From Salmonirosea aquatica (GTDB lineage Bacteria > Bacteroidota > Bacteroidia > Cytophagales > Spirosomataceae): a stretch of DNA of 64,000 bases. Under the pieces are notes generated by a model. The model was not told the DNA's origin. It saw only the letters and a program-made list of their open reading frames with translations, and did not search any database. The stretch is taken from NCBI RefSeq assembly GCF_009296315.1, contig NZ_WHLY01000002.1, positions 806,001 to 870,000 of the forward strand, read 5' to 3'. A program made the translations under genes and the position numbers. Positions 1 through 64,000 of this stretch are shown piece after piece (positions within the stretch are counted from its first letter, which is position 1; every line of letters starts with the position of its first letter).

Positions 1-250
1 TATGGCCACCAACCGCCCGGAAGCTCGCTATGCCTTCCCATTGCAAGCAGATCGACCCATCCGAACCCGTCCCACTTCGCGCCATGACGCCTCGCCTATG
101 AATAGCGGTTTGTTCCATGGACGGAAACGTGATCGCTGACCGGACAATATGAATGTCCGGGATAGAATTACCGTTTTCCGGTAAGGAAATCAATTCGGGG
201 AGTAGGATATCGGAAGCAATGGTCAGCTCGAAAGCACGGTACAAGGGCAT
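1..250 (-). CDS. HprK-like kinase of a RiPP cluster, N-terminal part
   Basis: The frame is open from an ATG at 250-248 to the window edge, so only about 83 N-terminal residues are visible. It begins MPLYRAFELTIASDILLPEL and later reads WEGIASFRAVGG, a layout I recognise from HPr-kinase-like proteins encoded beside lasso-peptide B1/B2 genes, where such enzymes phosphorylate the peptide or have an unknown tailoring role. The P-loop that would confirm kinase activity lies outside the window. The start is 18 bp after the stop of the B2-like gene on the same strand, so the three genes 1007 to 1 probably form one operon. The family assignment rests on N-terminal similarity and context only. Confidence 0.6.
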   Translation of the reverse strand, partial: MPLYRAFELTIASDILLPELISLPENGNSIPDIHIVRSAITFPSMEQTAIHRRGVMARSGTGSDGSICLQWEGIASFRAVGGH

Positions 251-268
251 AATTCCTTTTCTTGGTAA

Positions 269-694
269 TTACTGCCATACCCAAATGGGCCGGTAGTTTG
301 TTTCTTCAGGCCAAGCGCCAATGACAATATGCCCATCCTTCTCGACCCAGGCATGGGCCTCGAATCCTTGGGGGGCCGCTGTCTGCACGCCAATGTGTAA
401 TGGCATATCCGGATCACACCGAAGGATATATTTTAAAGCCAGGGCCTGGGGTAGGCAGGTCAATGCAAAGGGTAATCTAAACGCTGCCGTCTGCACGGCC
501 CACGCCGCATCGGCTATGTATTGTTTTGGATAAACACCCGCTTGCCGTACCCGTAGGGTATATGCGTAGGCTTTTTTGAACTGGTTAAAAGAAAGGAACC
601 GCAGGCTCGCTTTAATAACGAGTAGAACTACCATGGCTTTCCCCAGTAAGAGCCACTGCCTGCTGCTGAGTTTTCGTATCTTGTTCCAGTCCAT
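269..694 (-). CDS. Lasso peptide biosynthesis B2-type transglutaminase-like protease
   Basis: A 141-residue protein of the transglutaminase-like cysteine protease family that removes leader peptides in lasso-peptide pathways. The C-terminal half carries the expected catalytic pattern: a Cys in FALTCLPQALAL (about residue 79), a His in GFEAHAWVEKDGH (about residue 113) and the downstream IVIGAWPE segment that normally ends the domain. A hydrophobic stretch near residues 15-35 could be a membrane segment. It follows the PqqD-like gene after 28 bp and precedes the kinase-like gene. In lasso systems B1 (PqqD-like) binds the leader and hands it to B2, which fits this order. The precursor and the asparagine-synthetase-like cyclase are not in the window, so lasso topology is inferred, not shown. 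Confidence 0.82.
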   Translation of the reverse strand: MDWNKIRKLSSRQWLLLGKAMVVLLVIKASLRFLSFNQFKKAYAYTLRVRQAGVYPKQYIADAAWAVQTAAFRLPFALTCLPQALALKYILRCDPDMPLHIGVQTAAPQGFEAHAWVEKDGHIVIGAWPEETNYRPIWVWQ

Positions 695-722
695 GTTCTA
701 CCAGCTCACTCATTCGGCTGCG

Positions 723-1007
723 TTAGGCTTCATCGACTACTAATTTTTCACGTAGCAGTTCATCAAGCAACGCCGCTATATCCTCCTCGCAGTTTACGCG
801 GTCAACTTCGTATTCATTCATTACCAGCTCGCAAAGTTCGTCAAAGGATTTCGGGCCGCTTTCAAGGGCGCTCCATACTAAAGCACCTACTTCACTCAAA
901 CCGTAGTACATACCTTTGTCGTGGTTCAGGATAACTACCTCATCGGCCATATTTGATGACACCTGCGCGGTAGATAAGCTGAATTTTTTATTGCTCAATT
1001 CATTCAT
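723..1007 (-). CDS. PqqD family peptide-recognition protein (B1/RRE)
   Basis: A 94-residue protein of the PqqD family, the RiPP precursor recognition element that binds leader peptides and delivers them to modifying enzymes. Visible family features are the N-terminal beta strand pair with DEVVILNHDKGMYYGLSEVG, then the helical part ALVWSALESG and a C-terminal acidic winged-helix-like segment ending LLREKLVVDEA. It is the first gene of the leftward RiPP operon. The 110 bp in front of it contain a promoter-like sequence but no reading frame that could encode a precursor peptide, so the precursor must lie beyond the left edge or elsewhere. Confidence 0.85.
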   Translation of the reverse strand: MNELSNKKFSLSTAQVSSNMADEVVILNHDKGMYYGLSEVGALVWSALESGPKSFDELCELVMNEYEVDRVNCEEDIAALLDELLREKLVVDEA

Positions 1008-1056
1008 GCAATGGAAATTGTTATGCTTGTGGGGTAGGTGGTGTTGAAATTATTCA

Positions 1057-1091
1057 CAAAAATAATAAATATACCTCCCGTTGGAGTCAAG
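1057..1091 (-). promoter_or_regulatory. Candidate promoter of the RiPP operon
   Basis: On the minus strand TATTTTTG (1064-1057) matches the Bacteroidota -7 box TAnnTTTG, and CTTG (1091-1088) about 23 bp upstream could be the -33 box. It sits about 50 bp in front of the PqqD-like start codon, between that gene and the convergent-free end of the aldehyde dehydrogenase gene. The prediction rests on consensus match only. Confidence 0.4.
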
Positions 1092-1117
1092 CTTTCACTT
1101 ATTTACCGAAAATCACC

Positions 1118-2644
1118 CTATAATTCAAACGTAATCCCTTGGGCCAACGGCAGAGAATGCCCGAAATTGATCGTATTGGTCTGTCGGCGCATATAGGTTT
1201 TCCAGGCATCCGATCCCGATTCGCGTCCCCCGCCGGTTTCTTTTTCGCCCCCGAATGCTCCTCCGATTTCGGCCCCCGAGGTACCTATGTTGACATTTGC
1301 GATGCCGCAGTCACTACCCGCTGCCGACAAAAATCGTTCGGCTTCCCGCATGTTGAGAGTAAAGATGGCCGATGAAAGTCCTTGGGGTACCCCGTTCTGT
1401 AAGGCGATTGCCTCTTCCAGCGTGGCATATTTGATCAAATACAGAATGGGAGCGAAAGTTTCCCGCTGCACGATATCCCAGTGATTCTCCACCTCAGCTA
1501 CACAGGGTCGAACATAACAACCTGACTCGTATCCGGATCCTGTCAGGGTACCCGGCTCAATAACAAAGGTACCCCCCTGGGCTTTGATAGTTTCTAATGC
1601 GGCCTGATAGTCGTCTACGGCCTGTTGGTCAATGAGGGGCCCTACGTGGTGGGTCGCTTCCATGGGATCACCAATCCGGAGCTGAGTATAAGCTTTTTGA
1701 AGCCGTTGCTTCAAATCCTCGTAGATTTTTTCGTGTACAATAAGCCTGCGCGTACTCGTGCAACGCTGACCAGCCGTACCTACTGCCCCGAACACGATGG
1801 CGGGAACAGCTACGGCAAGGTCGGCCTCGGGGGTAATGATAATGGCATTGTTCCCTCCGAGTTCCAGCAGACAGCGGCCTAGCCGCCGCCCGGTTGCTTC
1901 GGCTACGGCCTTTCCCATGCGGGTACTTCCTGTAGCCGAAACCAACGCCACCCGCGCATCACTGGCAATCCATTCCCCAGGTTCACGACCACCCAACACC
2001 AGGCAGGATACGCCTTCGGGAACTTCATTGTTTCGCAGTACCTCCCGGATAATATTCTGACACGCGATACCCGTCAATGGGGTCTTCTCCGAAGGTTTCC
2101 ACACGCATACATCCCCACAAACCCAGGCAATCATGGCATTCCACGACCAGACAGCCACAGGAAAGTTGAAGGCGGAAATAATACCTACCACGCCCAGTGG
2201 GTGCCACTGTTCGTACATACGGTGGTCGGGGCGCTCGCTTTGCATGGTAAGACCGTACAACTGGCGCGAAAGACCAACAGCAAAATCACAGATGTCAATG
2301 ATTTCCTGTACTTCACCCAGCCCCTCCTGTAGGCTCTTGCCCATTTCATAACTGACCAATTGGCCGAGAGCTTGTTTATGCTGCCGGAATTGCTGGCCCA
2401 TCTGGCGCACTATATCACCCCGAAGAGGTGCGGGTTTCAAGCGCCATACTTCAAAAGCGACCTGAGCCTGCCGGATCACCGCATCGTAGTCCTCGCGGCT
2501 GGCTACCTGCGTATTTGCAATACAGTGTCCGTCGACTGGCGAATAGGATTCGAGAACCTTTCCATGTCCTGCCCACTGATTTTGTCCGGTACTTACCCCA
2601 GGGTTGTCCGCTTGTATGGTAAGTTCTCTAAGAAATTCTTTCAT
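1118..2644 (-). CDS. L-aminoadipate-semialdehyde dehydrogenase (ALDH7/antiquitin-like)
   Basis: A 508-residue NAD(P)-dependent aldehyde dehydrogenase. The nucleophile Cys lies in GTAGQRCTSTRR and the general base Glu in CLLELGGNNA, the GGNN form being typical of the ALDH7/antiquitin branch, which oxidises alpha-aminoadipate semialdehyde (in equilibrium with piperideine-6-carboxylate) to alpha-aminoadipate. The adjacent upstream gene, 28 bp away on the same strand, is a saccharopine dehydrogenase whose product is exactly this semialdehyde, so the pair forms the lower part of lysine degradation. Length matches the family. Substrate is inferred from subfamily motifs and neighbour; no lysine-ketoglutarate reductase gene is seen nearby. 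Confidence 0.88.
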   Translation of the reverse strand: MKEFLRELTIQADNPGVSTGQNQWAGHGKVLESYSPVDGHCIANTQVASREDYDAVIRQAQVAFEVWRLKPAPLRGDIVRQMGQQFRQHKQALGQLVSYEMGKSLQEGLGEVQEIIDICDFAVGLSRQLYGLTMQSERPDHRMYEQWHPLGVVGIISAFNFPVAVWSWNAMIAWVCGDVCVWKPSEKTPLTGIACQNIIREVLRNNEVPEGVSCLVLGGREPGEWIASDARVALVSATGSTRMGKAVAEATGRRLGRCLLELGGNNAIIITPEADLAVAVPAIVFGAVGTAGQRCTSTRRLIVHEKIYEDLKQRLQKAYTQLRIGDPMEATHHVGPLIDQQAVDDYQAALETIKAQGGTFVIEPGTLTGSGYESGCYVRPCVAEVENHWDIVQRETFAPILYLIKYATLEEAIALQNGVPQGLSSAIFTLNMREAERFLSAAGSDCGIANVNIGTSGAEIGGAFGGEKETGGGRESGSDAWKTYMRRQTNTINFGHSLPLAQGITFEL

Positions 2645-2672
2645 CTTGTTTCAATTGGGACCTGATGGTTCA

Positions 2673-3734
2673 TCAACCCTGAGTATGGTAGAACGATCCA
2701 TTCGTCGTATCCAGAAATTTATCCAGGGGTATGTCCTCCTGACGAATAAAACCGCGCTGGGGTAAACTGCCAGCAGCTACCATCTCCACCACTGCCGCAA
2801 TGGATGCGGCGGTGGTCCATGAAATAGCCCGCCAGTGTTGACCGTCGATTTGAATGGGATGGTAGGCGCGGTAGAATTCCTCACGTTCCAGGTGATTCCC
2901 CTTCCAGCCTTCCACCACCGCATACACATACACGACGTCCTCTTGTACAGGCGGCTTGGCCTCGGTCAGAATTTGCTCAATGAGTTCCCGCTTATTTTTC
3001 AGGATCAATTCATATAGCATGAATCGCATCAGACTGGCATGACCGGGATAACGAATGGTTTTGTAATTGAGTGTATCGACTCTTCCCTCGTACGTTTCGC
3101 ACATGGTACCCAGTCCTCCTGAGGTTGTAAAGGCTTCAAACTCCTGTCCTTCGATGTTGATCACTTCGATGCCATCCAGCGAAGAAACCGTTTTGCGGGT
3201 ACCATTATGGATTACTTCCGCGTCATTGATGTACTCATTGATTACCCCCGCCGGCGACCAGGTAAACGAGTAGCCCATCAGGCCGTTCGGGTAGCGCGGC
3301 AGGGCCCCTACCCGAAGTTCAATGTCACGTAGTTTGGTAAACTTTCCCGCCAGGTCAGCTCCCACAATGCCGATGAAACCGGGTGCCAGGCCACACTGCG
3401 GAGCCATGACTCCCTGGCTGTCACGGGCCATTTCCCGGATAGCGGCTGTGGTAGGTACATCTTCGGTTAGGTCAAAATAGTGAATACCTAATTCGTAAGC
3501 CGTTGTGGCAATGGGAAGATTGAGATTATACGGCATACACGAGACGACCGCATCATAGCCTTCCATATTTGCCCGAAGTTCGGATAAATGGGTCACATCG
3601 GCTGTTAGAACGGGAAAGTCCAAGGTCACACCGGGTAGATGCTTGTCCATCCCCGTAACCTCGAACTGCTTGCTGAGCAGGGTACCTACCAGCAAACCAA
3701 CTTTTCCCATTCCGATTACCAAAATTTTTTTCAT
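2673..3734 (-). CDS. Saccharopine dehydrogenase (glutamate-forming type)
   Basis: A 353-residue protein starting MKKILVIGMGKVGLLVG, whose GMGKVG is the Rossmann dinucleotide loop. The internal segment CGLAPGFIGIVGADLAGKF is the characteristic LYS9-like motif of saccharopine dehydrogenases that split saccharopine into glutamate and aminoadipate semialdehyde. The reading frame extends 33 codons further upstream, but that stretch lacks family similarity and the Rossmann fold begins directly at the ATG at 3734, so that start is chosen. It is first in a two-gene operon with the ALDH7-like gene, consistent with lysine catabolism. Confidence 0.87.
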   Translation of the reverse strand: MKKILVIGMGKVGLLVGTLLSKQFEVTGMDKHLPGVTLDFPVLTADVTHLSELRANMEGYDAVVSCMPYNLNLPIATTAYELGIHYFDLTEDVPTTAAIREMARDSQGVMAPQCGLAPGFIGIVGADLAGKFTKLRDIELRVGALPRYPNGLMGYSFTWSPAGVINEYINDAEVIHNGTRKTVSSLDGIEVINIEGQEFEAFTTSGGLGTMCETYEGRVDTLNYKTIRYPGHASLMRFMLYELILKNKRELIEQILTEAKPPVQEDVVYVYAVVEGWKGNHLEREEFYRAYHPIQIDGQHWRAISWTTAASIAAVVEMVAAGSLPQRGFIRQEDIPLDKFLDTTNGSFYHTQG

Positions 3735-3887
3735 ACCATATTCAACAATAGGGAGCGTGTCGACGATTCTTGACTGATTCGGGCCAGGCACGTTGACCGC
3801 CCCTGGATTAGCAAATATAGTTTTTTGTAGCATACAATAAAAAAGACAGAACCCAGCGGCTGTAACCGTTGCCTGAGCTATCTTACC

Positions 3888-3927
3888 AAAAATCCCCTGC
3901 GCCGCTGATTGGCTGCGCAGGGGATTT
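3888..3927 (-). terminator. Hairpin terminator after the TPR lipoprotein gene
   Basis: Arms AAATCCCCTGCGC (3890-3902) and GCGCAGGGGATTT (3915-3927) pair perfectly over 13 bp with a 12-base loop. On the minus strand the stem is followed by a short T-run. It lies 30 bp beyond the stop of the gene at 3958 and separates the DUF4331/TPR operon from the lysine genes. Confidence 0.8.
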
Positions 3928-3957
3928 CTTAAAACTTTTTGCCTAGTCTGCCTTAGT

Positions 3958-5307
3958 TTACAGAACAGTGAGCGGATTCACTTTTTTAGCTTCGGAAATT
4001 AGTTTTTTGCTTTCGTCCACATTGCCCATTGCCAGCGCAATCTGACTAGCCTGTTGTAGTAGTTCGGGATCTTTGCTTCCCGTGCGCATGGCGGTCTTGA
4101 TGTACTCCTGGGCTTTCTTCATATTATTCTGCTGGAAGGCTACCGTCGCTAATGCATGATTCACATCAATGTTATTTGGACGCCTGGCGAATTCCTTTTG
4201 TCCGTAAAAAGCGGCCGAATCCAGTTGCCCCGTCTTGGTATACAGTTTGCATAGTTCCAGATCAACAGCATGACCCGACTGAGCATCTTCGTCCAGCATG
4301 GTCACTACCTCCGCATACTTTTCAGCAGCTTTTTCCTTGTTTCCCTGTAAGGCATAAATTTCGGCCATTTGCTCGTGGAATGAAAACTCTGGCAGAATGG
4401 CTGTGGCCTTGTTCAGGGTAGTCAGTGCCTTGTCATATTGTTTTCGCAAGGTCTGCACTTTTGCCTGACCGCCCATTGCAAAAGCATAGCTGGGACGAAC
4501 GGCCAGAATCTCGGCGTACTCATTCTCCGCCTTGTCAAGCTGTCCGGTCACGATATATAAATGCGCCAGTGTGTTCTTACTCCAGCAGTAAGGTTCCGAG
4601 CCAGGGAGTCCCGCCTGTACGGCAAGCTTCATGGCTTCTATCGAGCTGGGGTAGTTTCCGTAAATCTCCCGCAGGTACGAGGCCCGCGAATATGATTCGA
4701 GGGAAGGCTTGAGCGCCTGCATCTTATCCGATACTGCCACAGCTTCTTCGTAATCGCCCAATTCTACATTGGCATCCACCAGAACACCATATACATAGGC
4801 ATTGTTGGGATTGATCTTCCGGGCTTGTTCGGCTAGTTGGCGCGCTTCGGAAAACTGGTGCTGCGACATTTTTACGGACGCCTTAAAGGTGGTTGCCTCA
4901 AAATTCCGAGGATCGATGCTGAGCACCCCATCCAGAATTTTCAACACCGCCGGATAATAGTACGGGTGTTCTCCGGTGATGCGGGCCTCGGCCATGTAGA
5001 TGGTAGCAAGTTGCAAACGGGGTTTCACTTCGCCGGGATTTTTGGCGATTATCTGCTTCAGCTCATCCACCTTTGCCACAGTCTTGGGCCATTCTACCGC
5101 CGTAGCCAGCTCACCCTTGCGTTGAAAAAGGGGAGGGATTTCCATTGAAGTTGTAGAAGATGCCGAACCCTCATCCGACTTACCTGTGTCTTTACAAGCC
5201 ACCAGTACGCTAATTAAAAGTAGAACTACCCCTATTCGGCCGGGTACCCCTCTGAATTTAGTAAGATGCATTGCCATCATTGAACTGATTTTTATTCTGT
5301 TATCCAT
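3958..5307 (-). CDS. TPR-repeat lipoprotein
   Basis: A 449-residue protein with a hydrophobic N-terminal segment ending in the lipobox LVAC (Cys about residue 38), followed by a Ser/Asp-rich linker and then tetratricopeptide repeats covering about residues 75-445 (recurring patterns such as A..Y...G....A and NPNNAYVYGVLVDANVELGDYEEAV). Such proteins are protein-binding scaffolds on the periplasmic face or the cell surface. It is the last gene of a minus-strand series after two DUF4331 genes, 112 bp downstream of the nearer one. The exact start is uncertain because several ATG codons precede the signal sequence. No enzymatic function is suggested by the sequence. Confidence 0.85.
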   Translation of the reverse strand: MDNRIKISSMMAMHLTKFRGVPGRIGVVLLLISVLVACKDTGKSDEGSASSTTSMEIPPLFQRKGELATAVEWPKTVAKVDELKQIIAKNPGEVKPRLQLATIYMAEARITGEHPYYYPAVLKILDGVLSIDPRNFEATTFKASVKMSQHQFSEARQLAEQARKINPNNAYVYGVLVDANVELGDYEEAVAVSDKMQALKPSLESYSRASYLREIYGNYPSSIEAMKLAVQAGLPGSEPYCWSKNTLAHLYIVTGQLDKAENEYAEILAVRPSYAFAMGGQAKVQTLRKQYDKALTTLNKATAILPEFSFHEQMAEIYALQGNKEKAAEKYAEVVTMLDEDAQSGHAVDLELCKLYTKTGQLDSAAFYGQKEFARRPNNIDVNHALATVAFQQNNMKKAQEYIKTAMRTGSKDPELLQQASQIALAMGNVDESKKLISEAKKVNPLTVL

Positions 5308-5419
5308 GAATTGCCGGAGAGGAATAGACGGATACCAAAGGTTTTCCGATGTGCCTATTCATCTCCGGCTAATCTAATTGTACTCAGGTACCTTGAGGTA
5401 CCCGAATTTATTTATTCTG

Positions 5420-7720
5420 TTACTGACGAAGCAACTTAATGGTCCGGCTATCGGTAGGAGTAGACACTTTTATGAAGTAAATACCAGGTTGACGGCCGAG
5501 CTTCATACTGCGCTGCTCCACATCACCCGTAGCCTGGAAAGTCTGCTGGGTCATGATCTGGCCCTGGCTGTTAGCCAGCCCCATCTGCATGGTTTGCCCG
5601 GCTACCCCTTTCACTTCTACGGTTACCCGATCGTTCGTAGTAGGATTCCCCAATACAGTCACCGAGAAAGGCGAGACTTTTTCGGGAGATTCGTAAGCGA
5701 TACGAGCCTGGCTGCACTGCTTACGAAAATCATATTGCATAGAAACTTCCGAACCGGGATCGCCTACGTAACGGGCTTTGATATTCAGTACGCCGCTACT
5801 GTTATTATCCCAGAATAATTCCTGCTCGACACGCTGGCGGGGATTGGTTGTCCAGGGCGTTACACCGGCAGCTGAATACTCGACGGTACGTCCCGCGGCA
5901 GCATTATCAGTTGCAAACTCAATGTCTCCATTGGTACAAGCAAACCGTAGCACTTTAACAGCGAATGCAGTACTGGGGGGCGTAGGTACGTCTATTTTTT
6001 TACCTTCGTAGCTTGGGCCACGGAAACCTCTCCAGGGATTCTGTTCGTAGGGGAAAACGGCCTTCAACGTAGTGTCGTTCTTTACGGGACCCGCTTTGAA
6101 ACCGAGTACATTCCCTAATTGGGCGGTTACGGGATTTCCACCTACTGTGTAGTCGTCGTACCAGAGTCCAATTGCGGCCAACACGACGCCACCTACTGCC
6201 TGCAATTCGATGGTAGTTACGTCATCCTCCAGACGGCGTCCGTTGGGAAAGCCATCCATGTTAGGAATAAACTGCAAATCCTTGGTAGCATTGTACATCG
6301 GGTCGGTAAGGCCCAGCGCAGCGGCCTGCACCAAACCCAGTGAGCTGAATTTGGGATCATTCCGCGGCGTAGCAGGTACCGCCATATTCAACCGCAACCA
6401 GTCGCCCAGTGAAGGGAGGAAGTTATTGATGAATGGCTTACCGGCTGCCAGTGGATTGCCTGCCGGCTTACCTGTTGCCAGCTGGTAAGGAGGTATGTTA
6501 GGTACCCCCGTATAAAAGATTGGCAGCAAATCCACCGCCCGAGGACTCTTGTTGTCAGGTAGCAGGATACCTCCAAAATTGGCTTCGGAGAGCGCCGTTC
6601 CATCCAATGCCGCGTTTCCTTTCAAAGGGAAAAGGCCGGGCTTGCCGTTACGGAAGTCGAATGTTCCTAGCGACTTGGTCTGAATACGCAAGGGAGCAAG
6701 ACCTGGCACAGCTCCACCGAACTGGGAATCATCCATATACAGTGCCAGCTCGGGATTCGAGAAGTACTGAGCAAACTGCAAATCGTTGGTAGGTAGCGTC
6801 GCATTCCAGCGGTCTTTCATGCCGATGGGAATGATGGCTTCATTAGTCAGGGGCATGCCTAGCCGCGATACTTGCTTCCATCCTCCATCGTAGCCCACAT
6901 CACCACCATTATAAAGTGTTTTGATCATTTGGCGGCTGGCTGAGGCGTACACACCAATCACATAATTAGCGTCCAGAATATTCCTGGCTTCGGCCAACGA
7001 CTTATGATCTTTTTGCAAAGTCGATACAGGTACCTCGATTACGATAGAATGGCAGTTGAATTTGGCCACGGCATCACGGGGATTATCAGCTCTAACTGCT
7101 CCTAAATCAAAAATGCCCAGATCCACGAAGAACGGATCGTCCACGGGACCGGCGAACACCTTCTCGCCCGTACTGGCCGTCATGATCGATTTCTCGACCA
7201 ATTGATTATAATTGGCAGCCCCCAGGCCAACCGTCTTGTTCTCGATGGAACGGGGACCGATATTCGGCGGAGGTACAATCCCATTGGAGATAATCATCTG
7301 AAAGGTACGTCCGCCATCCATGCTGCGTTCGCAGGTATAGGTAGTTTTCAGGTTTTCCTTACCCAAACGGATATTGAAAAAGGTGGTAGGATCCTGATTT
7401 TCCTGCTTAAACATAAACCGGTAGATGATGTCCCCACCAGGGGTACCTGCGTTATTATCTACGTGAATTTCGTACCGGACATGCTCACCGAAAGAGTACC
7501 AGTTAGGGCCACCAGCCGGGTGCTCAAACGGAATATAATTGGCAATTAGCACGATATTATCTGGATTCGCAGGGCTTTTGAAGGCATACACGTCGGTATT
7601 GTCGGCCAACGGGTCATTGGAAATAAGGGGCGCTTCCCGGTGCGAAGAGGCAACCGCTGACGAGGGCTGAAGAACGACCAGCGCCAGAAGCCCCACTATA
7701 TAATATAAGAGATTTTTCAT
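5420..7720 (-). CDS. DUF4331 secreted protein with T9SS sorting domain
   Basis: A 766-residue exported protein. The chosen ATG at 7720 begins MKNLLYYIVGLLALVVLQ, a clear signal peptide; the longer frame adds 22 residues without it. The mature part opens SSHREAPLISNDPLADNTDVYAF, the hallmark of DUF4331, which fills about residues 25-610. After a linker with a beta-rich module, the last 80 residues (from about SPFSVTVLGNP to GIYFIKVSTPTDSRTIKLLRQ) form a typical Por secretion-system C-terminal sorting domain, so the protein is expected to leave the cell through the type IX system. Function of DUF4331 is unknown. A shorter paralogue lies 26 bp upstream on the same strand and a TPR lipoprotein lies downstream. 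Confidence 0.9.
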   Translation of the reverse strand: MKNLLYYIVGLLALVVLQPSSAVASSHREAPLISNDPLADNTDVYAFKSPANPDNIVLIANYIPFEHPAGGPNWYSFGEHVRYEIHVDNNAGTPGGDIIYRFMFKQENQDPTTFFNIRLGKENLKTTYTCERSMDGGRTFQMIISNGIVPPPNIGPRSIENKTVGLGAANYNQLVEKSIMTASTGEKVFAGPVDDPFFVDLGIFDLGAVRADNPRDAVAKFNCHSIVIEVPVSTLQKDHKSLAEARNILDANYVIGVYASASRQMIKTLYNGGDVGYDGGWKQVSRLGMPLTNEAIIPIGMKDRWNATLPTNDLQFAQYFSNPELALYMDDSQFGGAVPGLAPLRIQTKSLGTFDFRNGKPGLFPLKGNAALDGTALSEANFGGILLPDNKSPRAVDLLPIFYTGVPNIPPYQLATGKPAGNPLAAGKPFINNFLPSLGDWLRLNMAVPATPRNDPKFSSLGLVQAAALGLTDPMYNATKDLQFIPNMDGFPNGRRLEDDVTTIELQAVGGVVLAAIGLWYDDYTVGGNPVTAQLGNVLGFKAGPVKNDTTLKAVFPYEQNPWRGFRGPSYEGKKIDVPTPPSTAFAVKVLRFACTNGDIEFATDNAAAGRTVEYSAAGVTPWTTNPRQRVEQELFWDNNSSGVLNIKARYVGDPGSEVSMQYDFRKQCSQARIAYESPEKVSPFSVTVLGNPTTNDRVTVEVKGVAGQTMQMGLANSQGQIMTQQTFQATGDVEQRSMKLGRQPGIYFIKVSTPTDSRTIKLLRQ

Positions 7721-7746
7721 AGTTCTCAATTTTGTAAGAGTGAATA

Positions 7747-9506
7747 TCAGAATCTGTCTTTTTGTGGATAGTCGAACCCGCGCCAAGGCTTAGCCATGTA
7801 AGGAAATGTGCTCATCAATGGCGTGTCGTTCATCGTAGGTCCGGCAGTGAAGCCCAGCACACTGCCCAGCTGAGGAGTCACAGGACTGGCTGTCACGCCA
7901 GGCTTGAAGTCGTCATACCACAAACCCACAGCAGCCAGTACTACCCCCGAAACAGCCTGCAACTCAATAGTCGTCACGTCATCTTCGAGGCGGCGTCCGT
8001 TGGGGAAGCCATCCATGTTTGGAATGAACTGCATTTTAGCGTCCGTATTATAAGCGGGATCAGTAAGTCCCAGTGCAGCGGCCTGCACCAGGCCCAGTGA
8101 ACTAAATTTAGGATCATTGCGTGGCGTAGCAGGCACCGCCATATTGAGCCGCAACATGTCACCCAGGGTAGGCAAAAAGTTGTTAATGAAGGGCTTGCCT
8201 ACTGCCAGTGGATTACCACCCTTGCCCGTAGCTAACTGATAGGGAGCCAGGTTAGGTACCCCCGTATAAAAGATAGGTAATAAATCGACCGCCCGGGGGC
8301 TTTTTGCGTCAGGTAATAATATACCACCAAAAGCCGCTTCGGCCAGCGCCGTACCGTCCAAAGCGGGATTGCCTTTTAAAGGATATAAGCCGGGCTTGCC
8401 ATTACGGAAGTCGAAAGAACCGAGTGAATTAGCCTGGATCCGCAGAGCATTCAGTGAGGGTACCGCTCCACCAAACTGAGAATCATCCATGTACAATGCC
8501 AGTTCGGGATTGGTGAAGTACTTGGCAAATTGCAGGTCCTCTCCTCCATAAGGGCTGGTGGCATTCCAGCGGTCTTTCATGCCGATGGGGATAACCGCTT
8601 CGTTGGTAAGCGGCATGCCAAGGCGCGATACCTGCACAAATTTGCCATCGGTCGACATATCGCCGCCATTATTAATGGTCTGGATCATCTGACGGCTTGC
8701 CGAAGCCCACACGCCAATCACATAGTCGCCATCCAGAATGTTTTTGGCCTGGCCAATGTCTTTCCCATCCTTTTGGAGCATACCGACCGGAATCTTCAAC
8801 GCAATAGTGTGTACATTGAAACGATTGAGCCCATCTTTGGGAGCGTTGGTCGAATTGCCCTCGGGACGGAAGTTACCCACATCAAATGCACCAGCCAAAT
8901 CCACAAAGAAGGGATCGTCCACAGGCCCGCAGAATACTTTTTCACCAGACGAAGCGGTCATGATCGAATTAGTCATCAGGGCCTCGTAGGTTGTATTCAA
9001 GCCTGCCGCTCCTTCAATCGACCGGGGGCCGATGTTGTTGGGGGGACCATCCCATCGGCAACGATCGTCATAAACGTCTTGCCCCCGTCCATGCTTTTTT
9101 CGCACTTGTAGGTGGTTTTGAGGTTCTGTTTACCCAGTCGGATGTTAAAGAAAGTAGTAGGGTCTTCGTTGGTCTGGTAGAATGTAAAACGGTAGGTGAT
9201 ATCGTCGCCGGCCGTAGTCGTTTTATTCTTGATGTGAATCTCATAGCGGACATTCATGCCGAAATTGTAATAGTTGGGTCCCCCTTCGGGCGACTCAAAC
9301 GGAATGTAGTTCGCAATGATGGTGATCATGTTGGGATCATCGGGACTCTTAAAGGCATATACGTCCGTGTTGTCGGCCAGGGGGTCCTGAGAAATAAGCG
9401 GAGCTTCCCGGTGGCTGGAAGCATAGCTACCGATGGTCAGTAGCAGCAGGGCGCAACTCAGTAAGCCAGTTCTGAGCGACCCAAAAAGTATAGGGATCAT
9501 TCGCAT
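7747..9506 (-). pseudogene. DUF4331 secreted protein, split by a one-base frameshift
   Basis: Two overlapping frames encode successive parts of one DUF4331 protein. The first (9506 to about 9040) has a signal peptide and SSHREAPLISQDPLADNTDVYAF and continues to TIVADGMVPP. The second picks up at NNIGPRSIEG and runs to 7747, ending PWRGFDYPQKDRF. The intact neighbour reads SNGIVPPPNIGPRSIEN at this point. The break falls in a run of six G (9040-9045 on the plus strand); seven would restore one frame of exactly 587 codons including the stop. The protein would be about 586 residues, without the T9SS tail of its paralogue. It may be a real mutation, a slippage switch or a sequencing error. Confidence 0.8.
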
Positions 9507-10459
9507 AGTGATTGATTAAAAAGGTTAGAATAGAAAATGAAACGGGTAAAGACAAATAGGCAGGAAGCAACCAAAGCAGTGGGGTTGCTGAGAGTAAAAG
9601 CAGCCGGAAAAGGCGGGGTTATTTCGGCATCGAATGCCCGGCCCGGTGATATAGAAAAACCGGAATGCCAGCAGAAGAAGAATACTAGGTAGAGTCGATG
9701 TAAAAGTTTTTACTCATTTGCTGGATTTGGTTACTAAAATTATTAAGCTAAAAACGCACACGAAACATAACGTCCCTATTCGAAGGGAATGAACACAGCC
9801 AGCGCACAGTACCTTCGAACAGAAGATGCATGGCTAGTAGCTGGAATGAACAACCAGGGTATGCTTAAAGAAAGAGAGGACTATCAATCTTTCGAGGGAT
9901 TGATATATGAGCTATTTGAAAGGGAGAGTCGTGTTGATCGTATTCAGGCACCACATGTTTGCATATACGCCCGAAACAATAGAAACGGATTGAGGCATTT
10001 GTTAATTTAGTCAATTTACCTACCCTACCATCAATCCGACCATAACAAAATTGTGCCCAAATCTGGTAAGCCTAATTACTTACACCGTTCTAACTAGGAA
10101 GTAATTGTAATTGTTTGCTTAAAATTATTACTTTTTTGAGTACAAACAAATGAAATGGCTACTTTGGTCGATTATATGTTATCTATAATAAGCCCAATTT
10201 GATCTTTACTGGGTACCAAACTATCGTAGCTAACCGTCCAGGACAACAACATCGATTCGTACTAGTAAGGTAGGGGTATGTTATCTTGCTAGATTCCCAT
10301 GGCTGTGGTAGAAGAATTCCCCATTCTGGGGAACAGGTTCGTTCAAGGAATGAAATAGCCGGGGAAAGTATATAACCTGCACTTAAAAAAAACTAAAAAA
10401 ACCAAAAGACAAAGAACACATTCTCTGTCTTTCGGTTTAGACTGACCCGGTAAGGTACC
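9507..10459. other. Gene-poor stretch of about 950 bp
   Basis: No convincing gene is seen. A 73-codon frame on the plus strand (9789-10010, starting MNTASAQYLRTEDAWL) has no recognisable family, no obvious ribosome site and may be chance. The region is AT-rich in its second half. A small inverted repeat TTCCCCA/TGGGGAA lies at 10317-10333 and a strong minus-strand terminator occupies its right end. It contains the promoter region of the split DUF4331 gene at its left end, though I see no clean TAnnTTTG box there. Confidence 0.5.
10390..10438 (-). terminator. Rho-independent terminator of the Gfo/Idh/MocA gene
   Basis: Arms AACCAAAAGACA (10400-10411) and TGTCTTTCGGTT (10426-10437) pair over 12 bp with one mismatch. 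Read on the minus strand the stem is followed by a T-rich tract (10399-10385). It lies just past the stop codon at 10460. Confidence 0.85.
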
Positions 10460-11545
10460 TTATGAATCCAGCCGCACCACTTCGCCCGTCCGCACGGATT
10501 CGTCGCAGGCAAAGGCTACCCGCAAACTGTTCACCGCATCCTGCACGTGATCGGTCAAATCGATATTTTCCCGAATTGACTTAAGAAAATAGCGCTGCTC
10601 CCGATTGCAGAGTTCCTGGTGATCGGGTTCATCGGTGAGGTTGATCCATTCATCTTCGTGTACAAACTGGTCATCAGCATTCAGATCGGCACGGTGGACG
10701 CGCAACGATTCGGTTTTCGTATGGGCATCCACGTTATCGGATTTGCCACTGCCACCCGCCTCTTTCGCCACGATAGAAACACACCCTTTGGGGCCAATCA
10801 CATCCTTCACAAAAAAAGCCGTTTCGCTCATCATGGGACCCCAGCCTGCTTCGTACCAACCCACCGAGCCATCGGCAAACTTAATCTGCAACTGACCGTA
10901 ATTATAGTTGGTCGTCGGAATGTCGTCCGTCATTCGTACCCCGATTGCCGTCACCTGGGTAGGTTGTGACCGGGTCATCTGGCACATGACATCGATGTAG
11001 TGTACGCCACAATCCACAATTGGGCTCAGGCTCTTCATCAGATTCCGGTGCACGGTCCACATGCGGCCGTGGCTCTGTTGGTTCAGGTTCATGCGCATTA
11101 CCAGCGGTTTACCCATTTCCTGCGCTATTTCCACAAATTTCTCCCAGGAAGGATGGTGCCGTAGTATATAACCTACCACCACTTTTTTATCTGCTTTCCG
11201 GGCAGCCTCCGCCACCCGCTCGGCACCCGCCACGGTATCGGCCAGGGGCTTTTCGATAAATACATGGCATCCCTGTTCAAGCGCCATGATGGCGAACGTC
11301 TCATGCGTGTCGGGGTAGGTAGAAATACAAACGGCGTCGGGTTCGGTAGCGGCCAATGCTTCGGCATAATCAGAGAAAAGGGGGTACCCTCCTCCCAGTT
11401 TTTCGTTCAATACGTTTTTGCTATCGCCGGTAGAGACGATGCCGCAAATCTCGAAGCCGTCGATGGACTGGTAGGCTTGCGCATGGGAAGCTCCCATATT
11501 ACCACAGCCTACCACGAGTACCCGGATGTTATTTTGAGTTGTCAT
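10460..11545 (-). CDS. Gfo/Idh/MocA family oxidoreductase
   Basis: A 361-residue NAD(P)-dependent dehydrogenase of the Gfo/Idh/MocA family, which act on sugars, inositols and related polyols. The N-terminal Rossmann domain shows VLVVGCGNMGASH, and the family EKP motif is present in HVFIEKPLADT (about residue 96). The C-terminal half contains the expected DCGVHYIDVM segment, with the conserved His of the active site. The gene stands alone on the minus strand with a strong terminator behind it. The natural substrate cannot be read from the sequence or from the neighbours, which are housekeeping genes. Confidence 0.85.
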   Translation of the reverse strand: MTTQNNIRVLVVGCGNMGASHAQAYQSIDGFEICGIVSTGDSKNVLNEKLGGGYPLFSDYAEALAATEPDAVCISTYPDTHETFAIMALEQGCHVFIEKPLADTVAGAERVAEAARKADKKVVVGYILRHHPSWEKFVEIAQEMGKPLVMRMNLNQQSHGRMWTVHRNLMKSLSPIVDCGVHYIDVMCQMTRSQPTQVTAIGVRMTDDIPTTNYNYGQLQIKFADGSVGWYEAGWGPMMSETAFFVKDVIGPKGCVSIVAKEAGGSGKSDNVDAHTKTESLRVHRADLNADDQFVHEDEWINLTDEPDHQELCNREQRYFLKSIRENIDLTDHVQDAVNSLRVAFACDESVRTGEVVRLDS

Positions 11546-11611
11546 TCTAAATAGTTTTGATGATTAGAATAGTAATTCTTAGGCTAATGGCCATTGGCTG
11601 ATAGCTTTCTT

Positions 11612-12229
11612 CTATTTTACACTCACGTATTTATTATTTTTTATGTAAAAACGATAAGGCAGGTCGGTTCCCTGCGTAATGCCGATGCGGGTGGTGGTAA
11701 CCATTTCAAAATCAGAAAGTACCGGTGCAGTGATTTGGATTTCACTACCCGACAGCGATACCGCGTTATGCACGGGACGGATCCCCATCGCCTGAACCAG
11801 CTTGCCGGGACCATTGCACAGGTCTTTTTCAGTCAGGGCCTTTTTCCGGGTTTGGGGCAGAAGCGTTTTAGGATTGAGCTGTCGCCGTTCCTGCATCAGG
11901 TCCAGTCCTTCGGTCGGTTCCAATGCCCGGATCAGTACGGCTTCTCCCTCTCCTACCGCCCCTCCTACTACATTGACGCAGTAGTACATCCCGTATATCA
12001 GGTAGACGTATAAGGTACCTGCCGGTCCAAACATGGCGGCGTTGCGCTTCGTCTGGCGGCGGTAAGCATGGCAGGCCGGATCGCCCCATAGGTAGGCTTC
12101 GGTTTCCACAATCAACCCCGCGGTGCGCCCAGCCTCACTTTCGTGCACCAGTTCGCAACCCAGCAGTAATTGCGCTAGTGTCAGGGTGTCATGTTGTTGG
12201 TAAAAATCGGCCGAAAGGTACCCCCGCAT
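11612..12229 (-). CDS. mpg: 3-methyladenine DNA glycosylase (AAG/Mpg family)
   Basis: A 205-residue member of the alkyladenine DNA glycosylase family, which removes 3-methyladenine and other alkylated purines from DNA. Recognisable features are ETEAYLWGDPACHAYRRQTKRNAAMF with the catalytic Glu and the DNA-binding residues, followed by GTLYVYLIYGMYYCVNVV and the C-terminal GPGKLVQAMGI segment. Length is normal for bacterial members. It is 5 bp downstream of yicC on the same strand, so the two are likely co-transcribed. Confidence 0.92.
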   Translation of the reverse strand: MRGYLSADFYQQHDTLTLAQLLLGCELVHESEAGRTAGLIVETEAYLWGDPACHAYRRQTKRNAAMFGPAGTLYVYLIYGMYYCVNVVGGAVGEGEAVLIRALEPTEGLDLMQERRQLNPKTLLPQTRKKALTEKDLCNGPGKLVQAMGIRPVHNAVSLSGSEIQITAPVLSDFEMVTTTRIGITQGTDLPYRFYIKNNKYVSVK

Positions 12230-12234
12230 ACTTT

Positions 12235-13122
12235 CTAGATCACATTCATGGTCTGTTCCTTGATCTTCTCCAGTTCATCCTTCATCTGTACCACGAGCCG
12301 CTGCACCGTAGCATCGTTGGCCTTGGAGCCGATGGTATTGATCTCGCGACCGATTTCCTGGGCGATGAAGTTGAGCTTCTTACCGTTGCTGTCCAACGAA
12401 TTCAGGGTTTCCAGAAAATAGTCCAGGTGGTTGCCCAGGCGCACTTTCTCTTCTGAAATGTCGTATTTTTCAATGTAGTAAATCAGCTCCTGCTCGAAGC
12501 GGTTGGGATCGTAATTGTCGTCCGAGAGCAAATCCTTCACCTGCTTTTCCAACCGCTCGCGCACGGCGGGGATGCGCTGCGAATCCTGAGCCTGTATCTG
12601 GAGTAACAGCAGGCGAATGGCCCCAATATAATCCTCTAGTTTGTCGGCGGTCAGCTTGCCTTCCTGTTTGCGGAACGTATTACACCGGTCAATCGCTTCG
12701 TGGACAGTCTTTTGGATAAGCCCCCAGTCCTGATCGCGACGCGCGTCATCGGGTACATCCGTTTGGTAGGCATTTGGCATTTGCAGGCATAGTTTGAACA
12801 GCTCGGTCGGATCAGCCATGATGCCCAGTTCCTGCGAACTTTCCACCAGGTTGCGGTAGTAAGCATTGATAAGCGCGCGATTCACCACCGTAGCGCCCGC
12901 CCCGGTACCTTTGGGCTGAATGGTCAGGTTCAATTCTACTTTGCCCCGTTCCAGCACTTGTGTAAGCAGGTTTCTAATCTCAATCTCACGCTCAGAATAT
13001 TGGCGGGGTATGCGACAATAAATATCCAAAAACTTAGAGTTCAGGGTCTTGATTTCTACCGTAACGGAAAGTGAATCGGAATCAAATGTGGCGGTTCCGT
13101 AGCCAGTCATGGATTTAAGCAT
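12235..13122 (-). CDS. yicC: YicC/YloC family endoribonuclease
   Basis: A 295-residue protein starting MLKSMTGYGTATFDSDSLSVTVEIKTLNSKFLDI, the strongly conserved N-terminus of the YicC family. The C-terminal DUF1732 domain ends in EIGREINTIGSKANDATVQRLVVQMKDELEKIKEQTMNV, including the conserved Glu-rich helix. YicC proteins are endoribonucleases involved in RNA turnover in other bacteria. It precedes mpg by 5 bp. Length fits the family. Confidence 0.93.
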   Translation of the reverse strand: MLKSMTGYGTATFDSDSLSVTVEIKTLNSKFLDIYCRIPRQYSEREIEIRNLLTQVLERGKVELNLTIQPKGTGAGATVVNRALINAYYRNLVESSQELGIMADPTELFKLCLQMPNAYQTDVPDDARRDQDWGLIQKTVHEAIDRCNTFRKQEGKLTADKLEDYIGAIRLLLLQIQAQDSQRIPAVRERLEKQVKDLLSDDNYDPNRFEQELIYYIEKYDISEEKVRLGNHLDYFLETLNSLDSNGKKLNFIAQEIGREINTIGSKANDATVQRLVVQMKDELEKIKEQTMNVI

Positions 13123-13239
13123 GGAGGGTCTGTTGACTTGTGGATTGGAGTATTGGTGAATTAGTAAATTATTGAACTACGTTTTTGAGGAGTGAGGTAG
13201 GTACCTGCCTGTAGACACCAAGCTGGTCGGCCTAACGAC

Positions 13240-14343
13240 CTAGCGGCGGTTCGACTTCTGCGCCTTACCGGGCGCCTGGCTTTCGGAGGCCTGAGGTGTA
13301 GACACCAGCGCATTTTTGGCCAGCTCGGCCGCTTCCAGCCGGTAGCGCGACACGTCGCAGGCCAGGTAGATGGCTTCCAGCATGGAGCCGGGTTCCGCTA
13401 CGTTCTTACCCGCGATATCGTAGGCGGTACCATGATCCGGTGAGGTACGTACGGCGGGTAGTCCGGCTGTAAAATTCACCCCCGAATTGAAAGCAATGGT
13501 TTTGAAAGGAATCAGCCCCTGGTCGTGGTACATGGCCAATACCGCGTCGTATTGTTTGTAAGTGGAAGCGGCAAAAAAACCGTCGGCCGGGAACGGCCCG
13601 AACACCAGTTCCCCTTTCTCACGAAAGCTAGTCAGCACCGGGCCGATTACGTCCAGTTCCTCACGGCCCAGCAAGCCGTTTTCGCCCGCGTGGGGATTGA
13701 GCCCCAATACCGCCAAACGCGGCTTGACTATTCCGAAATCGCTTCGCAGCGAATGCAGCATCTGCTGTATTTTGGCGGTTAGCTTCTCGCTGGTAATTTG
13801 CGAACGTACTTTTTCGAGAGGTATATGGCCCGTAAGTACCCCTACCCGGAAATCGTCGGCTACCATGAACATAAGCGCTTCTTGGGTATCGAATGCCTGC
13901 GCCAGAAATTCGGTATGGCCGGGAAATTTAAACTCCTCACTCTGCATCGAATCTTTATTGATCGGCGCTGTCACCAGAGCGTCGATCCGCCCGGCTTTCA
14001 AATCCTCGGTGGCACGCTTGAGGGCGGCATAGGCTCCTTTGCCCGCGTCGGCTGTGATTTTACCCGGTTCTATCTCGGTTTGTTGATCGTTCCAGCAGGT
14101 AATTACATTCGTAGCCTTGGGATTGGCCTGCTCTGGTTTATGGATGCTCTGAAGGTTCCAGTCCTTCATGTGAAACATCTGCCGGTAGCGGTTCAGGACG
14201 CGCAGTGAACCATAAATTACTGGTGTGCACTGCCGCATCAGTTGGTTTCCTTCCAGTGCTTTCAGAATCACTTCCGGTCCGATGCCGTTATAATCGCCCA
14301 TGCTGATCCCGACGATCGGCTTTTCATTTAGTACTTCACTCAT
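13240..14343 (-). CDS. pdxA: 4-hydroxythreonine-4-phosphate dehydrogenase PdxA
   Basis: A 367-residue NAD-dependent enzyme of pyridoxal 5-phosphate synthesis, oxidising 4-phosphohydroxy-L-threonine. The start at 14343 gives MSEVLNEKPIVGISMGDYNGIGPEVILKAL, matching the family N-terminus; the frame runs 17 codons further without similarity. Metal-binding His residues are visible in FPGHTEFLA, LTGHIPLEKV and AMYHDQGLIPFKT. The C-terminal tail after about residue 340 is rich in Ser, Gln and Lys and looks disordered. The neighbouring genes are unrelated in function. Confidence 0.93.
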   Translation of the reverse strand: MSEVLNEKPIVGISMGDYNGIGPEVILKALEGNQLMRQCTPVIYGSLRVLNRYRQMFHMKDWNLQSIHKPEQANPKATNVITCWNDQQTEIEPGKITADAGKGAYAALKRATEDLKAGRIDALVTAPINKDSMQSEEFKFPGHTEFLAQAFDTQEALMFMVADDFRVGVLTGHIPLEKVRSQITSEKLTAKIQQMLHSLRSDFGIVKPRLAVLGLNPHAGENGLLGREELDVIGPVLTSFREKGELVFGPFPADGFFAASTYKQYDAVLAMYHDQGLIPFKTIAFNSGVNFTAGLPAVRTSPDHGTAYDIAGKNVAEPGSMLEAIYLACDVSRYRLEAAELAKNALVSTPQASESQAPGKAQKSNRR

Positions 14344-14639
14344 TTGGATTCTTAGCTGATGGCCGTCGGCGGTTAGCCAAGGGCCTAAAAACATTAGGTT
14401 TTAAAGCAAGTTGTTGTTAATACTGTTAAGAAATCAGGATTTGAAAGCGAACCGTTCGTGCCGGATAATAAAAATCCATCCCCGGCAAAACCGAACAAAA
14501 TCCTATGTTTCAATTGCTTGAACTGGCAGACAGCCGGCAGTCATCCGCCGACAGCCCCACATAGGTATGCTTTTTACGCAAATACCCCTGACTTTTGTAT
14601 ATCAACTAACGGGCAAGTTACGAAAAATCTCCCGCTCCT

Positions 14640-15581
14640 ATGAAAATACTCATCGCCGATCAAATGCATCCCTCACTCTTCGCTCTGCTTGACGCCCAGG
14701 GCTGGCAGTATGACTACCGACCCGATTTCCGCCGCAACGACATCATTTCGTGCCTGGCTGAGTACGACGGTTTGATAATCCGTAGTAAAACCCGCATTGA
14801 CGAGGAATTGTTGACCCAGGCTACCCGGTTGCAGTTCATTGCACGCGCCGGCGCCGGGCTCGATCTGATCGACGACGCAGCTACCCAGCGGCTGGGCATC
14901 AAACTTTTCCACGCCGGGACGGGCAACCGCGACGCCGTGGCCGAGCACACGGTGGGCATGTTGCTCATGCTGTTTAACAACCTTAGCCGCGCTGACCGCG
15001 AGGTACGGCAGGCAATCTGGGACCGGGAAGGCAACCGGGGCGTAGAATTGATGGGCAAAACCGTAGGGCTGATCGGCTATGGCAACAATGGTACCGCCAC
15101 CGCGCAGCGGCTCAGCGGCTTCGGTTGCCGGGTGCTCGCCTACGACAAGTACCGGGAGGACTACTCGGATCAGTATGCGCAGGAAGCCACCCTGGCCGAT
15201 ATTCAGCGCGAAGCGGACGTACTGAGTCTGCACATTCCGCTTACTGAACTTACGAGTAATCTGATCAATGAAACATTCATCTCGAATTTTCAAAAACCAT
15301 TTTACCTCATCAATGTATCGCGCGGCGAGATTGTCAATTCCAAAGCCGTGGTTCAGGCCATGAAAAACAATAAAATCCTGGGCGTGTGTCTGGACGTACT
15401 CGAAAACGAGAAACTCAGCCAACTCACAAACCCGCAACAGGAAGCTTTTGACTACTTCCGTTCTTCCCCACGCGCCGTGCTTACGCCCCACATCGCGGGC
15501 TGGACGCACGAAAGCTACGTCAGAATCAATGAAGTACTGGTGCAGCAGATCACCGAATGGGTAGCTGAACAGGATAGGTAG
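14640..15581 (+). CDS. D-isomer 2-hydroxyacid dehydrogenase (phosphoglycerate-dehydrogenase-like)
   Basis: A 313-residue NAD-dependent dehydrogenase. The nucleotide-binding loop is GKTVGLIGYGNNGTATAQRL (about residues 139-158), the catalytic Arg falls in LINVSRGEIV, the Glu in the ENEK region and the His in VLTPHIAGWTHES. Overall it resembles the short form of D-3-phosphoglycerate dehydrogenase without an ACT regulatory domain, so a role in serine synthesis is likely but not certain; hydroxypyruvate or other 2-hydroxyacid substrates remain possible. The gene is divergent from pdxA with about 300 bp between the chosen starts. Confidence 0.85.
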   Translation: MKILIADQMHPSLFALLDAQGWQYDYRPDFRRNDIISCLAEYDGLIIRSKTRIDEELLTQATRLQFIARAGAGLDLIDDAATQRLGIKLFHAGTGNRDAVAEHTVGMLLMLFNNLSRADREVRQAIWDREGNRGVELMGKTVGLIGYGNNGTATAQRLSGFGCRVLAYDKYREDYSDQYAQEATLADIQREADVLSLHIPLTELTSNLINETFISNFQKPFYLINVSRGEIVNSKAVVQAMKNNKILGVCLDVLENEKLSQLTNPQQEAFDYFRSSPRAVLTPHIAGWTHESYVRINEVLVQQITEWVAEQDR

Positions 15582-15691
15582 GTTGCGTATAGAGGAAAGG
15601 GACTTTGGATGGTAGAAGTTTCAAACTATTTCCAACCCTTTTCTTCTTACGCGGGTCCTGCGGGTACCTGAACCTTTTTCCTGTACTCCCC

Positions 15692-16054
15692 ATGAAAAAA
15701 CGTATGCTCCTGGCCACTTTATTGGCTGTTTTCTTATTCACAGCTCCCGGTTGTGAAACTCACAAAAAGCAAGATCCTGACCAAGGGTGTTTCGCCCATG
15801 CCCCGCTGAAAACCGTCCCCTGGGCCAAAGCCGAGCTGGCCAACTTTCAGCGCCCGAAAAGCGGCCGCCTGCGCGTAGTGGTTTACTCCTACAAAAATGA
15901 CTACTACCTGGCGTTTGAAAATTTGATACTCTCCTCGCCCATGAGCCATATCTTCGACTGCTCCGGCAAAAACATTATGCAGAAAGGTATCCCTTACAAT
16001 GACTTTACGGCTGATGCCCAGGAGCTTAAAGTACTGCTTGACAAGTTGTACTAG
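15692..16054 (+). CDS. Small putative lipoprotein
   Basis: The chosen ATG at 15692 gives 120 residues starting MKKRMLLATLLAVFLFTAPGC, a lipoprotein signal with Cys at about residue 21. The frame is open for 29 more codons upstream, but the signal sequence fixes the start. The mature part contains LRVVVYSYKNDYYLAFENL and an FDCSGKNIM segment reminiscent of small Cytophagales lipoproteins whose core reads VYxYxYxGxxVYY. I do not recognise a function. It is followed about 100 bp later by two beta-barrel genes on the same strand. Confidence 0.8.
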   Translation: MKKRMLLATLLAVFLFTAPGCETHKKQDPDQGCFAHAPLKTVPWAKAELANFQRPKSGRLRVVVYSYKNDYYLAFENLILSSPMSHIFDCSGKNIMQKGIPYNDFTADAQELKVLLDKLY

Positions 16055-16150
16055 GTATCCTGGTCAGAACTTCCTTAAAAAAAGTTAAGCCGTAGACTTC
16101 GGTTACTAAAATCAGTATCTTGCTTTCTCAAATACAAACCATACCAAGAC

Positions 16151-16837
16151 ATGAAAAAACTTTTTCTATGGGGTACCCTCATCGGCCTGAGCGGCTGGAT
16201 TCCGGCGCAGGCCCAGGCTCAAAAGGGTACCACCTACTGGGGCGGGACAGTGAGTTTTGAAGGCAATTTTCAGGCAGAGCACGAAACAAACAATCGTAAT
16301 TTTCCGGCATCGGATCAAAAGCAGCAAACCTTCGCTCCTGAGCTCCAATGGGGGAAGTTCGTGAACTCAACTACTTTGCTGGGAGTAGGTACCACGTATG
16401 CTTTTAGCTGGGGTCGTGGCAGCCAATTTACTCCTAATTATTCCAACCGAACCCGATCCACCAGTCATAGCATCGGGTTGCTTCCTTTTATTAGAAAATA
16501 TAAGGCATTGGGCGAACGGTGGTCCATTTTTCTTCACGGGGAAATTGGGCCAACCTATAGCTGGAACAGGTCAAAAAATGACAATTTGACTCAGTACGAT
16601 AGAGAGAATCATCAATGGCGTTACGGACTGAGCATTAAGCCCGGTTTGGTTTATTTTTTTCCAAAGAAGAATCTGGCGATTGAAGGCTATGCTAATGTGT
16701 TGTCGTTCAATGCGCAATACGCTGACTTTGATCAGTATGGAGATGGTAGTTTTAAAATATCTACCGGTCTTTCATCCAATTTCCCCTCCTACTTCATACT
16801 TCGGATCGCTAAGTATATCCCCACCAAAACTAACTAG
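16151..16837 (+). CDS. Outer-membrane beta-barrel protein
   Basis: A 228-residue exported protein with signal peptide MKKLFLWGTLIGLSGWIPAQAQA. The mature chain alternates polar and hydrophobic residues with many aromatic residues at strand ends (for example IGPTYSWNRSKND and GLVYFFPKKNLAIEGYANVLSF), as in small 8-10 stranded outer-membrane barrels. The C-terminus is FILRIAKYIPTKTN. The next gene, starting 8 bp after the stop, encodes a paralogue: FIRKYKALGERWSIFLHGEIGPTYSW here aligns with FVEYYKPISEKLALYIRPSLGLTYQL there (quoted in halves by motif). No function is known. Confidence 0.82.
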   Translation: MKKLFLWGTLIGLSGWIPAQAQAQKGTTYWGGTVSFEGNFQAEHETNNRNFPASDQKQQTFAPELQWGKFVNSTTLLGVGTTYAFSWGRGSQFTPNYSNRTRSTSHSIGLLPFIRKYKALGERWSIFLHGEIGPTYSWNRSKNDNLTQYDRENHQWRYGLSIKPGLVYFFPKKNLAIEGYANVLSFNAQYADFDQYGDGSFKISTGLSSNFPSYFILRIAKYIPTKTN

Positions 16838-16844
16838 ACGACCT

Positions 16845-17561
16845 ATGAAAATCTTTCAAATTCTACCGGTTCTCATTTTACTTTCTGGGATTACCAAAGC
16901 CCAATTCAATGCGGGAGAACGTTTCGTGACAGGAGATGTCAACATTTCTCTAAACGATAATAAACATGTCAATCCTAACTCGACCCCCCACTATGGCACC
17001 TACGGGTATAATGTTAGTGCTAGCCTGGGACATTTCACCACGGACAACAAAGCAGTTGGCTGGACCCTCAATCAATCCCTGTCGCTGATTAATTATGACG
17101 ATTGGTTCGGTACCTACGCAGCCCCGCGCACTTTACAGGGTTTTGGCGTGGGAATAGGTCGATTCGTAGAGTATTATAAACCGATTTCCGAAAAACTGGC
17201 GCTTTATATTCGTCCCAGCCTTGGGCTGACCTATCAGTTGGAGAACCAGGATAACCGCCAGAATGGCGATATTATTGTCATTAGAAACCAGAGCAATACA
17301 CTTACTTCGGGTATAAACCTCAGTGCAGGAATTGCCTGGCGTTTGGCATCCCGGTGGGCTTTGTACGGTGGGTTTGCCTTCGCTAATCCTGTCAGCATTT
17401 CCTACGGATGGCAAAATTCTGAATCTTACCAGCAGAGTTCCCCACAAACAGGGTCTACAAAAACAGAAGGAAGCTTTTTTAAATATAATTTCTCCCCTAC
17501 CCTTTCTTCGGGTAACATTAGTCTAGGTTTTCGCTATTTTTATACGAGAAATAAAATCTAA
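16845..17561 (+). CDS. Outer-membrane beta-barrel protein, paralogue of the preceding gene
   Basis: The ATG at 16845, 8 bp after the previous stop, begins MKIFQILPVLILLSGITKAQ, a signal peptide; the longer frame starting inside the upstream gene is discarded. The 238-residue product has barrel-like strands and ends SLGFRYFYTRNKI with a terminal aromatic pattern expected of outer-membrane proteins. It shares a common core with its upstream neighbour, so the two arose by tandem duplication and divergence. It is followed 20 bp later by a lipoprotein gene, suggesting a shared envelope role. Confidence 0.83.
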   Translation: MKIFQILPVLILLSGITKAQFNAGERFVTGDVNISLNDNKHVNPNSTPHYGTYGYNVSASLGHFTTDNKAVGWTLNQSLSLINYDDWFGTYAAPRTLQGFGVGIGRFVEYYKPISEKLALYIRPSLGLTYQLENQDNRQNGDIIVIRNQSNTLTSGINLSAGIAWRLASRWALYGGFAFANPVSISYGWQNSESYQQSSPQTGSTKTEGSFFKYNFSPTLSSGNISLGFRYFYTRNKI

Positions 17562-17580
17562 CACTTTATGTACCCACACC

Positions 17581-18960
17581 ATGAAGCGCTCCGTCAAGTA
17601 CCTCGCCTGGATGTTGCTGATGGTCTGCTGTGCGGGCTGTCAGTTTCTGCTGTTTGACCCTCTGCCCGGCGGAAAGCCACGTATTGTTTCCATTCATATT
17701 CCCGGAATCCCGCCGGAAAACATTTCGATTGATCAGGAGAGGTACCTTATTCACGTGAAGGTACCCGAGCGGATGCCACCCGGTTCATCGGTTCCCGACA
17801 TAAAGGTGAGCGGGAAGGTATATGCCGGAACGAGCCACCTCTCCGGTGCCATTTTCGTGCAGGACTCTCTGGTGTACCGACAAATCCCGCTTTACGAAAT
17901 AGGTACCTTTACCAACAAAACAAATTCTCAGAAGATCGCCGCTATCTACCGCGTCGACCTAATCCCGCAGGGGCCGCTGGAAATCGACCCGGAGAAGCTT
18001 GCGCAAATGTCGTCCCATGAGGTAGGTTCCTGGCTTCTTCACATTCCCTTCAAAAACCTGTACGCCAACGCGCTGCCCGTCCAGACTCGTTTCATCAATC
18101 GCGAAACGAAGGAAGTTTCGGTGTACGATAGTACCTCGCCCAACCTGCTCTACTACGGAAACCCTTATGTACGGATGATGAGCCGTTCGTGGGGGACTAG
18201 TGCCGAGCAGTTGAATATGCTGAATGTAGACGTGATTGATTTCGCTGCCAAGGTGATTCCCGGTACCTATGATGTGGAATTTGTGACCAAAGACGGAGAC
18301 GTGCTCAAGGTACCCCAACCGATCACCTTCCAGCTAAACCTGGTGCGGATAAATGGTTGGGAATCGGATGAGGTACCCCGCCTGCGTCCGGGCGAAACCT
18401 ACGTTCTTACGGGGCGCAACCTGTTTGCCAACGATATTTCGGTTACGGTATTGGACTCGAACGATCGGGTGGTTGAGGTACCTGAGGTGGAATTTGACCC
18501 CTACGGTACCCGAATGGGTTTGAAGCTACCCACTTCCATCAAACAGGGACATTACGCGGTTCGAATCATCAGTAAAGCCACTCAAATCCAATATTGCCGC
18601 CAAATCCATGTGACTCCCCTACCCCTCGCTCCTTTGGAGATCAGTCGCATCAGTCCCCCTTCCATCGCCTGTTCCATTCAGGGCCCGCTCGTGCTGGACC
18701 GAACTGTTTATACCCAACTACTAGTCCAGGGAACCGCGGCGCGCGCCCAACTGAAACTGGTGGCCGTGCAGGACTCAGCCCGCGTGCATTCTGTCTTTAT
18801 CGGCTCGCCTACACCTTCGGAAGACAAAACAAAATTCAGGCTACGTACCTTAATCCAAATCCCTTCGGGCATGTACCATGTATCGGTGCAGGTGATTAAT
18901 GAATTCGGCAGCATAGTCCAGGAAGGCCCACCCTACTGGCGCGTGGTGGAGGTACGCTGA
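17581..18960 (+). CDS. Large putative lipoprotein with Ig/IPT-like repeats
   Basis: A 459-residue protein with signal MKRSVKYLAWMLLMVCCAGC, the last Cys being the likely lipid attachment site. The rest is beta-rich with recurring motifs such as RLRPGETYVLTGRNLFANDISVTVLD (an IPT/TIG-like strand pair) and KQGHYAVRIISKATQ, which suggests three to four Ig-like modules. Such lipoproteins are usually displayed on the cell surface in Bacteroidota. It belongs to the plus-strand series of exported proteins from 15692 to 20011. GGTACC occurs eight times in this gene alone. Function is unknown. Confidence 0.8.
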   Translation: MKRSVKYLAWMLLMVCCAGCQFLLFDPLPGGKPRIVSIHIPGIPPENISIDQERYLIHVKVPERMPPGSSVPDIKVSGKVYAGTSHLSGAIFVQDSLVYRQIPLYEIGTFTNKTNSQKIAAIYRVDLIPQGPLEIDPEKLAQMSSHEVGSWLLHIPFKNLYANALPVQTRFINRETKEVSVYDSTSPNLLYYGNPYVRMMSRSWGTSAEQLNMLNVDVIDFAAKVIPGTYDVEFVTKDGDVLKVPQPITFQLNLVRINGWESDEVPRLRPGETYVLTGRNLFANDISVTVLDSNDRVVEVPEVEFDPYGTRMGLKLPTSIKQGHYAVRIISKATQIQYCRQIHVTPLPLAPLEISRISPPSIACSIQGPLVLDRTVYTQLLVQGTAARAQLKLVAVQDSARVHSVFIGSPTPSEDKTKFRLRTLIQIPSGMYHVSVQVINEFGSIVQEGPPYWRVVEVR

Positions 18961-19045
18961 ATTTCCGTAAAGAAAATGCGTCCTTAATACTTGAAAATCA
19001 GACCCATCTTATTATTATTATACACCATCCAACCGAGCTGCACGT

Positions 19046-20011
19046 ATGAAAACGAAATCTGTAAGGTACCTTGCCATCGCGCTGCTGGCACTAGCAGGCT
19101 GTAAACCTGAGAAAGACGGTGTTTTTTATCTGGACCCTATGCCCGTTTTTGAAGAGAAAAAAGGCAGTCCATTGGCGTCTGATTCGATCAATGCCTACAG
19201 GCCCGTCATCGGAGCGGCTAATGTGGAGCGGGCCTTTCCTTTTGGAACAGTCAATGAACCCGTTGGGGTGAGGCTTTTAGAAGTTATTGAAAAGGTCACC
19301 AATTCCATCACCAATCCCAGTGAACGGTACAACGACAAGACAATTTACGAATATGGTGCTTCGGGAAATTTGGTTAAGAAAATCCGCCAAACTACCAAAG
19401 GCATGATTTGGGACATCAATACCTATGAGCCTAATGCGGAAGGAAAAATTCAAATAGCTACCAAAGTCAATACGGGGATAGACTATTTCAGAGGAGAATT
19501 AAACGAACTGAGTCTGTTTGGCAACACGCTGTATGAATCCACCGACGAGGATTTTTCCTGGGGCCTGAAATCCTTTCAGCGCTATTATAGCAATAATCAG
19601 AATTCACCTATTGAGCGCACCCGGCTGGGTTTTGATGCCAAAGGGCAGTTGGTTTGGGAAGAAGGAATATATCTGGATGCCGCCAGTTCACGAATAACCT
19701 CATACAAACTCTACAAACGGGATGCGAATGGCAATGCTACCTTCACGAGATACGTGAATGGTAATTATCCGATCACGGAACACAAAATGACCTACGACGA
19801 CAAGCCGAATCCCTACCGCACTACGGGGGATATTTTGCTGCCGGAAGTCACCAATTCCAATAACATCCTGACACAGCAGATCATTGAAAACGGAGTAATC
19901 ACGACATTCCGTTACGAGTACGAATATCGGCCCAATGGGTACCCCTCGCGGGTACAAACCTATAAAAACGAAGAATTAATTAGCACCAGAGAGTTTCAAT
20001 ACAATCAGTAA
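19046..20011 (+). CDS. Putative lipoprotein with YD-like strands
   Basis: A 321-residue protein starting MKTKSVRYLAIALLALAGC, a lipoprotein signal with Cys19. The mature chain repeats a pattern such as YEYGASGNLVKKIRQTT, LGFDAKGQLVWEEG, YKRDANGNATFTRYVNG and YEYRPNGYPSRVQTYKNEEL, that is Tyr-x-Tyr followed by Gly-Asn/Gln-hydrophobic turns. This resembles RHS/YD-type beta strands, although the number of repeats is small and no toxin or core domain is attached. It ends the exported-protein series and is followed by a strong bidirectional terminator. Confidence 0.78.
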   Translation: MKTKSVRYLAIALLALAGCKPEKDGVFYLDPMPVFEEKKGSPLASDSINAYRPVIGAANVERAFPFGTVNEPVGVRLLEVIEKVTNSITNPSERYNDKTIYEYGASGNLVKKIRQTTKGMIWDINTYEPNAEGKIQIATKVNTGIDYFRGELNELSLFGNTLYESTDEDFSWGLKSFQRYYSNNQNSPIERTRLGFDAKGQLVWEEGIYLDAASSRITSYKLYKRDANGNATFTRYVNGNYPITEHKMTYDDKPNPYRTTGDILLPEVTNSNNILTQQIIENGVITTFRYEYEYRPNGYPSRVQTYKNEELISTREFQYNQ

Positions 20012-20020
20012 CAGCACAAG

Positions 20021-20050
20021 AATGCCCCGGCCTGATTGAGCCGGGGCATT
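20021..20050. terminator. Bidirectional terminator
   Basis: Arms AATGCCCCGGC (20021-20031) and GCCGGGGCATT (20040-20050) pair perfectly over 11 bp with an 8-base loop. It lies between two convergent genes ending at 20011 (plus) and 20085 (minus) and probably serves both. Confidence 0.85.
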
Positions 20051-20084
20051 TCACATTCACAACCCTTAATTTTTTGGCTTTTAC

Positions 20085-20603
20085 TTACTTCGATGGCATC
20101 AGTACCGTGTCGATCGAATGTACCACGCCATTGGTAGCCTTGATGTCGGCCGTGTTAACTGTGGCCATACCGCCCTTGGCATCTTCGAGCATTACTTTTC
20201 CATCCTTCATCCGTACAGTCAGCATACCACCATTTACGGTTTTTATTTCCTGTCCATCCTTCAAATCACTGGACATCACCGATCCCTGCACCACGTGGTA
20301 AAGCAGGATACCCGACAGCATCTTTTTGTTTTCGGGCTTCAAAAGTGTCTCTACCGTACCCGCCGGAAGCGCTTCGAACGCGCTGTTCTCGGGAGCAAAC
20401 ACCGTAAAAGGGCCCGCCTTAGTAGCCTGATCGGCCAAACCAGCCGCTTTCAAAGCCGCTAGGAGCGTCGTGTGGTTTTCGGACATTCCGGCACTACCCG
20501 CCAGGTCTTTCCCCGTCATAGTTTGCGCATTCGCACACAGCATCACTCCGCAAGCTAACAGCATCATGGTGCCAATTTTCATCCATCCCAGTTTCGTCTT
20601 CAT
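20085..20603 (-). CDS. Fasciclin-domain secreted protein
   Basis: A 172-residue protein with a signal peptide (MKTKLGWMKIGTMMLLACGVMLCANA) and a single FAS1 domain. Typical FAS1 segments are HTTLLAALKAAGL, GPFTVFAPENSAFEALP, LLYHVVQGSVMSSDL and the closing ATNGVVHSIDTVLMP. Bacterial FAS1 proteins are thought to mediate adhesion or binding outside the cytoplasm; no specific partner is evident. The gene is transcribed away from matB across a 213-bp region holding a large AT-rich inverted repeat. Confidence 0.92.
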   Translation of the reverse strand: MKTKLGWMKIGTMMLLACGVMLCANAQTMTGKDLAGSAGMSENHTTLLAALKAAGLADQATKAGPFTVFAPENSAFEALPAGTVETLLKPENKKMLSGILLYHVVQGSVMSSDLKDGQEIKTVNGGMLTVRMKDGKVMLEDAKGGMATVNTADIKATNGVVHSIDTVLMPSK

Positions 20604-20624
20604 TTTGCAAGTTTGTTTAAAGTG

Positions 20625-20711
20625 TAAGCGTTATTGCTTATCATTATTACACTCACAACCTAATGTTTTTTTATTTTGTTTAATTTATTTATATAAATAC
20701 TTAAACAAAAT
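20625..20711. repeat. AT-rich inverted repeats between the fasciclin gene and matB
   Basis: Outer arms ATTTTGTTTAA (20673-20683) and TTAAACAAAAT (20701-20711) are perfect complements and enclose a second palindrome ATTTATATAAAT. A smaller hairpin TAAGC/GCTTA (20625-20629 and 20636-20640) sits nearer to the fasciclin start. The position between divergent genes suggests an operator or overlapping promoters, but no protein can be assigned. Confidence 0.5.
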
Positions 20712-20816
20712 TATCTCTATACTAAGACCGCCTGCTAAACCCACGACTCCAAGTAAAGCTGGTACAGGATTAACTTATTACCTTTACGCGTTCGAGGAAA
20801 CCTTATCAGCCACTTT

Positions 20817-22301
20817 ATGCTCCAACTGATTACAAACGCCAGTCAATATCTCAGTAACCCCGCTATTGTGGCCGAGAACAGGGTATATTCCTACCATGAT
20901 CTCTTGGAAGCTTCCGCACAGATGGCATCCCTACTCCTTGGGGACGCTTCTGACTTGCAGGAAACCCGGATCGCTTACATGGTCACGCCCGGTTTCGACT
21001 ACGTCCGGACGCAGTGGGGAATCTGGCGCGCGGGAGGAATTGCCGTTCCGTTGTGTACTACCTACCCCCTACCCGCTTTACAATATGTCATCGAGGATAC
21101 GGGGGCCGAGATTGTCATCGCCAGCCAGGAGTACCTTTCCATTTTGGCCCCTCTAGCCCACGAAAAAGGATTTCGATTTATTATTCTGGGAGGGGTAGAA
21201 GACGAAAGTGTGCAGCTGAACCCTCTGCCTGAGCTTACCCCCGACCGCCGGGCCATGATTCTGTATACCAGCGGTACTACTAACCTGCCCAAGGGCGTGG
21301 TTACTTCCCACGCCAACCTGAACGCGCAGATTTCGACCCTGGTGGAAGCCTGGCGCTGGTCCTTCTCCGACCATGTTCTATGTATCCTACCCCTGCATCA
21401 TGTACATGGTATCATCAATGTGGTATCCTGTGCATTATGGTCCGGGGCAACCGTAGAATTTCTCACCTCCTTTTCGGCGGAGGGAGTTTTCGATGCTTTT
21501 CTGAAAGGGGAGATCAATGTATTCATGGCCGTGCCAACGATCTACTTCAAGCTAATTGCCTACTGGGAGAGCCTGCCACCCGACGATCAAAAACGGTTGT
21601 CAGAATGCATGGCCAAGTTCCGCCTGATGGTATCGGGTTCGGCCGCCCTTCCCGTATCTGTCATGAAAAAATGGAAGGATATAAGTGGACATACACTGCT
21701 GGAGCGCTACGGCATGACCGAGATTGGCATGGGGATCAGCAATCCCTACCAAGGCGAGCGCCGGGCCGGCCACATCGGGCAGCCTCTACCGGGTGTAAAA
21801 ATCAGACTAGTGGACGAACAGGATCAGGTGCTGGCTTCCCGGCAACCGGGCGAAATTCAGGTAAAAGGACCTGGGGTATTCCGGGAATACTGGAACAAAC
21901 CCGAGGCCACGCAAAAGGCTTTCACCGAAGACCGGTGGTTCAAGACGGGCGACATAGCGCTGGTAGAAGATGGCTACTACCGGATTCTGGGCCGCGACTC
22001 GATTGATATCATCAAGTCGGGCGGATATAAGATTTCCGCGCTTGAAATTGAGGAGGTACTTCGCACGCACCCCGCCATTGCCGATTGCAGCGTAGTGGGC
22101 ATTCCCAACGAGGAGTGGGGCGAGTTGGTGGCCGCGGTGCTGGTTCTACAGGATTCCACGCTGGATGTCGCTACCCTTACGACCTGGCTTCGGGAGCGAA
22201 TCCCGGCCTACAAGACTCCGCGTCAGTATAGGATTGTGATCGACCTACCCCGCAATGCCATGGGCAAAGTGACTAAAAACGATTTGAAAAATATATTCTA
22301 G
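20817..22301 (+). CDS. matB: Malonate-CoA ligase, AMP-binding
   Basis: A 494-residue acyl-CoA synthetase. The AMP-binding P-loop is ILYTSGTTNLPKG (about residue 147), followed by ERYGMTEIGMG, the hinge GDIALVEDGYYRILGRDSIDIIKSGGYKIS and the C-terminal catalytic Lys in NAMGKVTKND. The overall sequence is of the malonyl-CoA synthetase (MatB/ACSF3) type, and the two following genes encode the malonate transporter MadL-MadM, which supports malonate as substrate. Product would be malonyl-CoA for fatty-acid synthesis or further breakdown. No malonyl-CoA decarboxylase gene is adjacent. Confidence 0.88.
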   Translation: MLQLITNASQYLSNPAIVAENRVYSYHDLLEASAQMASLLLGDASDLQETRIAYMVTPGFDYVRTQWGIWRAGGIAVPLCTTYPLPALQYVIEDTGAEIVIASQEYLSILAPLAHEKGFRFIILGGVEDESVQLNPLPELTPDRRAMILYTSGTTNLPKGVVTSHANLNAQISTLVEAWRWSFSDHVLCILPLHHVHGIINVVSCALWSGATVEFLTSFSAEGVFDAFLKGEINVFMAVPTIYFKLIAYWESLPPDDQKRLSECMAKFRLMVSGSAALPVSVMKKWKDISGHTLLERYGMTEIGMGISNPYQGERRAGHIGQPLPGVKIRLVDEQDQVLASRQPGEIQVKGPGVFREYWNKPEATQKAFTEDRWFKTGDIALVEDGYYRILGRDSIDIIKSGGYKISALEIEEVLRTHPAIADCSVVGIPNEEWGELVAAVLVLQDSTLDVATLTTWLRERIPAYKTPRQYRIVIDLPRNAMGKVTKNDLKNIF

Positions 22302-22374
22302 TTACTATTATCTCCCGGAGGTACCGCTACCTTCATTTTCGATTCCCCATGCTCTGCAATAACAATTCTACGAG

Positions 22375-22761
22375 ATGATCATATATGGTGTGGCCCTATT
22401 GGCTTTTTGTTACGTGGTCGGGCAACTAGTGGGTGAGTACCTGGGATTGCTCATCGGGGTGGATGCCAACGTAGGAGGGGTCGGCTTTGCCATGCTCCTG
22501 CTGGTAGTGCTGCACGACTGGCTGCACAAAAAAGGGCGGCTAGACCTACCTACCGAAGACGGGATTTACTTTTGGAACCAGATGTATATCCCCATCATTG
22601 TAGCCATGGCAGCCATCCAAAACGTAAAATTGGCCGTATCCAGCGGTCTGGTTGTTCTATTGGCCGGTAGCGTTCCGGTGGTAGTTTGTCTCGCTGTACT
22701 TCCCCTGCTTTCCCGCTTGTCCAAACCTACCTCTAAGCGCCCGTATGGAAATTCTGAATAA
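22375..22761 (+). CDS. madL: Malonate transporter subunit MadL
   Basis: A 128-residue membrane protein with four hydrophobic segments, beginning MIIYGVALLAFCYVVGQLVGEYLG and containing GVDANVGGVGFAMLLLV, a conserved MadL segment. MadL and MadM together form a two-component malonate carrier in the cytoplasmic membrane. The gene follows matB after 73 bp and overlaps the start of madM by 17 bp, which indicates translational coupling. Confidence 0.92.
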   Translation: MIIYGVALLAFCYVVGQLVGEYLGLLIGVDANVGGVGFAMLLLVVLHDWLHKKGRLDLPTEDGIYFWNQMYIPIIVAMAAIQNVKLAVSSGLVVLLAGSVPVVVCLAVLPLLSRLSKPTSKRPYGNSE

Positions 22762-23503
22762 GTTTCTGGACAAAAACGGGTTGATTTTCGCTTTCCTGGT
22801 CGTAGGTGTGATTGTCTACGGGTCAGGGCTGATCTCGAAAAAACTAACCAACCATAAAATACCGGGGTCGGCCATCGCCATCATTATTGGACTGTTGCTG
22901 GCCTACCTGGGCGGCCTGTATTCGGGCGGGCAAAAGGGATTGGCCGATGTCCCCCTCTTTTCGGGCTTTGGGCTCATGGGTGGGGCTATGTTCCGCGATT
23001 TCGCCGTTGTCTCCACTGCCCTGGGTGCCAGTCTGCTGGTGATGCGAAGCACGGGGTGGATCGGAGCGCTCTCTCTACTACTGGGTACCCTACTTTCGTT
23101 TCTGGGAGGCGTGGGCGTGGCGCTGCTCTGGGGCTATACCGATGCTGTCAGTCTCACTACCCTCGGAGCAGGAGCCTGTACCTACATCGTGGGGCCGGTG
23201 ACCGGTGCCGCCATTGGAGCCAGTTCAGAAGTGATTGCGCTTAGCATTGCGGCCGGAGTAGTCAAGACCATCGTCGTGACCATAGGTACCCCCTTCATTG
23301 CCAAATACATCGGTCTTAACAATCCGCATACGGCCATGATTTTCGGCGGACTCATGGGTACCACCAGCGGGGTGACCGCAGGCCTGGCTGCTACCGATCC
23401 GAAACTGGTACCCTACGGAGCCCTGACGGCTACTTTTTATACGGGCTTAGGATGCCTGATGTGCCCTTCGGTACTATACCTGCTGATGCGGATGGCCTTC
23501 TGA
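22745..23503 (+). CDS. madM: Malonate transporter subunit MadM
   Basis: A 252-residue membrane protein with about seven to eight hydrophobic helices. It begins MEILNKFLDKNGLIFAFLVVG and contains the Gly-rich segments SGFGLMGGAMFRDFAVVSTA and GACTYIVGPVTGAAIGASSEV, typical of MadM. With MadL it forms the malonate carrier. Its ATG lies inside the end of madL (17-bp overlap). It is the last gene of the malonate operon; no decarboxylase or regulator follows. Confidence 0.92.
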   Translation: MEILNKFLDKNGLIFAFLVVGVIVYGSGLISKKLTNHKIPGSAIAIIIGLLLAYLGGLYSGGQKGLADVPLFSGFGLMGGAMFRDFAVVSTALGASLLVMRSTGWIGALSLLLGTLLSFLGGVGVALLWGYTDAVSLTTLGAGACTYIVGPVTGAAIGASSEVIALSIAAGVVKTIVVTIGTPFIAKYIGLNNPHTAMIFGGLMGTTSGVTAGLAATDPKLVPYGALTATFYTGLGCLMCPSVLYLLMRMAF

Positions 23504-23699
23504 AAGTCTGTTTCAACACCATCGAATACCCTTACAGGCACCTCACGCCCAATTCATTGCTGAAAAGTTTTCAATGCTCAATTACCACTGCTCTTGGGCT
23601 GCAACCAAAAAAAAACACCTGAGGCCGTTAATCCCATTTACAGGCTGCTTTTCCGATACTCCTCTGTAATTTTCCTGCAAGAATCCTAAACTGATCCCT

Positions 23700-24020
23700 A
23701 TGCTCGTAATCACTACCTCAAGCGTTGAAGGCAAAAAAATAATCAAGTACATCGGCATCGTCAACGGCGAGGCCATCATCGGTGCCAATGCCGTCAAGGA
23801 TTTCTTCGCGGGAGTCCGCGATGTGGTCGGTGGGCGCGCCGGTTCTTACGAACAGAGCCTGCGCGAAGCCAAAAGCATCGCCATTCGGGAAATGATGGAT
23901 CAGGCGCAACGTCTGGGCGCGAATACCATCATCGGGGTAGATCTCGACTATCAGGCCATCGGCAGCAATGGCTCCATGATCATGGTAAGTGCCAACGGTA
24001 CCGCGGTGATCGTAGAGTAG
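23700..24020 (+). CDS. YbjQ/DUF74 family protein
   Basis: A 106-residue protein of the YbjQ family (heavy-metal-binding domain by name). It shows the conserved start LVITTSSVEGKKIIKYIGIVNGEAIIGAN, the middle SYEQSLREAKSIAIREMMDQAQRLGANTIIGVDLDY and the closing MIMVSANGTAV. These small proteins assemble into pentamers; their physiological role is unclear. It converges with metF, 17 bp away. Confidence 0.93.
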   Translation: MLVITTSSVEGKKIIKYIGIVNGEAIIGANAVKDFFAGVRDVVGGRAGSYEQSLREAKSIAIREMMDQAQRLGANTIIGVDLDYQAIGSNGSMIMVSANGTAVIVE

Positions 24021-24037
24021 GGTAAAAAAAGCAGAAC

Positions 24038-24994
24038 TCAGAAAACGCCCCGCGCGATCTGCAGCACGTTATCCGATTTGCCCATGGTGTAGAAATGCAG
24101 CACGGGTATCCCGTATTCAATCAATTCCCGACACTGCTGAATACCCCACTCTACCCCTACCTGCCGTACCTGCTGGTCGGTTTCGCATTGTTCAGCGGCC
24201 CGAACCAGATCTTCTGGCATATCGAGGTGGAAAATCCGGGGTAGTACGGTGAGTTGCTTTTTGGTAGCAAGAGGTTTTAACCCGGGAATAATCGGAACGG
24301 TAATCCCCTCCGCGCGGCAACGCTCCACAAACTTGAAGTACCGCTGATTATCAAAAAACATCTGGGTTACGATGTAGTCAGCGCCAGCCTCCACCTTTTT
24401 TTTGAGGTACCCGAAATCGGTATCATAATCGGTCGCTTCAAAATGCTTTTCAGGATAACCCGCCACGCCAATGCAGAAATTGGTAGGCGAAGCCTGAGTT
24501 TCCTCGTGCAGAAGTACCCCCTGATTCATCCCGCACACCTGCCGGATCAAATCCGAAGCGTAGGCATGTCCACCCTTTTTGGCCGTGAAAACACCCGCCG
24601 ATTTTTCGGGATCGCCCCGCAGCACCAGCACGTTGTCAATCCCCAGGTAGTGCAGGTCGAAGAGCATGTCCTCGGTTTCTTCCCTGGTGAAGCCTCCACA
24701 GATTACATGGGGCACGGCATCGACCCGGAATCGCTCCATCAGCCGGGCGCATATGCCCACCGTGCCAGGTCGCTTGCGAATGGGTATGCGGAGCACCGAT
24801 CCATCGGAATTATGCTTGTCAATGAGTTCCTCACGGTGGTAAGTGACATCCACAAAGGGCGGCTTGAATTCCATCAGCGGATCGATGGAGTCGAGCAATT
24901 GGTTGATATTTTGCCCTTTCAGGGGTGGGATAATTTCGATTGAAAAAAGCGGCTTGCCAGCGGCCTGTTGAATATATTCGGTGACTTTGGTCAT
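24038..24994 (-). CDS. metF: 5,10-Methylenetetrahydrofolate reductase
   Basis: A 318-residue FAD enzyme that reduces methylenetetrahydrofolate to methyltetrahydrofolate, the methyl donor for MetH, which is encoded in the same window. The start at 24994 gives MTKVTEYIQQAAGKPLFSIEI; four codons further upstream is another ATG. Family segments include the N-terminal FSIEIIPPLKG, HVICGGFTREETEDML, VLRGDPEKSAG, IGVAGYPEKH and IVTQMFFD. A perfect 15-bp hairpin followed by T residues lies only about 10-16 bp in front of the start codon, so expression may be controlled in the leader. Confidence 0.95.
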   Translation of the reverse strand: MTKVTEYIQQAAGKPLFSIEIIPPLKGQNINQLLDSIDPLMEFKPPFVDVTYHREELIDKHNSDGSVLRIPIRKRPGTVGICARLMERFRVDAVPHVICGGFTREETEDMLFDLHYLGIDNVLVLRGDPEKSAGVFTAKKGGHAYASDLIRQVCGMNQGVLLHEETQASPTNFCIGVAGYPEKHFEATDYDTDFGYLKKKVEAGADYIVTQMFFDNQRYFKFVERCRAEGITVPIIPGLKPLATKKQLTVLPRIFHLDMPEDLVRAAEQCETDQQVRQVGVEWGIQQCRELIEYGIPVLHFYTMGKSDNVLQIARGVF

Positions 24995-25003
24995 GAAGAA
25001 CAA

Positions 25004-25050
25004 CAAAAAATAGCTTATTTATCACCGCAAAATAAGTGATAAATAAGCTA
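25004..25050 (-). promoter_or_regulatory. Perfect hairpin with T-run in the metF leader
   Basis: Arms TAGCTTATTTATCAC (25011-25025) and GTGATAAATAAGCTA (25036-25050) pair over 15 bp without mismatch, with a 10-base loop. On the minus strand the stem is followed by TTTTTT and then about ten bases before the metF ATG. This is the form of an intrinsic terminator placed in a leader. It may be an attenuator for metF or the terminator of the lipoprotein gene that ends at 25236. Confidence 0.7.
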
Positions 25051-25235
25051 AATAGGGTAGATTAGGTACCTTAAAATCAGAATCCGGTTTTCTTTAAAAC
25101 CATCCCATTCCTTAACTTTTATCTGAATAAATAAAAAATTTTAGATAAAAAGTCTGCACTTTAACTAGGTACTTAGACAAAGATTGTCCTTTAAAAAAGA
25201 TATTCTATCTACTCCCATGCAGGAGCAGCCGATAC

Positions 25236-25625
25236 CTATTCAGGAGTACCTTTTCCTGGGCTCGTGGCTATGGAAGTCAGAACTATAGGTTGGCACTTCC
25301 ATTTTTCGTTGGGATAAATTTCTTTTTGCTCAGCACTGAACACAACCCGCAGACTATCCTGCAAAAAAGAAGCGGGCAGATTGCAGGCACAGTAGGGGGT
25401 ACCTGCAACGACGGGATAATAAATTGTCGCCTCGGTTTCACTCCCGGCCGTCGTCAGTACGATAATCCCTTCCACCTTATCGAAGGTATCGATCGTTTTG
25501 CGGGAACTGTAATAACAGTCGTCGGTTGGCAAGGCATCGGCAGCCGGATCATCTTTTCCGGACTCACAAGCCAGTAGCGACCCCAATAGGGCTATCGCAA
25601 GCAATGGTCTTTTTAGCATATCCAT
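25236..25625 (-). CDS. Small putative lipoprotein
   Basis: A 129-residue protein with signal MDMLKRPLLAIALLGSLLAC, a clear lipobox (Cys20). An alternative start at the third codon is possible. The mature chain has several cysteines (DDCYYSSR, PYCACNLP, KWKCQP) and the segment ATIYYPVVAGTPYCACNLPASF. I do not recognise a family. It stands 45 bp downstream of the lipocalin gene on the same strand and may share its transcript. Confidence 0.78.
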   Translation of the reverse strand: MDMLKRPLLAIALLGSLLACESGKDDPAADALPTDDCYYSSRKTIDTFDKVEGIIVLTTAGSETEATIYYPVVAGTPYCACNLPASFLQDSLRVVFSAEQKEIYPNEKWKCQPIVLTSIATSPGKGTPE

Positions 25626-25669
25626 GTTTTTTTACCGAAGACACACGCCGATAAAAAAAGGTTGGAATG

Positions 25670-26236
25670 TCAGGACTGCGGCAGGCAGTTTTTTTGTTCG
25701 GTTCGCCTCAATTTGCTTACATCAAATCCCTTCTCCGTGGCAATTGCCGTCAGCTGGTCAAAGGTACCTTCCGAAAGTTGGGGCAAACGGCTCAAAATCC
25801 ACAAATACTTGCGGGTAGGTTCACCCACCAGGGCATAGGAATAGTCGTCGGCCAGCGCAATGATGAAATAGTCGCCTTTAAAAGGCCAGAAAAACTGGAC
25901 GGCTAATTGTGCATTGGTCGTCTCGTCCTGAACAATGGCTTTGCCAGAGGCTTTTTCCCATTTTTCTTTTTTAGCATTGTAACAGCGGTTGTCCACCCGT
26001 ATGGTACCGTCGTCGTTAAGGGTATACTCGGCAGTCGTGCAAGTGCAGTTTTTCTCGAAGCGCGCCGGAAACGCCGCTATTTCGTACCATTTGCCCAGGT
26101 ATCGCGACAAATCCACTTTTTGGACCGTCTCCAACGGCTTGTTGCGACGGAAAGATGAAGCAACTAGGGCGATACCACCCAGTACCGAACCTGCCACCAG
26201 AACACGTGTAAGATTTTTCTTCTGAGTTTCTTTCAT
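25670..26236 (-). CDS. Lipocalin (Blc-like)
   Basis: A 188-residue protein whose core LSRYLGKWYEIAAFPARFEKNCTC carries the GxW signature of lipocalins, followed by the Blc-type segments EYTLNDDGTIRVDNRCYN, GDYFIIALADDYSYALVGEPTRKYLWILSR. An N-terminal hydrophobic stretch (VLVAGSVLGGIALVASSF) would anchor or export it; no lipobox Cys is present, unlike E. coli Blc. Blc lipocalins bind fatty acids or lysophospholipids in the envelope. A small charged protein gene lies 7 bp upstream and a lipoprotein gene downstream. Confidence 0.9.
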   Translation of the reverse strand: MKETQKKNLTRVLVAGSVLGGIALVASSFRRNKPLETVQKVDLSRYLGKWYEIAAFPARFEKNCTCTTAEYTLNDDGTIRVDNRCYNAKKEKWEKASGKAIVQDETTNAQLAVQFFWPFKGDYFIIALADDYSYALVGEPTRKYLWILSRLPQLSEGTFDQLTAIATEKGFDVSKLRRTEQKNCLPQS

Positions 26237-26243
26237 TGTATTC

Positions 26244-26528
26244 TTATTTGTTGGTCTTTTTAGCCTCCTGTTCGTCTTCGGCTATATTCTTTTTTTCCAC
26301 AGGTACATCGACGGCCGTTTCATTGTAGCCCCGGTGATCGTTCATGTTGTGCTTTTCAAATTCCTTCTTCGCTTCATGATCGAGCTGCCCGGCGGGCTTG
26401 GCCGAATCGTCCAGGTGTTTTTTATCATTTTCTGGCCCGGAAGGTACGGGCGTTCCCGTCGCAACGTGCTTTAGCTGTTCGGGGTGGTCTTTTTCGTTAA
26501 CCGTCTCTTTTTTAGGGTTCGTTTCCAT
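26244..26528 (-). CDS. Small hydrophilic protein
   Basis: A 94-residue protein very rich in Lys, Glu, Asp, Asn and Pro, without hydrophobic segments (METNPKKETVNEKDHPEQ, ending AEDEQEAKKTNK). It is probably intrinsically disordered. I recognise no family. It is 7 bp upstream of the lipocalin gene, so it is likely co-transcribed, and the composition resembles small stress-related proteins, which is only a suggestion. Confidence 0.65.
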   Translation of the reverse strand: METNPKKETVNEKDHPEQLKHVATGTPVPSGPENDKKHLDDSAKPAGQLDHEAKKEFEKHNMNDHRGYNETAVDVPVEKKNIAEDEQEAKKTNK

Positions 26529-26980
26529 GATTCATGTGCTTGTTTATGCAGAGGTACCTTCGATAGCCGTACTGCGTAACTATAAAAATCAGCAAATTGT
26601 ATTCCATTGTCCGGCTTTGCATGCAGAAATCCGGAGTAGAGGTGCTAACACAGGGGGTAGAAAATAAAAATAGTCTACCGCATGACAGTAGACTATTCGA
26701 TGTAAACCCTCCTCTATCTGTGATATCATAAAAGCTCTTTATAAAAAGTCGCTTATTTACGCTTAACACAGGTGTCAATAGCTTGACGATTAATAGTTTT
26801 AAAATCATTATGCCTAAAATATATACTTCGAAGGTTATTTTTTCATAAAAATCTCAAAATCAGTTATTTAAGTCCAATTATTTAGAATATTGTATTGAAC
26901 GCGATAGGAATATACGGTGGAAAAACAAGGTAAAAAAAATCCTCACTTTCCATTTTTTTTGCCCAATATTGTCCCCACTC
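26529..26980. other. Intergenic stretch of 452 bp
   Basis: No convincing gene is seen. A 98-codon minus-strand frame (26512-26808) overlaps the small hydrophilic gene and crosses a terminator, so it is discarded. The stretch is AT-rich and contains a factor-independent terminator at 26660-26697 (separate entry) that is about 280 bp from the nearest upstream minus-strand gene, which leaves room for a small RNA. Confidence 0.5.
26660..26697 (-). terminator. Orphan terminator
   Basis: Arms AATAGTCTAC (26669-26678) and GTAGACTATT (26688-26697) pair perfectly over 10 bp with a 9-base loop, and on the minus strand the stem continues into TTTTATTTT. The nearest gene upstream on that strand ends at 26981. 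Confidence 0.7.
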
Positions 26981-27436
26981 CTAGCTTAAGGTTCTGGTCA
27001 TGGGAATATGTTCAATACCATCTTCCAGGTAAGCATCGCCCGATTGTAGAAAGCCAAATGATTCGTAAAAAGCCTGTAGATATGATTGTGCACCGATTTG
27101 AATAGGAGACTGGCCGTATAAATGATACATTTCAACCAAAGAGCGCTGCATCAGTTCCCGTCCCTTGCCAAAACGGCGGGCATTCAATGCAGTTGCCACC
27201 CGACCGATCGAAGGGTGCCGATAGATGACTCCCGGAGGTACCAGCCGGGTGTAAGCCAACAGGCAGCCGGTTTCACCGAAGCCAAGCAGGTGGTGGCAAA
27301 GCGGGTCTTTCCCGTCCAGATCAGGAAAAGGGCAGTTTTGTTCTACAATAAAAACCTCGTTGCGTAAGCGTAGCAACGCGTAGAGTTCTTCGACAGTGAG
27401 TTGGGGAAAGGATTTGAGTATCCAGTGAACCTGCAT
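26981..27436 (-). CDS. GNAT family acetyltransferase, ElaA-like
   Basis: A 151-residue protein with the ElaA pattern: LYALLRLRNEVFIVEQNCPFPDLDGKD at the start, the acetyl-CoA-binding region IGRVATALNARRFGKGRELM (a variant of the RxxGxG/A motif) and a C-terminal GAQSYLQAFYESFGF segment. ElaA-type enzymes are GNAT N-acetyltransferases of uncertain substrate. The gene is divergent from yebC. Confidence 0.9.
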   Translation of the reverse strand: MQVHWILKSFPQLTVEELYALLRLRNEVFIVEQNCPFPDLDGKDPLCHHLLGFGETGCLLAYTRLVPPGVIYRHPSIGRVATALNARRFGKGRELMQRSLVEMYHLYGQSPIQIGAQSYLQAFYESFGFLQSGDAYLEDGIEHIPMTRTLS

Positions 27437-27556
27437 GGCTTCGGAAGGGTGAGATTAGTTGGCGGAGTACGCTTGGGTTTTGTAATTTTGCAAAAAATAC
27501 CGGGAGTGAAAAAAATATTCACTCCTTCATTCATTATAACATTCACTCATTAGCTA

Positions 27557-28270
27557 ATGGGAAGAGCATTTGAATATAGGAAGGCCCGCATGTTCAAGCG
27601 GTGGGACCACATGGCCAAAACCTTCACCCGTATTGGGAAAGACATTACACTGGCCGTGAAAGCAGGTACCGACGATCCGGCGACCAACTCCCGGCTGCGG
27701 GTGTTGCTCCAGAACGCCCGGGCGGCCAACATGCCTAAAGACACGATTGAACGGGCCATCAAACGCGCAACGGCCAAGGATCAGGACGACTATAAGGAAA
27801 TGGTGTATGAAGGCTATGGCCCGCACGGAGTAGCTATTCTGATCGAAAGTACCACCGACAACCCTACTCGCACGGTGGCTAATATCCGCAGCTATTTCAA
27901 CAAGTTGGGGGGTAGCCTGGGTACCATGGGTATGCTGGATTTCCTTTTTGACCGAAAGTGCATCTTCAAAATCGCCAACAAAGGACAGGATATCGAAGAG
28001 CTGGAGCTGGAATTGATCGACTACGGTGCCGAGGAAGTATTTCTGGACGAAGAGAAGGACCAGATCAATATTTACGGCGAATTTGCTTCTTTCGGAACCT
28101 TGCAGTCCTACCTTGAAGGAAAAGGTATCGAGATCCTCGAAGCAGATTTTGAACGGATTCCGAGCGACACCAAATCGTTGAATGAAGAAGAAACCGCCGA
28201 AATTGAAAAACTCATCGAGCGCATCGAAGAAGATGACGATGTGCAGCGGGTGTACCACAATATGGCGTAA
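27557..28270 (+). CDS. YebC/PmpR family regulator or translation factor
   Basis: A 237-residue protein of the YebC family. It begins MGRAFEYRKARMFKRWDHMAKTF and shows KDITLAVKAGTDDPATNSRLRVLLQNARAANMPKDTIERAIKRA, then YEGYGPHGVAILIE and DNPTRTVANIRSYFNKLGG, all standard signatures. The family has been described as transcriptional regulators (PmpR) and, more recently, as factors that relieve ribosome stalling at proline runs. Which applies here cannot be told from sequence. A terminator follows the gene. Confidence 0.94.
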   Translation: MGRAFEYRKARMFKRWDHMAKTFTRIGKDITLAVKAGTDDPATNSRLRVLLQNARAANMPKDTIERAIKRATAKDQDDYKEMVYEGYGPHGVAILIESTTDNPTRTVANIRSYFNKLGGSLGTMGMLDFLFDRKCIFKIANKGQDIEELELELIDYGAEEVFLDEEKDQINIYGEFASFGTLQSYLEGKGIEILEADFERIPSDTKSLNEEETAEIEKLIERIEEDDDVQRVYHNMA

Positions 28271-28296
28271 ATAGCTATCGGCTAAGAAAAAATGAG

Positions 28297-28340
28297 TTCT
28301 CTAACGAGACGGTACCCTACTGGTCCGTTTCGTTAGAGAA
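28297..28340. terminator. Bidirectional terminator overlapping a stop codon
   Basis: Arms TTCTCTAACGAGAC (28297-28310) and GTTTCGTTAGAGAA (28327-28340) pair over 14 bp with one G-T pair. It separates the convergent yebC and GreA-like genes; the right arm contains the stop codon of the latter (28333-28335). Confidence 0.82.
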
Positions 28341-28791
28341 TTTCCTCGATTTTTCGATTTTTAGCTTTGAACAAAAAAGTGTCCTTCACTTCTTTTCCAA
28401 TCAGTGCCTGTCCTATGGGGGTAGCTGCCGACACAGCCAGGATAGTCTCACCTTTTAGGTTGATGGCTCCGGCACTCACGGCAATGAAAAAGTACCCGGC
28501 TGTAGTTTTTACGAGTGAGCCTGTCGCCACTCGCTCATAGGTACCTGATCCGTTCACAGCCTGCAGCCGTTCCAGAATCGTGCGTTCCTGCCGGGCCTGC
28601 TCGTACTGCCGCGCATGCATATTGCGGTCAAGTTGACCCATCGAACGTGATGTTTCGTACTTGTCGCCCGCCGAGCTTTTGCTTTGGTCGTTGGCCGATT
28701 CCTGCGCGGCTTCCATGGCATTCCAGGCGACGGCCATCCGGTCGTCGAGCATGGCAATGAGGTGCTCAATAAGGTGTTGTTTCAATTCCAA
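28333..28791 (-). CDS. GreA/GreB-like protein
   Basis: About 152 residues from a TTG at 28791; an ATG frame extends to 28890 but its first 33 residues overlap the end of metH by 28 bp and lack similarity, so the TTG giving LELKQHLIEHLIAMLDDRM is preferred. The helical N-terminal part (AAQESANDQSKSSAGDKYETSRSM) and the C-terminal beta domain (GSLVKTTAGYFFIAVSAG...ISVSAATPIGQALIGK-like region) resemble GreA/GreB transcription factors. In databases, such short Bacteroidota proteins are often mislabelled as 3-oxoacyl-ACP synthase. The gene lies directly downstream of metH. Confidence 0.75.
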   Translation of the reverse strand: MELKQHLIEHLIAMLDDRMAVAWNAMEAAQESANDQSKSSAGDKYETSRSMGQLDRNMHARQYEQARQERTILERLQAVNGSGTYERVATGSLVKTTAGYFFIAVSAGAINLKGETILAVSAATPIGQALIGKEVKDTFLFKAKNRKIEEIL

Positions 28792-28862
28792 TTTGTTGCG
28801 ATTTCCAAAGGTACCTTCACAAGATAGTGAAAAAATACTAGGTGTGGAAGTGACCGGACGAA

Positions 28863-31800
28863 TCAATAGGCCAGCACGGGCGACAGCCATTTTTCCACGT
28901 CTTCCACCGACATACCCTTACGCCGGGCGTAGTCTTCCACCTGATCTTTATGAATTTTTCCGACCGGGAAATAACGGCTATCAGGATGGGAAAAGTACCA
29001 GCCACTCACGCTGCTAGCCGGGTACATAGCGTAGCTTTCCGTGAGGGTAATGCCCAGTCGCTCAGCATCCAGCAATTCAAATAAAGCCCGCTTTTCGGTA
29101 TGGTCGGGACAGGCTGGGTAGCCCGGCGCGGGACGGATGCCCTGGTACTTTTCCTTGATGAGCGCCTCGTTGTCCAGGGTTTCATCGGCGGCATAACCCC
29201 AGAATTCCTTGCGGACACGGACGTGCATCAGTTCGGCAAAGGCTTCGGCAAGGCGGTCGGCCAACGACTTGACCATGATACTGTTGTAGTCGTCGTGTTC
29301 GCGTTCGTACTTGTCCAGCAACGTCTCGATCCCAAGGCCGGCCGTTACGGCAAAACCGCCGATGTAGTCGGTATGGCCGCTTTCGAAGGGCGCTACAAAG
29401 TCGGAAAGACAGTAGTTGGGTAGGTTGGCGGCTTTCTGGCTTTGCTGCCGCAGATGATGCAGTACAGTGAGGGTATCGGCCACTAGTTCTCCACCCGTTT
29501 GAGAAACAGGGCTTACTTGCCCCGCTACTTCTTCAGCGTTCCGGCGGCTTATTTTGTACTCGATGTGCGTATGCGAACCGTGTCGTTCGCAGGGTACCTC
29601 TTGGCTTAGTTCCTCAAAATCATGCAGCAGGATATCGTCCTCAATCCGGTTAGCAGGCCAGAAGCCGATCACGGCGTTGGCCTGTAACGATTTGTCCCGG
29701 ATGATTTCACCCAGCAATACCGCCGCATCTTCATATAACTTCTGAGCCTCCTGACCCACCACTTTATCTTCAAAAATGGCCGGAAACTTGCCGTGCAACT
29801 GCCAGGTCTGGAAGAAGGGCGTCCAGTCGATGTATTTAGCGATTTCGGCCAGATCGTAGTTTTCCAAAGTCCGGGTACCCAGGAACTGCGGACGAGTCGG
29901 AACGAAGTCATTCCAGTCTATTTTCACCGCGTTGGCGCGGGCCGCTTCAATTTTAAGGTGTTGCTTGTCAACCTGACGCTTCGCGTGATCCTCGCGCAAT
30001 TGAGCGTACTCAGCTTTTATGTCGCTCAGTACTTCAGCCTGGCTCTTGTCGCTTTGGGTCAGTTTGCCCGCCACAGGTACCGAGCGCGAAGCATCCAGCA
30101 CGTGGATGACCGGCCCGGAATAGTGCGGATCGATCTTGACAGCGGTATGGATGCGGGACGTAGTAGCCCCGCCGATAAGGAGTGGCATGGTCATACCCCG
30201 GCGTTCCATTTCCTTGGCTACCCCTACCATTTCGTCCAGCGAGGGTGTAATCAGGCCCGAAAGACCGATGATATCCACATTATGTTCTTTAGCAGCCGCC
30301 AGGATTTTATCGGTAGGTACCATCACACCCAGGTCGATGATTTCGTAGCTGTTGCAACCCAGCACCACGCCTACGATGTTTTTACCAATGTCGTGCACAT
30401 CGCCTTTTACCGTAGCCAACAGGATTTTACCCACGGCTTTGGCTTCGACACTTTTATCCGCCTCGATGAAAGGCTGCAGGTAGGCCACGGCTTTTTTCAT
30501 CACCCGCGCCGACTTTACCACCTGCGGCAGGAACATTTTGCCCTCACCAAACAAATCGCCCACGATACTCATGCCATCCATGAGCGGGCCTTCAATGACT
30601 TCCAGCGGGCGGTCAAACAAGTGTCGGCATTCCTCCACATCCTCATCGATATAGTCGGCAATGCCTTTCACCAGCGAGTGAGAGATACGCTCTTTGATGG
30701 GAAGCTCACGCCAGGTAAGGTCTGGTCCGGTTTGCGCTTTTCCCTTATCTTTAACCGTTTCGGCAAAGGTCACGAGTCGTTCGGTGGCATCAGGACGGCG
30801 GTTGAGCAGTACGTCCTCCACCAGTTCCAAGGTTTCTTTGGGGATCTCGTCATAAATGCCGATCTGCCCGGCGTTCACGATGCCCATGTCCAGCCCAGCC
30901 CGGATGGCATGGTACAGAAAAGCCGTGTGGATGGCTTCGCGGATAGGCTCGTTGCCCCGGAAACTGAACGATACGTTGGATACGCCGCCCGATACCTTGG
31001 CGTAGGGTAGGTTTTCCTTAATCCAGCGCGTGGCGTTGATGAAGTCCACAGCATAGTTGTTATGTTCCTCCATACCCGTAGCGACGGTCAGGATATTGGG
31101 GTCGAAAATGATGTCCTCGGCAGGAAAACCCACTTCATTGACCAGAATATTGTAGGCCCGCTGACAGATTTCGATCCGGCGCTCGTAGTTGTCGGCTTGT
31201 CCGTCTTCATCAAAAGCCATCACCACCGTAGCCGCGCCGTAGCGCAGTACCGTACGGGCGGTTTCTTTAAACTTCTCTTCGCCTTCTTTGAGCGAAATAG
31301 AGTTCACAATCGCTTTACCCTGCACACATTTCAGGCCCGACTCGATAACCTCCCATTTGGAGGAATCCACCATGATGGGTACCCGCGAAATATCCGGCTC
31401 GGCGGCGATCAGGTTCAGGAAAGTCTTCATGGCTTCCACGCCGTCGATCATGCCCTCGTCGAGGTTGATGTCCAGAATCTGCGCGCCGTTTTCAACCTGT
31501 TCGCGGGCGATACTGAGGGCAGCATCGTAGTTGCCCTCGCGTACCAACCGGGCAAACTTCTTGGAGCCTGTCACATTACAGCGTTCACCGATATTGACAA
31601 AGTTGGCATCAGCTGTAATTTTGACGGGTTCCAGACCCGAAAGCTTCATGTTTTTGGCAAAGGTAGGTAGCAGGCGCGGCCGGAAACGGGCCGCCAGATC
31701 GGCAATGACCCGGATATGGGCGGGCGTCGTACCACAGCAGCCTCCGATGATATTGATCAGATTATCTTTCAGAAATCCTTCGATCACGGCCCCCATTTGC

Positions 31801-32678
31801 TCGGGGCTCTCGTCGTACTCACCCATTTCGTTGGGTAGGCCCGCATTGGGGTGCGCCGAAGTATTGAAGGGCGATTCGTTGGCCAGCATCTGCACGTAGG
31901 GCCGCATCAGATCGGCACCCAGGGCGCAGTTCAGTCCCACCGAAAGCAGGGGTAGGTGCGAGACAGATGTCAGGAACGCTTCGGTGGTCTGCCCCGAAAG
32001 GGTACGGCCCGAGGCATCGGTAATGGTACCCGACACCATAATGGGTAGCGGCTTGTGCTGGAGATTTTCAACAAAAAATTTATCAATGGCAAACAAGGCT
32101 GCCTTCGCATTCAGGGTGTCAAATATGGTTTCTACCAACAACAGGTCGGCCCCACCATCTACCAGGCCACGGACTTGCTCGTAATAAGCAGCCACCAGTT
32201 GATCGAACGTGATGGCGCGGTAGCCGGGATTATTCACATCGGGCGAAAGGGAGGCGGTGCGGTTGGTGGGTCCCATGGAACCCGCCACGAAGCGTGGCTT
32301 ATGCGGCTCTCGGGCCGTGAATTCGTCGGCTACCTCACGCGCCAGCCGTGCTGACTCGTAGTTGAGTTCGTAGACAAACTCCTCCATCGCATAGTCGGCC
32401 ATGGCAATGCTGGTACCCGAAAACGTGTTGGTTTCGGCAATATCGGCGCCTGCTTCAAAGTAGGCGGCGTGAATTTCTTTGATGATGTCGGGGCGCGTCA
32501 GCGACAGCAAGTCGTTGTTACCCTTCACATCGTGGGGCCAGTCTTTGAAGCGCTCGCCCCTATAGTCCTCGTCTTCCAGCTTGTAGCGCTGGATCATGGT
32601 ACCCATCGCACCATCCAGCACCAGGATACGGTTTTTAAGAATCTCGCGGATATCGTTTTTTACAATTGCAGTGGTCAT
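28863..32678 (-). CDS. metH: Cobalamin-dependent methionine synthase
   Basis: A full-length 1271-residue MetH that transfers a methyl group from methyltetrahydrofolate to homocysteine through B12. Domains in order: homocysteine-binding (about 10-330, zinc Cys in GLNCALG and [10 protein letters not shown]), pterin-binding (about 355-620, [14 protein letters not shown] and [12 protein letters not shown]), the cap and B12-binding Rossmann domain (about 660-900, with the cobalt-ligand motif DVHDIGKN), and the AdoMet reactivation domain (about 925-1271, [12 protein letters not shown]). All key motifs are present. MetF lies 4 kb away on the same strand but is not in the same operon. Confidence 0.97.
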
Positions 32679-32734
32679 ATCGTCTTTGAAGCGTAGAAAG
32701 TAACGGAGGCTACCTTTGTTTTATACTATAACCA

Positions 32735-32742
32735 CAAAAATA
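32735..32742 (-). promoter_or_regulatory. Candidate -7 box of metH
   Basis: TATTTTTG on the minus strand fits TAnnTTTG and lies about 57 bp before the metH start. A TTTG 13 bp upstream is too close for a standard -33 box. No SAM or B12 riboswitch fold was recognised by eye in the 274-bp region. Confidence 0.35.
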
Positions 32743-32952
32743 CGATGCTTTGAAGCAAATTGAGAATTAGTGCGTATTATTGGTTATTCTATCTGGCAAT
32801 GGATGCGAACTCACATATTTTACCTCGAAATTTGCTGGATTCAAGATTTTTTGGAAATTTTATCTAGCTACTCCTACCCTTTCTTTTTTCAAACCGCATT
32901 AATACAATCCTGTTCATTATCCATTTTTGACCTTCCATGATTCACTGAATAA

Positions 32953-33414
32953 ATGCATACACTAGACGATACCGATCGGGCCATACTGCACTACTTACAG
33001 GAAGATGCGACCCTGAAAACCAGAGAACTAGCCGCCCGGCTCAACCTCTCCTACACACCTGTGTACGAGCGCGTCCGGCGATTGGAACGGGAAGGGGTCA
33101 TCCGAAAATATGTGGCGCTGATCGACCGGGAAAAGGTAGGTAAGAAACTGATGGTTTTCTGTCAGATTGCTCTGAAAGAGCACTCGCTGGCGATGGGGGA
33201 GAAATTTGTGGAAGCGATCATGGCCATTCCCGAAGTACTGGAATGTCACAATATATCAGGCGATTATGATTTTCACCTCAAAATTCTGGTCAATGACATG
33301 CCGGAGTACCAGCAGTTTCTGATGCAGAAGCTAGGCTCGCTGGAAAACATTGGCAGTACCCACAGCCTGTTCGTGATGGGGGAAATCAAGAATAATTCGG
33401 TGATTGGGGTGTAG
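32953..33414 (+). CDS. Lrp/AsnC family transcriptional regulator
   Basis: A 153-residue regulator. The N-terminal winged helix-turn-helix covers about residues 3-60 (LDDTDRAILHYLQEDATLKTRELAARLNLSYTPVYERVRRLEREGVI) and the C-terminal RAM ligand-binding domain about residues 65-150. Lrp/AsnC proteins respond to amino acids. It converges with the phenylalanine/tyrosine degradation genes and its 3-prime end overlaps the flavin reductase gene by 29 bp. Control of that pathway or of metH, which is divergent, is plausible but unproved. Confidence 0.93.
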   Translation: MHTLDDTDRAILHYLQEDATLKTRELAARLNLSYTPVYERVRRLEREGVIRKYVALIDREKVGKKLMVFCQIALKEHSLAMGEKFVEAIMAIPEVLECHNISGDYDFHLKILVNDMPEYQQFLMQKLGSLENIGSTHSLFVMGEIKNNSVIGV

Positions 33415-34291
33415 CGGCCAGCAGCACCGTTAGCAAAGCCTCCCGTACAAGCCCCTTTTGTAACAACTGAAGTGCATGGTTATGCAACAAATCGGGTAGG
33501 TACTGGCAACCTAGCCGCGCCTCTTCGCGCAAAGCCTGAATAGCTTCGGTGCCGCTGAAAGATTCAACTTCTGATATATCAGGTAGTTGTGTCAGGCTAC
33601 CCAACTGCCCCAGGTCATTACCAGTCAAAATTTTAGAGTTACGCACCGACGCGGGCAATGCATCCACACCGATGCCGTACTGCGGACGGGGTACCTCAAA
33701 GAGCGCTCCACCACTTGCCCGCGCGTACCAGTCGCCGCCCATCCGGGCCACCCAGTCAGTGCGGGTCTGGTCGATCTGGCCGTTTTCATCCAGTATATGT
33801 TCGGCAAAATGCGCTAGTACCACCTCCGCCAGCACGAGTACCATGGTACCTATTTCTTTTATTTCCAACACCTTGCACTCAAACTGCGCCGGAGATTCGG
33901 CCACTCGGGGCGGCTGTACCCGCTCGGAAGGTACCCTGGTGAAGCCCGCCTTGGCGAACTCGTTGATGCCCCGCTCGTATTCGGCGCTGCTCAGCGACAT
34001 CTGCTGCACCATCTCGAACGTAACCATATTTATGACCACCTCGGGTACCTCAAAAAGATTCAACGCGGTATCTTTATAAGAATTATCGCGTCCGCGCCGT
34101 CCGGGCGAAAACACCACAATCGGCGGATCGATGCCCACATAATTGAAGAAACTGAACGGGCTAAGGTTCACATTGCCATTTTTGTCTATTGTACTGGCCA
34201 GCGCAATGGGGCGCGGTGCTACCGCCGACGTCATGTATTTGTAAAAGGCGCGGGAGCCGATCGTATCGGGAGTGATGGTTTTCATAGCCAA
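33386..34291 (-). CDS. Flavin reductase-like FMN-binding protein
   Basis: A 301-residue protein with a flavin-reductase-like domain in about residues 5-205: YMTSAVAPRPIALASTIDKNGNVNLSPFSFFNYVGIDPP is the standard N-terminal FMN-binding segment. About 90 C-terminal residues (from GQLGSLTQLPDISEVESF) form a predicted helical extension that most family members lack. It is the last gene of the homogentisate-pathway series, 5 bp after fahA. Its role there is not known; it may supply reduced flavin or act as an oxidoreductase on an intermediate. A second ATG two codons in is an equally good start. Confidence 0.88.
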   Translation of the reverse strand: MAMKTITPDTIGSRAFYKYMTSAVAPRPIALASTIDKNGNVNLSPFSFFNYVGIDPPIVVFSPGRRGRDNSYKDTALNLFEVPEVVINMVTFEMVQQMSLSSAEYERGINEFAKAGFTRVPSERVQPPRVAESPAQFECKVLEIKEIGTMVLVLAEVVLAHFAEHILDENGQIDQTRTDWVARMGGDWYARASGGALFEVPRPQYGIGVDALPASVRNSKILTGNDLGQLGSLTQLPDISEVESFSGTEAIQALREEARLGCQYLPDLLHNHALQLLQKGLVREALLTVLLAATPQSPNYS

Positions 34292-34296
34292 GAATT

Positions 34297-35547
34297 TTAG
34301 TTTTCAGATTCTGGCGAATCCAGAATGCTACCCCGCACTTCACCAAATCCGACCCGCACATCACCGCGCCCGGCATGACCGCGCATGATCACTTCGTCGC
34401 CATGCTGCAGGTAGGTACGTTCAGTTCCATCCGTCAGGCGAATCGGCTTCTTGCCGCCCTCGGTCAGTTCCAGCAGGCAACCGCTGCCGTCCGGTCCACT
34501 GATGGTACCCGTTGCCAGTAAATCGCCTACCCGCAGGTTGCAACCCGACACGGTATGGTGGGCGAGTTGTTGCCGGATGTTCCAATACACGTACCGGGCG
34601 CTGGTACGGCAGACCACGGTTTCACTCACGTCCTGAGGCTTGATCGCCACTTCCAGATTCAGATCAAAATTCAAAGCGCCACTGGTTCTCAGATACGGCA
34701 GCGGTTCGGGATTTTGTTCCGGGCCCGCTACCCGAAAAGTTTCCAGCGCATCGAGTGTCACGACCCAGGGTGATAGGGACGAGGCGAAATTTTTGCTCAA
34801 AAAAGGCCCCAGTGGCTGGTATTCCCACCGTTGGATATCCCGCGCCGACCAGTCGTTGAACAGCACGCAACCAAAGATGTACTCCTCGGCTTCTTCCACG
34901 GAAACAGGTACCCCAAGTTTTGAGTTTTTGCCAATTACAAACCCCAGCTCCAGCTCATAGTCCAGCGCCTGGGTAGGTTGGAAAATGGGCACCTCGGCTC
35001 CCATCGGCAGAACCTGGCCATTGGGACGGTTGATAGGGGTACCCGACACCACAATGGACGACGACCGACCGTGATAGGCTACGGGTAAATGCTTCCAGTT
35101 GGGTAGCAAGGGGTTGTTGGGGCGGAACAATTGGCCGACCTGGGTGGCGTGTTCCAGGCTGGAATAAAAATCGGTGTAGTCGCCAATAGCGACGGGCAGG
35201 TGCAATTGGGCGATGGCTTGTGGTACAAGTACCTCAGCCGCCAGTTTGTGCAAAAAAGAATCGGTTTGGGTAAGCTGCCGTTGCAAAATTTCCCGTATTC
35301 GACGGGCAGCAGGCCGTCCCAGCGACATAAGAGGATTAAGGGTAGGGTGCTGAAAAACAGAAACCGCCACTCCTGCCTCGGACATAACCCCAAGCTGAGC
35401 CGCGGTGCTCATATCGATAATAAAATCCCCAATGGCTACCCCTACCCTGGGCTGTTCTAATCCGGTGCTGAAAACCCCAAAGGGTAGGTTGTGCACGGAA
35501 AAATCAGAGTCGGAAGCAACGGGGAGCCACGAAGCAGGCAATGTCAT
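34297..35547 (-). CDS. fahA: Fumarylacetoacetase
   Basis: A 416-residue enzyme that cleaves fumarylacetoacetate to fumarate and acetoacetate in the last step of tyrosine degradation. Signatures include DYTDFYSSLEHATQVG, HLPVAYHGRSSSIVVSGTPI, ELELGFVIG with the metal-binding Glu residues, and FNDWSARDIQRWEYQPLGPF. Length equals that of known bacterial and mammalian enzymes. The start ATG overlaps the stop of the upstream marR gene by 4 bp (ATGA), indicating coupled translation. Confidence 0.96.
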   Translation of the reverse strand: MTLPASWLPVASDSDFSVHNLPFGVFSTGLEQPRVGVAIGDFIIDMSTAAQLGVMSEAGVAVSVFQHPTLNPLMSLGRPAARRIREILQRQLTQTDSFLHKLAAEVLVPQAIAQLHLPVAIGDYTDFYSSLEHATQVGQLFRPNNPLLPNWKHLPVAYHGRSSSIVVSGTPINRPNGQVLPMGAEVPIFQPTQALDYELELGFVIGKNSKLGVPVSVEEAEEYIFGCVLFNDWSARDIQRWEYQPLGPFLSKNFASSLSPWVVTLDALETFRVAGPEQNPEPLPYLRTSGALNFDLNLEVAIKPQDVSETVVCRTSARYVYWNIRQQLAHHTVSGCNLRVGDLLATGTISGPDGSGCLLELTEGGKKPIRLTDGTERTYLQHGDEVIMRGHAGRGDVRVGFGEVRGSILDSPESEN

Positions 35548-35987
35548 TCGGAATTACTGAAGTTGGCATAGATCGAATCCATGATGCGTACAAATTGCTG
35601 ATAGTCAGCCTCATTCAACTCTCCCCAACCTTTTCGGCGGATTTCGGCTACCACCGGAAAGGCTTCATCTCGGATTTGTAATCCCTTCTTGGTCATGTGG
35701 ATGTTGAACTTACGGCGATCACCCGCCGCCATCCGGCGCTCCACAAAGCCTTTCTTTTCCAATAGATCAATGATGCGAGTTACCGTCGGGGGATCTTTGT
35801 AGGTAACCTCGGCTAAAGCATTCTGACTGATCCCCTCATCCCGGGAAATATGGTCTATCAGTACCCACTGATCCACGGTCAGGTCGATGCCGCTTTCATT
35901 CAGCATTTTCTGGAGGGAACTGCGGATTTTTTTAATGGTGGTATCGATCTTGAAGAAATAGGCGCGTTGGTCGGAGTGATGCGTCAT
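35544..35987 (-). CDS. MarR family transcriptional regulator
   Basis: A 147-residue winged-helix regulator. The DNA-binding region is visible in ISQNALAEVTYKDPPTVTRIIDLLEKKGFVERRMAAGDRRKFNIHMTKKG (quoted in part; helix 4 is DPPTVTRIIDLLEKKG and the wing AAGDRRKFNIH). It lies inside the aromatic degradation series, between phhA and fahA, and overlaps fahA by 4 bp, so it is probably a pathway-specific repressor, likely released by an aromatic intermediate. It has its own promoter-like sequence and a palindrome upstream. Confidence 0.92.
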   Translation of the reverse strand: MTHHSDQRAYFFKIDTTIKKIRSSLQKMLNESGIDLTVDQWVLIDHISRDEGISQNALAEVTYKDPPTVTRIIDLLEKKGFVERRMAAGDRRKFNIHMTKKGLQIRDEAFPVVAEIRRKGWGELNEADYQQFVRIMDSIYANFSNSE

Positions 35988-36005
35988 GATACGGTTAGGG
36001 GATTC

Positions 36006-36033
36006 AGGACTGTATATAAATCCTACAAATATA
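36006..36033 (-). promoter_or_regulatory. Candidate promoter and operator of marR-fahA
   Basis: TATATTTG on the minus strand (36033-36026) fits the -7 consensus TAnnTTTG. Directly downstream is a 19-bp imperfect palindrome (36006-36024) with arms AGGA and TCCT around TATATA, a good position for autorepression by the MarR protein. No clear -33 box. Confidence 0.4.
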
Positions 36034-36086
36034 CTAGGCGGAAACTATTGTCTTACTAATAAAACACTATTTTTTTTGCGATTCAT

Positions 36087-36821
36087 TTAGTGAACGGAGC
36101 TATTTTGTGCAATATTCTCCAAGAATCCCTCAATTTCCGGAACCGAATCAAATAACTGTTCGTACGAATCGATTACAAAATAATGATCCTGAAACCGATC
36201 TATGTGGTAAGGCGTCTGCAGGAGCTTCGCAACATCAAAGTCAAGCTTAGGTACCTCCTGCTGTAAACAATACGCACTCTCGCCGGGCGACGAGATAATA
36301 CCCCCTCCATAAATCTTCAATTCGCCCTTCTCGCGGATTAACCCGAACTCCACGGTGTACCAATACAGGCGCGAAAGGCGCTGCAGAGCATCCTCGTCAT
36401 CAATAAAGCGCAGTGCCACCTTACTCAGGTTGGCCATAAAGTCGCAGAAAGCCTGATTACTCAGCAAGGGTACATGCCCGAATGTATCATGAAACATATC
36501 GGGCTCTTCCAGATAATCCAGCTGCTCAGGCTTGCGCAGCCAGGTCGAGGCTGGAAACTGCCGATCGGCCAAATGCTGGTAAAATTCCCTGTGCGGGATA
36601 AGGCCCGGCACCACATAAACTTCCCAGCCCGTGAGTTTTCGCAGCCGGGGATTGGTGTCCAGGGCAAAGTTGGGAATATGATCGGCTACGAAACCGACCT
36701 TTTCAATTCCGCTCAGGTAGGCTTCACTCGCAATGTGGGGAAGTTGCTCCATCTGCCGCTCAAAAAGCTTTTTCCACATGGCATGGTCGGCAGGAGTGTA
36801 TTTGTTATAGGGCTGGTTCAT
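36087..36821 (-). CDS. phhA: Phenylalanine 4-monooxygenase
   Basis: A 244-residue pterin-dependent hydroxylase that converts phenylalanine to tyrosine. Iron ligands are the two His in MFHDTFGHVPLL and the Glu in YTVEFGLIRE. The start at 36821 gives MNQPYNKYTPADHAMWKKLF; 20 further upstream codons are open but not family-like. It is the third gene of the series after hmgA and hppD. The partner pterin-4a-carbinolamine dehydratase is not found in the window. Confidence 0.95.
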   Translation of the reverse strand: MNQPYNKYTPADHAMWKKLFERQMEQLPHIASEAYLSGIEKVGFVADHIPNFALDTNPRLRKLTGWEVYVVPGLIPHREFYQHLADRQFPASTWLRKPEQLDYLEEPDMFHDTFGHVPLLSNQAFCDFMANLSKVALRFIDDEDALQRLSRLYWYTVEFGLIREKGELKIYGGGIISSPGESAYCLQQEVPKLDFDVAKLLQTPYHIDRFQDHYFVIDSYEQLFDSVPEIEGFLENIAQNSSVH

Positions 36822-36993
36822 TTTCAAAGGCAGAAAGTTCCTAAGGCACTTAGGCACAAAGGGGTTGATACTTATTTCCAAAACAAAGCACTACAGGGAC
36901 CAAGTCAATTTTTAGTTTTATCCGATCCAATTCATTTCTGGATTGTCTAATTCACTCTGTGTCTCTGGTACTATGTCCCTTTGTCCCTCAAAA

Positions 36994-38124
36994 TCATAAG
37001 GTACCCCGCAATTCCTGTTCCCGCTCAATGGCTTCGAAAAGGGCTTTGAAGTTTCCCTTGCCAAACGACCGGGCACCCTTGCGCTGGATAATTTCAAAAA
37101 ATAGCGTCGGACGGGGCATAATGGGTTTGCTGAAAATTTGCAGCAGGTACCCCTCTTCGTCCCGGTCGACCAGGATACCCAGTTTGCGCAGCTCGTCCAG
37201 CTCTTCATCGATATCCCCCACCCGACTCAGCAGATCATCGTAGTAGGCTTGAGGTACCTGCAGGAATTCCACGCCGCGGTTTTTCAGATCGGTCACCGTT
37301 CCAACGATATCGTCGGTGGCTACCGCGATGTGTTGAATTCCGGGTCCGTCGTAAAAGTCGAGGTACTCTTCCACTTGTGATTTTTTACGTCCTTCGGCGG
37401 GCTCGTTAATCGGGAATTTGATGCGCCCGTTGCCATTGCTCATCACTTTGCTCATCAGAGCCGTGTAGTCGGTGGAGATATCTTTGTCATCAAAAGACAC
37501 CAACTGACTGAATCCCATCACCTTGGCGTAGAAGGACGTCCAGGTGTTCATTTCGTTCCATCCTACGTTGCCCACCATGTGATCCACATAGTTCAATCCT
37601 ACCGGAGCGGGCTGATAGTGAGGCTCCCAGACCTTAAAACCGGGCAGAAAAACACCGGCATAGGCTTTGCGCTCTACAAAAATGTGCACTGTATCGCCAT
37701 AAGCCCGAATGCCCGAGCGTACCACGCGTCCCTGTCCATCTTCTTCCAGAGTAGGTGCCATAAAGGGTTTGGCACCTCTTTTCACCGTTTCTTGGTACGA
37801 GTAGGTAGCATCATCCACCCACAAGGCCACCACGCGCACTCCGTCGCCGTGGCGGTCGAGGTGTTTCCCGATTTCGGTACCCTTGACTAAGGGTGAGGTA
37901 AGTACGAGGCGGATTTTGCCCTGCACCACCACATACGATTCTTGGTCGTGTAGTCCGGTTTCCAGACCCGCGTGGGCCAACGGCTGAAAGCCGAAAGCAG
38001 TTTGAAAGTAGTGAGCAGCCTGACGGGCATTTCCCACGTAGAGTTCAAGGTAGTCCGTCCCGTTCAGCGGCAGGAAATCCTTAGTTGTTTCAATAGTTGG
38101 TTTGGTTAATTCCAGCGTTTCCAT
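36994..38124 (-). CDS. hppD: 4-Hydroxyphenylpyruvate dioxygenase
   Basis: A 376-residue iron dioxygenase that makes homogentisate from 4-hydroxyphenylpyruvate. Two VOC-type halves are visible: FLPLNGTDYLELYVGNARQAAHYFQ at the start and GLNYVDHMVGNVGWNEMNTWTSFYAKVMGFSQ in the second, active half, with iron ligands in YVDHMVGNV, GIQHIAVATDD and the C-terminal Glu in LLQIFSKPI-RPTLFFEIIQRKG. It follows hmgA by 24 bp and precedes phhA. Confidence 0.96.
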   Translation of the reverse strand: METLELTKPTIETTKDFLPLNGTDYLELYVGNARQAAHYFQTAFGFQPLAHAGLETGLHDQESYVVVQGKIRLVLTSPLVKGTEIGKHLDRHGDGVRVVALWVDDATYSYQETVKRGAKPFMAPTLEEDGQGRVVRSGIRAYGDTVHIFVERKAYAGVFLPGFKVWEPHYQPAPVGLNYVDHMVGNVGWNEMNTWTSFYAKVMGFSQLVSFDDKDISTDYTALMSKVMSNGNGRIKFPINEPAEGRKKSQVEEYLDFYDGPGIQHIAVATDDIVGTVTDLKNRGVEFLQVPQAYYDDLLSRVGDIDEELDELRKLGILVDRDEEGYLLQIFSKPIMPRPTLFFEIIQRKGARSFGKGNFKALFEAIEREQELRGTL

Positions 38125-38148
38125 ATCTCATATCTAATGATTCATAAT

Positions 38149-39315
38149 TCACATCTCTTCACTCAGCCAGCTTTTATAGTATTTTCCATCATCAATTGCC
38201 ATCGCCGCCTCCGTGAGCATCAGAGGTCGGAAGGTATCCACCATTACGGCCAGTTCATGGGTTTCTTTCTTCCCGATACTCCGCTCGTACGCGCCCGGAT
38301 GCGGCCCGTGCGGAATGCCGCCGGGATGCAGGGTGAGGTACCCCGGTGCAATGTCGTTGCGGCTCATGAAATCGCCATCCACGTAATACAGTACCTCGTC
38401 AGAGTCAATGTTGCTGTGGTTATAAGGAGCCGGAATGGCCTTGGGGTGGTAGTCGTACATCCTCGGACAGAATGAACACACCACAAAAGCGTCGGTCTGG
38501 AACATCTGATGGACAGGCGGCGGCTGGTGTACGCGACCCGTAATGGGTTCAAAATCGTGGATGGATATACCCCAGGGGTAGTTGTAGCCATCCCAACCTA
38601 CCACATCAAACGGATGCGTCGCGTAGGTGAGCGGGTGCAGGGCGTTCTGTTTTTTGATCCTGATCAGAAAATCACCCGTTTCGTCGTGGGTTTCCAGTTC
38701 GGTGGGTAGCTTGTAGTCGCGCTCACTGTAGGGAGCATGCTCTTTGAGCTGGCCAAAATGATTGCGATATCGGCGGGGCGTTTCCAGTGGCGCGTGCGAT
38801 TCCAGGTACAGCAGGCGATTATCGGTACCATCAAAGTCAATCTGATAAATTATTCCGCGTGGAATAACCAAATAATCCCCGTACTCAAAAGCAATCGAGC
38901 CAAACATAGTCCGGAGTCTGCCGCTCCCCCTGTGTATAAAAAGAAGTTCATCGGCATCGGCATTCTTATAGAAATAGTCGGTCAGAGAGTGGCGTGGTGC
39001 CGCTACGCCAATCGTCACATCCCGGTTGACCAGCAGCGGCACGCGGCTGTCCAGAAAATCCTCCATCGGCTTCACCGAAAATCCAAGCAGTTTCCGCATG
39101 GTGAGATTATTCTCCACCACTACCTTCGGGCTGACATCCTGAGGTACTCCCACTCTCCTGACCTGCGTGGGCCTATGAACGTGGTAGAGCAACGATGACA
39201 TACCCTCGAAACCCACCGTACCGAAAACCTGCTCGTAGTATAGCCCACCGGTTGGTTTCTCAAACTGCGTGTGGCGTTTGTGCGGAACGTTTCCTAAATG
39301 GTGATAAATCGGCAT
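38149..39315 (-). CDS. hmgA: Homogentisate 1,2-dioxygenase
   Basis: A 388-residue cupin-type enzyme that opens the homogentisate ring to maleylacetoacetate. It has the family segments LLFIHRGSGRLRTMFGSIAFEYGDYLVIPRGIIYQ (cupin core; quoted to show the fold), FHxxR-type region near GWDGYNYPWG, and the iron-ligand region SFCPRMYDYHPKAIPAPYNHSNIDSDEVLYY followed by HPGGIPHGPHPG. It is slightly shorter than proteobacterial homologues (about 430), as is usual in Bacteroidota. It is the first gene of the leftward aromatic degradation series and carries the main promoter-like region. Confidence 0.93.
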   Translation of the reverse strand: MPIYHHLGNVPHKRHTQFEKPTGGLYYEQVFGTVGFEGMSSLLYHVHRPTQVRRVGVPQDVSPKVVVENNLTMRKLLGFSVKPMEDFLDSRVPLLVNRDVTIGVAAPRHSLTDYFYKNADADELLFIHRGSGRLRTMFGSIAFEYGDYLVIPRGIIYQIDFDGTDNRLLYLESHAPLETPRRYRNHFGQLKEHAPYSERDYKLPTELETHDETGDFLIRIKKQNALHPLTYATHPFDVVGWDGYNYPWGISIHDFEPITGRVHQPPPVHQMFQTDAFVVCSFCPRMYDYHPKAIPAPYNHSNIDSDEVLYYVDGDFMSRNDIAPGYLTLHPGGIPHGPHPGAYERSIGKKETHELAVMVDTFRPLMLTEAAMAIDDGKYYKSWLSEEM

Positions 39316-39348
39316 ATTCCAATCAATGATGGTAATAAAAACGGTACA

Positions 39349-39425
39349 GTTGTTTAAGCAACAATTATACAGACAATTTATTATTCCAACAAATTTTTGA
39401 ATTATTTTGTTTATTTGAAAACAAA
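39349..39425 (-). promoter_or_regulatory. Candidate hmgA promoter with two palindromic sites
   Basis: On the minus strand a TTTG -33 box (39393-39390) and TATAATTG (39369-39362, one mismatch to TAnnTTTG) are separated by 20 bp. A near-palindrome GTTGTTTAAGCAAC (39349-39362) touches the -7 box, and an inverted repeat with arms TTTGTTT and AAACAAA (39406-39425) lies just upstream of -33. These are good positions for the MarR- or Lrp-type regulators encoded in the cluster. Confidence 0.5.
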
Positions 39426-39606
39426 TCTTCTGGTACTTCGCAAGTATGTTTAGGCCTGATTCACAAGCAGAGGGCGAAATACCAGACGCGGAAAATGGAA
39501 AAAGGTGGATTGAGAAATATGACGAAGCGGCTGTTTGTCGTTATCCAAACTAAATAAATCACCCAACTGTATCAAATTAACTCCGTCTGATCATCAAATT
39601 TGCTCC

Positions 39607-40077
39607 ATGAAAAAACTACTTGTATTGTTTCTGATTGTTTCAGTGGCTGCCTGCACGAATAAGGATGACGAGCCCAAGCCCGATTACGCCACCAACTTTG
39701 TGGGTGAATATTGGACCAATACGGCCGACGGGGCCAACTCCACGGCCCAGACCTGGGTAGTGACATCGACTACCGAGAACACGCTCAACATTGTGTATAC
39801 CATTGATTATACCTTCAAGAACCAAGGTAAAGTGTTCACCAGCAAGGATGTATATCAGCTCAAAGACATTCAGGTACTCAATCCTGTTTCATTTAAGATT
39901 GATCAGGATGCTGAACTGAACGAAGATGGAACGCTGAAAACCCGCCATGTGTCGGGCGAAGCCACCAAGTCGAAGGATGGAAGCGGAGGCGAGAGTATAG
40001 GCATCACCCTCACTTTCAAAGATCCGGGAGCCACCACCACCACTTCTACGGATTTCCTGGAATTTAAGAAAAGATAA
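39607..40077 (+). CDS. Small putative lipoprotein
   Basis: The ATG at 39607 gives 156 residues with signal MKKLLVLFLIVSVAAC (Cys16), which fixes the start; the frame is open 24 codons further. The mature part is a single beta-rich domain (FVGEYWTNTADGANSTAQTW, NIVYTIDYTFKNQGKVFTSKDVYQL, GITLTFKDPGATTTT) resembling the many calycin-like small lipoproteins of Cytophagales. Function is unknown. A very strong terminator follows. Confidence 0.82.
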   Translation: MKKLLVLFLIVSVAACTNKDDEPKPDYATNFVGEYWTNTADGANSTAQTWVVTSTTENTLNIVYTIDYTFKNQGKVFTSKDVYQLKDIQVLNPVSFKIDQDAELNEDGTLKTRHVSGEATKSKDGSGGESIGITLTFKDPGATTTTSTDFLEFKKR

Positions 40078-40090
40078 ACCTACCTACCCC

Positions 40091-40132
40091 CACAAAAAAG
40101 CGACGCCGGAGTTCCGGCGTCGCTTTTTTGTG
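40091..40132. terminator. Perfect 19-bp bidirectional terminator
   Basis: Arms CACAAAAAAGCGACGCCGG (40091-40109) and CCGGCGTCGCTTTTTTGTG (40114-40132) are perfect complements with a 4-base loop, giving a GC-rich stem flanked by A6/T6 in both directions. It lies between convergent genes ending at 40077 and 40158. Confidence 0.95.
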
Positions 40133-40157
40133 ACAAATTCTTTTTTAAAAGTTACCC

Positions 40158-42743
40158 TTAGGCTGAATTTCGGGCCGCATTGATAATCCCAAACATGGCG
40201 CGCATGATGAGCTTGTTCAGCGTTTCCACTTCCATGCTGCGATTCCCGGGCGCTTCCGAGAGCATTTGCAGGGCATACTGCTGAATCGTGATCAGGGGCA
40301 GTACGATGCGTTCCCGAATTTTGATCGATTCTTTGGTAACTACATTGCTATCCAGCAATTCTTTCTGACCGGATATTTCCAACAGCAGCCTATCGGTCCT
40401 TTTGAATTCTTCGTGCATTTTATCATAAAACTCCCGGTACTCTTCTTCGTCGCGCAGGTACTCCGTAGCCGGGAAAAAGGCTTTGGATAACGACTGCATG
40501 GAATTCTCGATCAAAGTGCGAAAGAAGAGCGATTTTTTGTAAAGCTTCTTGATGTCGTCCAGCTTACCTTCGTTAGCCAACTGCTCGATGGCCGAGCCGA
40601 ATCCGTAAAAACCGGGTACGTTCTGCTTCATCTGCGCCCAGGAACCCACAAAAGGAATAGCCCTCAGATCCTCGAATTTGAGTCCTTCACCGTCCTTGCC
40701 GCGCTTGGTAGGGCGGCTGCCGATGTTGGTTTGGCCATAAAAGCGCAGGGGGGTTTTGGTATCGAGGTACTTTACGAACGCCGGATGATTTTTTAAATCC
40801 AGATACGACTGGTAGGCGGCTTCGGCCAGTTCTTCCATCAGGGCCTTGTCGGCGTCGGTCAGTTGTTCGTCTTTATGGCTTTTGCGGAACAAACTATTTT
40901 CCAGTCCCGCCGAAAAGAGCCGTTCGAGGTTGTACACGGCAGTCTGGACGGTACCATAATTTGAGCTGATGGTCTGCCCTTGCACGGTAAGCTGTACTTC
41001 CTTGTCTTCGATATCTTTGCCCAGTGAAGCGTAGAAGTTTTGGTTATTGCCGCCGCCCCGGCCCGGAGGGCCGCCACGTCCGTCGAAAAACGTAACCTTA
41101 ATCCCAAACTCACGCGATACTTTGGTAAGTTCTTCTTTGGCTTCGTAGATCGACCAGTTGGCGCGCAGGTACCCTCCGTCTTTGGTACCATCCGAAAAAC
41201 CGACCATGATGGTCTGATGATTGCCCCGACGCGACAGATGCGCGCGGTAGTAGTCGTTCCCGTACAGCGTACGCATTACGTCGGCCGAATTGGCCAGGTC
41301 GTCAACAGTCTCAAACAAAGGTACCACATCCAGCGTAAGGTACCCCTCTGCGTCCGCGATCAGATTTTTGGCCAGAGCCACGACTCCCATCACGTCCAGG
41401 GCTTTCTGTGAATTACTGATCACGTAACGGTGTGCACCCGGCACTCCGTTACGTTCCTGAATGGTTTTTATCGCGCGCATGGACGAAATAATATCCTTGG
41501 TAGTCGCATCCTCATAGTCTTCATCCCGCAGGGGTATGTTGAGCGAAAGCAACAGATCGATTTTCCTGTTTTCGTCCCAATCCTGGTACTCATGGTACCT
41601 CATGAGCGGAATTTTTGACTCCAGCCGCTTTAAGATATCCTCCCAGGCCTTGGTATGCTTGCGGCTATCCTGACGCACATCCAGGCTGGCAAAGAAGAAT
41701 CCAAACAGCTTCACTTTGAGGATAAAGGTATCCAGTGCATCCAAAAACAACCCCTGATGCTTTTCCACAAGTACCTGCCGCGTTTGCTGCAACTCGCTCA
41801 TGAGTTCATCCGCACTTTTATAACCCTCTTCCTCTGGACCAAAAATGGAACTGTTCATCTTGCGTTCCATCATCGAAATCGTATCCTCTACGCCTTTGAA
41901 GGTTAGCCGTCGTTTCAGATTACGGATGTCGCGGTAGTACCCCCGCAGCAATGAATCGCGGAGCTTGGCAGCCACCTTGAGCGTAATGTCGGCATTGACG
42001 AATGGGTTGCCATCACGGTCGCCACCCGGCCAGAAGCCCAGCCGGAATACATCAGGATAGGGCCAGTCGTGGGCCGACATGCCCAGACTGTCGATGAGCT
42101 TTTTGAGAATGGTCGGAACCGCTTCGTAGAATACGTTTTCCAGAAACCAGCTCAAACTCACGGCTTCGTCGTAGGGGGTAGGTTTAGTATGGTTGATGAA
42201 GGCGGTTTTTCCCAGCTGCAGAATAAGCTCGTTGACCGCCTTAAAATCGTTTTCGCGAATCGATTTTTCGAGATCATGGATAATGCCCAGTACTTTGCCC
42301 GGATAAAACTGCGTGGGATGGGCCGTGAGTACGATCCGGACGCTGAAATCCTGTAATTTCTCCAGCATTTTCCGTCGCATCGCGTCACTGTCGAGGCGAT
42401 CGGCCAGGAACTTCACCGAGCCTTTCCCCTCCATTTCGTGGGTCAGGTCGAAAGAGGCATCTTCCACCGAATCGAACAAAACCACCTGCCGCTCGATATA
42501 CTGAATAAAAGCAAACAGCAGGTCCATGCGTTGCTTGGGGGTAGCTTCTTCGAGGTATTCATTGAAAAAATGCTCGATAATCTGCCGGGGCGACTTATTC
42601 TCCTGAAACCCTTCCTCGCATTTCTGGGTCAGCAAAGGCAACAACGACCCTGTTTGGAACACCCCCCGATAGGGCAAACTCAGAAAGAGGCTATTGAAAA
42701 TATTGTACTTCGTAACGACGGCGTCTTGAAAAACGTTGGCCAT
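40158..42743 (-). CDS. ppc: Phosphoenolpyruvate carboxylase
   Basis: An 861-residue enzyme that carboxylates phosphoenolpyruvate to oxaloacetate, refilling the citric acid cycle. The catalytic His lies in VLTAHPTQFYPGKVLG (about residue 140), the bicarbonate/PEP loop in FFDGRGGPPGRGGG and the substrate-binding segment in GFSDGTKDGGYLRANW. The C-terminal region ends RAMFGIINAARNSA without the QNTG terminus of the classical family, as seen in Bacteroidota members. It is a single-gene unit on the minus strand. Confidence 0.95.
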   Translation of the reverse strand: MANVFQDAVVTKYNIFNSLFLSLPYRGVFQTGSLLPLLTQKCEEGFQENKSPRQIIEHFFNEYLEEATPKQRMDLLFAFIQYIERQVVLFDSVEDASFDLTHEMEGKGSVKFLADRLDSDAMRRKMLEKLQDFSVRIVLTAHPTQFYPGKVLGIIHDLEKSIRENDFKAVNELILQLGKTAFINHTKPTPYDEAVSLSWFLENVFYEAVPTILKKLIDSLGMSAHDWPYPDVFRLGFWPGGDRDGNPFVNADITLKVAAKLRDSLLRGYYRDIRNLKRRLTFKGVEDTISMMERKMNSSIFGPEEEGYKSADELMSELQQTRQVLVEKHQGLFLDALDTFILKVKLFGFFFASLDVRQDSRKHTKAWEDILKRLESKIPLMRYHEYQDWDENRKIDLLLSLNIPLRDEDYEDATTKDIISSMRAIKTIQERNGVPGAHRYVISNSQKALDVMGVVALAKNLIADAEGYLTLDVVPLFETVDDLANSADVMRTLYGNDYYRAHLSRRGNHQTIMVGFSDGTKDGGYLRANWSIYEAKEELTKVSREFGIKVTFFDGRGGPPGRGGGNNQNFYASLGKDIEDKEVQLTVQGQTISSNYGTVQTAVYNLERLFSAGLENSLFRKSHKDEQLTDADKALMEELAEAAYQSYLDLKNHPAFVKYLDTKTPLRFYGQTNIGSRPTKRGKDGEGLKFEDLRAIPFVGSWAQMKQNVPGFYGFGSAIEQLANEGKLDDIKKLYKKSLFFRTLIENSMQSLSKAFFPATEYLRDEEEYREFYDKMHEEFKRTDRLLLEISGQKELLDSNVVTKESIKIRERIVLPLITIQQYALQMLSEAPGNRSMEVETLNKLIMRAMFGIINAARNSA

Positions 42744-42990
42744 TTAGTTAGGGTAGGATTGAGAGTTGAAAAAATTGAGAATATAAAGTGGGAGAGCTAA
42801 CGGTAGGTGCGTCCTGTTTTCTGCCACTTTTACAGAATTTAATTTGTGTTATTCAAGCAAATATACCCCGAAAAAGTTGTTTGGAAGGGCATATATAATA
42901 TTCTTAGAAGAGAAGTTTGGTATAAATATCTCATTTTTAACAAATTAACTCGCCTCGCTTTCCGCATTCGACGCTCAATTTTTAGTTTCT

Positions 42991-43863
42991 CTAAGCTTTC
43001 GGATGGGCCTGCTGGTGGGTTTTCTTAAGTTTCTCAATGGAATTATGGGTGTAGATCTGCGTGGCGGCCAGGTTGGCATGGCCGAGCAATTCCTTGATGG
43101 CGTTCAGGTCGGCACCCCGGTTGAGCAGATGTGTGGCGTAGGAGTGCCGCAGCACGTGGGGACTCTTCTGGGAAAGCGTAGTGACGACCGAAAGGTACCT
43201 CTTCACCCTACGCTGAATGAACACAGGGTAGGCGGGTTTACCCGCATCGGTCAGGATGAGTTGTTCCGTGGTCTCCTCGGGCACCCGAAATGCCATGTAT
43301 TCCGTCAGTAACTGCGCCAGGGAAGTCGTCACAGGAATGAGGCGCTCTTTGGCCCGCTTGCCCAACACCCGCACCAGCCTCGATTCAGTGTCCACATGCC
43401 CTACTTCCAGAGCCAGTAATTCCGAGAGGCGCATCCCGGTACCATAGAGTAGTTCCATAATTACGCGGTCGCGCAGACCCGCAAAATCATCTGTAAACTC
43501 CACTTCGTCAAAGAGCACCCCCATGGCCTTCTCTTCTACGAAGGCCGGTAGTTTCCGTTTGGTTTTCAGGGAAAGCAGATTACGGGCAGGATCCTGGGTA
43601 ATGAGCTGGCGACGGCGCAGGAATTTATAATAGGATCTGAGCGTAGCCATTTTCCGGTTGACCGAAGCGGGATTCAGCCCTTCTTCCACCAGACTCACCA
43701 CCCAGGAGCGCAGCATGGAGGCGTTGGCGGTTTCGGGAGCTGCACATTCATACTGGAACAGCAGGTACTTGGCTAACTGATCGAGATCATTGCCATAGGC
43801 GGTAAGCGTGTGGGCACTAACGCGCTTCTCGTAGCGCAGGTGATCGAGAAAGGTTTCTATCAT
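42991..43863 (-). CDS. Tyrosine recombinase XerC/XerD family
   Basis: A 290-residue tyrosine recombinase. The start at 43863 gives MIETFLDHLRYEKRVSAHTL; 28 upstream codons are open but cover a palindrome. The N-terminal SAM-like domain covers about 1-85 and the catalytic domain about 100-285, with the residues Arg in GTGMRLSELLAL, His-x-x-Arg in HVLRHSYATHLL, His in LLGHANLAATQ and the nucleophile Tyr in IYTHNSIEKLK. This is the length and form of housekeeping Xer proteins that resolve chromosome dimers, and the position behind rpsU is common for them; an integrase role is less likely because no mobile element is nearby. Confidence 0.92.
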   Translation of the reverse strand: MIETFLDHLRYEKRVSAHTLTAYGNDLDQLAKYLLFQYECAAPETANASMLRSWVVSLVEEGLNPASVNRKMATLRSYYKFLRRRQLITQDPARNLLSLKTKRKLPAFVEEKAMGVLFDEVEFTDDFAGLRDRVIMELLYGTGMRLSELLALEVGHVDTESRLVRVLGKRAKERLIPVTTSLAQLLTEYMAFRVPEETTEQLILTDAGKPAYPVFIQRRVKRYLSVVTTLSQKSPHVLRHSYATHLLNRGADLNAIKELLGHANLAATQIYTHNSIEKLKKTHQQAHPKA

Positions 43864-43880
43864 CGCCCTAACATACGAAA

Positions 43881-43908
43881 AGGGGATGTCTTGCGCAAGA
43901 CATCCCCT
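43881..43908 (-). terminator. 28-bp perfect palindrome between rpsU and the xer gene
   Basis: AGGGGATGTCTTGC (43881-43894) is followed immediately by its exact complement (43895-43908). On the minus strand TTTT follows. It lies 71 bp after the rpsU stop and 17 bp before the xer start, so it may terminate most rpsU transcripts and lower read-through into the recombinase gene. Confidence 0.75.
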
Positions 43909-43979
43909 AGGAATATATATACGGAAAAAGATATAGTTTTTCCGCACTAGCTGGTCAGCAAAAAGAAAAGCCCAAAGGA

Positions 43980-44174
43980 CTAGTCTTCCAGGTGACCGTA
44001 GGTTTTCTGCTTATAGATAGCGTTCAGAATTTCGTGACGACGCTTTACGGAAGGCTTGGTAAAAGCCGTCCGGGCACGCAGCTGACGCATGGTACCGGTT
44101 CTTTCAAATTTCTTCTTGTACCGCTTCAACGCGCGGTCGATTGATTCGTTGTCTTTGACGTTAATGATAAGCAT
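43980..44174 (-). CDS. rpsU: Ribosomal protein S21
   Basis: A 64-residue basic protein, MLIINVKDNESIDRALKRYKKKFERTG at the start and RTAFTKPSVKRRHEILNAIYKQ in the middle, both standard for bS21. It belongs to the small ribosomal subunit and takes part in recognition of the mRNA start region. The longer frame to 44225 lacks similarity upstream of the ATG at 44174. In Bacteroidota, bS21 helps to hide the anti-Shine-Dalgarno sequence. Confidence 0.96.
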   Translation of the reverse strand: MLIINVKDNESIDRALKRYKKKFERTGTMRQLRARTAFTKPSVKRRHEILNAIYKQKTYGHLED

Positions 44175-44262
44175 AGGAGCTATATACTGTTTTTTGATTG
44201 GTTTTCGAAAAAAATAGGATTGCAAAGAAAACGCAGATTTACCAGAAAATCAAGCATTAAGT

Positions 44263-44291
44263 ATTCAAAAATCTAACTATTTTTGGAATTC
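44263..44291 (+). promoter_or_regulatory. Divergent promoter region of rpsU and ppx
   Basis: TATTTTTG (44278-44285) on the plus strand matches the -7 consensus and lies 44 bp before the ppx/gppA start. It is part of an inverted repeat CAAAAAT/ATTTTTG, so a similar box faces the rpsU side. No -33 box is clear on either strand. Confidence 0.4.
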
Positions 44292-44328
44292 TGGCAAAAT
44301 CACAATGCATCTATCCTAACCTTTTTCC

Positions 44329-45294
44329 ATGGACCATCAGCGGCTGGGCATTATTGATCTGGGCACCAATACCTTTCACTTGCTCATTGTCGAGCCCCCG
44401 GGCGATGGCTATCGGGTAGGTTCTGCCAGAAAGGAGCCCACCCGTACCCTTTTCCACGAAAGCCGCGCGGCCAAAATCGGGGAGGGCGGCATTAATCAGC
44501 GCACCATTACCCCGGCTGCCACCGAGCGTGCCTTGACGGTACTGCGCTATTTTCGTGAAAAACTGAATGCCTACGACGTCGCGCCGGAACGCACATTTGC
44601 CTTTGGTACCAGCGCGATCCGCAATGCCGAAAATGGCCGGGAGTTCTGTCAGACAGTGCAGGAAGCTACCGGAATTTCAATTCAGGTGATCGATGGGGCG
44701 CGGGAAGCTGACTACATCTATCGGGGTGTGCGTGCTGCCCTGGATTTGGGACCGGATCCCGCGTTGGTGATGGATATCGGGGGAGGGAGTGTGGAATTCA
44801 TAATCGGAAACCACAGCCAGGTCTTTTGGAAACAGAGCTTTGAGATTGGAGGACAAAGAATCCTGGAAAAATTCATGCGCACCGATCCGCTGTCGGAGGC
44901 TGACCGCAAGCGCCTGTACAGCTACTTCGATGAACACCTTATTCCGCTGGCCAACGCCATCCATCAGTACGCTCCTACCGCTATTGTAGGTTCGTCGGGT
45001 TCGTTTGACACGCTGGTGGCCATGGACTACCAGCATCGGACCGGCACCTGGCCCGACGCCACCCAGACGGGCTTCGAGCTCTCACTGGAAGAATTCCGCC
45101 GCAGCTATACCCAACTCCTCACCAAAAACCACGAGGAACGACTGGCCATTCCGGGCATGATACCGCTACGGGTCGATATGATTGTCGTGGCCGTTTGTCT
45201 GATCGACTACGTACTTCGTAGCTACCACATCCAGCGCCTGCGGGTATCTACCTACGCCCTGAAAGAGGGGGTACTTTATTCAATGGAAAATTGA
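44329..45294 (+). CDS. Ppx/GppA family phosphatase
   Basis: A 321-residue member of the exopolyphosphatase / guanosine pentaphosphatase family. The phosphate-binding loops of the ASKHA fold are LGIIDLGTNTFHLLIVE at the start and ALVMDIGGGSVEFIIG in the second half, and the conserved FGTSAIRNAENG lies between. It is the short, single-module type without the C-terminal HD-like domain. The choice between polyphosphate and (p)ppGpp as substrate cannot be made from sequence. It is divergent from rpsU. Confidence 0.92.
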   Translation: MDHQRLGIIDLGTNTFHLLIVEPPGDGYRVGSARKEPTRTLFHESRAAKIGEGGINQRTITPAATERALTVLRYFREKLNAYDVAPERTFAFGTSAIRNAENGREFCQTVQEATGISIQVIDGAREADYIYRGVRAALDLGPDPALVMDIGGGSVEFIIGNHSQVFWKQSFEIGGQRILEKFMRTDPLSEADRKRLYSYFDEHLIPLANAIHQYAPTAIVGSSGSFDTLVAMDYQHRTGTWPDATQTGFELSLEEFRRSYTQLLTKNHEERLAIPGMIPLRVDMIVVAVCLIDYVLRSYHIQRLRVSTYALKEGVLYSMEN

Positions 45295-45405
45295 AAATAG
45301 CATTTCAGTGGAATCCAAGGGATTTACTACCAAGTTGTTATCAATCGACCAATTTTTAGAAAGAATCGAAAATTTTCCATTTTCAATTATCAACTGTCCA
45401 TTATT

Positions 45406-46056
45406 TTGGCTACCGCTCACTCCCTTACCGTTACCCGTTCTGCCCGCTACTTCACACTGGGCGAAATGAGCGAGCGCACGCGCCATGTATGGTTTGTATT
45501 GCACGGATACGGGCAATTGGCCGAATACTTCATTCGAAAATTTGAGAAGATCAGCGACGAGCAGACCTACGTCGTCGCGCCGGAGGCTTTGTCACACTTT
45601 TATCTGAACGGCAATTCAGGTCGCGTCGGCGCGTCGTGGATGACCCGCGAAGATCGCCTGAGCGAAATCGACGATTACGTCGCCTATTTGGAAAGTATTT
45701 ATAAGGCCGTTTTCCTGAATCACTCGCCGGACTCCCTTCGTATCACGCTACTGGGCTTTTCGCAGGGGACGGCCACGGCCTGCCGCTGGCTCGACCGAGG
45801 TCGCCTACGTTGCGATCGTCTGATACTCTGGGCGGGGTACTTCGCCAACGGTATCCGGGAAGTGATCGATTCCAACCGCCTTCCCCCCCAGGACACCCAT
45901 TACGTGTATGGTAACCGGGACGAGTACCTGACTCAACTCAATCTGACCGAGTACCTTGAATCACTGCAAACTGAGCTCCCTTTTCTCAAAGTACTGGAAT
46001 ACCCGGGTGGTCATGCGATTGACACGGAGGTACTGAGTAGTAGGTTCAAAGAATAA
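45406..46056 (+). CDS. Alpha/beta hydrolase (esterase/phospholipase type)
   Basis: A 216-residue serine hydrolase. The nucleophile elbow is LLGFSQGTATACRW (Ser about residue 122), the oxyanion region VWFVLHGYGQLAEY at the start and the His in EYPGGHAID near the C-terminus. The pattern fits the carboxylesterase/phospholipase (Abhydrolase_2) family. The native substrate is unknown. The start is placed at ATG 45406; AT-rich low-complexity sequence precedes it. Confidence 0.88.
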   Translation: MATAHSLTVTRSARYFTLGEMSERTRHVWFVLHGYGQLAEYFIRKFEKISDEQTYVVAPEALSHFYLNGNSGRVGASWMTREDRLSEIDDYVAYLESIYKAVFLNHSPDSLRITLLGFSQGTATACRWLDRGRLRCDRLILWAGYFANGIREVIDSNRLPPQDTHYVYGNRDEYLTQLNLTEYLESLQTELPFLKVLEYPGGHAIDTEVLSSRFKE

Positions 46057-46096
46057 AATTCGCTTTTTCTCTGTTCTCACCTCATCTCTTAACCCG

Positions 46097-46849
46097 TTAG
46101 CCCTTCCGATATACCGTGGTAGCGGCCGCTTGTGCAGCCGCCAGAATTGTAATGTCGGCAATGGTCACGTGGGGTGGCGCATTGATGGCGTAGAGAATAC
46201 TATCGGCAATATCTTCAGCCCGCAGGGGATCAAAACCTGCGTACACCTTGTCTGCCCGGGCTTCATCACCCTTGAAACGTACCATCGAAAACTCAGTTTC
46301 CACCGCGCCGGGCGCAATGTTGGTCACTTTAATCCCATGCTGGGTAAGGTCCAGCCGCATGCCCGCGCTCAGCGCTTCCACAGCGGCTTTGGAGGCACAA
46401 TACACCGTACCGTTGGCGTAGGTTTCCTTTCCGGCAATAGAACTCAGGTTCACGATGTGCCCCCGCCCGCGCCTGACCATGCCGGGTATTACGGCTTTAC
46501 TCACATACAGCAAGCCCTTGACATTACTGTCCAGCATGGCGTCCCAGTCGTCGGGATCGCCCGCATCCACGGGGTCAAAACCGTGGGCATTGCCGGCATT
46601 GTTAACCAGGATATCAATATTCTGCCAGTCGGAGCCCAGCGACTCGATCGCCTTGAAAGTATCCTTGCGGTCGCGGACGTCAAAGTCGAGCAATGTCGTT
46701 TTTATGTGGTGAAACTCTTCGCTTAAGTCGCGCAGGCGGTCTTTACGTCGGCCACAGAGAATAAGGTCGATGCCACTTTTGGCGAAGGCTTGCGCGGTGG
46801 CTTTACCGATTCCGGACGAAGCGCCGGTAATGAGGGCAATTCTGGACAT
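46097..46849 (-). CDS. Short-chain dehydrogenase (YdfG-like)
   Basis: A 250-residue NAD(P)-dependent SDR. The cofactor loop is ITGASSGIGKATAQAF, the structural NNAGNAHG motif is present, and the catalytic Ser-Tyr-Lys is seen as NLSSIAGKETYANGTVYCASKAAVEAL with YCASK. The following IAPGAVETEFS is also typical. Overall closest to YdfG-type 3-hydroxy acid dehydrogenases (serine/3-hydroxyisobutyrate). It converges with the hydrolase gene, 40 bp apart. Confidence 0.9.
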   Translation of the reverse strand: MSRIALITGASSGIGKATAQAFAKSGIDLILCGRRKDRLRDLSEEFHHIKTTLLDFDVRDRKDTFKAIESLGSDWQNIDILVNNAGNAHGFDPVDAGDPDDWDAMLDSNVKGLLYVSKAVIPGMVRRGRGHIVNLSSIAGKETYANGTVYCASKAAVEALSAGMRLDLTQHGIKVTNIAPGAVETEFSMVRFKGDEARADKVYAGFDPLRAEDIADSILYAINAPPHVTIADITILAAAQAAATTVYRKG

Positions 46850-47066
46850 GATTGCGTATAGGGGTTAAAAGTGAATAAGTAAGGCAGGCAAGGTACTTCC
46901 TAAAAGGCAGGTTTTCTGTGGGTACCTCGCCCGAAAAATCCGTTCCAACGATTTTTTGCATGGTAAGGAAAAGGCCGTTCTTGTGTTTTTCTACGTACCT
47001 GACGAGGTGCTCCGGGTAAAATACCCTGTATGCATTCTTTATCTTCAGTATTTATTTCTACAAAAA

Positions 47067-47888
47067 ATGACTTCGAGAACCATTTCTTCGATTCGGCTGG
47101 CGGGGTACCTTGTGCTGCTTTTCTTGGTTACTACTGCCCATGCGCAGGATTTGTCCCAATACGAAAAACGGGAGTACAAAACCGCCGCCGGCAACACCCT
47201 ACCCTACCGCTTGTTGTATCCTAAAAATTATGACAAAACCAAAAATTACCCCGTGATTCTGTTCCTGCACGGTGCGGGCGAACGCGGCAACGACAATGAA
47301 AAGCAGCTCACGCACGGCGCAAAAATGTTTCTGACCGAGCAAAACCGCGAGCAGTACCCTTGCTTTGTCATCATGCCACAGTGTCCGCAGGAAAGTTATT
47401 GGAGTTCGGTGCAAGCGGATCGCACCAAACAGCCTATGACCTTTAATTTTGATTATACCCGCCCGCCCAATTGGCCGCTGGAAGCCGCGCTGGATGTGGT
47501 GCAGCAACTCACCCAAGAGGAAGGCGTCGATCAGCGCCGCCTGTACATCATGGGACTTTCGATGGGCGGCATGGGTACCTTTGAAGAACTGTACCGCCAC
47601 CCCAATGTCTTTGCGGCCGCTGCGCCCATCTGCGGCGGAGCCGATGTGCCCGCCTACGACAAGCGCGTGCGCAAAACGCCATTCTGGGTGTTTCATGGTG
47701 ATGCGGACTCGGTGGTACCCGTGGAGAATTCGCGGCAGATCGTCGAAAAACTCAAACAACTAAAGGTACCTGTGCAGTATACCGAGTACCCCGGCGTGAA
47801 TCACAACAGTTGGGACAATGCCTTCGCCGAACCGCAGCTGCTACCCTGGCTATTTTCGCAGGCCCGGAAGAAGAAAGCGAAGTTTTGA
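47067..47888 (+). CDS. Secreted esterase of the prolyl oligopeptidase/PHB depolymerase type
   Basis: The ATG at 47067 gives 273 residues with a signal peptide (MTSRTISSIRLAGYLVLLFLVTTAHA). The core shows the oxyanion segment VILFLHGAGERGND, the nucleophile in LYIMGLSMGGMGTFE (Ser about residue 168), the Asp in FHGDADSVVPV and the His in PGVNHNSWDNAF. These features place it among extracellular dienelactone-hydrolase-like esterases often found with polysaccharide breakdown in Bacteroidota; no carbohydrate gene is next to it. Export to the periplasm or surface is expected. Confidence 0.88.
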   Translation: MTSRTISSIRLAGYLVLLFLVTTAHAQDLSQYEKREYKTAAGNTLPYRLLYPKNYDKTKNYPVILFLHGAGERGNDNEKQLTHGAKMFLTEQNREQYPCFVIMPQCPQESYWSSVQADRTKQPMTFNFDYTRPPNWPLEAALDVVQQLTQEEGVDQRRLYIMGLSMGGMGTFEELYRHPNVFAAAAPICGGADVPAYDKRVRKTPFWVFHGDADSVVPVENSRQIVEKLKQLKVPVQYTEYPGVNHNSWDNAFAEPQLLPWLFSQARKKKAKF

Positions 47889-48019
47889 GAACCTTGTACC
47901 CGTGGTACGTTTCAGAGCCTGGCCACGGACAGTCGTCATTACCGGCTATTTTCGCATAAAATGTGCCCTAGTAAGGAAAGTTTTGATAGCTTAGCTTATC
48001 GGTCAACTTTCAAGATAGT

Positions 48020-48526
48020 ATGCTACAACTTTTGTGGAGTGCGCTGAACGTCGCCCTGCTCATTTATTTTATCGTCCTTTGTTTCCGGGCCGCCAAACTC
48101 ATTCGGGAAAATTCGGGCTTGTTCGCTTCCATCCTTTTCGGGCTTGGTTTGCTGTCCTTCATGGGACAATCAGGAAAAGATAAAAATGCGAAAAATCAGG
48201 TCGTGAAGCAAGGTTTGACCTCGCAGGATAAAGCAGATCCAGCCTCGGTTCGTCATACTTACATAGACTTGGAAAAATCACTGGGAAACTCAATGGCCTT
48301 GTCCATACTATACGGAAAAGACAGCACCGGAAAGAGGGTACCCATTGACGCCCACTCAATCCGGAATGGGTTTGTCGGCGGGCTTGAATGGGTACCCCAT
48401 AGAATCCTCGTCAACACTACGGCCGATGGGAGTGATTTCAATTACACAGTCGACGGTATGCTGCAATGGAAGCTGCTGGGCGTAACGGTTTATCATCAGG
48501 CCAAAAAATTCAAAAAAGCAGAGTAG
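48020..48526 (+). CDS. Membrane-anchored protein of unknown function
   Basis: A 168-residue protein with two hydrophobic segments near the N-terminus (LWSALNVALLIYFIVLCF and FASILFGLGLLSFMG) followed by a soluble domain of about 110 residues that contains KSLGNSMALSILYG and NGFVGGLEWVPHRILVNT. I recognise no family. It lies 4 bp upstream of the cysteine desulfurase gene, so the two may be co-transcribed. Confidence 0.72.
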   Translation: MLQLLWSALNVALLIYFIVLCFRAAKLIRENSGLFASILFGLGLLSFMGQSGKDKNAKNQVVKQGLTSQDKADPASVRHTYIDLEKSLGNSMALSILYGKDSTGKRVPIDAHSIRNGFVGGLEWVPHRILVNTTADGSDFNYTVDGMLQWKLLGVTVYHQAKKFKKAE

Positions 48527-48530
48527 CTTC

Positions 48531-49676
48531 ATGGAATATAGCCGCCCCATCTACCTCGACTACAACGCCACCACCCCCGTAGACCCACGGGTACTGGATG
48601 CGATGCTCCCGTGGTTTACCGAACAATTCGGCAATGCCGCCAGCCGCACGCACCTCTACGGATGGGAAGCTGCCGACGCCGTAGCCCATGCCCGGCAACA
48701 GGTCGCCCGGCTGATCGGTGCCAGTGAAAAGGAAATTATCTTCACCAGCGGGGCTACGGAAGCCAACAATCTGGCATTGAAAGGTACCTTCGAAGCGCTC
48801 GGTGCGCAGAAGAACCACATCGTAACGGTAGCGACCGAGCACAAAGCCGTATTCGACACCTGCCAGCACCTTGAAGCCCTCGGGGCTGAAGTCACCTACC
48901 TCATGCCCGCCTCGGACGGTCTTATTACCCTGGAACAGCTTGAAAACGCACTTCGACCCGACACCTTGCTGGTATCGGTGATGTATGCCAACAACGAAAT
49001 CGGCGTAATCCAGCCCATCGCCGACATAGGAAGGCTGTGTCGGGAACGGGTCATAATTTTCCATACGGATGCTACGCAGGCGGTAGGGAAAATTCCGGTC
49101 GACGTAGCCAGGGACAACATCGACCTACTTAGTCTGTCGGCGCACAAGTTGTACGGCCCTAAGGGAATCGGCGCTTTGTATGTGCGCAAAGGCATTAAAC
49201 TCACCGCCCAACTGGATGGCGGCCGTCACGAGCGCGGACTGCGGTCGGGTACCCTGAATGTGCCGGGAATTGTGGGTTTGGGGAAAGCCTGTCAGCTGGC
49301 GGGTACTTCGATGCTGGAAGAAGAGAAACGGCTTTCGATACTCCGTGATAGACTGGAAAACGAAATTCTAAACGCAGTAATTGATACGCACGTCAATGGA
49401 AATCGTACCTACCGCCTACCCCAGACGACCAATATTTCCTTTGAGAATGTAGACGGAGAAGCCCTGTTGATGTCCTTCAACCGTATCGCCGTATCCAATG
49501 GGTCGGCCTGTACGTCGGCGCTGATAGAACCCTCGTACGTGTTAAAAGCCCTGGGGGTACCTGACGACCTCGCCCATGCCTCGGTGCGGTTTAGTTTGGG
49601 GCGTTTCACCCGCGAGGCGGACGTTGAAGAAACTATCGCCCACGTGCGGGATGTAGTGGAACGGCTGCGGAGGTAA
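48531..49676 (+). CDS. Cysteine desulfurase (NifS/IscS-like)
   Basis: A 381-residue PLP enzyme that takes sulfur from cysteine for Fe-S clusters or tRNA thiolation. It begins IYLDYNATTPVDPRVLDAML, binds PLP through the Lys in SLSAHKLYGPKGIGALYV and carries the catalytic Cys in NGSACTSALIEPSYVLKALG. This is a group I (IscS/NifS) layout. No scaffold or iscR gene is adjacent, so it may serve as the general sulfur donor. A 3-bp to 4-bp gap to the preceding membrane protein suggests an operon. Confidence 0.94.
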   Translation: MEYSRPIYLDYNATTPVDPRVLDAMLPWFTEQFGNAASRTHLYGWEAADAVAHARQQVARLIGASEKEIIFTSGATEANNLALKGTFEALGAQKNHIVTVATEHKAVFDTCQHLEALGAEVTYLMPASDGLITLEQLENALRPDTLLVSVMYANNEIGVIQPIADIGRLCRERVIIFHTDATQAVGKIPVDVARDNIDLLSLSAHKLYGPKGIGALYVRKGIKLTAQLDGGRHERGLRSGTLNVPGIVGLGKACQLAGTSMLEEEKRLSILRDRLENEILNAVIDTHVNGNRTYRLPQTTNISFENVDGEALLMSFNRIAVSNGSACTSALIEPSYVLKALGVPDDLAHASVRFSLGRFTREADVEETIAHVRDVVERLRR

Positions 49677-49764
49677 TCTCAGGGTCGAGTTTTTTCCTAA
49701 CTTGCCAGAAAATGAGTCAGTCATTTTTTCCAAAATCCATTGTCTACTATCAATTTTCAAAAAA

Positions 49765-50355
49765 ATGCCCCGCTTATTTCCTTATATGCACGTCGAAAAC
49801 TTCCTTGACGAAGACCTCAGCCAACAGCTACTGGCCTACGCAGTTAATAATAAAGATATTTATACGCATTCGCTGGTAGGAAAGGAAAATAAGATCAACG
49901 AAAAGGTACGTATTTCGCACGTATCGCGGGAGCTTGGCCCATGGGAGAAAGTCATTCAGGAAAAAGTGGAAGCATTTTACCCCCAAATCCGGCAGGGACT
50001 GGGTATGGCGGATTTTAACAAAAGAAAAAACTTCGAAATCGAACTGGCCGCCCACGGCGACGGCGCATTTTTCAAGCCCCATATCGACATGCGGCTCGGC
50101 GAAACCGGCGACCGCGTAATCAGTGCCGTATACTACCTGCACGGTACTCCTAAAAACTTCGCCGGTGGTGGGCTTAAAATTTATCCCATGGAGATTTTTC
50201 CGGGCGACGACCAGCCCGTCGTGCTGGAACCTACCCACAATTCGCTAGCGGTATTCCAGTCGTACGTCCACCACGAGGTGTTGCCGGTCAGCTGCCCGAG
50301 CGGAGAGTTTCAGGACTATCGCTTCGCCATCAACTGCTGGATTCATAAGGCGTAG
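49765..50355 (+). CDS. 2-Oxoglutarate/Fe(II)-dependent dioxygenase
   Basis: A 196-residue protein with the jelly-roll iron site HIDMRLGETGDR (His-x-Asp), the distal His in FQSYVHHEVLPVSC and the 2-oxoglutarate-binding Arg in QDYRFAINCW. The segment VISAVYYLHGTPKNFAGGGLKIYP is typical of prolyl-4-hydroxylase-like 2OG oxygenases of the PiuC/P4Hc type. The substrate is unknown; peptide-bound residues or small amino acids are possible. The start at 49765 is chosen because the upstream 21 codons are low-complexity. Confidence 0.88.
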   Translation: MPRLFPYMHVENFLDEDLSQQLLAYAVNNKDIYTHSLVGKENKINEKVRISHVSRELGPWEKVIQEKVEAFYPQIRQGLGMADFNKRKNFEIELAAHGDGAFFKPHIDMRLGETGDRVISAVYYLHGTPKNFAGGGLKIYPMEIFPGDDQPVVLEPTHNSLAVFQSYVHHEVLPVSCPSGEFQDYRFAINCWIHKA

Positions 50356-50470
50356 GCTGTTGAAGCTATCGTAGGGTCGCTGTGCAACCTGCTTGATAGT
50401 GTGCTACTACTATATTCTTATCCGAATTATAGAAATGGCTTTCGTTTTATTTTTTCCTCACGAAATTCTA

Positions 50471-50478
50471 TATATTTG
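50471..50478 (+). promoter_or_regulatory. Candidate -7 box of the AraC-type gene
   Basis: TATATTTG fits TAnnTTTG and lies 71 bp before the start codon. The AT-rich stretch upstream has no clear -33 box. Confidence 0.4.
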
Positions 50479-50548
50479 GTACCCTATGGGTCAGAATCCT
50501 CTGAACCCACCTCTTACCTGAACGCGCACTAAACCCGGCACTATCGAG

Positions 50549-51532
50549 ATGAAAGCAAAGCAAACCCTCGACATATCACGGCACCTGGCTGTCCGAAAAT
50601 TGGATGATATGGTAGAAAACCGGACCGTTTACCCGCTGAAGATGGCTGAACTCAATATATACGAGACACACGCAGTTGCCGAAAAGGTGCAGCTGTCGTT
50701 CAGCAGTCCGGTGCTGGCCAGTATGATTCGGGGTAAGAAGATCATGCACCTTGAAAACACCCCGGCTTTTGATTTTTATCCCGGCGAGTCGGTGATGGTG
50801 CCCGGGCACAGCGCGATGCACATCGATTTTCCGGAAGCTACCCTCCAGAACCCTACCCAATGCCTGGCGTTAGCCCTGTCCGAAGAAAAAACCCATCAAT
50901 TGACCGATCAGTTGAATGACCGCTTTCCGCTGATCGATAGCACCGAGGGCTGGAAATTTACGCCCGACAATCTGTATTTTACCAACGAAGAAGCCATCAA
51001 TCAGCTGCTCAACCGCCTGATTTTCGTCTGCTCGGAAGGTAATTCAGCGCGGGACTACTTTGCGGAGCTTATCCTGCAAGAACTTACCATCCGGCTCATG
51101 CAGACTAAGGCGCGGCGCATTATGCTCAACGATCCGGCCGTATTTGCCAACCAGAATCGCCTGGCTTATGCCGTACAGTACCTGCGTGACCATCTGCACG
51201 AAAGCATATCCGTGGCTACCCTGGCTGAAAAAGCCTGCATGAGCGAACCAAATTTCTATCGTTGCTTCCGGCAGCAATTCGGATTTTCGCCCGTCGAGTT
51301 CATCAACCGCGAACGTATTCAATGGGGTACCCAGCTCCTGATCCACACGGATCGGACGATCACTGAAATAGCCACCGACTGCGGGTTCAACCACGTCAAC
51401 TACTTCACGAAATTATTCCGCCGCCAAACAGGTGCCACACCTACCGAATTCCGCGAGCGCCAGAAGACCCGGACCAACACCCAGTCGGCTTTGTGGGCTA
51501 CCTCCGAATCATGGCGAAACGGAGCTTTTTGA
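50549..51532 (+). CDS. AraC family transcriptional regulator
   Basis: A 327-residue regulator with an N-terminal AraC_N-type cupin domain (about residues 20-180, FDFYPGESVMVPGHSAMHIDFP) and a C-terminal double helix-turn-helix (about 205-305): the first in SVATLAEKACMSEPNFYRCFRQQFGFSPVEFI, the second in TITEIATDCGFNHVNYFTKLFRRQTGATPTEFR (helices only). It lies 144 bp upstream of the cox-like cluster on the same strand and probably controls it. The spacer between contains repeats of AGAAT/ATTCT. Confidence 0.92.
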   Translation: MKAKQTLDISRHLAVRKLDDMVENRTVYPLKMAELNIYETHAVAEKVQLSFSSPVLASMIRGKKIMHLENTPAFDFYPGESVMVPGHSAMHIDFPEATLQNPTQCLALALSEEKTHQLTDQLNDRFPLIDSTEGWKFTPDNLYFTNEEAINQLLNRLIFVCSEGNSARDYFAELILQELTIRLMQTKARRIMLNDPAVFANQNRLAYAVQYLRDHLHESISVATLAEKACMSEPNFYRCFRQQFGFSPVEFINRERIQWGTQLLIHTDRTITEIATDCGFNHVNYFTKLFRRQTGATPTEFRERQKTRTNTQSALWATSESWRNGAF

Positions 51533-51589
51533 GGCTATTTACTCCGTAGTATTTTTTCTTCTTCTCAGGTACCCTCTTTCTGATAGAAT

Positions 51590-51646
51590 CGTGTAGTAGA
51601 ATGAGGCAATCGTTCTAATGAATAGAATTATTCTTTTGTAAATTTG
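51590..51646 (+). promoter_or_regulatory. Candidate operator and -7 box before the cox-like cluster
   Basis: TAAATTTG (51639-51646) matches TAnnTTTG and lies 30 bp before the coxG start. Upstream, the pentamer AGAAT or its complement ATTCT/GTTCT recurs several times between about 51584 and 51634, partly as the inverted pair TTCTA/TAGAA. This would suit binding by an AraC-type dimer, such as the protein encoded just upstream. Confidence 0.42.
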
Positions 51647-51676
51647 AACTGTTTCAATTTTCAAAAATTCTGAACG

Positions 51677-52120
51677 ATGGATTTATCCGGCTCCCACATC
51701 CTCAATGCCACGCCCGATCGGGTGTGGGCCATGCTCATGGATACCGACGTGCTGGCGCGAATCGTACCCGGTGTCACAACTTTGGAAAAAACGGGTGAAA
51801 ACGAATACAAAGCCATTGCCCAGGTTAAAATGGGGCCCGTCAATGGTTCGTTTTCGGGTGGCCTGACCATGCAGGACATTCGTGAGGGCGAGGGCTACAC
51901 ACTGAATGTGAAGCAAAGCAGCAAAATCGGCAACGCCGACGCCACCGTCAAAATTGATCTGAAATCCGTTGACGACGACAAGACTGAACTGGTTTTCGAT
52001 GGCGGGGCCAAGCTATCGGGCCTGCTGGCCCGCACCGGCAACCGCGTCATGAGTGGAGTCGCAAACTCACTGACCAAGCAATTTTTTGAAAATTTCGAAC
52101 AAGAAATTTCAAGCAGTTGA
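51677..52120 (+). CDS. CoxG-like SRPBCC protein
   Basis: A 147-residue protein of the CO dehydrogenase subunit G family (START/SRPBCC fold). It shows the standard N-terminus MDLSGSHILNATPDRVWAMLMD, then IVPGVTTLEKTGENEYKAIAQVKMGPV and FDGGAKLSGLLARTGNRVM. In aerobic CO dehydrogenase systems CoxG anchors or recruits the enzyme to the membrane; here a membrane segment is absent. It opens the cox-like operon. Confidence 0.9.
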   Translation: MDLSGSHILNATPDRVWAMLMDTDVLARIVPGVTTLEKTGENEYKAIAQVKMGPVNGSFSGGLTMQDIREGEGYTLNVKQSSKIGNADATVKIDLKSVDDDKTELVFDGGAKLSGLLARTGNRVMSGVANSLTKQFFENFEQEISSS

Positions 52121-52252
52121 CAATGGACAGTTGACAAAACTCACATCGACTTCGGCTTTGAGCATTTCACATCCGGTAGCTTTTGACCTTGTGCCTTTGT
52201 AGCTCTGTGCCTTTGTTCCTAAAAACATTTACTAACCCTTAACCCAAAAAAC

Positions 52253-52735
52253 ATGACCCAAATCACCGTAAAAGTCAATGGCAAAGTACACTCCCACGAG
52301 GTAGAACCCCGGACGCTCCTGGCTCACTACCTGCGCGAGCAACTGAGCCTGACGGGTACCCACATCGGCTGCGATACCAGCAGCTGCGGTTCCTGTACCA
52401 TCCATATGGACGGCATGGCCGTCAAATCCTGCTCCATCCTGGCCGTTCAAGCCGACGGCTGCGAAATCACTACCATCGAAGGCCTCGCCACCGACGGGCA
52501 ACTACACCCTGTGCAGGCGGGCTTCAAGGAATGCCACGGGTTGCAGTGCGGCTTTTGTACCACGGGCATGATCATGACCGCCGTGGACTTGCTGAATCAA
52601 AATCCCGACCCCACCGAATCAGACATTCGTCATGGCCTGGAAGGCAACTTCTGCCGTTGCACGGGGTACCATAACATTGTGCGAAGCGTGCAATGGGCCG
52701 CAGAAGCAATGAAGAAAGAGATCATGGTAGAGTGA
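52253..52735 (+). CDS. Small iron-sulfur subunit of a molybdenum hydroxylase (CoxS-like)
   Basis: A 160-residue protein with two [2Fe-2S] clusters. The plant-ferredoxin cluster is seen in [16 protein letters not shown] and a following Cys in VKSCSILA; the second, helical cluster in [15 protein letters not shown] and [14 protein letters not shown]. All eight Cys are present. It passes electrons from the molybdenum centre of the large subunit to the FAD subunit. Upstream neighbour is coxG, downstream the large subunit. Confidence 0.96.
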
Positions 52736-52877
52736 TAGGGTTTTGAATAATAGAATCCTAATCTATTCCATGACTTGACCTCATAAGATCAAGTACTCTA
52801 TACCAGTGTACCTGTACCCTGAATCATTTATTCTCTCATCGCACCGGCCACCCGGTCACTCATCCAAAAGCAAACCC

Positions 52878-55265
52878 ATGAGCAATACTAAATACATCGG
52901 CCAATCCGTGAAGCGGGTCGAGGACAAGCGCTTCATTACCGGAAAAGGCCGCTATACCGATGATATCAAACTAGTAGGCATGACCTACGCGGCCTTTGTG
53001 CGCAGCCCCTACGCCCACGCCAAAGTACTGAGCATCGAAAGTGCAGAAGCACTAGAAATGCCTGGCGTCGTAGCCATCTTCACCGGCGACGATATCAAGG
53101 CCTCGGGCATCGGGGGGGTACCTACCGGCTGGGTTATTAATTTCAGAAATGGCGACACCATGAAGGAACCACCTCATCCGCTGCTGATCGCCACGAGCAG
53201 TACCGCCAAGCACATCGGCGATCCGGTGGCGGTAGTCATAGCCGAGACGTACGCTCAAGCAGTAGACGCTGCGGAGGCCGTGGTAGTGGACTGGGAAGAC
53301 CTCCCCGCCGTGACCGACGCCTTCAAAGCCACGCAGGATGGGGCCACGCTCGTTCACGACAGTGCGCCCGGCAACCTGGCTTTCGACTGGGAATTGGGCA
53401 ATCCGATCAGTGAAGTGGATGCCGCTATTGAGGCCTCAGCCCACGTCACGACGCTGGATTTCATCAATCAGCGCATGGTTCCCAACGCTATCGAGCCGCG
53501 TTCCTACATCGGACACTACGACGAAGCGACCGACAAGTATACGCTCTACACCTCTACCCAGAATCCGCACCTGATCCGGTTGCTGATGTGCGCTTTCGTG
53601 CTGGGTATCCCCGAACACAAAGTGCGCGTGCTGGGCCCGGATGTAGGCGGTGGCTTTGGTTCCAAAATTTTCCATTATACCGAAGAAGCGCTCGTCACCT
53701 GGGCTTCACAAAAAATCAAACGCCCCATCAAGTGGACCGAAACGCGCTCCGAGGCCTTTATGCTCGATGCCCACGGCCGCGACCACGTCAGCAAAGCCGA
53801 AATGGGCTTCGATGCCGAGGGTAACGTCACGGCGCTGCGCATCAAGACTTACGCTAATCTTGGCGCGTACTTATCCACGTTTGGCCCGGTGGTACCTACC
53901 TTCCTGCATGGTACCCTGTTGCAGGGACTCTACACGACCCCAAAAATTCACATCGAGTTGTACGGCGTGTTTACGCATACCGTGGCTGTGGACGCCTACC
54001 GGGGTGCCGGTCGGCCCGAGGCTACCTACCTGCTGGAACGCCTGATGGACCTGGCCGCGCTGGAAATGGGCAAAGACCCCGTAGAATTGCGCAAACGCAA
54101 TTTCATCCCCGCCTTTGATGGCGTGGAACAGCCGGGCTATCAAACCCAGGTGGCCCTGCAATACGATTCGGGCAACTACCACGGTGTGCTGGAGCGGGCC
54201 GTAGAAATGCTGGATTACGGGAATTTCCGGAAAGAACAAAAGGAAGCCGCCCAGAATGGCAAGCTACTGGGCGTGGGTTTTTCAACTTATATCGAAGCCT
54301 GCGGCATCGCTCCTTCGGCGGTGGTGGGGGCACTGGGCGCGCGGGCCGGCCTGTACGAATCGGCGCAGGTACGGGTGCAGCCTACGGGCAAGGTAAGCGT
54401 TTTCTCGGGTTCGCATTCGCACGGTCAAGGCCACGAAACGACTTTTGCCCAAATCGTTGCTGACAAATTCGGGATTCCGATGGAGGACGTGGACATTGTG
54501 CACGGCGACTCCGACGCCGTAGCCTTCGGCATGGGCACCTACGGTTCGCGGAGTTTGGCGGTAGGGGGTTCGGCTATCGTCAAAAGCATTGATAAGGTAC
54601 TGGAAAAGGGTGCGAAAATCGCTGCGCACAAACTAGAATGCGCTGCCGACGATCTGGAATTCGCCGAAGGAAAATGGACAGTGAAAGGTACCGATCAATC
54701 CATCAGTTTCGGCGACGTCGCCCTGACCGCCTACATCCCGCACGTGTACCCCGAAGGGCTCGAGCCGGGCATGGATTTCTCGAGCTTCTACGATCCGGCC
54801 AATTTCACCTACCCCTTCGGCTGCCACATTGCCGTGGTGGAGGTGGACAAAGAAACCGGCAAGGTCAGGCTCAGGCGCTTCATCGCCGTGGATGACGTAG
54901 GCAATGTCATCAATCCTATGATCGTGGATGGACAAATTCACGGCGGGCTGGCGCAGGGCATCGGACAGGCGTTGCTGGAAGGCGCTATTTACGACGAAAA
55001 CGGACAGCTGACCAACGGCTCCTACATGGATTACGCCATGCCCCGCGCCGACGACCTGCCCATGTTCGAAGTGGATCGGCAGATAACGCCTTGTCCACAT
55101 AATCCATTGGGTGTAAAAGGCGCCGGTGAAGCGGGATGCATCGGCTCCACACCCGCCGTCGTCAACGCCGTGATCGACGCCCTGTGGAGCGGCGGCTATC
55201 AGGTCAAGGACATCGCCATGCCCCTAACCGGTGAGCGCGTGTGGCGGGCCATGCAAAACAATTGA
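52878..55265 (+). CDS. Molybdopterin-binding large subunit, form II CoxL-like
   Basis: A 795-residue molybdenum-binding subunit of the xanthine oxidase family. The start at 52878 gives MSNTKYIGQSVKRVEDKRFITGKGRYTDD; the longer frame is rejected. The active-site signature is AYRGAGR (about residues 373-379, bases 53994-54014), which is the form II signature. True CO dehydrogenase (form I) has AYRCSFR with the Cys that carries the Cu-Mo centre. The catalytic Glu is present in GVKGAGEAGCIG near the C-terminus. Substrate is therefore unknown: an aldehyde, a purine or another heterocycle is more likely than CO. Confidence 0.93.
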   Translation: MSNTKYIGQSVKRVEDKRFITGKGRYTDDIKLVGMTYAAFVRSPYAHAKVLSIESAEALEMPGVVAIFTGDDIKASGIGGVPTGWVINFRNGDTMKEPPHPLLIATSSTAKHIGDPVAVVIAETYAQAVDAAEAVVVDWEDLPAVTDAFKATQDGATLVHDSAPGNLAFDWELGNPISEVDAAIEASAHVTTLDFINQRMVPNAIEPRSYIGHYDEATDKYTLYTSTQNPHLIRLLMCAFVLGIPEHKVRVLGPDVGGGFGSKIFHYTEEALVTWASQKIKRPIKWTETRSEAFMLDAHGRDHVSKAEMGFDAEGNVTALRIKTYANLGAYLSTFGPVVPTFLHGTLLQGLYTTPKIHIELYGVFTHTVAVDAYRGAGRPEATYLLERLMDLAALEMGKDPVELRKRNFIPAFDGVEQPGYQTQVALQYDSGNYHGVLERAVEMLDYGNFRKEQKEAAQNGKLLGVGFSTYIEACGIAPSAVVGALGARAGLYESAQVRVQPTGKVSVFSGSHSHGQGHETTFAQIVADKFGIPMEDVDIVHGDSDAVAFGMGTYGSRSLAVGGSAIVKSIDKVLEKGAKIAAHKLECAADDLEFAEGKWTVKGTDQSISFGDVALTAYIPHVYPEGLEPGMDFSSFYDPANFTYPFGCHIAVVEVDKETGKVRLRRFIAVDDVGNVINPMIVDGQIHGGLAQGIGQALLEGAIYDENGQLTNGSYMDYAMPRADDLPMFEVDRQITPCPHNPLGVKGAGEAGCIGSTPAVVNAVIDALWSGGYQVKDIAMPLTGERVWRAMQNN

Positions 55266-55306
55266 AAATGGAAAATTGAAAGTTTAAAATTGAAAATGAA
55301 CTACTT

Positions 55307-56131
55307 ATGATCTCATATCCCTTTGAATATAGCCGGCCCGATACCATCGAGGAGGCCCTGGACCAACTGGGCGACAACGTCAAGCTCCTGGCGGGCGGCC
55401 ATAGCCTGATCCCAGCCCTCAAACTCCGCCTGAGTGCGCCCGACAAACTCGTAGACATTGCCCGGATTCCGGCTTTGAAAGAAATTAAAGTGGAAGATGG
55501 CGAAGTCGTCATCGGCGGCGCGGCCACCCACCGCGAAATCATGGACTCGGAAATTATCCAAGAGCACCTGCCCATGCTGTCCAAAGGTGCCGCCGCGGTG
55601 GGCGATCCCATGATTCGGTACAAGGGTACCATGGGGGGTAGCCTGGCCCACGCCGATCCGTCGGCCGACTGGCCCGCGATGATTCTGGCGGCGGGCTGCA
55701 CCATTGTGGTACGGAACAAAACCGGCGAACGGCGCATTGGGGGCGACGACTTTTTCACGGGCTTTTACTCCACCGCGCTGGAAGACGGCGACATCCTGAC
55801 CCAAATCCGTTTTCCCATTCCGGCGGAAGGTACCCGCATGACCTACCAGAAATTCACCCAACCCGCCTCCCGCTTTGCCATTGTGGGCTGCGCCGCCGCG
55901 CGCCTGCCCGACGGCTCGGCGCGCGTGGCCTTTACGGGCGTAGCCGATGCCCCCTTCCGCGACCATACCGTGGAAGCAGCCATCACGGACTGGTCGGAAG
56001 GTACCCTCGAGGCCGCCGCGGCCCAGGCCGCCGAAGGCCAAAACATCAACGCCGACCATTACGCCTCAGAAGAGTACCGCCTGCATTTGGCGCGGGTGTA
56101 TTGCAAGCGAGCGTTGATGGCCTTGGTATGA
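55307..56131 (+). CDS. FAD subunit of a molybdenum hydroxylase (CoxM-like)
   Basis: A 274-residue FAD-binding subunit. Two FAD loops are seen: LLAGGHSLIPALKLRLSAP (about residues 30-48) and TMGGSLAHADPSADWPAMILA (about 108-128). It closes the L-M-S hydroxylase trio and would pass electrons to the quinone pool. The gene lies 41 bp after the large subunit and 110 bp before the MoxR gene. Confidence 0.95.
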   Translation: MISYPFEYSRPDTIEEALDQLGDNVKLLAGGHSLIPALKLRLSAPDKLVDIARIPALKEIKVEDGEVVIGGAATHREIMDSEIIQEHLPMLSKGAAAVGDPMIRYKGTMGGSLAHADPSADWPAMILAAGCTIVVRNKTGERRIGGDDFFTGFYSTALEDGDILTQIRFPIPAEGTRMTYQKFTQPASRFAIVGCAAARLPDGSARVAFTGVADAPFRDHTVEAAITDWSEGTLEAAAAQAAEGQNINADHYASEEYRLHLARVYCKRALMALV

Positions 56132-56241
56132 TTTTGGGTAGAAAGGTGAATGGTAAAAGGTCAAGCGGCGTCCTGTGCCTTTTCTAAAAACGTCCTTAAC
56201 CGTTTACCTTTAACCGTTTAACCCCTTACTCCACGCTAAAA

Positions 56242-57147
56242 TTGATCCCCGATCTTCCCCACATCGCCGACTTACTGAAAACGCAGGGCTACATCACGGA
56301 GCCCGCGGTAACGATGGCGGTGTACCTATCGATGCAATTGCAAAAACCCCTGCTGATCGAAGGACCGGCGGGGGTTGGTAAAACCGAGATTGCCAAGGTG
56401 ATGGCCCGGGCACTGGATACCGACCTCATCCGGTTGCAGTGCTACGAGGGCCTCGATGCCTCCCACGCGCTATACGAGTGGAACTACCAGCGGCAGTTGC
56501 TGCACCTCAAAATGCTGGAAACACGGCAAGGTACTCCCGGCGCGGTGGATGCTTTGGAGGAAGAGATTTTCGGAGAGAAGTTCCTGATGAAGCGGCCCCT
56601 GCTGCAAGCGATCACGCACCACAAATCCCCGGTCCTGCTGATCGACGAGGTAGACCGCGCCGATGAGGAATTCGAGAGTTTTTTACTGGAAGTACTTTCC
56701 GACTGGCAGATTACGATTCCCGAAATAGGTACCATCCGGGCCACGCACATTCCGCAGGTGATTGTGACGGGCAACCGCGTGCGGGAATTGTCGGAGGCGT
56801 TGCGCCGCCGATGCTTGTACCTCTGGATCGACTATCCCGACTACGAGAAGGAATTGGCGATCGTGCGGGGCAAGGTACCTCAGATTTCAGCGCAACTAGC
56901 CGAACAAATCTGCCGCTTCATGCAGGAACTCCGCCAACTGCGCTTGGAAAAAACGCCCGGCATCGCCGAAACTCTCGACTGGGCTACCGCCCTCTCCACG
57001 CTGCATTTCGATCACCTGCCCCAGGAAATCATCGAACAAACCCTGGGCGTCATCCTGAAAGATTGGAAAGACACCCGCACCGCCCAGTTGTCGCTGAGTG
57101 AGTTGTATGAAAAAATGGGAGTAGTGTCGAAGATTGAGGAGTTGTAA
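56242..57147 (+). CDS. MoxR-type AAA+ ATPase (CoxD-like)
   Basis: A 301-residue AAA+ ATPase beginning at a TTG codon (56242). Walker A is GPAGVGKTEIAK, Walker B is VLLIDEVDRADEEFESFL, and the sensor and Arg-finger region is GNRVRELSEALRRRCLYLW. CoxD is required to build the metal centre of CO dehydrogenase in Oligotropha; here it is paired with a VWA protein next in line, the usual chaperone couple. The non-ATG start is inferred from the family N-terminus IPDLPHIADLLKTQGYI. Confidence 0.9.
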   Translation: MIPDLPHIADLLKTQGYITEPAVTMAVYLSMQLQKPLLIEGPAGVGKTEIAKVMARALDTDLIRLQCYEGLDASHALYEWNYQRQLLHLKMLETRQGTPGAVDALEEEIFGEKFLMKRPLLQAITHHKSPVLLIDEVDRADEEFESFLLEVLSDWQITIPEIGTIRATHIPQVIVTGNRVRELSEALRRRCLYLWIDYPDYEKELAIVRGKVPQISAQLAEQICRFMQELRQLRLEKTPGIAETLDWATALSTLHFDHLPQEIIEQTLGVILKDWKDTRTAQLSLSELYEKMGVVSKIEEL

Positions 57148-57202
57148 GGAGGCAAGACTAAGTCTGGAAATATTCACTCAACCACTCATTCAAAATTCAC
57201 AA

Positions 57203-58333
57203 TTGATTCAGCGCCACACTGACCTCGTCGCCAACGTCGTAGCCTTCTGCCGCTACCTCCGCGCCTACGGTTTCCGCATTGGGCCGGAGGAAGAGGCCAC
57301 GGCCCTGCGGGCGGCGGCGCTGGTCACGCTGAACGACCGGGGTACCTTTGCGCTGGCGTTGCAGGTGAGCCTGACGCGCTCGGTGCAGGAAGTGGCGGAG
57401 TTTAAGGTACTTTTTGAGAGATACTGGCGGGAATTGGAAAATGCGCTGGACAGCAAGATCAAGGACGACGAAAGCCAACGATCGAAGTACCAGAAAAATA
57501 CGCAACCGTCTTTCAACGCCCTGAAATCGTGGCTGAACGGTAACCGCAACACCGAAGAAACCGAAACAGCCACCTACTCCCCGACCGAATCGCTGAGCCA
57601 CCAGGATTTTTCGCTCATCCCCGCCGACCAACTCGCCGACCTCGAACGGTTACTGCGCGAAGTATCGCTGGCGCTGGCGCGAAAAGTGAACCGCCGCCGG
57701 GAAAAAACCCTGCACGCCAAAGCGTTTGATTTGCGGGGTACCCTGCGCCGCAACCTCCGCCGGGGTGGCGAACTCATAGACCTGGCCTACAAGCGCCCCC
57801 GCCGCAACCGGATGCGGCTCGTGGTGCTGGCTGACGTGAGTAAGTCGATGGATTTGTACAGCGCGTTTTTGATTCAATTCCTCTACGCTTTCCAGAACGT
57901 GTTCCGGCGCATCGAAACATTCGTGTTCAGTACCGACCTGCACCGCGTCACGGCGGAATTGAAGCAGCAGAATTTTCAGGAAGCCCTCAAAAAACTGGCC
58001 GAAAGCGAAACGGGCTGGTCGGGGGGTACCCGCATCGGGGGGAGCCTGCACACCTTCGTAACCGACTACGGCAAGCTACTCAACCGCGAAACCATCGTCG
58101 TGATTTTGAGCGATGGCTGGGACACCGATGACACCCGTGACACGGGTACCTTGGCTGAGACTATGCAGCGCATTCAGCAAAAATCCCGTAAGGTCATCTG
58201 GCTCAATCCTCTGGCCGGGCGAGCCGGTTACGAACCCCGAACCGCCGCCATGCAGGCGGCTCTACCCCATGTGGATGTGTTTGCCCCGGCGCATAACGTA
58301 GAGAGCATGCGGGCGTTGGGAAAGTGGTTGTGA
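57203..58333 (+). CDS. VWA-domain protein (CoxE-like)
   Basis: About 376 residues from a TTG at 57203 (LIQRHTDLVANVVAFCRYLRAYGF); a frame open to 57134 includes low-complexity sequence and overlaps the previous gene, so it is not chosen. The von Willebrand A domain occupies about residues 205-376 with the MIDAS motif DVSKSMDLYS and the second metal residues in WSGGTRIGGSLHTF and LSDGWDTDD. CoxE works with the MoxR ATPase in maturation of the molybdenum enzyme. It ends the operon and converges with the GH43 gene, 15 bp apart. Confidence 0.88.
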   Translation: MIQRHTDLVANVVAFCRYLRAYGFRIGPEEEATALRAAALVTLNDRGTFALALQVSLTRSVQEVAEFKVLFERYWRELENALDSKIKDDESQRSKYQKNTQPSFNALKSWLNGNRNTEETETATYSPTESLSHQDFSLIPADQLADLERLLREVSLALARKVNRRREKTLHAKAFDLRGTLRRNLRRGGELIDLAYKRPRRNRMRLVVLADVSKSMDLYSAFLIQFLYAFQNVFRRIETFVFSTDLHRVTAELKQQNFQEALKKLAESETGWSGGTRIGGSLHTFVTDYGKLLNRETIVVILSDGWDTDDTRDTGTLAETMQRIQQKSRKVIWLNPLAGRAGYEPRTAAMQAALPHVDVFAPAHNVESMRALGKWL

Positions 58334-58348
58334 AAGGAATAGACCTCC

Positions 58349-59353
58349 TCAGTTTTCAGGTACCTTCAGCTTCTCTGTCGTCGCTACCGGCACGCCAAAA
58401 TCGGGAGTACCGTCAGCGTTCCAGCCGAAGGGCTGCATGCGCGGATTGCGTTCCCGGCAGGCTTTATTCGCAACCGACTTGGCGTGGTAGACTAGCCAAT
58501 TCTGACCGTTTTTGGTTTTGAAAAAACCATTATGACCCGGTCCGTACACGCCGTTGGCCTCTGATTTCTCAAAGACCGGTTTTGGTGTCTTTATCCAGGC
58601 GGCGGCGTTCATTGGATCGGCGTTGGCCGGGGCCGTGAGCAGACCAAGGGAATAATTATCGTCCCAGCAGGCCGAGGCGGAGTATACAATGCAGAGTGGA
58701 CTTTTGTCGTCACGTTGCAGAAATTCGGGGCCTTCGCAGATCTCACGACCGTCGTACTTTTCCCAGTCGTGGGTAGGGCGGGCAATGGTCACTTCCGATC
58801 CTGTGAGCGTCCAGGGGTTTTTCATTTTCACGATATGGAGCACACTCTGCGGACCGTCGTATGCCGAGTATAGAAAGTACCGCTGGCCCTTGTGCGTCAT
58901 GATGGACCCATCCAATCCCGTAAACTTCGTATTCATCTTTCCTTTATCCACCCAGGTACCCTGCAGCGGATCGGCCGACGCATTTTCCAGCACAAACACG
59001 TAGCGGTTCATATCGCCGGGCTTGGCCTGGTCGGTGGCGGTGTAGTAGAGGTACCACTTGCCGTCAAGACGGTGGAGTTCAGGTGCCCAGATATCCTTGG
59101 AATTGGGCCCGGTGGCAGGCGGTGTCCATACGGTTTTGGGCTGCACCTGGCCCAGCTCCGCCAGGTTTTGGGTTTTGTACAAAATGAGCCGATTCCCGAC
59201 GGTATTGGTGTAGTAGTAGTACCCGCCTTCGTAGGTCACCCACGGATCGGCGCCGTTGGGCAGGAGCGGGTTGGTGAAGGTTTGGGCGTAAGCGAAGCCC
59301 GTAAGGAAAGTCAAGATCAAAAGCACAAAAAATGGCTTAGAAGAGTAGGTCAT
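58349..59353 (-). CDS. GH43 family glycoside hydrolase
   Basis: A 334-residue secreted enzyme with signal peptide (start ATG 59353, MTYSSKPFFVLLILTFLTGFAYA) and a five-bladed beta-propeller of glycoside hydrolase family 43. The catalytic acids appear in order: general base Asp in PNGADPWVTYEGGYYYY, pKa modulator Asp in FTGLDGSIMTHKG and general acid Glu in EICEGPEFLQ. Such enzymes act on arabinans, xylans or their side chains. No other carbohydrate genes or SusC/D pair are adjacent. Confidence 0.93.
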   Translation of the reverse strand: MTYSSKPFFVLLILTFLTGFAYAQTFTNPLLPNGADPWVTYEGGYYYYTNTVGNRLILYKTQNLAELGQVQPKTVWTPPATGPNSKDIWAPELHRLDGKWYLYYTATDQAKPGDMNRYVFVLENASADPLQGTWVDKGKMNTKFTGLDGSIMTHKGQRYFLYSAYDGPQSVLHIVKMKNPWTLTGSEVTIARPTHDWEKYDGREICEGPEFLQRDDKSPLCIVYSASACWDDNYSLGLLTAPANADPMNAAAWIKTPKPVFEKSEANGVYGPGHNGFFKTKNGQNWLVYHAKSVANKACRERNPRMQPFGWNADGTPDFGVPVATTEKLKVPEN

Positions 59354-59372
59354 TCTTAAATTTGGCACTGAA

Positions 59373-59735
59373 CTAGTTGGGTTTATAAGCAAATATTCTA
59401 TCACTGTAAATTTCTATGCACCCCTCATTCGTTTCAAAGAAGCTTTTTAAATAATCGATATTTTCCTCCAGTATAGCTATCAATCTAGAGGTAGTTATAT
59501 TGCCCAAATTAATCTTCAATAGTTTCCTGGGAGATTTCTGAAGTAAAAACGAATCCAGAAAATCAGCATCTTTGGTGATCATCACATAATCACCCTGATC
59601 TGCAAAGTCACAAATTTCTGGGTCAGCGGTAAAACAGCCATTGGGCAACTCATTCACGTGCTTTGTTTCAATACCATTTTTTTGCAGGAAATAGACTACT
59701 TTGAAGGCAATGTGAACATCGCAAAGTGCTTTCAT
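59373..59735 (-). CDS. DUF5615 PIN-like toxin
   Basis: A 120-residue protein of the DUF5615 (Mut7-C-like PIN) family: MKALCDVHIAFKVVYFL at the start carries the first acidic residue, and VMITKDADFLDSF carries the second pair. These are putative ribonucleases and act as toxins in pairs with DUF433 proteins. It overlaps its upstream partner by 4 bp (ATGA). Composition is slightly more AT-rich than neighbouring genes. Confidence 0.88.
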   Translation of the reverse strand: MKALCDVHIAFKVVYFLQKNGIETKHVNELPNGCFTADPEICDFADQGDYVMITKDADFLDSFLLQKSPRKLLKINLGNITTSRLIAILEENIDYLKSFFETNEGCIEIYSDRIFAYKPN

Positions 59736-59959
59736 GCAGCAATCGGGAGTGATTTGCCAGCTACTGTACGGCTGGCAAATTGCAGGCAGGCTAAAATATC
59801 GTCACGCTCCAACTCAGGATGATCTTCCAGAATTTCTTCAAAAGTCATATCCGCCCCCAGCATATCCAGGATTACTTCGACAGGCCAGCGCATGCCCCTG
59901 ATGCAGGGTTTGCCGTGGCAAATAAGCGGATCTATGGTAATTCGGGTGAGTAGATTCAT
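59732..59959 (-). CDS. DUF433 antitoxin
   Basis: A 75-residue DUF433 protein: ITIDPLICHGKPCIRGMRWPVEVILDMLGADMTFEEILEDHPELERDDILACLQFA (shown by its core GKPCIRGMRWPVEVILDML). DUF433 proteins have a winged helix-turn-helix fold and serve as antitoxins for DUF5615 PIN-like toxins. Translation is coupled to the toxin by a 4-bp overlap. The pair is compact and could have been acquired by transfer. Confidence 0.93.
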   Translation of the reverse strand: MNLLTRITIDPLICHGKPCIRGMRWPVEVILDMLGADMTFEEILEDHPELERDDILACLQFASRTVAGKSLPIAA

Positions 59960-59997
59960 TTCAAATACTATTTGGTGAATTCCGCAAATTTAACCGA

Positions 59998-61635
59998 TTA
60001 TTCCTCCACCGCCACCCCGGTTACGTAAAAATTCCGGTCGATGGTCAGTGAAGTTTCACCTTTGGTTTTCAGGGTTTTCCAGGAGGTGGTCGGGTAGATA
60101 AACTGTGCGGCATCGCTACCTGCCAGCGTAATTTTCACGGGCATGTCGAAGCCGGGTACCACGTTGGCCCAGCGGTATTTCAGGGTTTTTCCGGCAAAGG
60201 AATATTCCAGCCGGGGAATACGGATATCGCGCAGGTACTGATCGAAAATTTTACTCAAATCCCGGCCCGCCTGCTGGCTCAGGTACTGTTCGATCTGGGA
60301 GCCGTCGACGGTTTGGTGGTAGAACGTCTTGTTCAGTCCGCGCAGCATGGCCCGCCATTTTTCGTCGTCGTTCACGATCTGCCGGATCGTATGCAGCATG
60401 TTGCCGCCCTTGTAATACATATCGCCCGAGCCCTCGTGATTGACGCCGTAAATCCCCACGATCGGACTTTCGTTTTTGATCAGTTTGCGGGTACCTATTA
60501 CATAGTCGGCACCGGCTTCTTTGCCGTAGTAATATTCAGTAAAGAGGTTTTCGGAGTAGTTGGTGAAGCTTTCGTGCACCCACATATCGGCCACGTCCTT
60601 GTAGGTGATGTTGTTGGCAAACCACTCATGGCCACTTTCATGGACGATGATGAAATCCCATTTCAGGCCCCAGCCCGTACCCGACAAATCGCGCCCCCGG
60701 TAGCCATTCATGAAGCCGTTGCCGTAGGTCACCGAGCTTTGGTGCTCCATGCCGAGGTAGGGTACCTGCACCAGTTTGTAGCCATCCTCGTAGAAAGGGT
60801 ACGGCCCAAACCAATGCTCGAAGGCTTTCAGCATAAAAGGTACCTGCTTGAACTGCTCCTTGGCTTTGACCAGGTCGGCGGGCAGAGCGTAGTAGCTCAG
60901 GTCGAGTTTTCCTTTTTCGCCATCGTAGGTTTCCTTCCAACTCGCGTAGTCGGCCAGGTTCATATTCACGCCGTAGTTGTTGATCGGATTGTTCACAAAC
61001 CAGTCAAAGGTACGGCTGCCGTCGGCGTTTTCGGTGACTTTACGAAGGCGACCGTTGGATACGTCCATCAGCGGCTTAGGTACCCTGATGCTGATCAACA
61101 TGCTGTCGGTTTCGTCGTACATGTGATCCTTGCAGGGCCACCACACGCTACTGCCCAGGCCCTGGCACGAGGTAGCCACGAAGGGGGTACCCTGACTGTC
61201 GCGCACCCACTGCACCCCACCTTCCCAAGGTGGATTCTTGGCGATTTGGGGCCTGCCGGAATAGAATACCTCGACCGATTCCTTCTGACCTACCTTCTGT
61301 GGTTTTTGTAGCGTAATAAAATACGCATTGCCATCGCGGCGGTAGGTTAACTCCTTTCCATCCTGTACGACCTTGCTGATCGCCAGCGGGGGTTGCAGGT
61401 CGATTTGCATGGTCTGGTAGGGTTTCAATACTTTGTAATGCACCGTGTTGCTACCCTCGATGCTACTATCCGCCGGATTGGCGCTGATGTCCAGGTGGTA
61501 ATAGGTCAAATCCCACCAGGCGCGCTCGGGCGTGATGGCCCCGCGCAGGCTATCCTGATGCGTGAAGGTAGGTACCTGAGCCAAGAGGCTGATTGAGAAA
61601 AAGGTTAGAAGAATTCCCAGGAGGTATTTGGGCAT
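59998..61635 (-). CDS. M1 family metallopeptidase
   Basis: A 545-residue exported peptidase with signal MPKYLLGILLTFFSISLLAQ (start at 61635; a frame to 61677 adds 14 residues). The zinc site is in IIVHESGHEWFANNI with the third ligand Glu in WVHESFTNYSENLF, the gluzincin order of M1 peptidases; the exopeptidase motif reads GMEH (in VPYLGMEHQSSVTYGN) in place of GAMEN. The N-terminal beta domain holds the LTYYHLDISANPADSSIEGSNTVHY segment (in part). It probably acts in the periplasm or outside the cell to degrade peptides. Confidence 0.93.
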   Translation of the reverse strand: MPKYLLGILLTFFSISLLAQVPTFTHQDSLRGAITPERAWWDLTYYHLDISANPADSSIEGSNTVHYKVLKPYQTMQIDLQPPLAISKVVQDGKELTYRRDGNAYFITLQKPQKVGQKESVEVFYSGRPQIAKNPPWEGGVQWVRDSQGTPFVATSCQGLGSSVWWPCKDHMYDETDSMLISIRVPKPLMDVSNGRLRKVTENADGSRTFDWFVNNPINNYGVNMNLADYASWKETYDGEKGKLDLSYYALPADLVKAKEQFKQVPFMLKAFEHWFGPYPFYEDGYKLVQVPYLGMEHQSSVTYGNGFMNGYRGRDLSGTGWGLKWDFIIVHESGHEWFANNITYKDVADMWVHESFTNYSENLFTEYYYGKEAGADYVIGTRKLIKNESPIVGIYGVNHEGSGDMYYKGGNMLHTIRQIVNDDEKWRAMLRGLNKTFYHQTVDGSQIEQYLSQQAGRDLSKIFDQYLRDIRIPRLEYSFAGKTLKYRWANVVPGFDMPVKITLAGSDAAQFIYPTTSWKTLKTKGETSLTIDRNFYVTGVAVEE

Positions 61636-61746
61636 AGAGTTTGTTTTTTTTAGCGCTTTGGAAAAGTTATTTGACATAACACATCTGCAAGCTCTGAGAG
61701 GACTCAGACCACGGTGAAGAAAAAACTGTAACTAACTTATTTACAA

Positions 61747-62631
61747 TTAATACCTATCTAAATATGATTTAAACAAACTATTTGGCAAGTTCCAAAGTAT
61801 TCCATTCGACTTAACTGCCTTCCAATATCTTATGCACTTTTCCAAGAAATCCCTATCTGGTCCACATACATAAAACTTACTTTGTTCAATCAATAAAGCG
61901 TTAAAATCAATAGCATTTTCAAGGGAAAATGTCATTTCTATTTTTTTCTTTGTTATTCTATAAATTCTTTTTGATGAAATGGGTAAAATGTAATCTCCAT
62001 TTAATAATTCATCTACCTGAGAAGGCATTTTCCTAAATAGAATAGGATAATCCCCAGTTAAAAAAATATCCTTATTAAATCCAAATAGCTGTGAAGTTGA
62101 GCTACTCTTATTAGAGATAGCTACGTTTTTTATAATTTCAAGCGAAAAATTGGGTCTGAGAAATTTTAAATAGTTTGGGTCAGACTTTATCTTCTTCTCT
62201 AATTCTGTCTTATCTACAATTTCTCCTGTTTCCGTATCGATAAAAGTCGTTTTCGCTCTACTAAAATAATCTATTGCTGCAAAATCTGATTTTGGGACTC
62301 TCCAAAACAAGCTTATTATGAAGAACCTTAGTAAAGCAATTGTTTCATCTGTTTGAATTCCATCTTCATTCGGTTTTTCTCTTAAATTTCGAATCACTTC
62401 TGCACAGTCAGAATCTAAAAAGCCATAGTAATCTTCTATCAAATCTATACTTCCACTTCTCGAACTGATTGTATTTCTATTCCATTCGTAAAAGATCTCT
62501 TTCGGTGAAGTTTTCTTTTTCTTTACTTCATCTTTATATTTGTCGTAGACATAAAATTTTTTATCTTCATCTAAAAAGCCTTTTGCATAAAATTTTGGTA
62601 TATAATGGTGTCTTTCGGATAAATTATTCAT
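61747..62631 (-). CDS. DUF4238 family protein, AT-rich
   Basis: A 294-residue protein beginning MNNLSERHHYIPKFYAKGFL, the conserved HHYIPxFYxxGF N-terminus of DUF4238. Further family parts include LRFFIISLFWRVPKSDF and the region SSSTSQLFGFNKDIFLTGDYPILF, where DUF4238 proteins read a similar segment with a conserved Asp-Pro pair. Function is unknown. The base composition (about one third GC) differs strongly from the surroundings, and GGTACC is absent, so recent horizontal transfer is likely. The DUF433/DUF5615 pair lies about 1.8 kb away. Confidence 0.88.
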   Translation of the reverse strand: MNNLSERHHYIPKFYAKGFLDEDKKFYVYDKYKDEVKKKKTSPKEIFYEWNRNTISSRSGSIDLIEDYYGFLDSDCAEVIRNLREKPNEDGIQTDETIALLRFFIISLFWRVPKSDFAAIDYFSRAKTTFIDTETGEIVDKTELEKKIKSDPNYLKFLRPNFSLEIIKNVAISNKSSSTSQLFGFNKDIFLTGDYPILFRKMPSQVDELLNGDYILPISSKRIYRITKKKIEMTFSLENAIDFNALLIEQSKFYVCGPDRDFLEKCIRYWKAVKSNGILWNLPNSLFKSYLDRY

Positions 62632-62851
62632 TTTTTATGTGTTATACCCAACTAGTAAATATCTGAAAGTTTTATATTTATTTTTACCTTATAAAAATAA
62701 ATAGTATTTCTAATGCCGTAATTATCCACAGAAGCTTTTTCCGAGTAGCGACAATTCAATACTAACTTCCCAGTATTTCCAGAAACTTTCACTAAATAAA
62801 GTTCAGTAAAATCATACAAAACAATTCAAATTTAATAGCCAACCACCAAAA

Positions 62852-63838
62852 CTACTTCACCAAAATCTCCATCGAATTCAGCTCCGGTCCGCCGCCGCGA
62901 TTGGCCGAACCGGCCACGACGTACACCTTGCCGTTCATCGCTACGGCCCCCGTACCGTGCCGCCCCTGAATCAGCATCGGCATTTTCTCCCACTTTTCGG
63001 TTTTGGGATTATAGGCTTCCACCTCACTGTGGGCGGGTACCTGCTTGTCGCTTTCGCCACCAATAATCAGCACTTTATTGCCATGCGCCACGGCCATGTT
63101 GCCGGCCCGGAGGGTAGGTAGGTTCTGGTCTGCGGGCAGAGTGGTCCATGCGTTGGTTTTGAAATCATATACGTCCACCTCGGGGATGGTACGGTTGAGG
63201 ACCTGATTGATTTTGGCCGTTGAAAGCCGTCCCCCCGCTACGTATAATTTATCGCCTACCATTGCCACCGACACGTGGTCGCGCGGACGGGGGGCGTCGG
63301 GTAGTTTGCGCCAGGTATTGGTTTTGGGATCAAATTCATCGAACCACGCTACCTGTCCATCCCAGTGCCCGTCCTGAATCCCGCACACGACGTAGATCTT
63401 GTCATTATGTACAAAAGCCCCGGCGGAACCGCGCAGGCGATCTGTAGGTACCTCCGGCCCTTTGCGCCATTCGTCGCGCTCGGGATTATAAATGTACATC
63501 GCCGGAATGGGTGTTTCGTGGGGGTAGCTGCCCGTGAAAGCCCCGACCACGTACACTTCACCTTTATAGCTGATCGCCTGAAAGTGGCTCATTTCAAGAG
63601 GAGCCATGGCTTTGGTAGTCCAGGTATCCTTTTTGGGATCGTACACATCGATGGGCTTTACGCCCCGACCCCCAAGTAGATATAGTTTTCCATTAGCCTC
63701 GGTCATGGCACTTTCGTGCCGTTGGGTAGGCAAATTGAGTGGTTCGGCGGCTTGCCAGTTCTGTGCCGTGGCTATCGAAATACTGATGGCCAGCGCAGCC
63801 AGGCCAGTCAGCCATTTTTTATCTGAGAGATGTTTCAT
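62852..63838 (-). CDS. Secreted Kelch-repeat protein
   Basis: A 328-residue protein with signal MKHLSDKKWLTGLAALAISISIATAQ and six Kelch repeats forming a beta-propeller. Each repeat has the double-Gly and Tyr/Trp pattern, for example KLYLLGGRGVKPIDVYDPKKDTW, KIYVVCGIQ...FDPKTNTWRKLP and KVLIIGGES...YNPKTEKWEKMP. These are likely binding modules or propeller enzymes of sialic-acid type, but no catalytic residues can be assigned. It is divergent from the partial gene at the right edge. Confidence 0.92.
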   Translation of the reverse strand: MKHLSDKKWLTGLAALAISISIATAQNWQAAEPLNLPTQRHESAMTEANGKLYLLGGRGVKPIDVYDPKKDTWTTKAMAPLEMSHFQAISYKGEVYVVGAFTGSYPHETPIPAMYIYNPERDEWRKGPEVPTDRLRGSAGAFVHNDKIYVVCGIQDGHWDGQVAWFDEFDPKTNTWRKLPDAPRPRDHVSVAMVGDKLYVAGGRLSTAKINQVLNRTIPEVDVYDFKTNAWTTLPADQNLPTLRAGNMAVAHGNKVLIIGGESDKQVPAHSEVEAYNPKTEKWEKMPMLIQGRHGTGAVAMNGKVYVVAGSANRGGGPELNSMEILVK

Positions 63839-63906
63839 AACCGAGGGTTTGATTTATATTACAAACTAAACCAAAAATAAGCTTTTTCCCGCTTTTCCCC
63901 TAACCC

Positions 63907-64000
63907 ATGCTTCACCAGGCCACCGAACAGAGCCTCCTTGCCTGCCAGCCCGGCGACCCGGCCGCGATTTTGCTACCGAAAGCGGCTTTTGAGGCACTTA
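63907..64000 (+). CDS. Start of an unidentified protein, cut by the window edge
   Basis: An open frame begins at ATG 63907 and runs to the end, giving MLHQATEQSLLACQPGDPAA and 11 more residues. It is divergent from the Kelch gene with 68 bp between the starts. The visible part is too short for family assignment. Confidence 0.5.
   Translation, partial: MLHQATEQSLLACQPGDPAAILLPKAAFEAL

Follow-up and report, generated by a model that had tools for sequence, protein, structure and literature searches.

Genes and form of the cox cluster

The window examined here is a 64,000-nt stretch of Salmonirosea aquatica contig NZ_WHLY01000002.1 (assembly GCF_009296315.1; forward strand, 806,001–870,000), and all positions refer to it. 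In the compared loci, genes were placed by tblastn and codon-scored open reading frames. An intact cluster occupies positions 50549–58333, with all genes on the + strand and all reading frames open. It begins with a gene for an AraC-family regulator (50549..51532), in which Pfam recognizes a PF06719 sensing domain and an HTH region, and continues with coxG (51677..52120; PF06240, 2.2e-25), coxS for a subunit with two [2Fe-2S] clusters (52253..52735; PF01799, PF00111), coxL for the form II molybdenum subunit (52878..55265; PF20256, PF02738, PF01315), and coxM for the FAD subunit (55307..56131; PF00941, 5.2e-47, and PF03450). There follow coxD (56242..57147), which matches AAA models and is assigned to the MoxR-type AAA+ ATPases from homologue annotation, and coxE (57134..58333; PF05762 (VWA_CoxE), 1.5e-58), which encodes a VWA protein with the motif DxSxS. 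For coxL, the ATG at 52878 agrees better with orthologues than the GTG at 52806 in the list of open reading frames; the true start of coxE may be close to 57200. Upstream of the AraC gene is a cysteine desulfurase gene, NifS/IscS-like and named by sequence (48531..49676, + strand).

A first-pass annotation had given these genes and their order behind an AraC regulator, including the MoxR/VWA pair, and all are confirmed with open frames. Its description of the cluster as complete is accurate for the named genes but not for XdhC/CoxF/CoxI chaperones, no gene for which adjoins the cluster.

The active-site motif of CoxL, DAYRGAGRPE (residues 372–381), differs from the VAYRCSFR of form I. Gly376 occupies the position of the Cu-binding Cys in the form I motif AYRCSFR, and relative to form I the loop is one residue shorter on either side of the motif. 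I264, A373, and R375–E381 are retained in all 33 aligned form II rows, with Gly for Cys in 33/33. Tyr374 is nearly invariant in form II; loci L044, L097, and L101 fail a pattern with Tyr or Phe at this position. Also retained in the alignment are Q228 and the conserved Glu E751, to which catalytic roles are assigned by homology. Besides E751, the cluster presents the other general features of xanthine oxidase family Mo hydroxylases, namely Mo-binding domains, a two-cluster Fe-S subunit, and a FAD subunit.

In a quick-search tree, the window CoxL falls with proteobacterial form II proteins in the form II (“BMS”-type) clade (SH-aLRT 99), within a Bacteroidota subclade, and lies outside form I, which is a single clade (SH-aLRT 100). 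The model TIGR02416 gives it 639 bits against a cut-off of 991, and the four form I proteins scanned reach 1205–1620. Gene order S-L-M is reported for form II and M-S-L for form I (PMC13203968), and the order in the window is S-L-M. Judged from motif, order, and phylogeny, the cluster belongs to a known kind of bacterial Mo enzyme, form II (BMS-type) CoxSLM. The first-pass annotation was therefore right that the large subunit is form II and that the Cu-holding Cys is absent, but not quite right that the cluster copies an aerobic CO dehydrogenase cluster, the order being S-L-M and not M-S-L.

Proteobacterial form II systems (Azospirillum lipoferum AZO_p3, Ruegeria sp. AD91A) resemble the window in CoxL sequence (58–61% identity), in the motif DAYRGAGRPE, and in S-L-M order, and differ from it in that the window belongs to the Bacteroidota subclade and has linked AraC and close desulfurase genes. 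Among 75 loci of form II relatives, D, E, G, and XdhC genes are nearby in 47, 44, 41, and 37, respectively. Form I systems (Oligotropha/Afipia carboxidovorans OM5, Thermomicrobium roseum) have the same subunit architecture; OM5 also has CoxD, CoxE, and CoxG homologues, and the form I structure 1n60 has the same fold (Z 47.2, 2.3 Å over 757 residues). However, form I is only 36–41% identical, carries the Cys and a different loop, is ordered M-S-L, and has a CoxF-type chaperone.

Regulator, linked desulfurase, and neighboring genes

Orthologues of the cluster occur in 29 of the 121 sampled genomes of the host's family. Linkage was compared over 132 loci, comprising form II loci of the family (29) and of other Bacteroidota (18), form I loci (10), and 75 others; among these, linkage of AraC and of a close desulfurase is seen only in the host's family. 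AraC orthologues (54–83% identity) are linked in 16/29 family loci. A desulfurase orthologue (62–79% identity) lies in the fetched stretch of 13/29 family loci and is absent from that of the other 16, and at a threshold of at least 300 bits none is seen in form I (0/10), other Bacteroidota form II (0/18), or the other loci (0/75). By analogy with NifS4-XdhC of R. capsulatus (PMC2997495), the linked cysteine desulfurase probably supplies sulfur to the molybdenum cofactor. Loci L150 and L151 carry a distant desulfurase (23% identity).

A repeated candidate operator for the regulator is located before coxG (51581..51613, + strand), where TGATAGAATCGT (51581–51592) is followed by an imperfect copy, GAGGCAATCGT (51603–51613), with a period of 21 bp. 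The half-site TGATAGRATNGT occurs once in each of the 16 AraC-bearing family loci and also in 3/13 others, with a chance expectation of 0.015 per 64 kb strand; it was derived from 13 of the 16 AraC loci, such that its recovery is non-circular only for L145–L147 and for loci without AraC. Downstream is a candidate Bacteroidota -7 box, TAAATTTG (51639..51646, + strand), identified by the consensus TAnnTTTG. It begins 54 bp after the half-site AGAAT in the window, and the spacing is 54–55 bp in the loci for which both elements were shown. By binding at this repeat, the AraC protein would act as an activator and turn the operon on. The regulator has the PF06719 domain in common with YqhC, an aldehyde-responsive activator (PMC6115493). 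Orthology with YqhC is nonetheless unsupported, as the alignment is limited to the HTH (28% over 90 aa) and only PF06719 is common to both.

The substrate is not fixed by gene context, because no conserved catabolic neighbor was recognized in the Bacteroidota loci, whose clusters were read by eye and in part run against Pfam. A survey of neighbors over 90 loci and the Bacteroidota loci likewise returned maturation genes and no recognized catabolic partner; these are XdhC and cysteine desulfurase and, by reading of the sequences, MoeA, MoaA, and a MobA-like fusion. PQQ alcohol dehydrogenase is nearby in 4/75 non-Bacteroidota loci by tblastn (Roseobacteraceae and Comamonadaceae; 5/90 by clustering) and in 0/47 Bacteroidota loci. 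A TonB receptor is linked in 8/29 family loci, all of one genus.

Substrate pocket and candidate organic substrates

The first-pass annotation regarded the substrate of such clusters as open, which is already in print (PMC6794299, PMC13240472, and PMC13203968). The tree that it proposed as a check separates the enzyme from form I and places it in the BMS-type clade, the substrate of which is unsettled in print. I264 aligns with I219 of GAOR2 (4zoh), a Sulfolobus tokodaii glyceraldehyde oxidoreductase. Counted from the alignment start coordinates, and provided that no gap intervenes, it also corresponds to E232 in the R. capsulatus XDH and to E803 in human XOR, as these residues are named in the titles of 2w55 and 2e1q. 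Ile takes the place of the Glu that binds purines in xanthine dehydrogenase, and with A377 the aromatic clamp is absent. GAOR2 (37% identity) has the same YRGAGRPE, Ile at the XDH Glu position, and Ala at the aromatic-clamp position. However, its polar residues D292, D293, N297, and S330 are replaced by P337, V338, F342, and A373 in the window CoxL, and the glyceraldehyde dehydrogenase models NF041018–20 all fall below their cut-offs (692/790, 269/350, and 242/290 bits). NF041018 is the best of the poorly fitting NCBIfam models for CoxL, but its score was discarded as evidence for a glyceraldehyde dehydrogenase because the same model gives 558–660 bits to four form I CoxL proteins.

At roughly even chances, we consider the enzyme to be a copper-free sulfido-molybdenum hydroxylase of the xanthine oxidase family, the most likely substrate of which would be an organic aldehyde that is oxidized to the acid. 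The PF06719 domain of the regulator and the PQQ alcohol dehydrogenase genes near 4/75 loci speak for this reading; the HTH-limited alignment with YqhC, the lack of PQQ alcohol dehydrogenase in the Bacteroidota loci, and the 16 family loci without the desulfurase in the fetched stretch speak against it. Hydroxylation of an N-heterocycle such as pyridine or quinoline is a doubtful alternative, though one with some weight. Two close relatives of solved structure, quinoline 2-oxidoreductase (QOR; 1t3q) and 6-hydroxypseudooxynicotine dehydrogenase (7dqx), belong to this family of Mo hydroxylases, with 34% identity over 761 and 30% over 741 aligned residues; 7dqx is the top match for CoxL residues 253–400, and the CoxL pocket has a less polar character than the pocket of GAOR2. 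Yet QOR falls outside form II in the tree, on a long branch, and the corresponding motifs are AYRGVGF in QOR and AYRAPGR in 7dqx. Moreover, neither ring-cleavage nor hydroxylase genes were recognized as conserved neighbors in the Bacteroidota loci, and purine-type recognition is lost (I264 versus E232 of XDH). The same Ile at the purine-binding Glu position makes a dehydrogenase for xanthine or another purine very improbable despite the common superfamily and fold, as do the XdhA models, which give 412 and 398 bits where their cut-offs require 780 and 916.

Maturation genes and CO oxidation

CoxE is present in all 17 form II genomes tested, unlinked cases included, and in none of 22 genomes with neither form; CoxD is present in 11/11 and 0/20, respectively. 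This analysis adds the association of CoxE with the form II large subunit, which also holds where the genes are not linked, and the co-occurrence of CoxD with form II. Our literature searches showed no paper that compares CoxD/E with form II across genomes, although a report on accessory genes in SAR202 exists (PMC11411561); a literature search for mutant fitness data found none. Chaperones are distributed differently. A PF13478 search of the host genome yields one clear XdhC, 2.6 Mb from the cluster and outside the CoxF group, and with the XdhC tree reveals no CoxF-type chaperone in genome or locus. In that tree, which has long branches, excludes rows of 180 aa or less, and lacks rows for form I loci L159 and L163 (badly called genes), a branch with a support of 99 divides 8 CoxF-type rows, all from form I loci, from the 51 XdhC rows that form II loci contributed. 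OM5 CoxF also matches 7/29 family loci and 22/75 others by tblastn at 60 bits or more, and we read these as probable cross-hits to XdhC because the tree splits off the CoxF group. For SAR202, coxF has been reported with form II, and the accessory cox genes of form II genomes are at other sites in the genome (PMC11411561).

The retained CoxD/CoxE pair could be a sign of CO oxidation, with low affinity or another mode of holding copper, as CoxE acts with CoxF in copper insertion in O. carboxidovorans (PMC4240915). CO use by SAR202 has been argued from the presence of coxD/E/F (PMC11411561), and growth on CO has been reported for Kyrpidia, whose sole cox cluster is of form II, albeit outside the BMS clade (PMC7248562). 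We nonetheless judge this reading improbable. The Cys is Gly in every aligned form II row, the TIGR02416 score falls well short of its cut-off, a CoxF-type chaperone is found in 0/51 XdhC rows of form II loci, and some Bacteroidota also have a separate form I-like CoxL. Isolates with form II only often do not consume CO (PMC13203968). The first-pass view that CO is unlikely agrees with PMC6794299, PMC13240472, and PMC13203968, but is contested by reports of form II-only isolates that oxidize CO, as cited in PMC5747140. Form II cox genes are widespread and can be counted as CO oxidizers in surveys (PMC13203968).

For the favored aldehyde-oxidizing enzyme, the cluster would yield a copper-free form II CoxSLM in which Mo bears a sulfido ligand. 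The linked cysteine desulfurase might release the sulfur to a CoxI-type XdhC chaperone, which would pass it on to Mo, with the CoxD ATPase and the VWA protein CoxE carrying out a sulfuration or insertion step; membrane tethering may also be involved. We tentatively extend this scheme, with somewhat less than even confidence, to propose that the copper-less clade needs CoxE, that CoxD and CoxE together act as a MoxR-VWA machine for sulfuration or insertion of the Mo cofactor in form I as well as form II, and that CoxF alone is copper-specific and was added in form I. Were this so, form II would represent an older copper-free aldehyde-type enzyme, and the putative direction of change would be a gain of CO oxidation through Cys and CoxF. 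The occurrence of CoxD and CoxE alongside an enzyme that lacks copper is relevant to the assembly of the Mo/Cu site in CO dehydrogenase. The genus with unlinked genes and the relatives that carry both forms are natural systems for tests of substrate and maturation.

A form II cluster in the family

On the forward strand at 50549-58333 lie AraC, coxG, coxS, coxL, coxM, a MoxR-type ATPase gene (coxD) and a VWA protein gene (coxE), with every ORF open and Pfam domains as expected. The CoxL active site reads DAYRGAGRPE, as opposed to VAYRCSFR in form I, confirming the cluster and the AYRGAGR motif noticed in the first-pass annotation. In alignments, the form I loop is one residue longer before the motif and one longer after it, and thus the loop differs by more than a single Cys-to-Gly swap. 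An AlphaFold model of CoxL (mean pLDDT 84.4) matches the Mo/Cu CO dehydrogenase over its full length (Z 47.2, 2.3 Å, 757 residues, 34% identity), and many other superfamily members fit it nearly as well. Six more xanthine oxidase family large subunits are encoded on contig C2 of the 7.07 Mb host genome (96394, 3998093, 5482880, 3323884, 4703757 and 3101594), at 23-39% identity within the matched pieces.

In a 74-row CoxL tree, form I and form II each form one clade (SH-aLRT 100 and 99, respectively). Within form II, the window CoxL falls in a subclade of Bacteroidota plus one SAR324 row, and three mid-range plasmid proteins (L164-L166) also lie inside form II. The closest named rows in this tree are Bacteroidota, and the host's kin are assigned to that phylum on this basis. 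This tree came from a quick search, with the mid-range rows on long branches and rows that exclude archaeal glyceraldehyde oxidoreductases. Of 121 genomes sampled from the host's family, 29 carry a form II orthologue, as do 12 of 395 sampled from the phylum; both figures include the host itself. Orthologues were taken as matches above 1100 bits, a split of the listed matches that we set. With this distribution and its place in the tree, the cluster is an unexceptional representative of an already known and widespread type. Across 52001-58000, G+C reaches 55-59%, from about 51% in the surroundings; despite this, the family orthologues argue against a recent arrival.

The earlier reading of a form II enzyme with an open substrate is right, and is already in print: passages in PMC6794299, PMC13240472 and PMC13203968 either hold that CO is probably not what form II oxidizes or leave its role unsettled, with contrary reports in PMC7248562 and PMC5747140. 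Eight sampled genomes have both form I-like and form II CoxL matches (G007, G457, G522, G041, G046, G088, G096 and G216) and two have form I only (G013 and G336). All seven form I loci fetched from these genomes (L032, L034 and L159-L163) carry VAYRCSFR, and their genomes offer natural controls for substrate tests. A second CoxL-like paralogue (ORF about 960-970 aa, 37-39% identical) occurs in G016 (contig C1, loci L024/L033), G467, G489, G522 and G528; the AYRxxxR motif is not recognisable in the L033 copy.

Maturation genes that accompany a copper-less enzyme

The maturation genes are more informative than the catalytic subunit. Three additions are made here: CoxD and CoxE co-occur with a copper-less enzyme, CoxF-type proteins split from the other XdhC proteins, and an AraC site is conserved. 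According to passages in PMC4240915, molybdenum sulfuration in O. carboxidovorans requires CoxD, and copper requires CoxE with CoxF. If CoxE serves copper, it should be dispensable for a copper-less enzyme. Contrary to this expectation, CoxE is present in all 14 tested form II genomes of the family, in 12 of which the fetched locus itself showed none, and in G013, the sole tested genome with form I only. Of 20 family genomes that match neither form I nor form II (17 at least 90% complete), none has it.

Within one genus, form II CoxL is present in 11 of 13 genomes, each of these also carries CoxE, and G506 and G526 have neither. The genes lie far apart in this genus, as in G453 (contig C12: coxL at 683929, coxE at 881976, coxD at 242908). 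Because eight of the 13 overlap with the main test set, the distinct totals for CoxE are 17/17 with form II and 0/22 with neither form. CoxD is likewise found in 11/11 with form II, in 0/20 with neither form, and in G013. These CoxD and CoxE counts are not independent, since the genomes are related; the CoxE/form II split repeats within genera g2 and g40, and within g19 and g208 when CoxE is read from fetched loci. In the form II genome G481, CoxE (C22:229557-230674) is broken into two segments, the second containing stops, which reflects a frameshift or else an error in the assembly.

The distribution of CoxF is opposite to that of CoxD and CoxE. In an XdhC tree, the eight CoxF-type proteins come exclusively from form I loci, that of OM5 among them, and a branch with support of 99 separates them from 51 XdhC proteins encoded at form II loci; three further XdhC proteins from form I loci fall on the form II side. 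The single clear XdhC encoded by the host clusters with the proteins of form II loci, and a MocA-like protein scores 154.8 bits, under its cut-off of 186. A second, weak XdhC match was rejected as a 2-hydroxyacid dehydrogenase, judging from its sequence.

The substrate pocket

By alignment start coordinates, and provided no gap intervenes, I264 of the window CoxL lies opposite E232 of R. capsulatus XDH and E803 of human XOR (Glu identities from the structure titles 2w55 and 2e1q), which makes purines unlikely. In printed alignments, I264 aligns with I219 of the Sulfolobus tokodaii glyceraldehyde oxidoreductase (4zoh), and A373/A377 align with S330/A334. The positions of glyceraldehyde-suited polar residues are occupied by P337, V338, F342 and A373, so that glyceraldehyde itself is also doubtful. 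Unlike D. gigas aldehyde oxidoreductase, the window CoxL has no aromatic clamp.

We favor an aldehyde as the substrate, on the basis of the pocket, of a PF06719 domain shared with YqhC, and of nearby PQQ alcohol dehydrogenases. A serious rival is that the enzyme instead oxidizes an N-heterocycle. The AraC protein and aldehyde-responsive YqhC have the PF06719 sensing domain in common, with only the HTH aligning, and this likeness is weak support for an aldehyde. PQQ-dependent alcohol dehydrogenase genes lie near four of 75 non-Bacteroidota loci (form II loci L012, L013, L083 and L118, from Roseobacteraceae and Comamonadaceae), three of them with pedF, neighbors that hint at an alcohol-aldehyde-acid route.

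A probable sulfur supply and a candidate operator

Four of the 29 family stretches are short (L027, L137, L148 and L149), so that locus counts are lower bounds. An orthologue of the cysteine desulfurase at 48531-49676 lies in at least 13 of the 29 fetched family form II stretches, and in none of 10 form I loci or 18 other Bacteroidota form II loci, two of which (L150 and L151) carry a distant desulfurase (23%). In R. capsulatus, passages in PMC2997495 describe cofactor sulfuration by an XdhC-NifS4 pair. A 168-aa ORF immediately before the desulfurase gene (48020-48526) has no Pfam match at 0.001.

AraC is retained in 16 of the 29 family loci (54-83% identity). The half-site TGATAGRATNGT, derived from 13 of these 16, is present as a single copy in every one of the 16 and also in three of the 13 others, against 0.015 expected per 64 kb strand from first-order Markov shuffles; 10 of the 29 loci pair it with a TAnnTTTG box at a set distance. 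In L145 and L146, AraC is divergent and the candidate site separates it from a run of desulfurase, XdhC, coxG, S, L, M, D and E, such that the sulfur source and the enzyme seem to be regulated together in those loci. Eight loci from a single genus (L134-L136, L140-L143 and L148) have a TonB-dependent receptor gene, named by sequence, next to AraC and divergent from it; its product could import the substrate.
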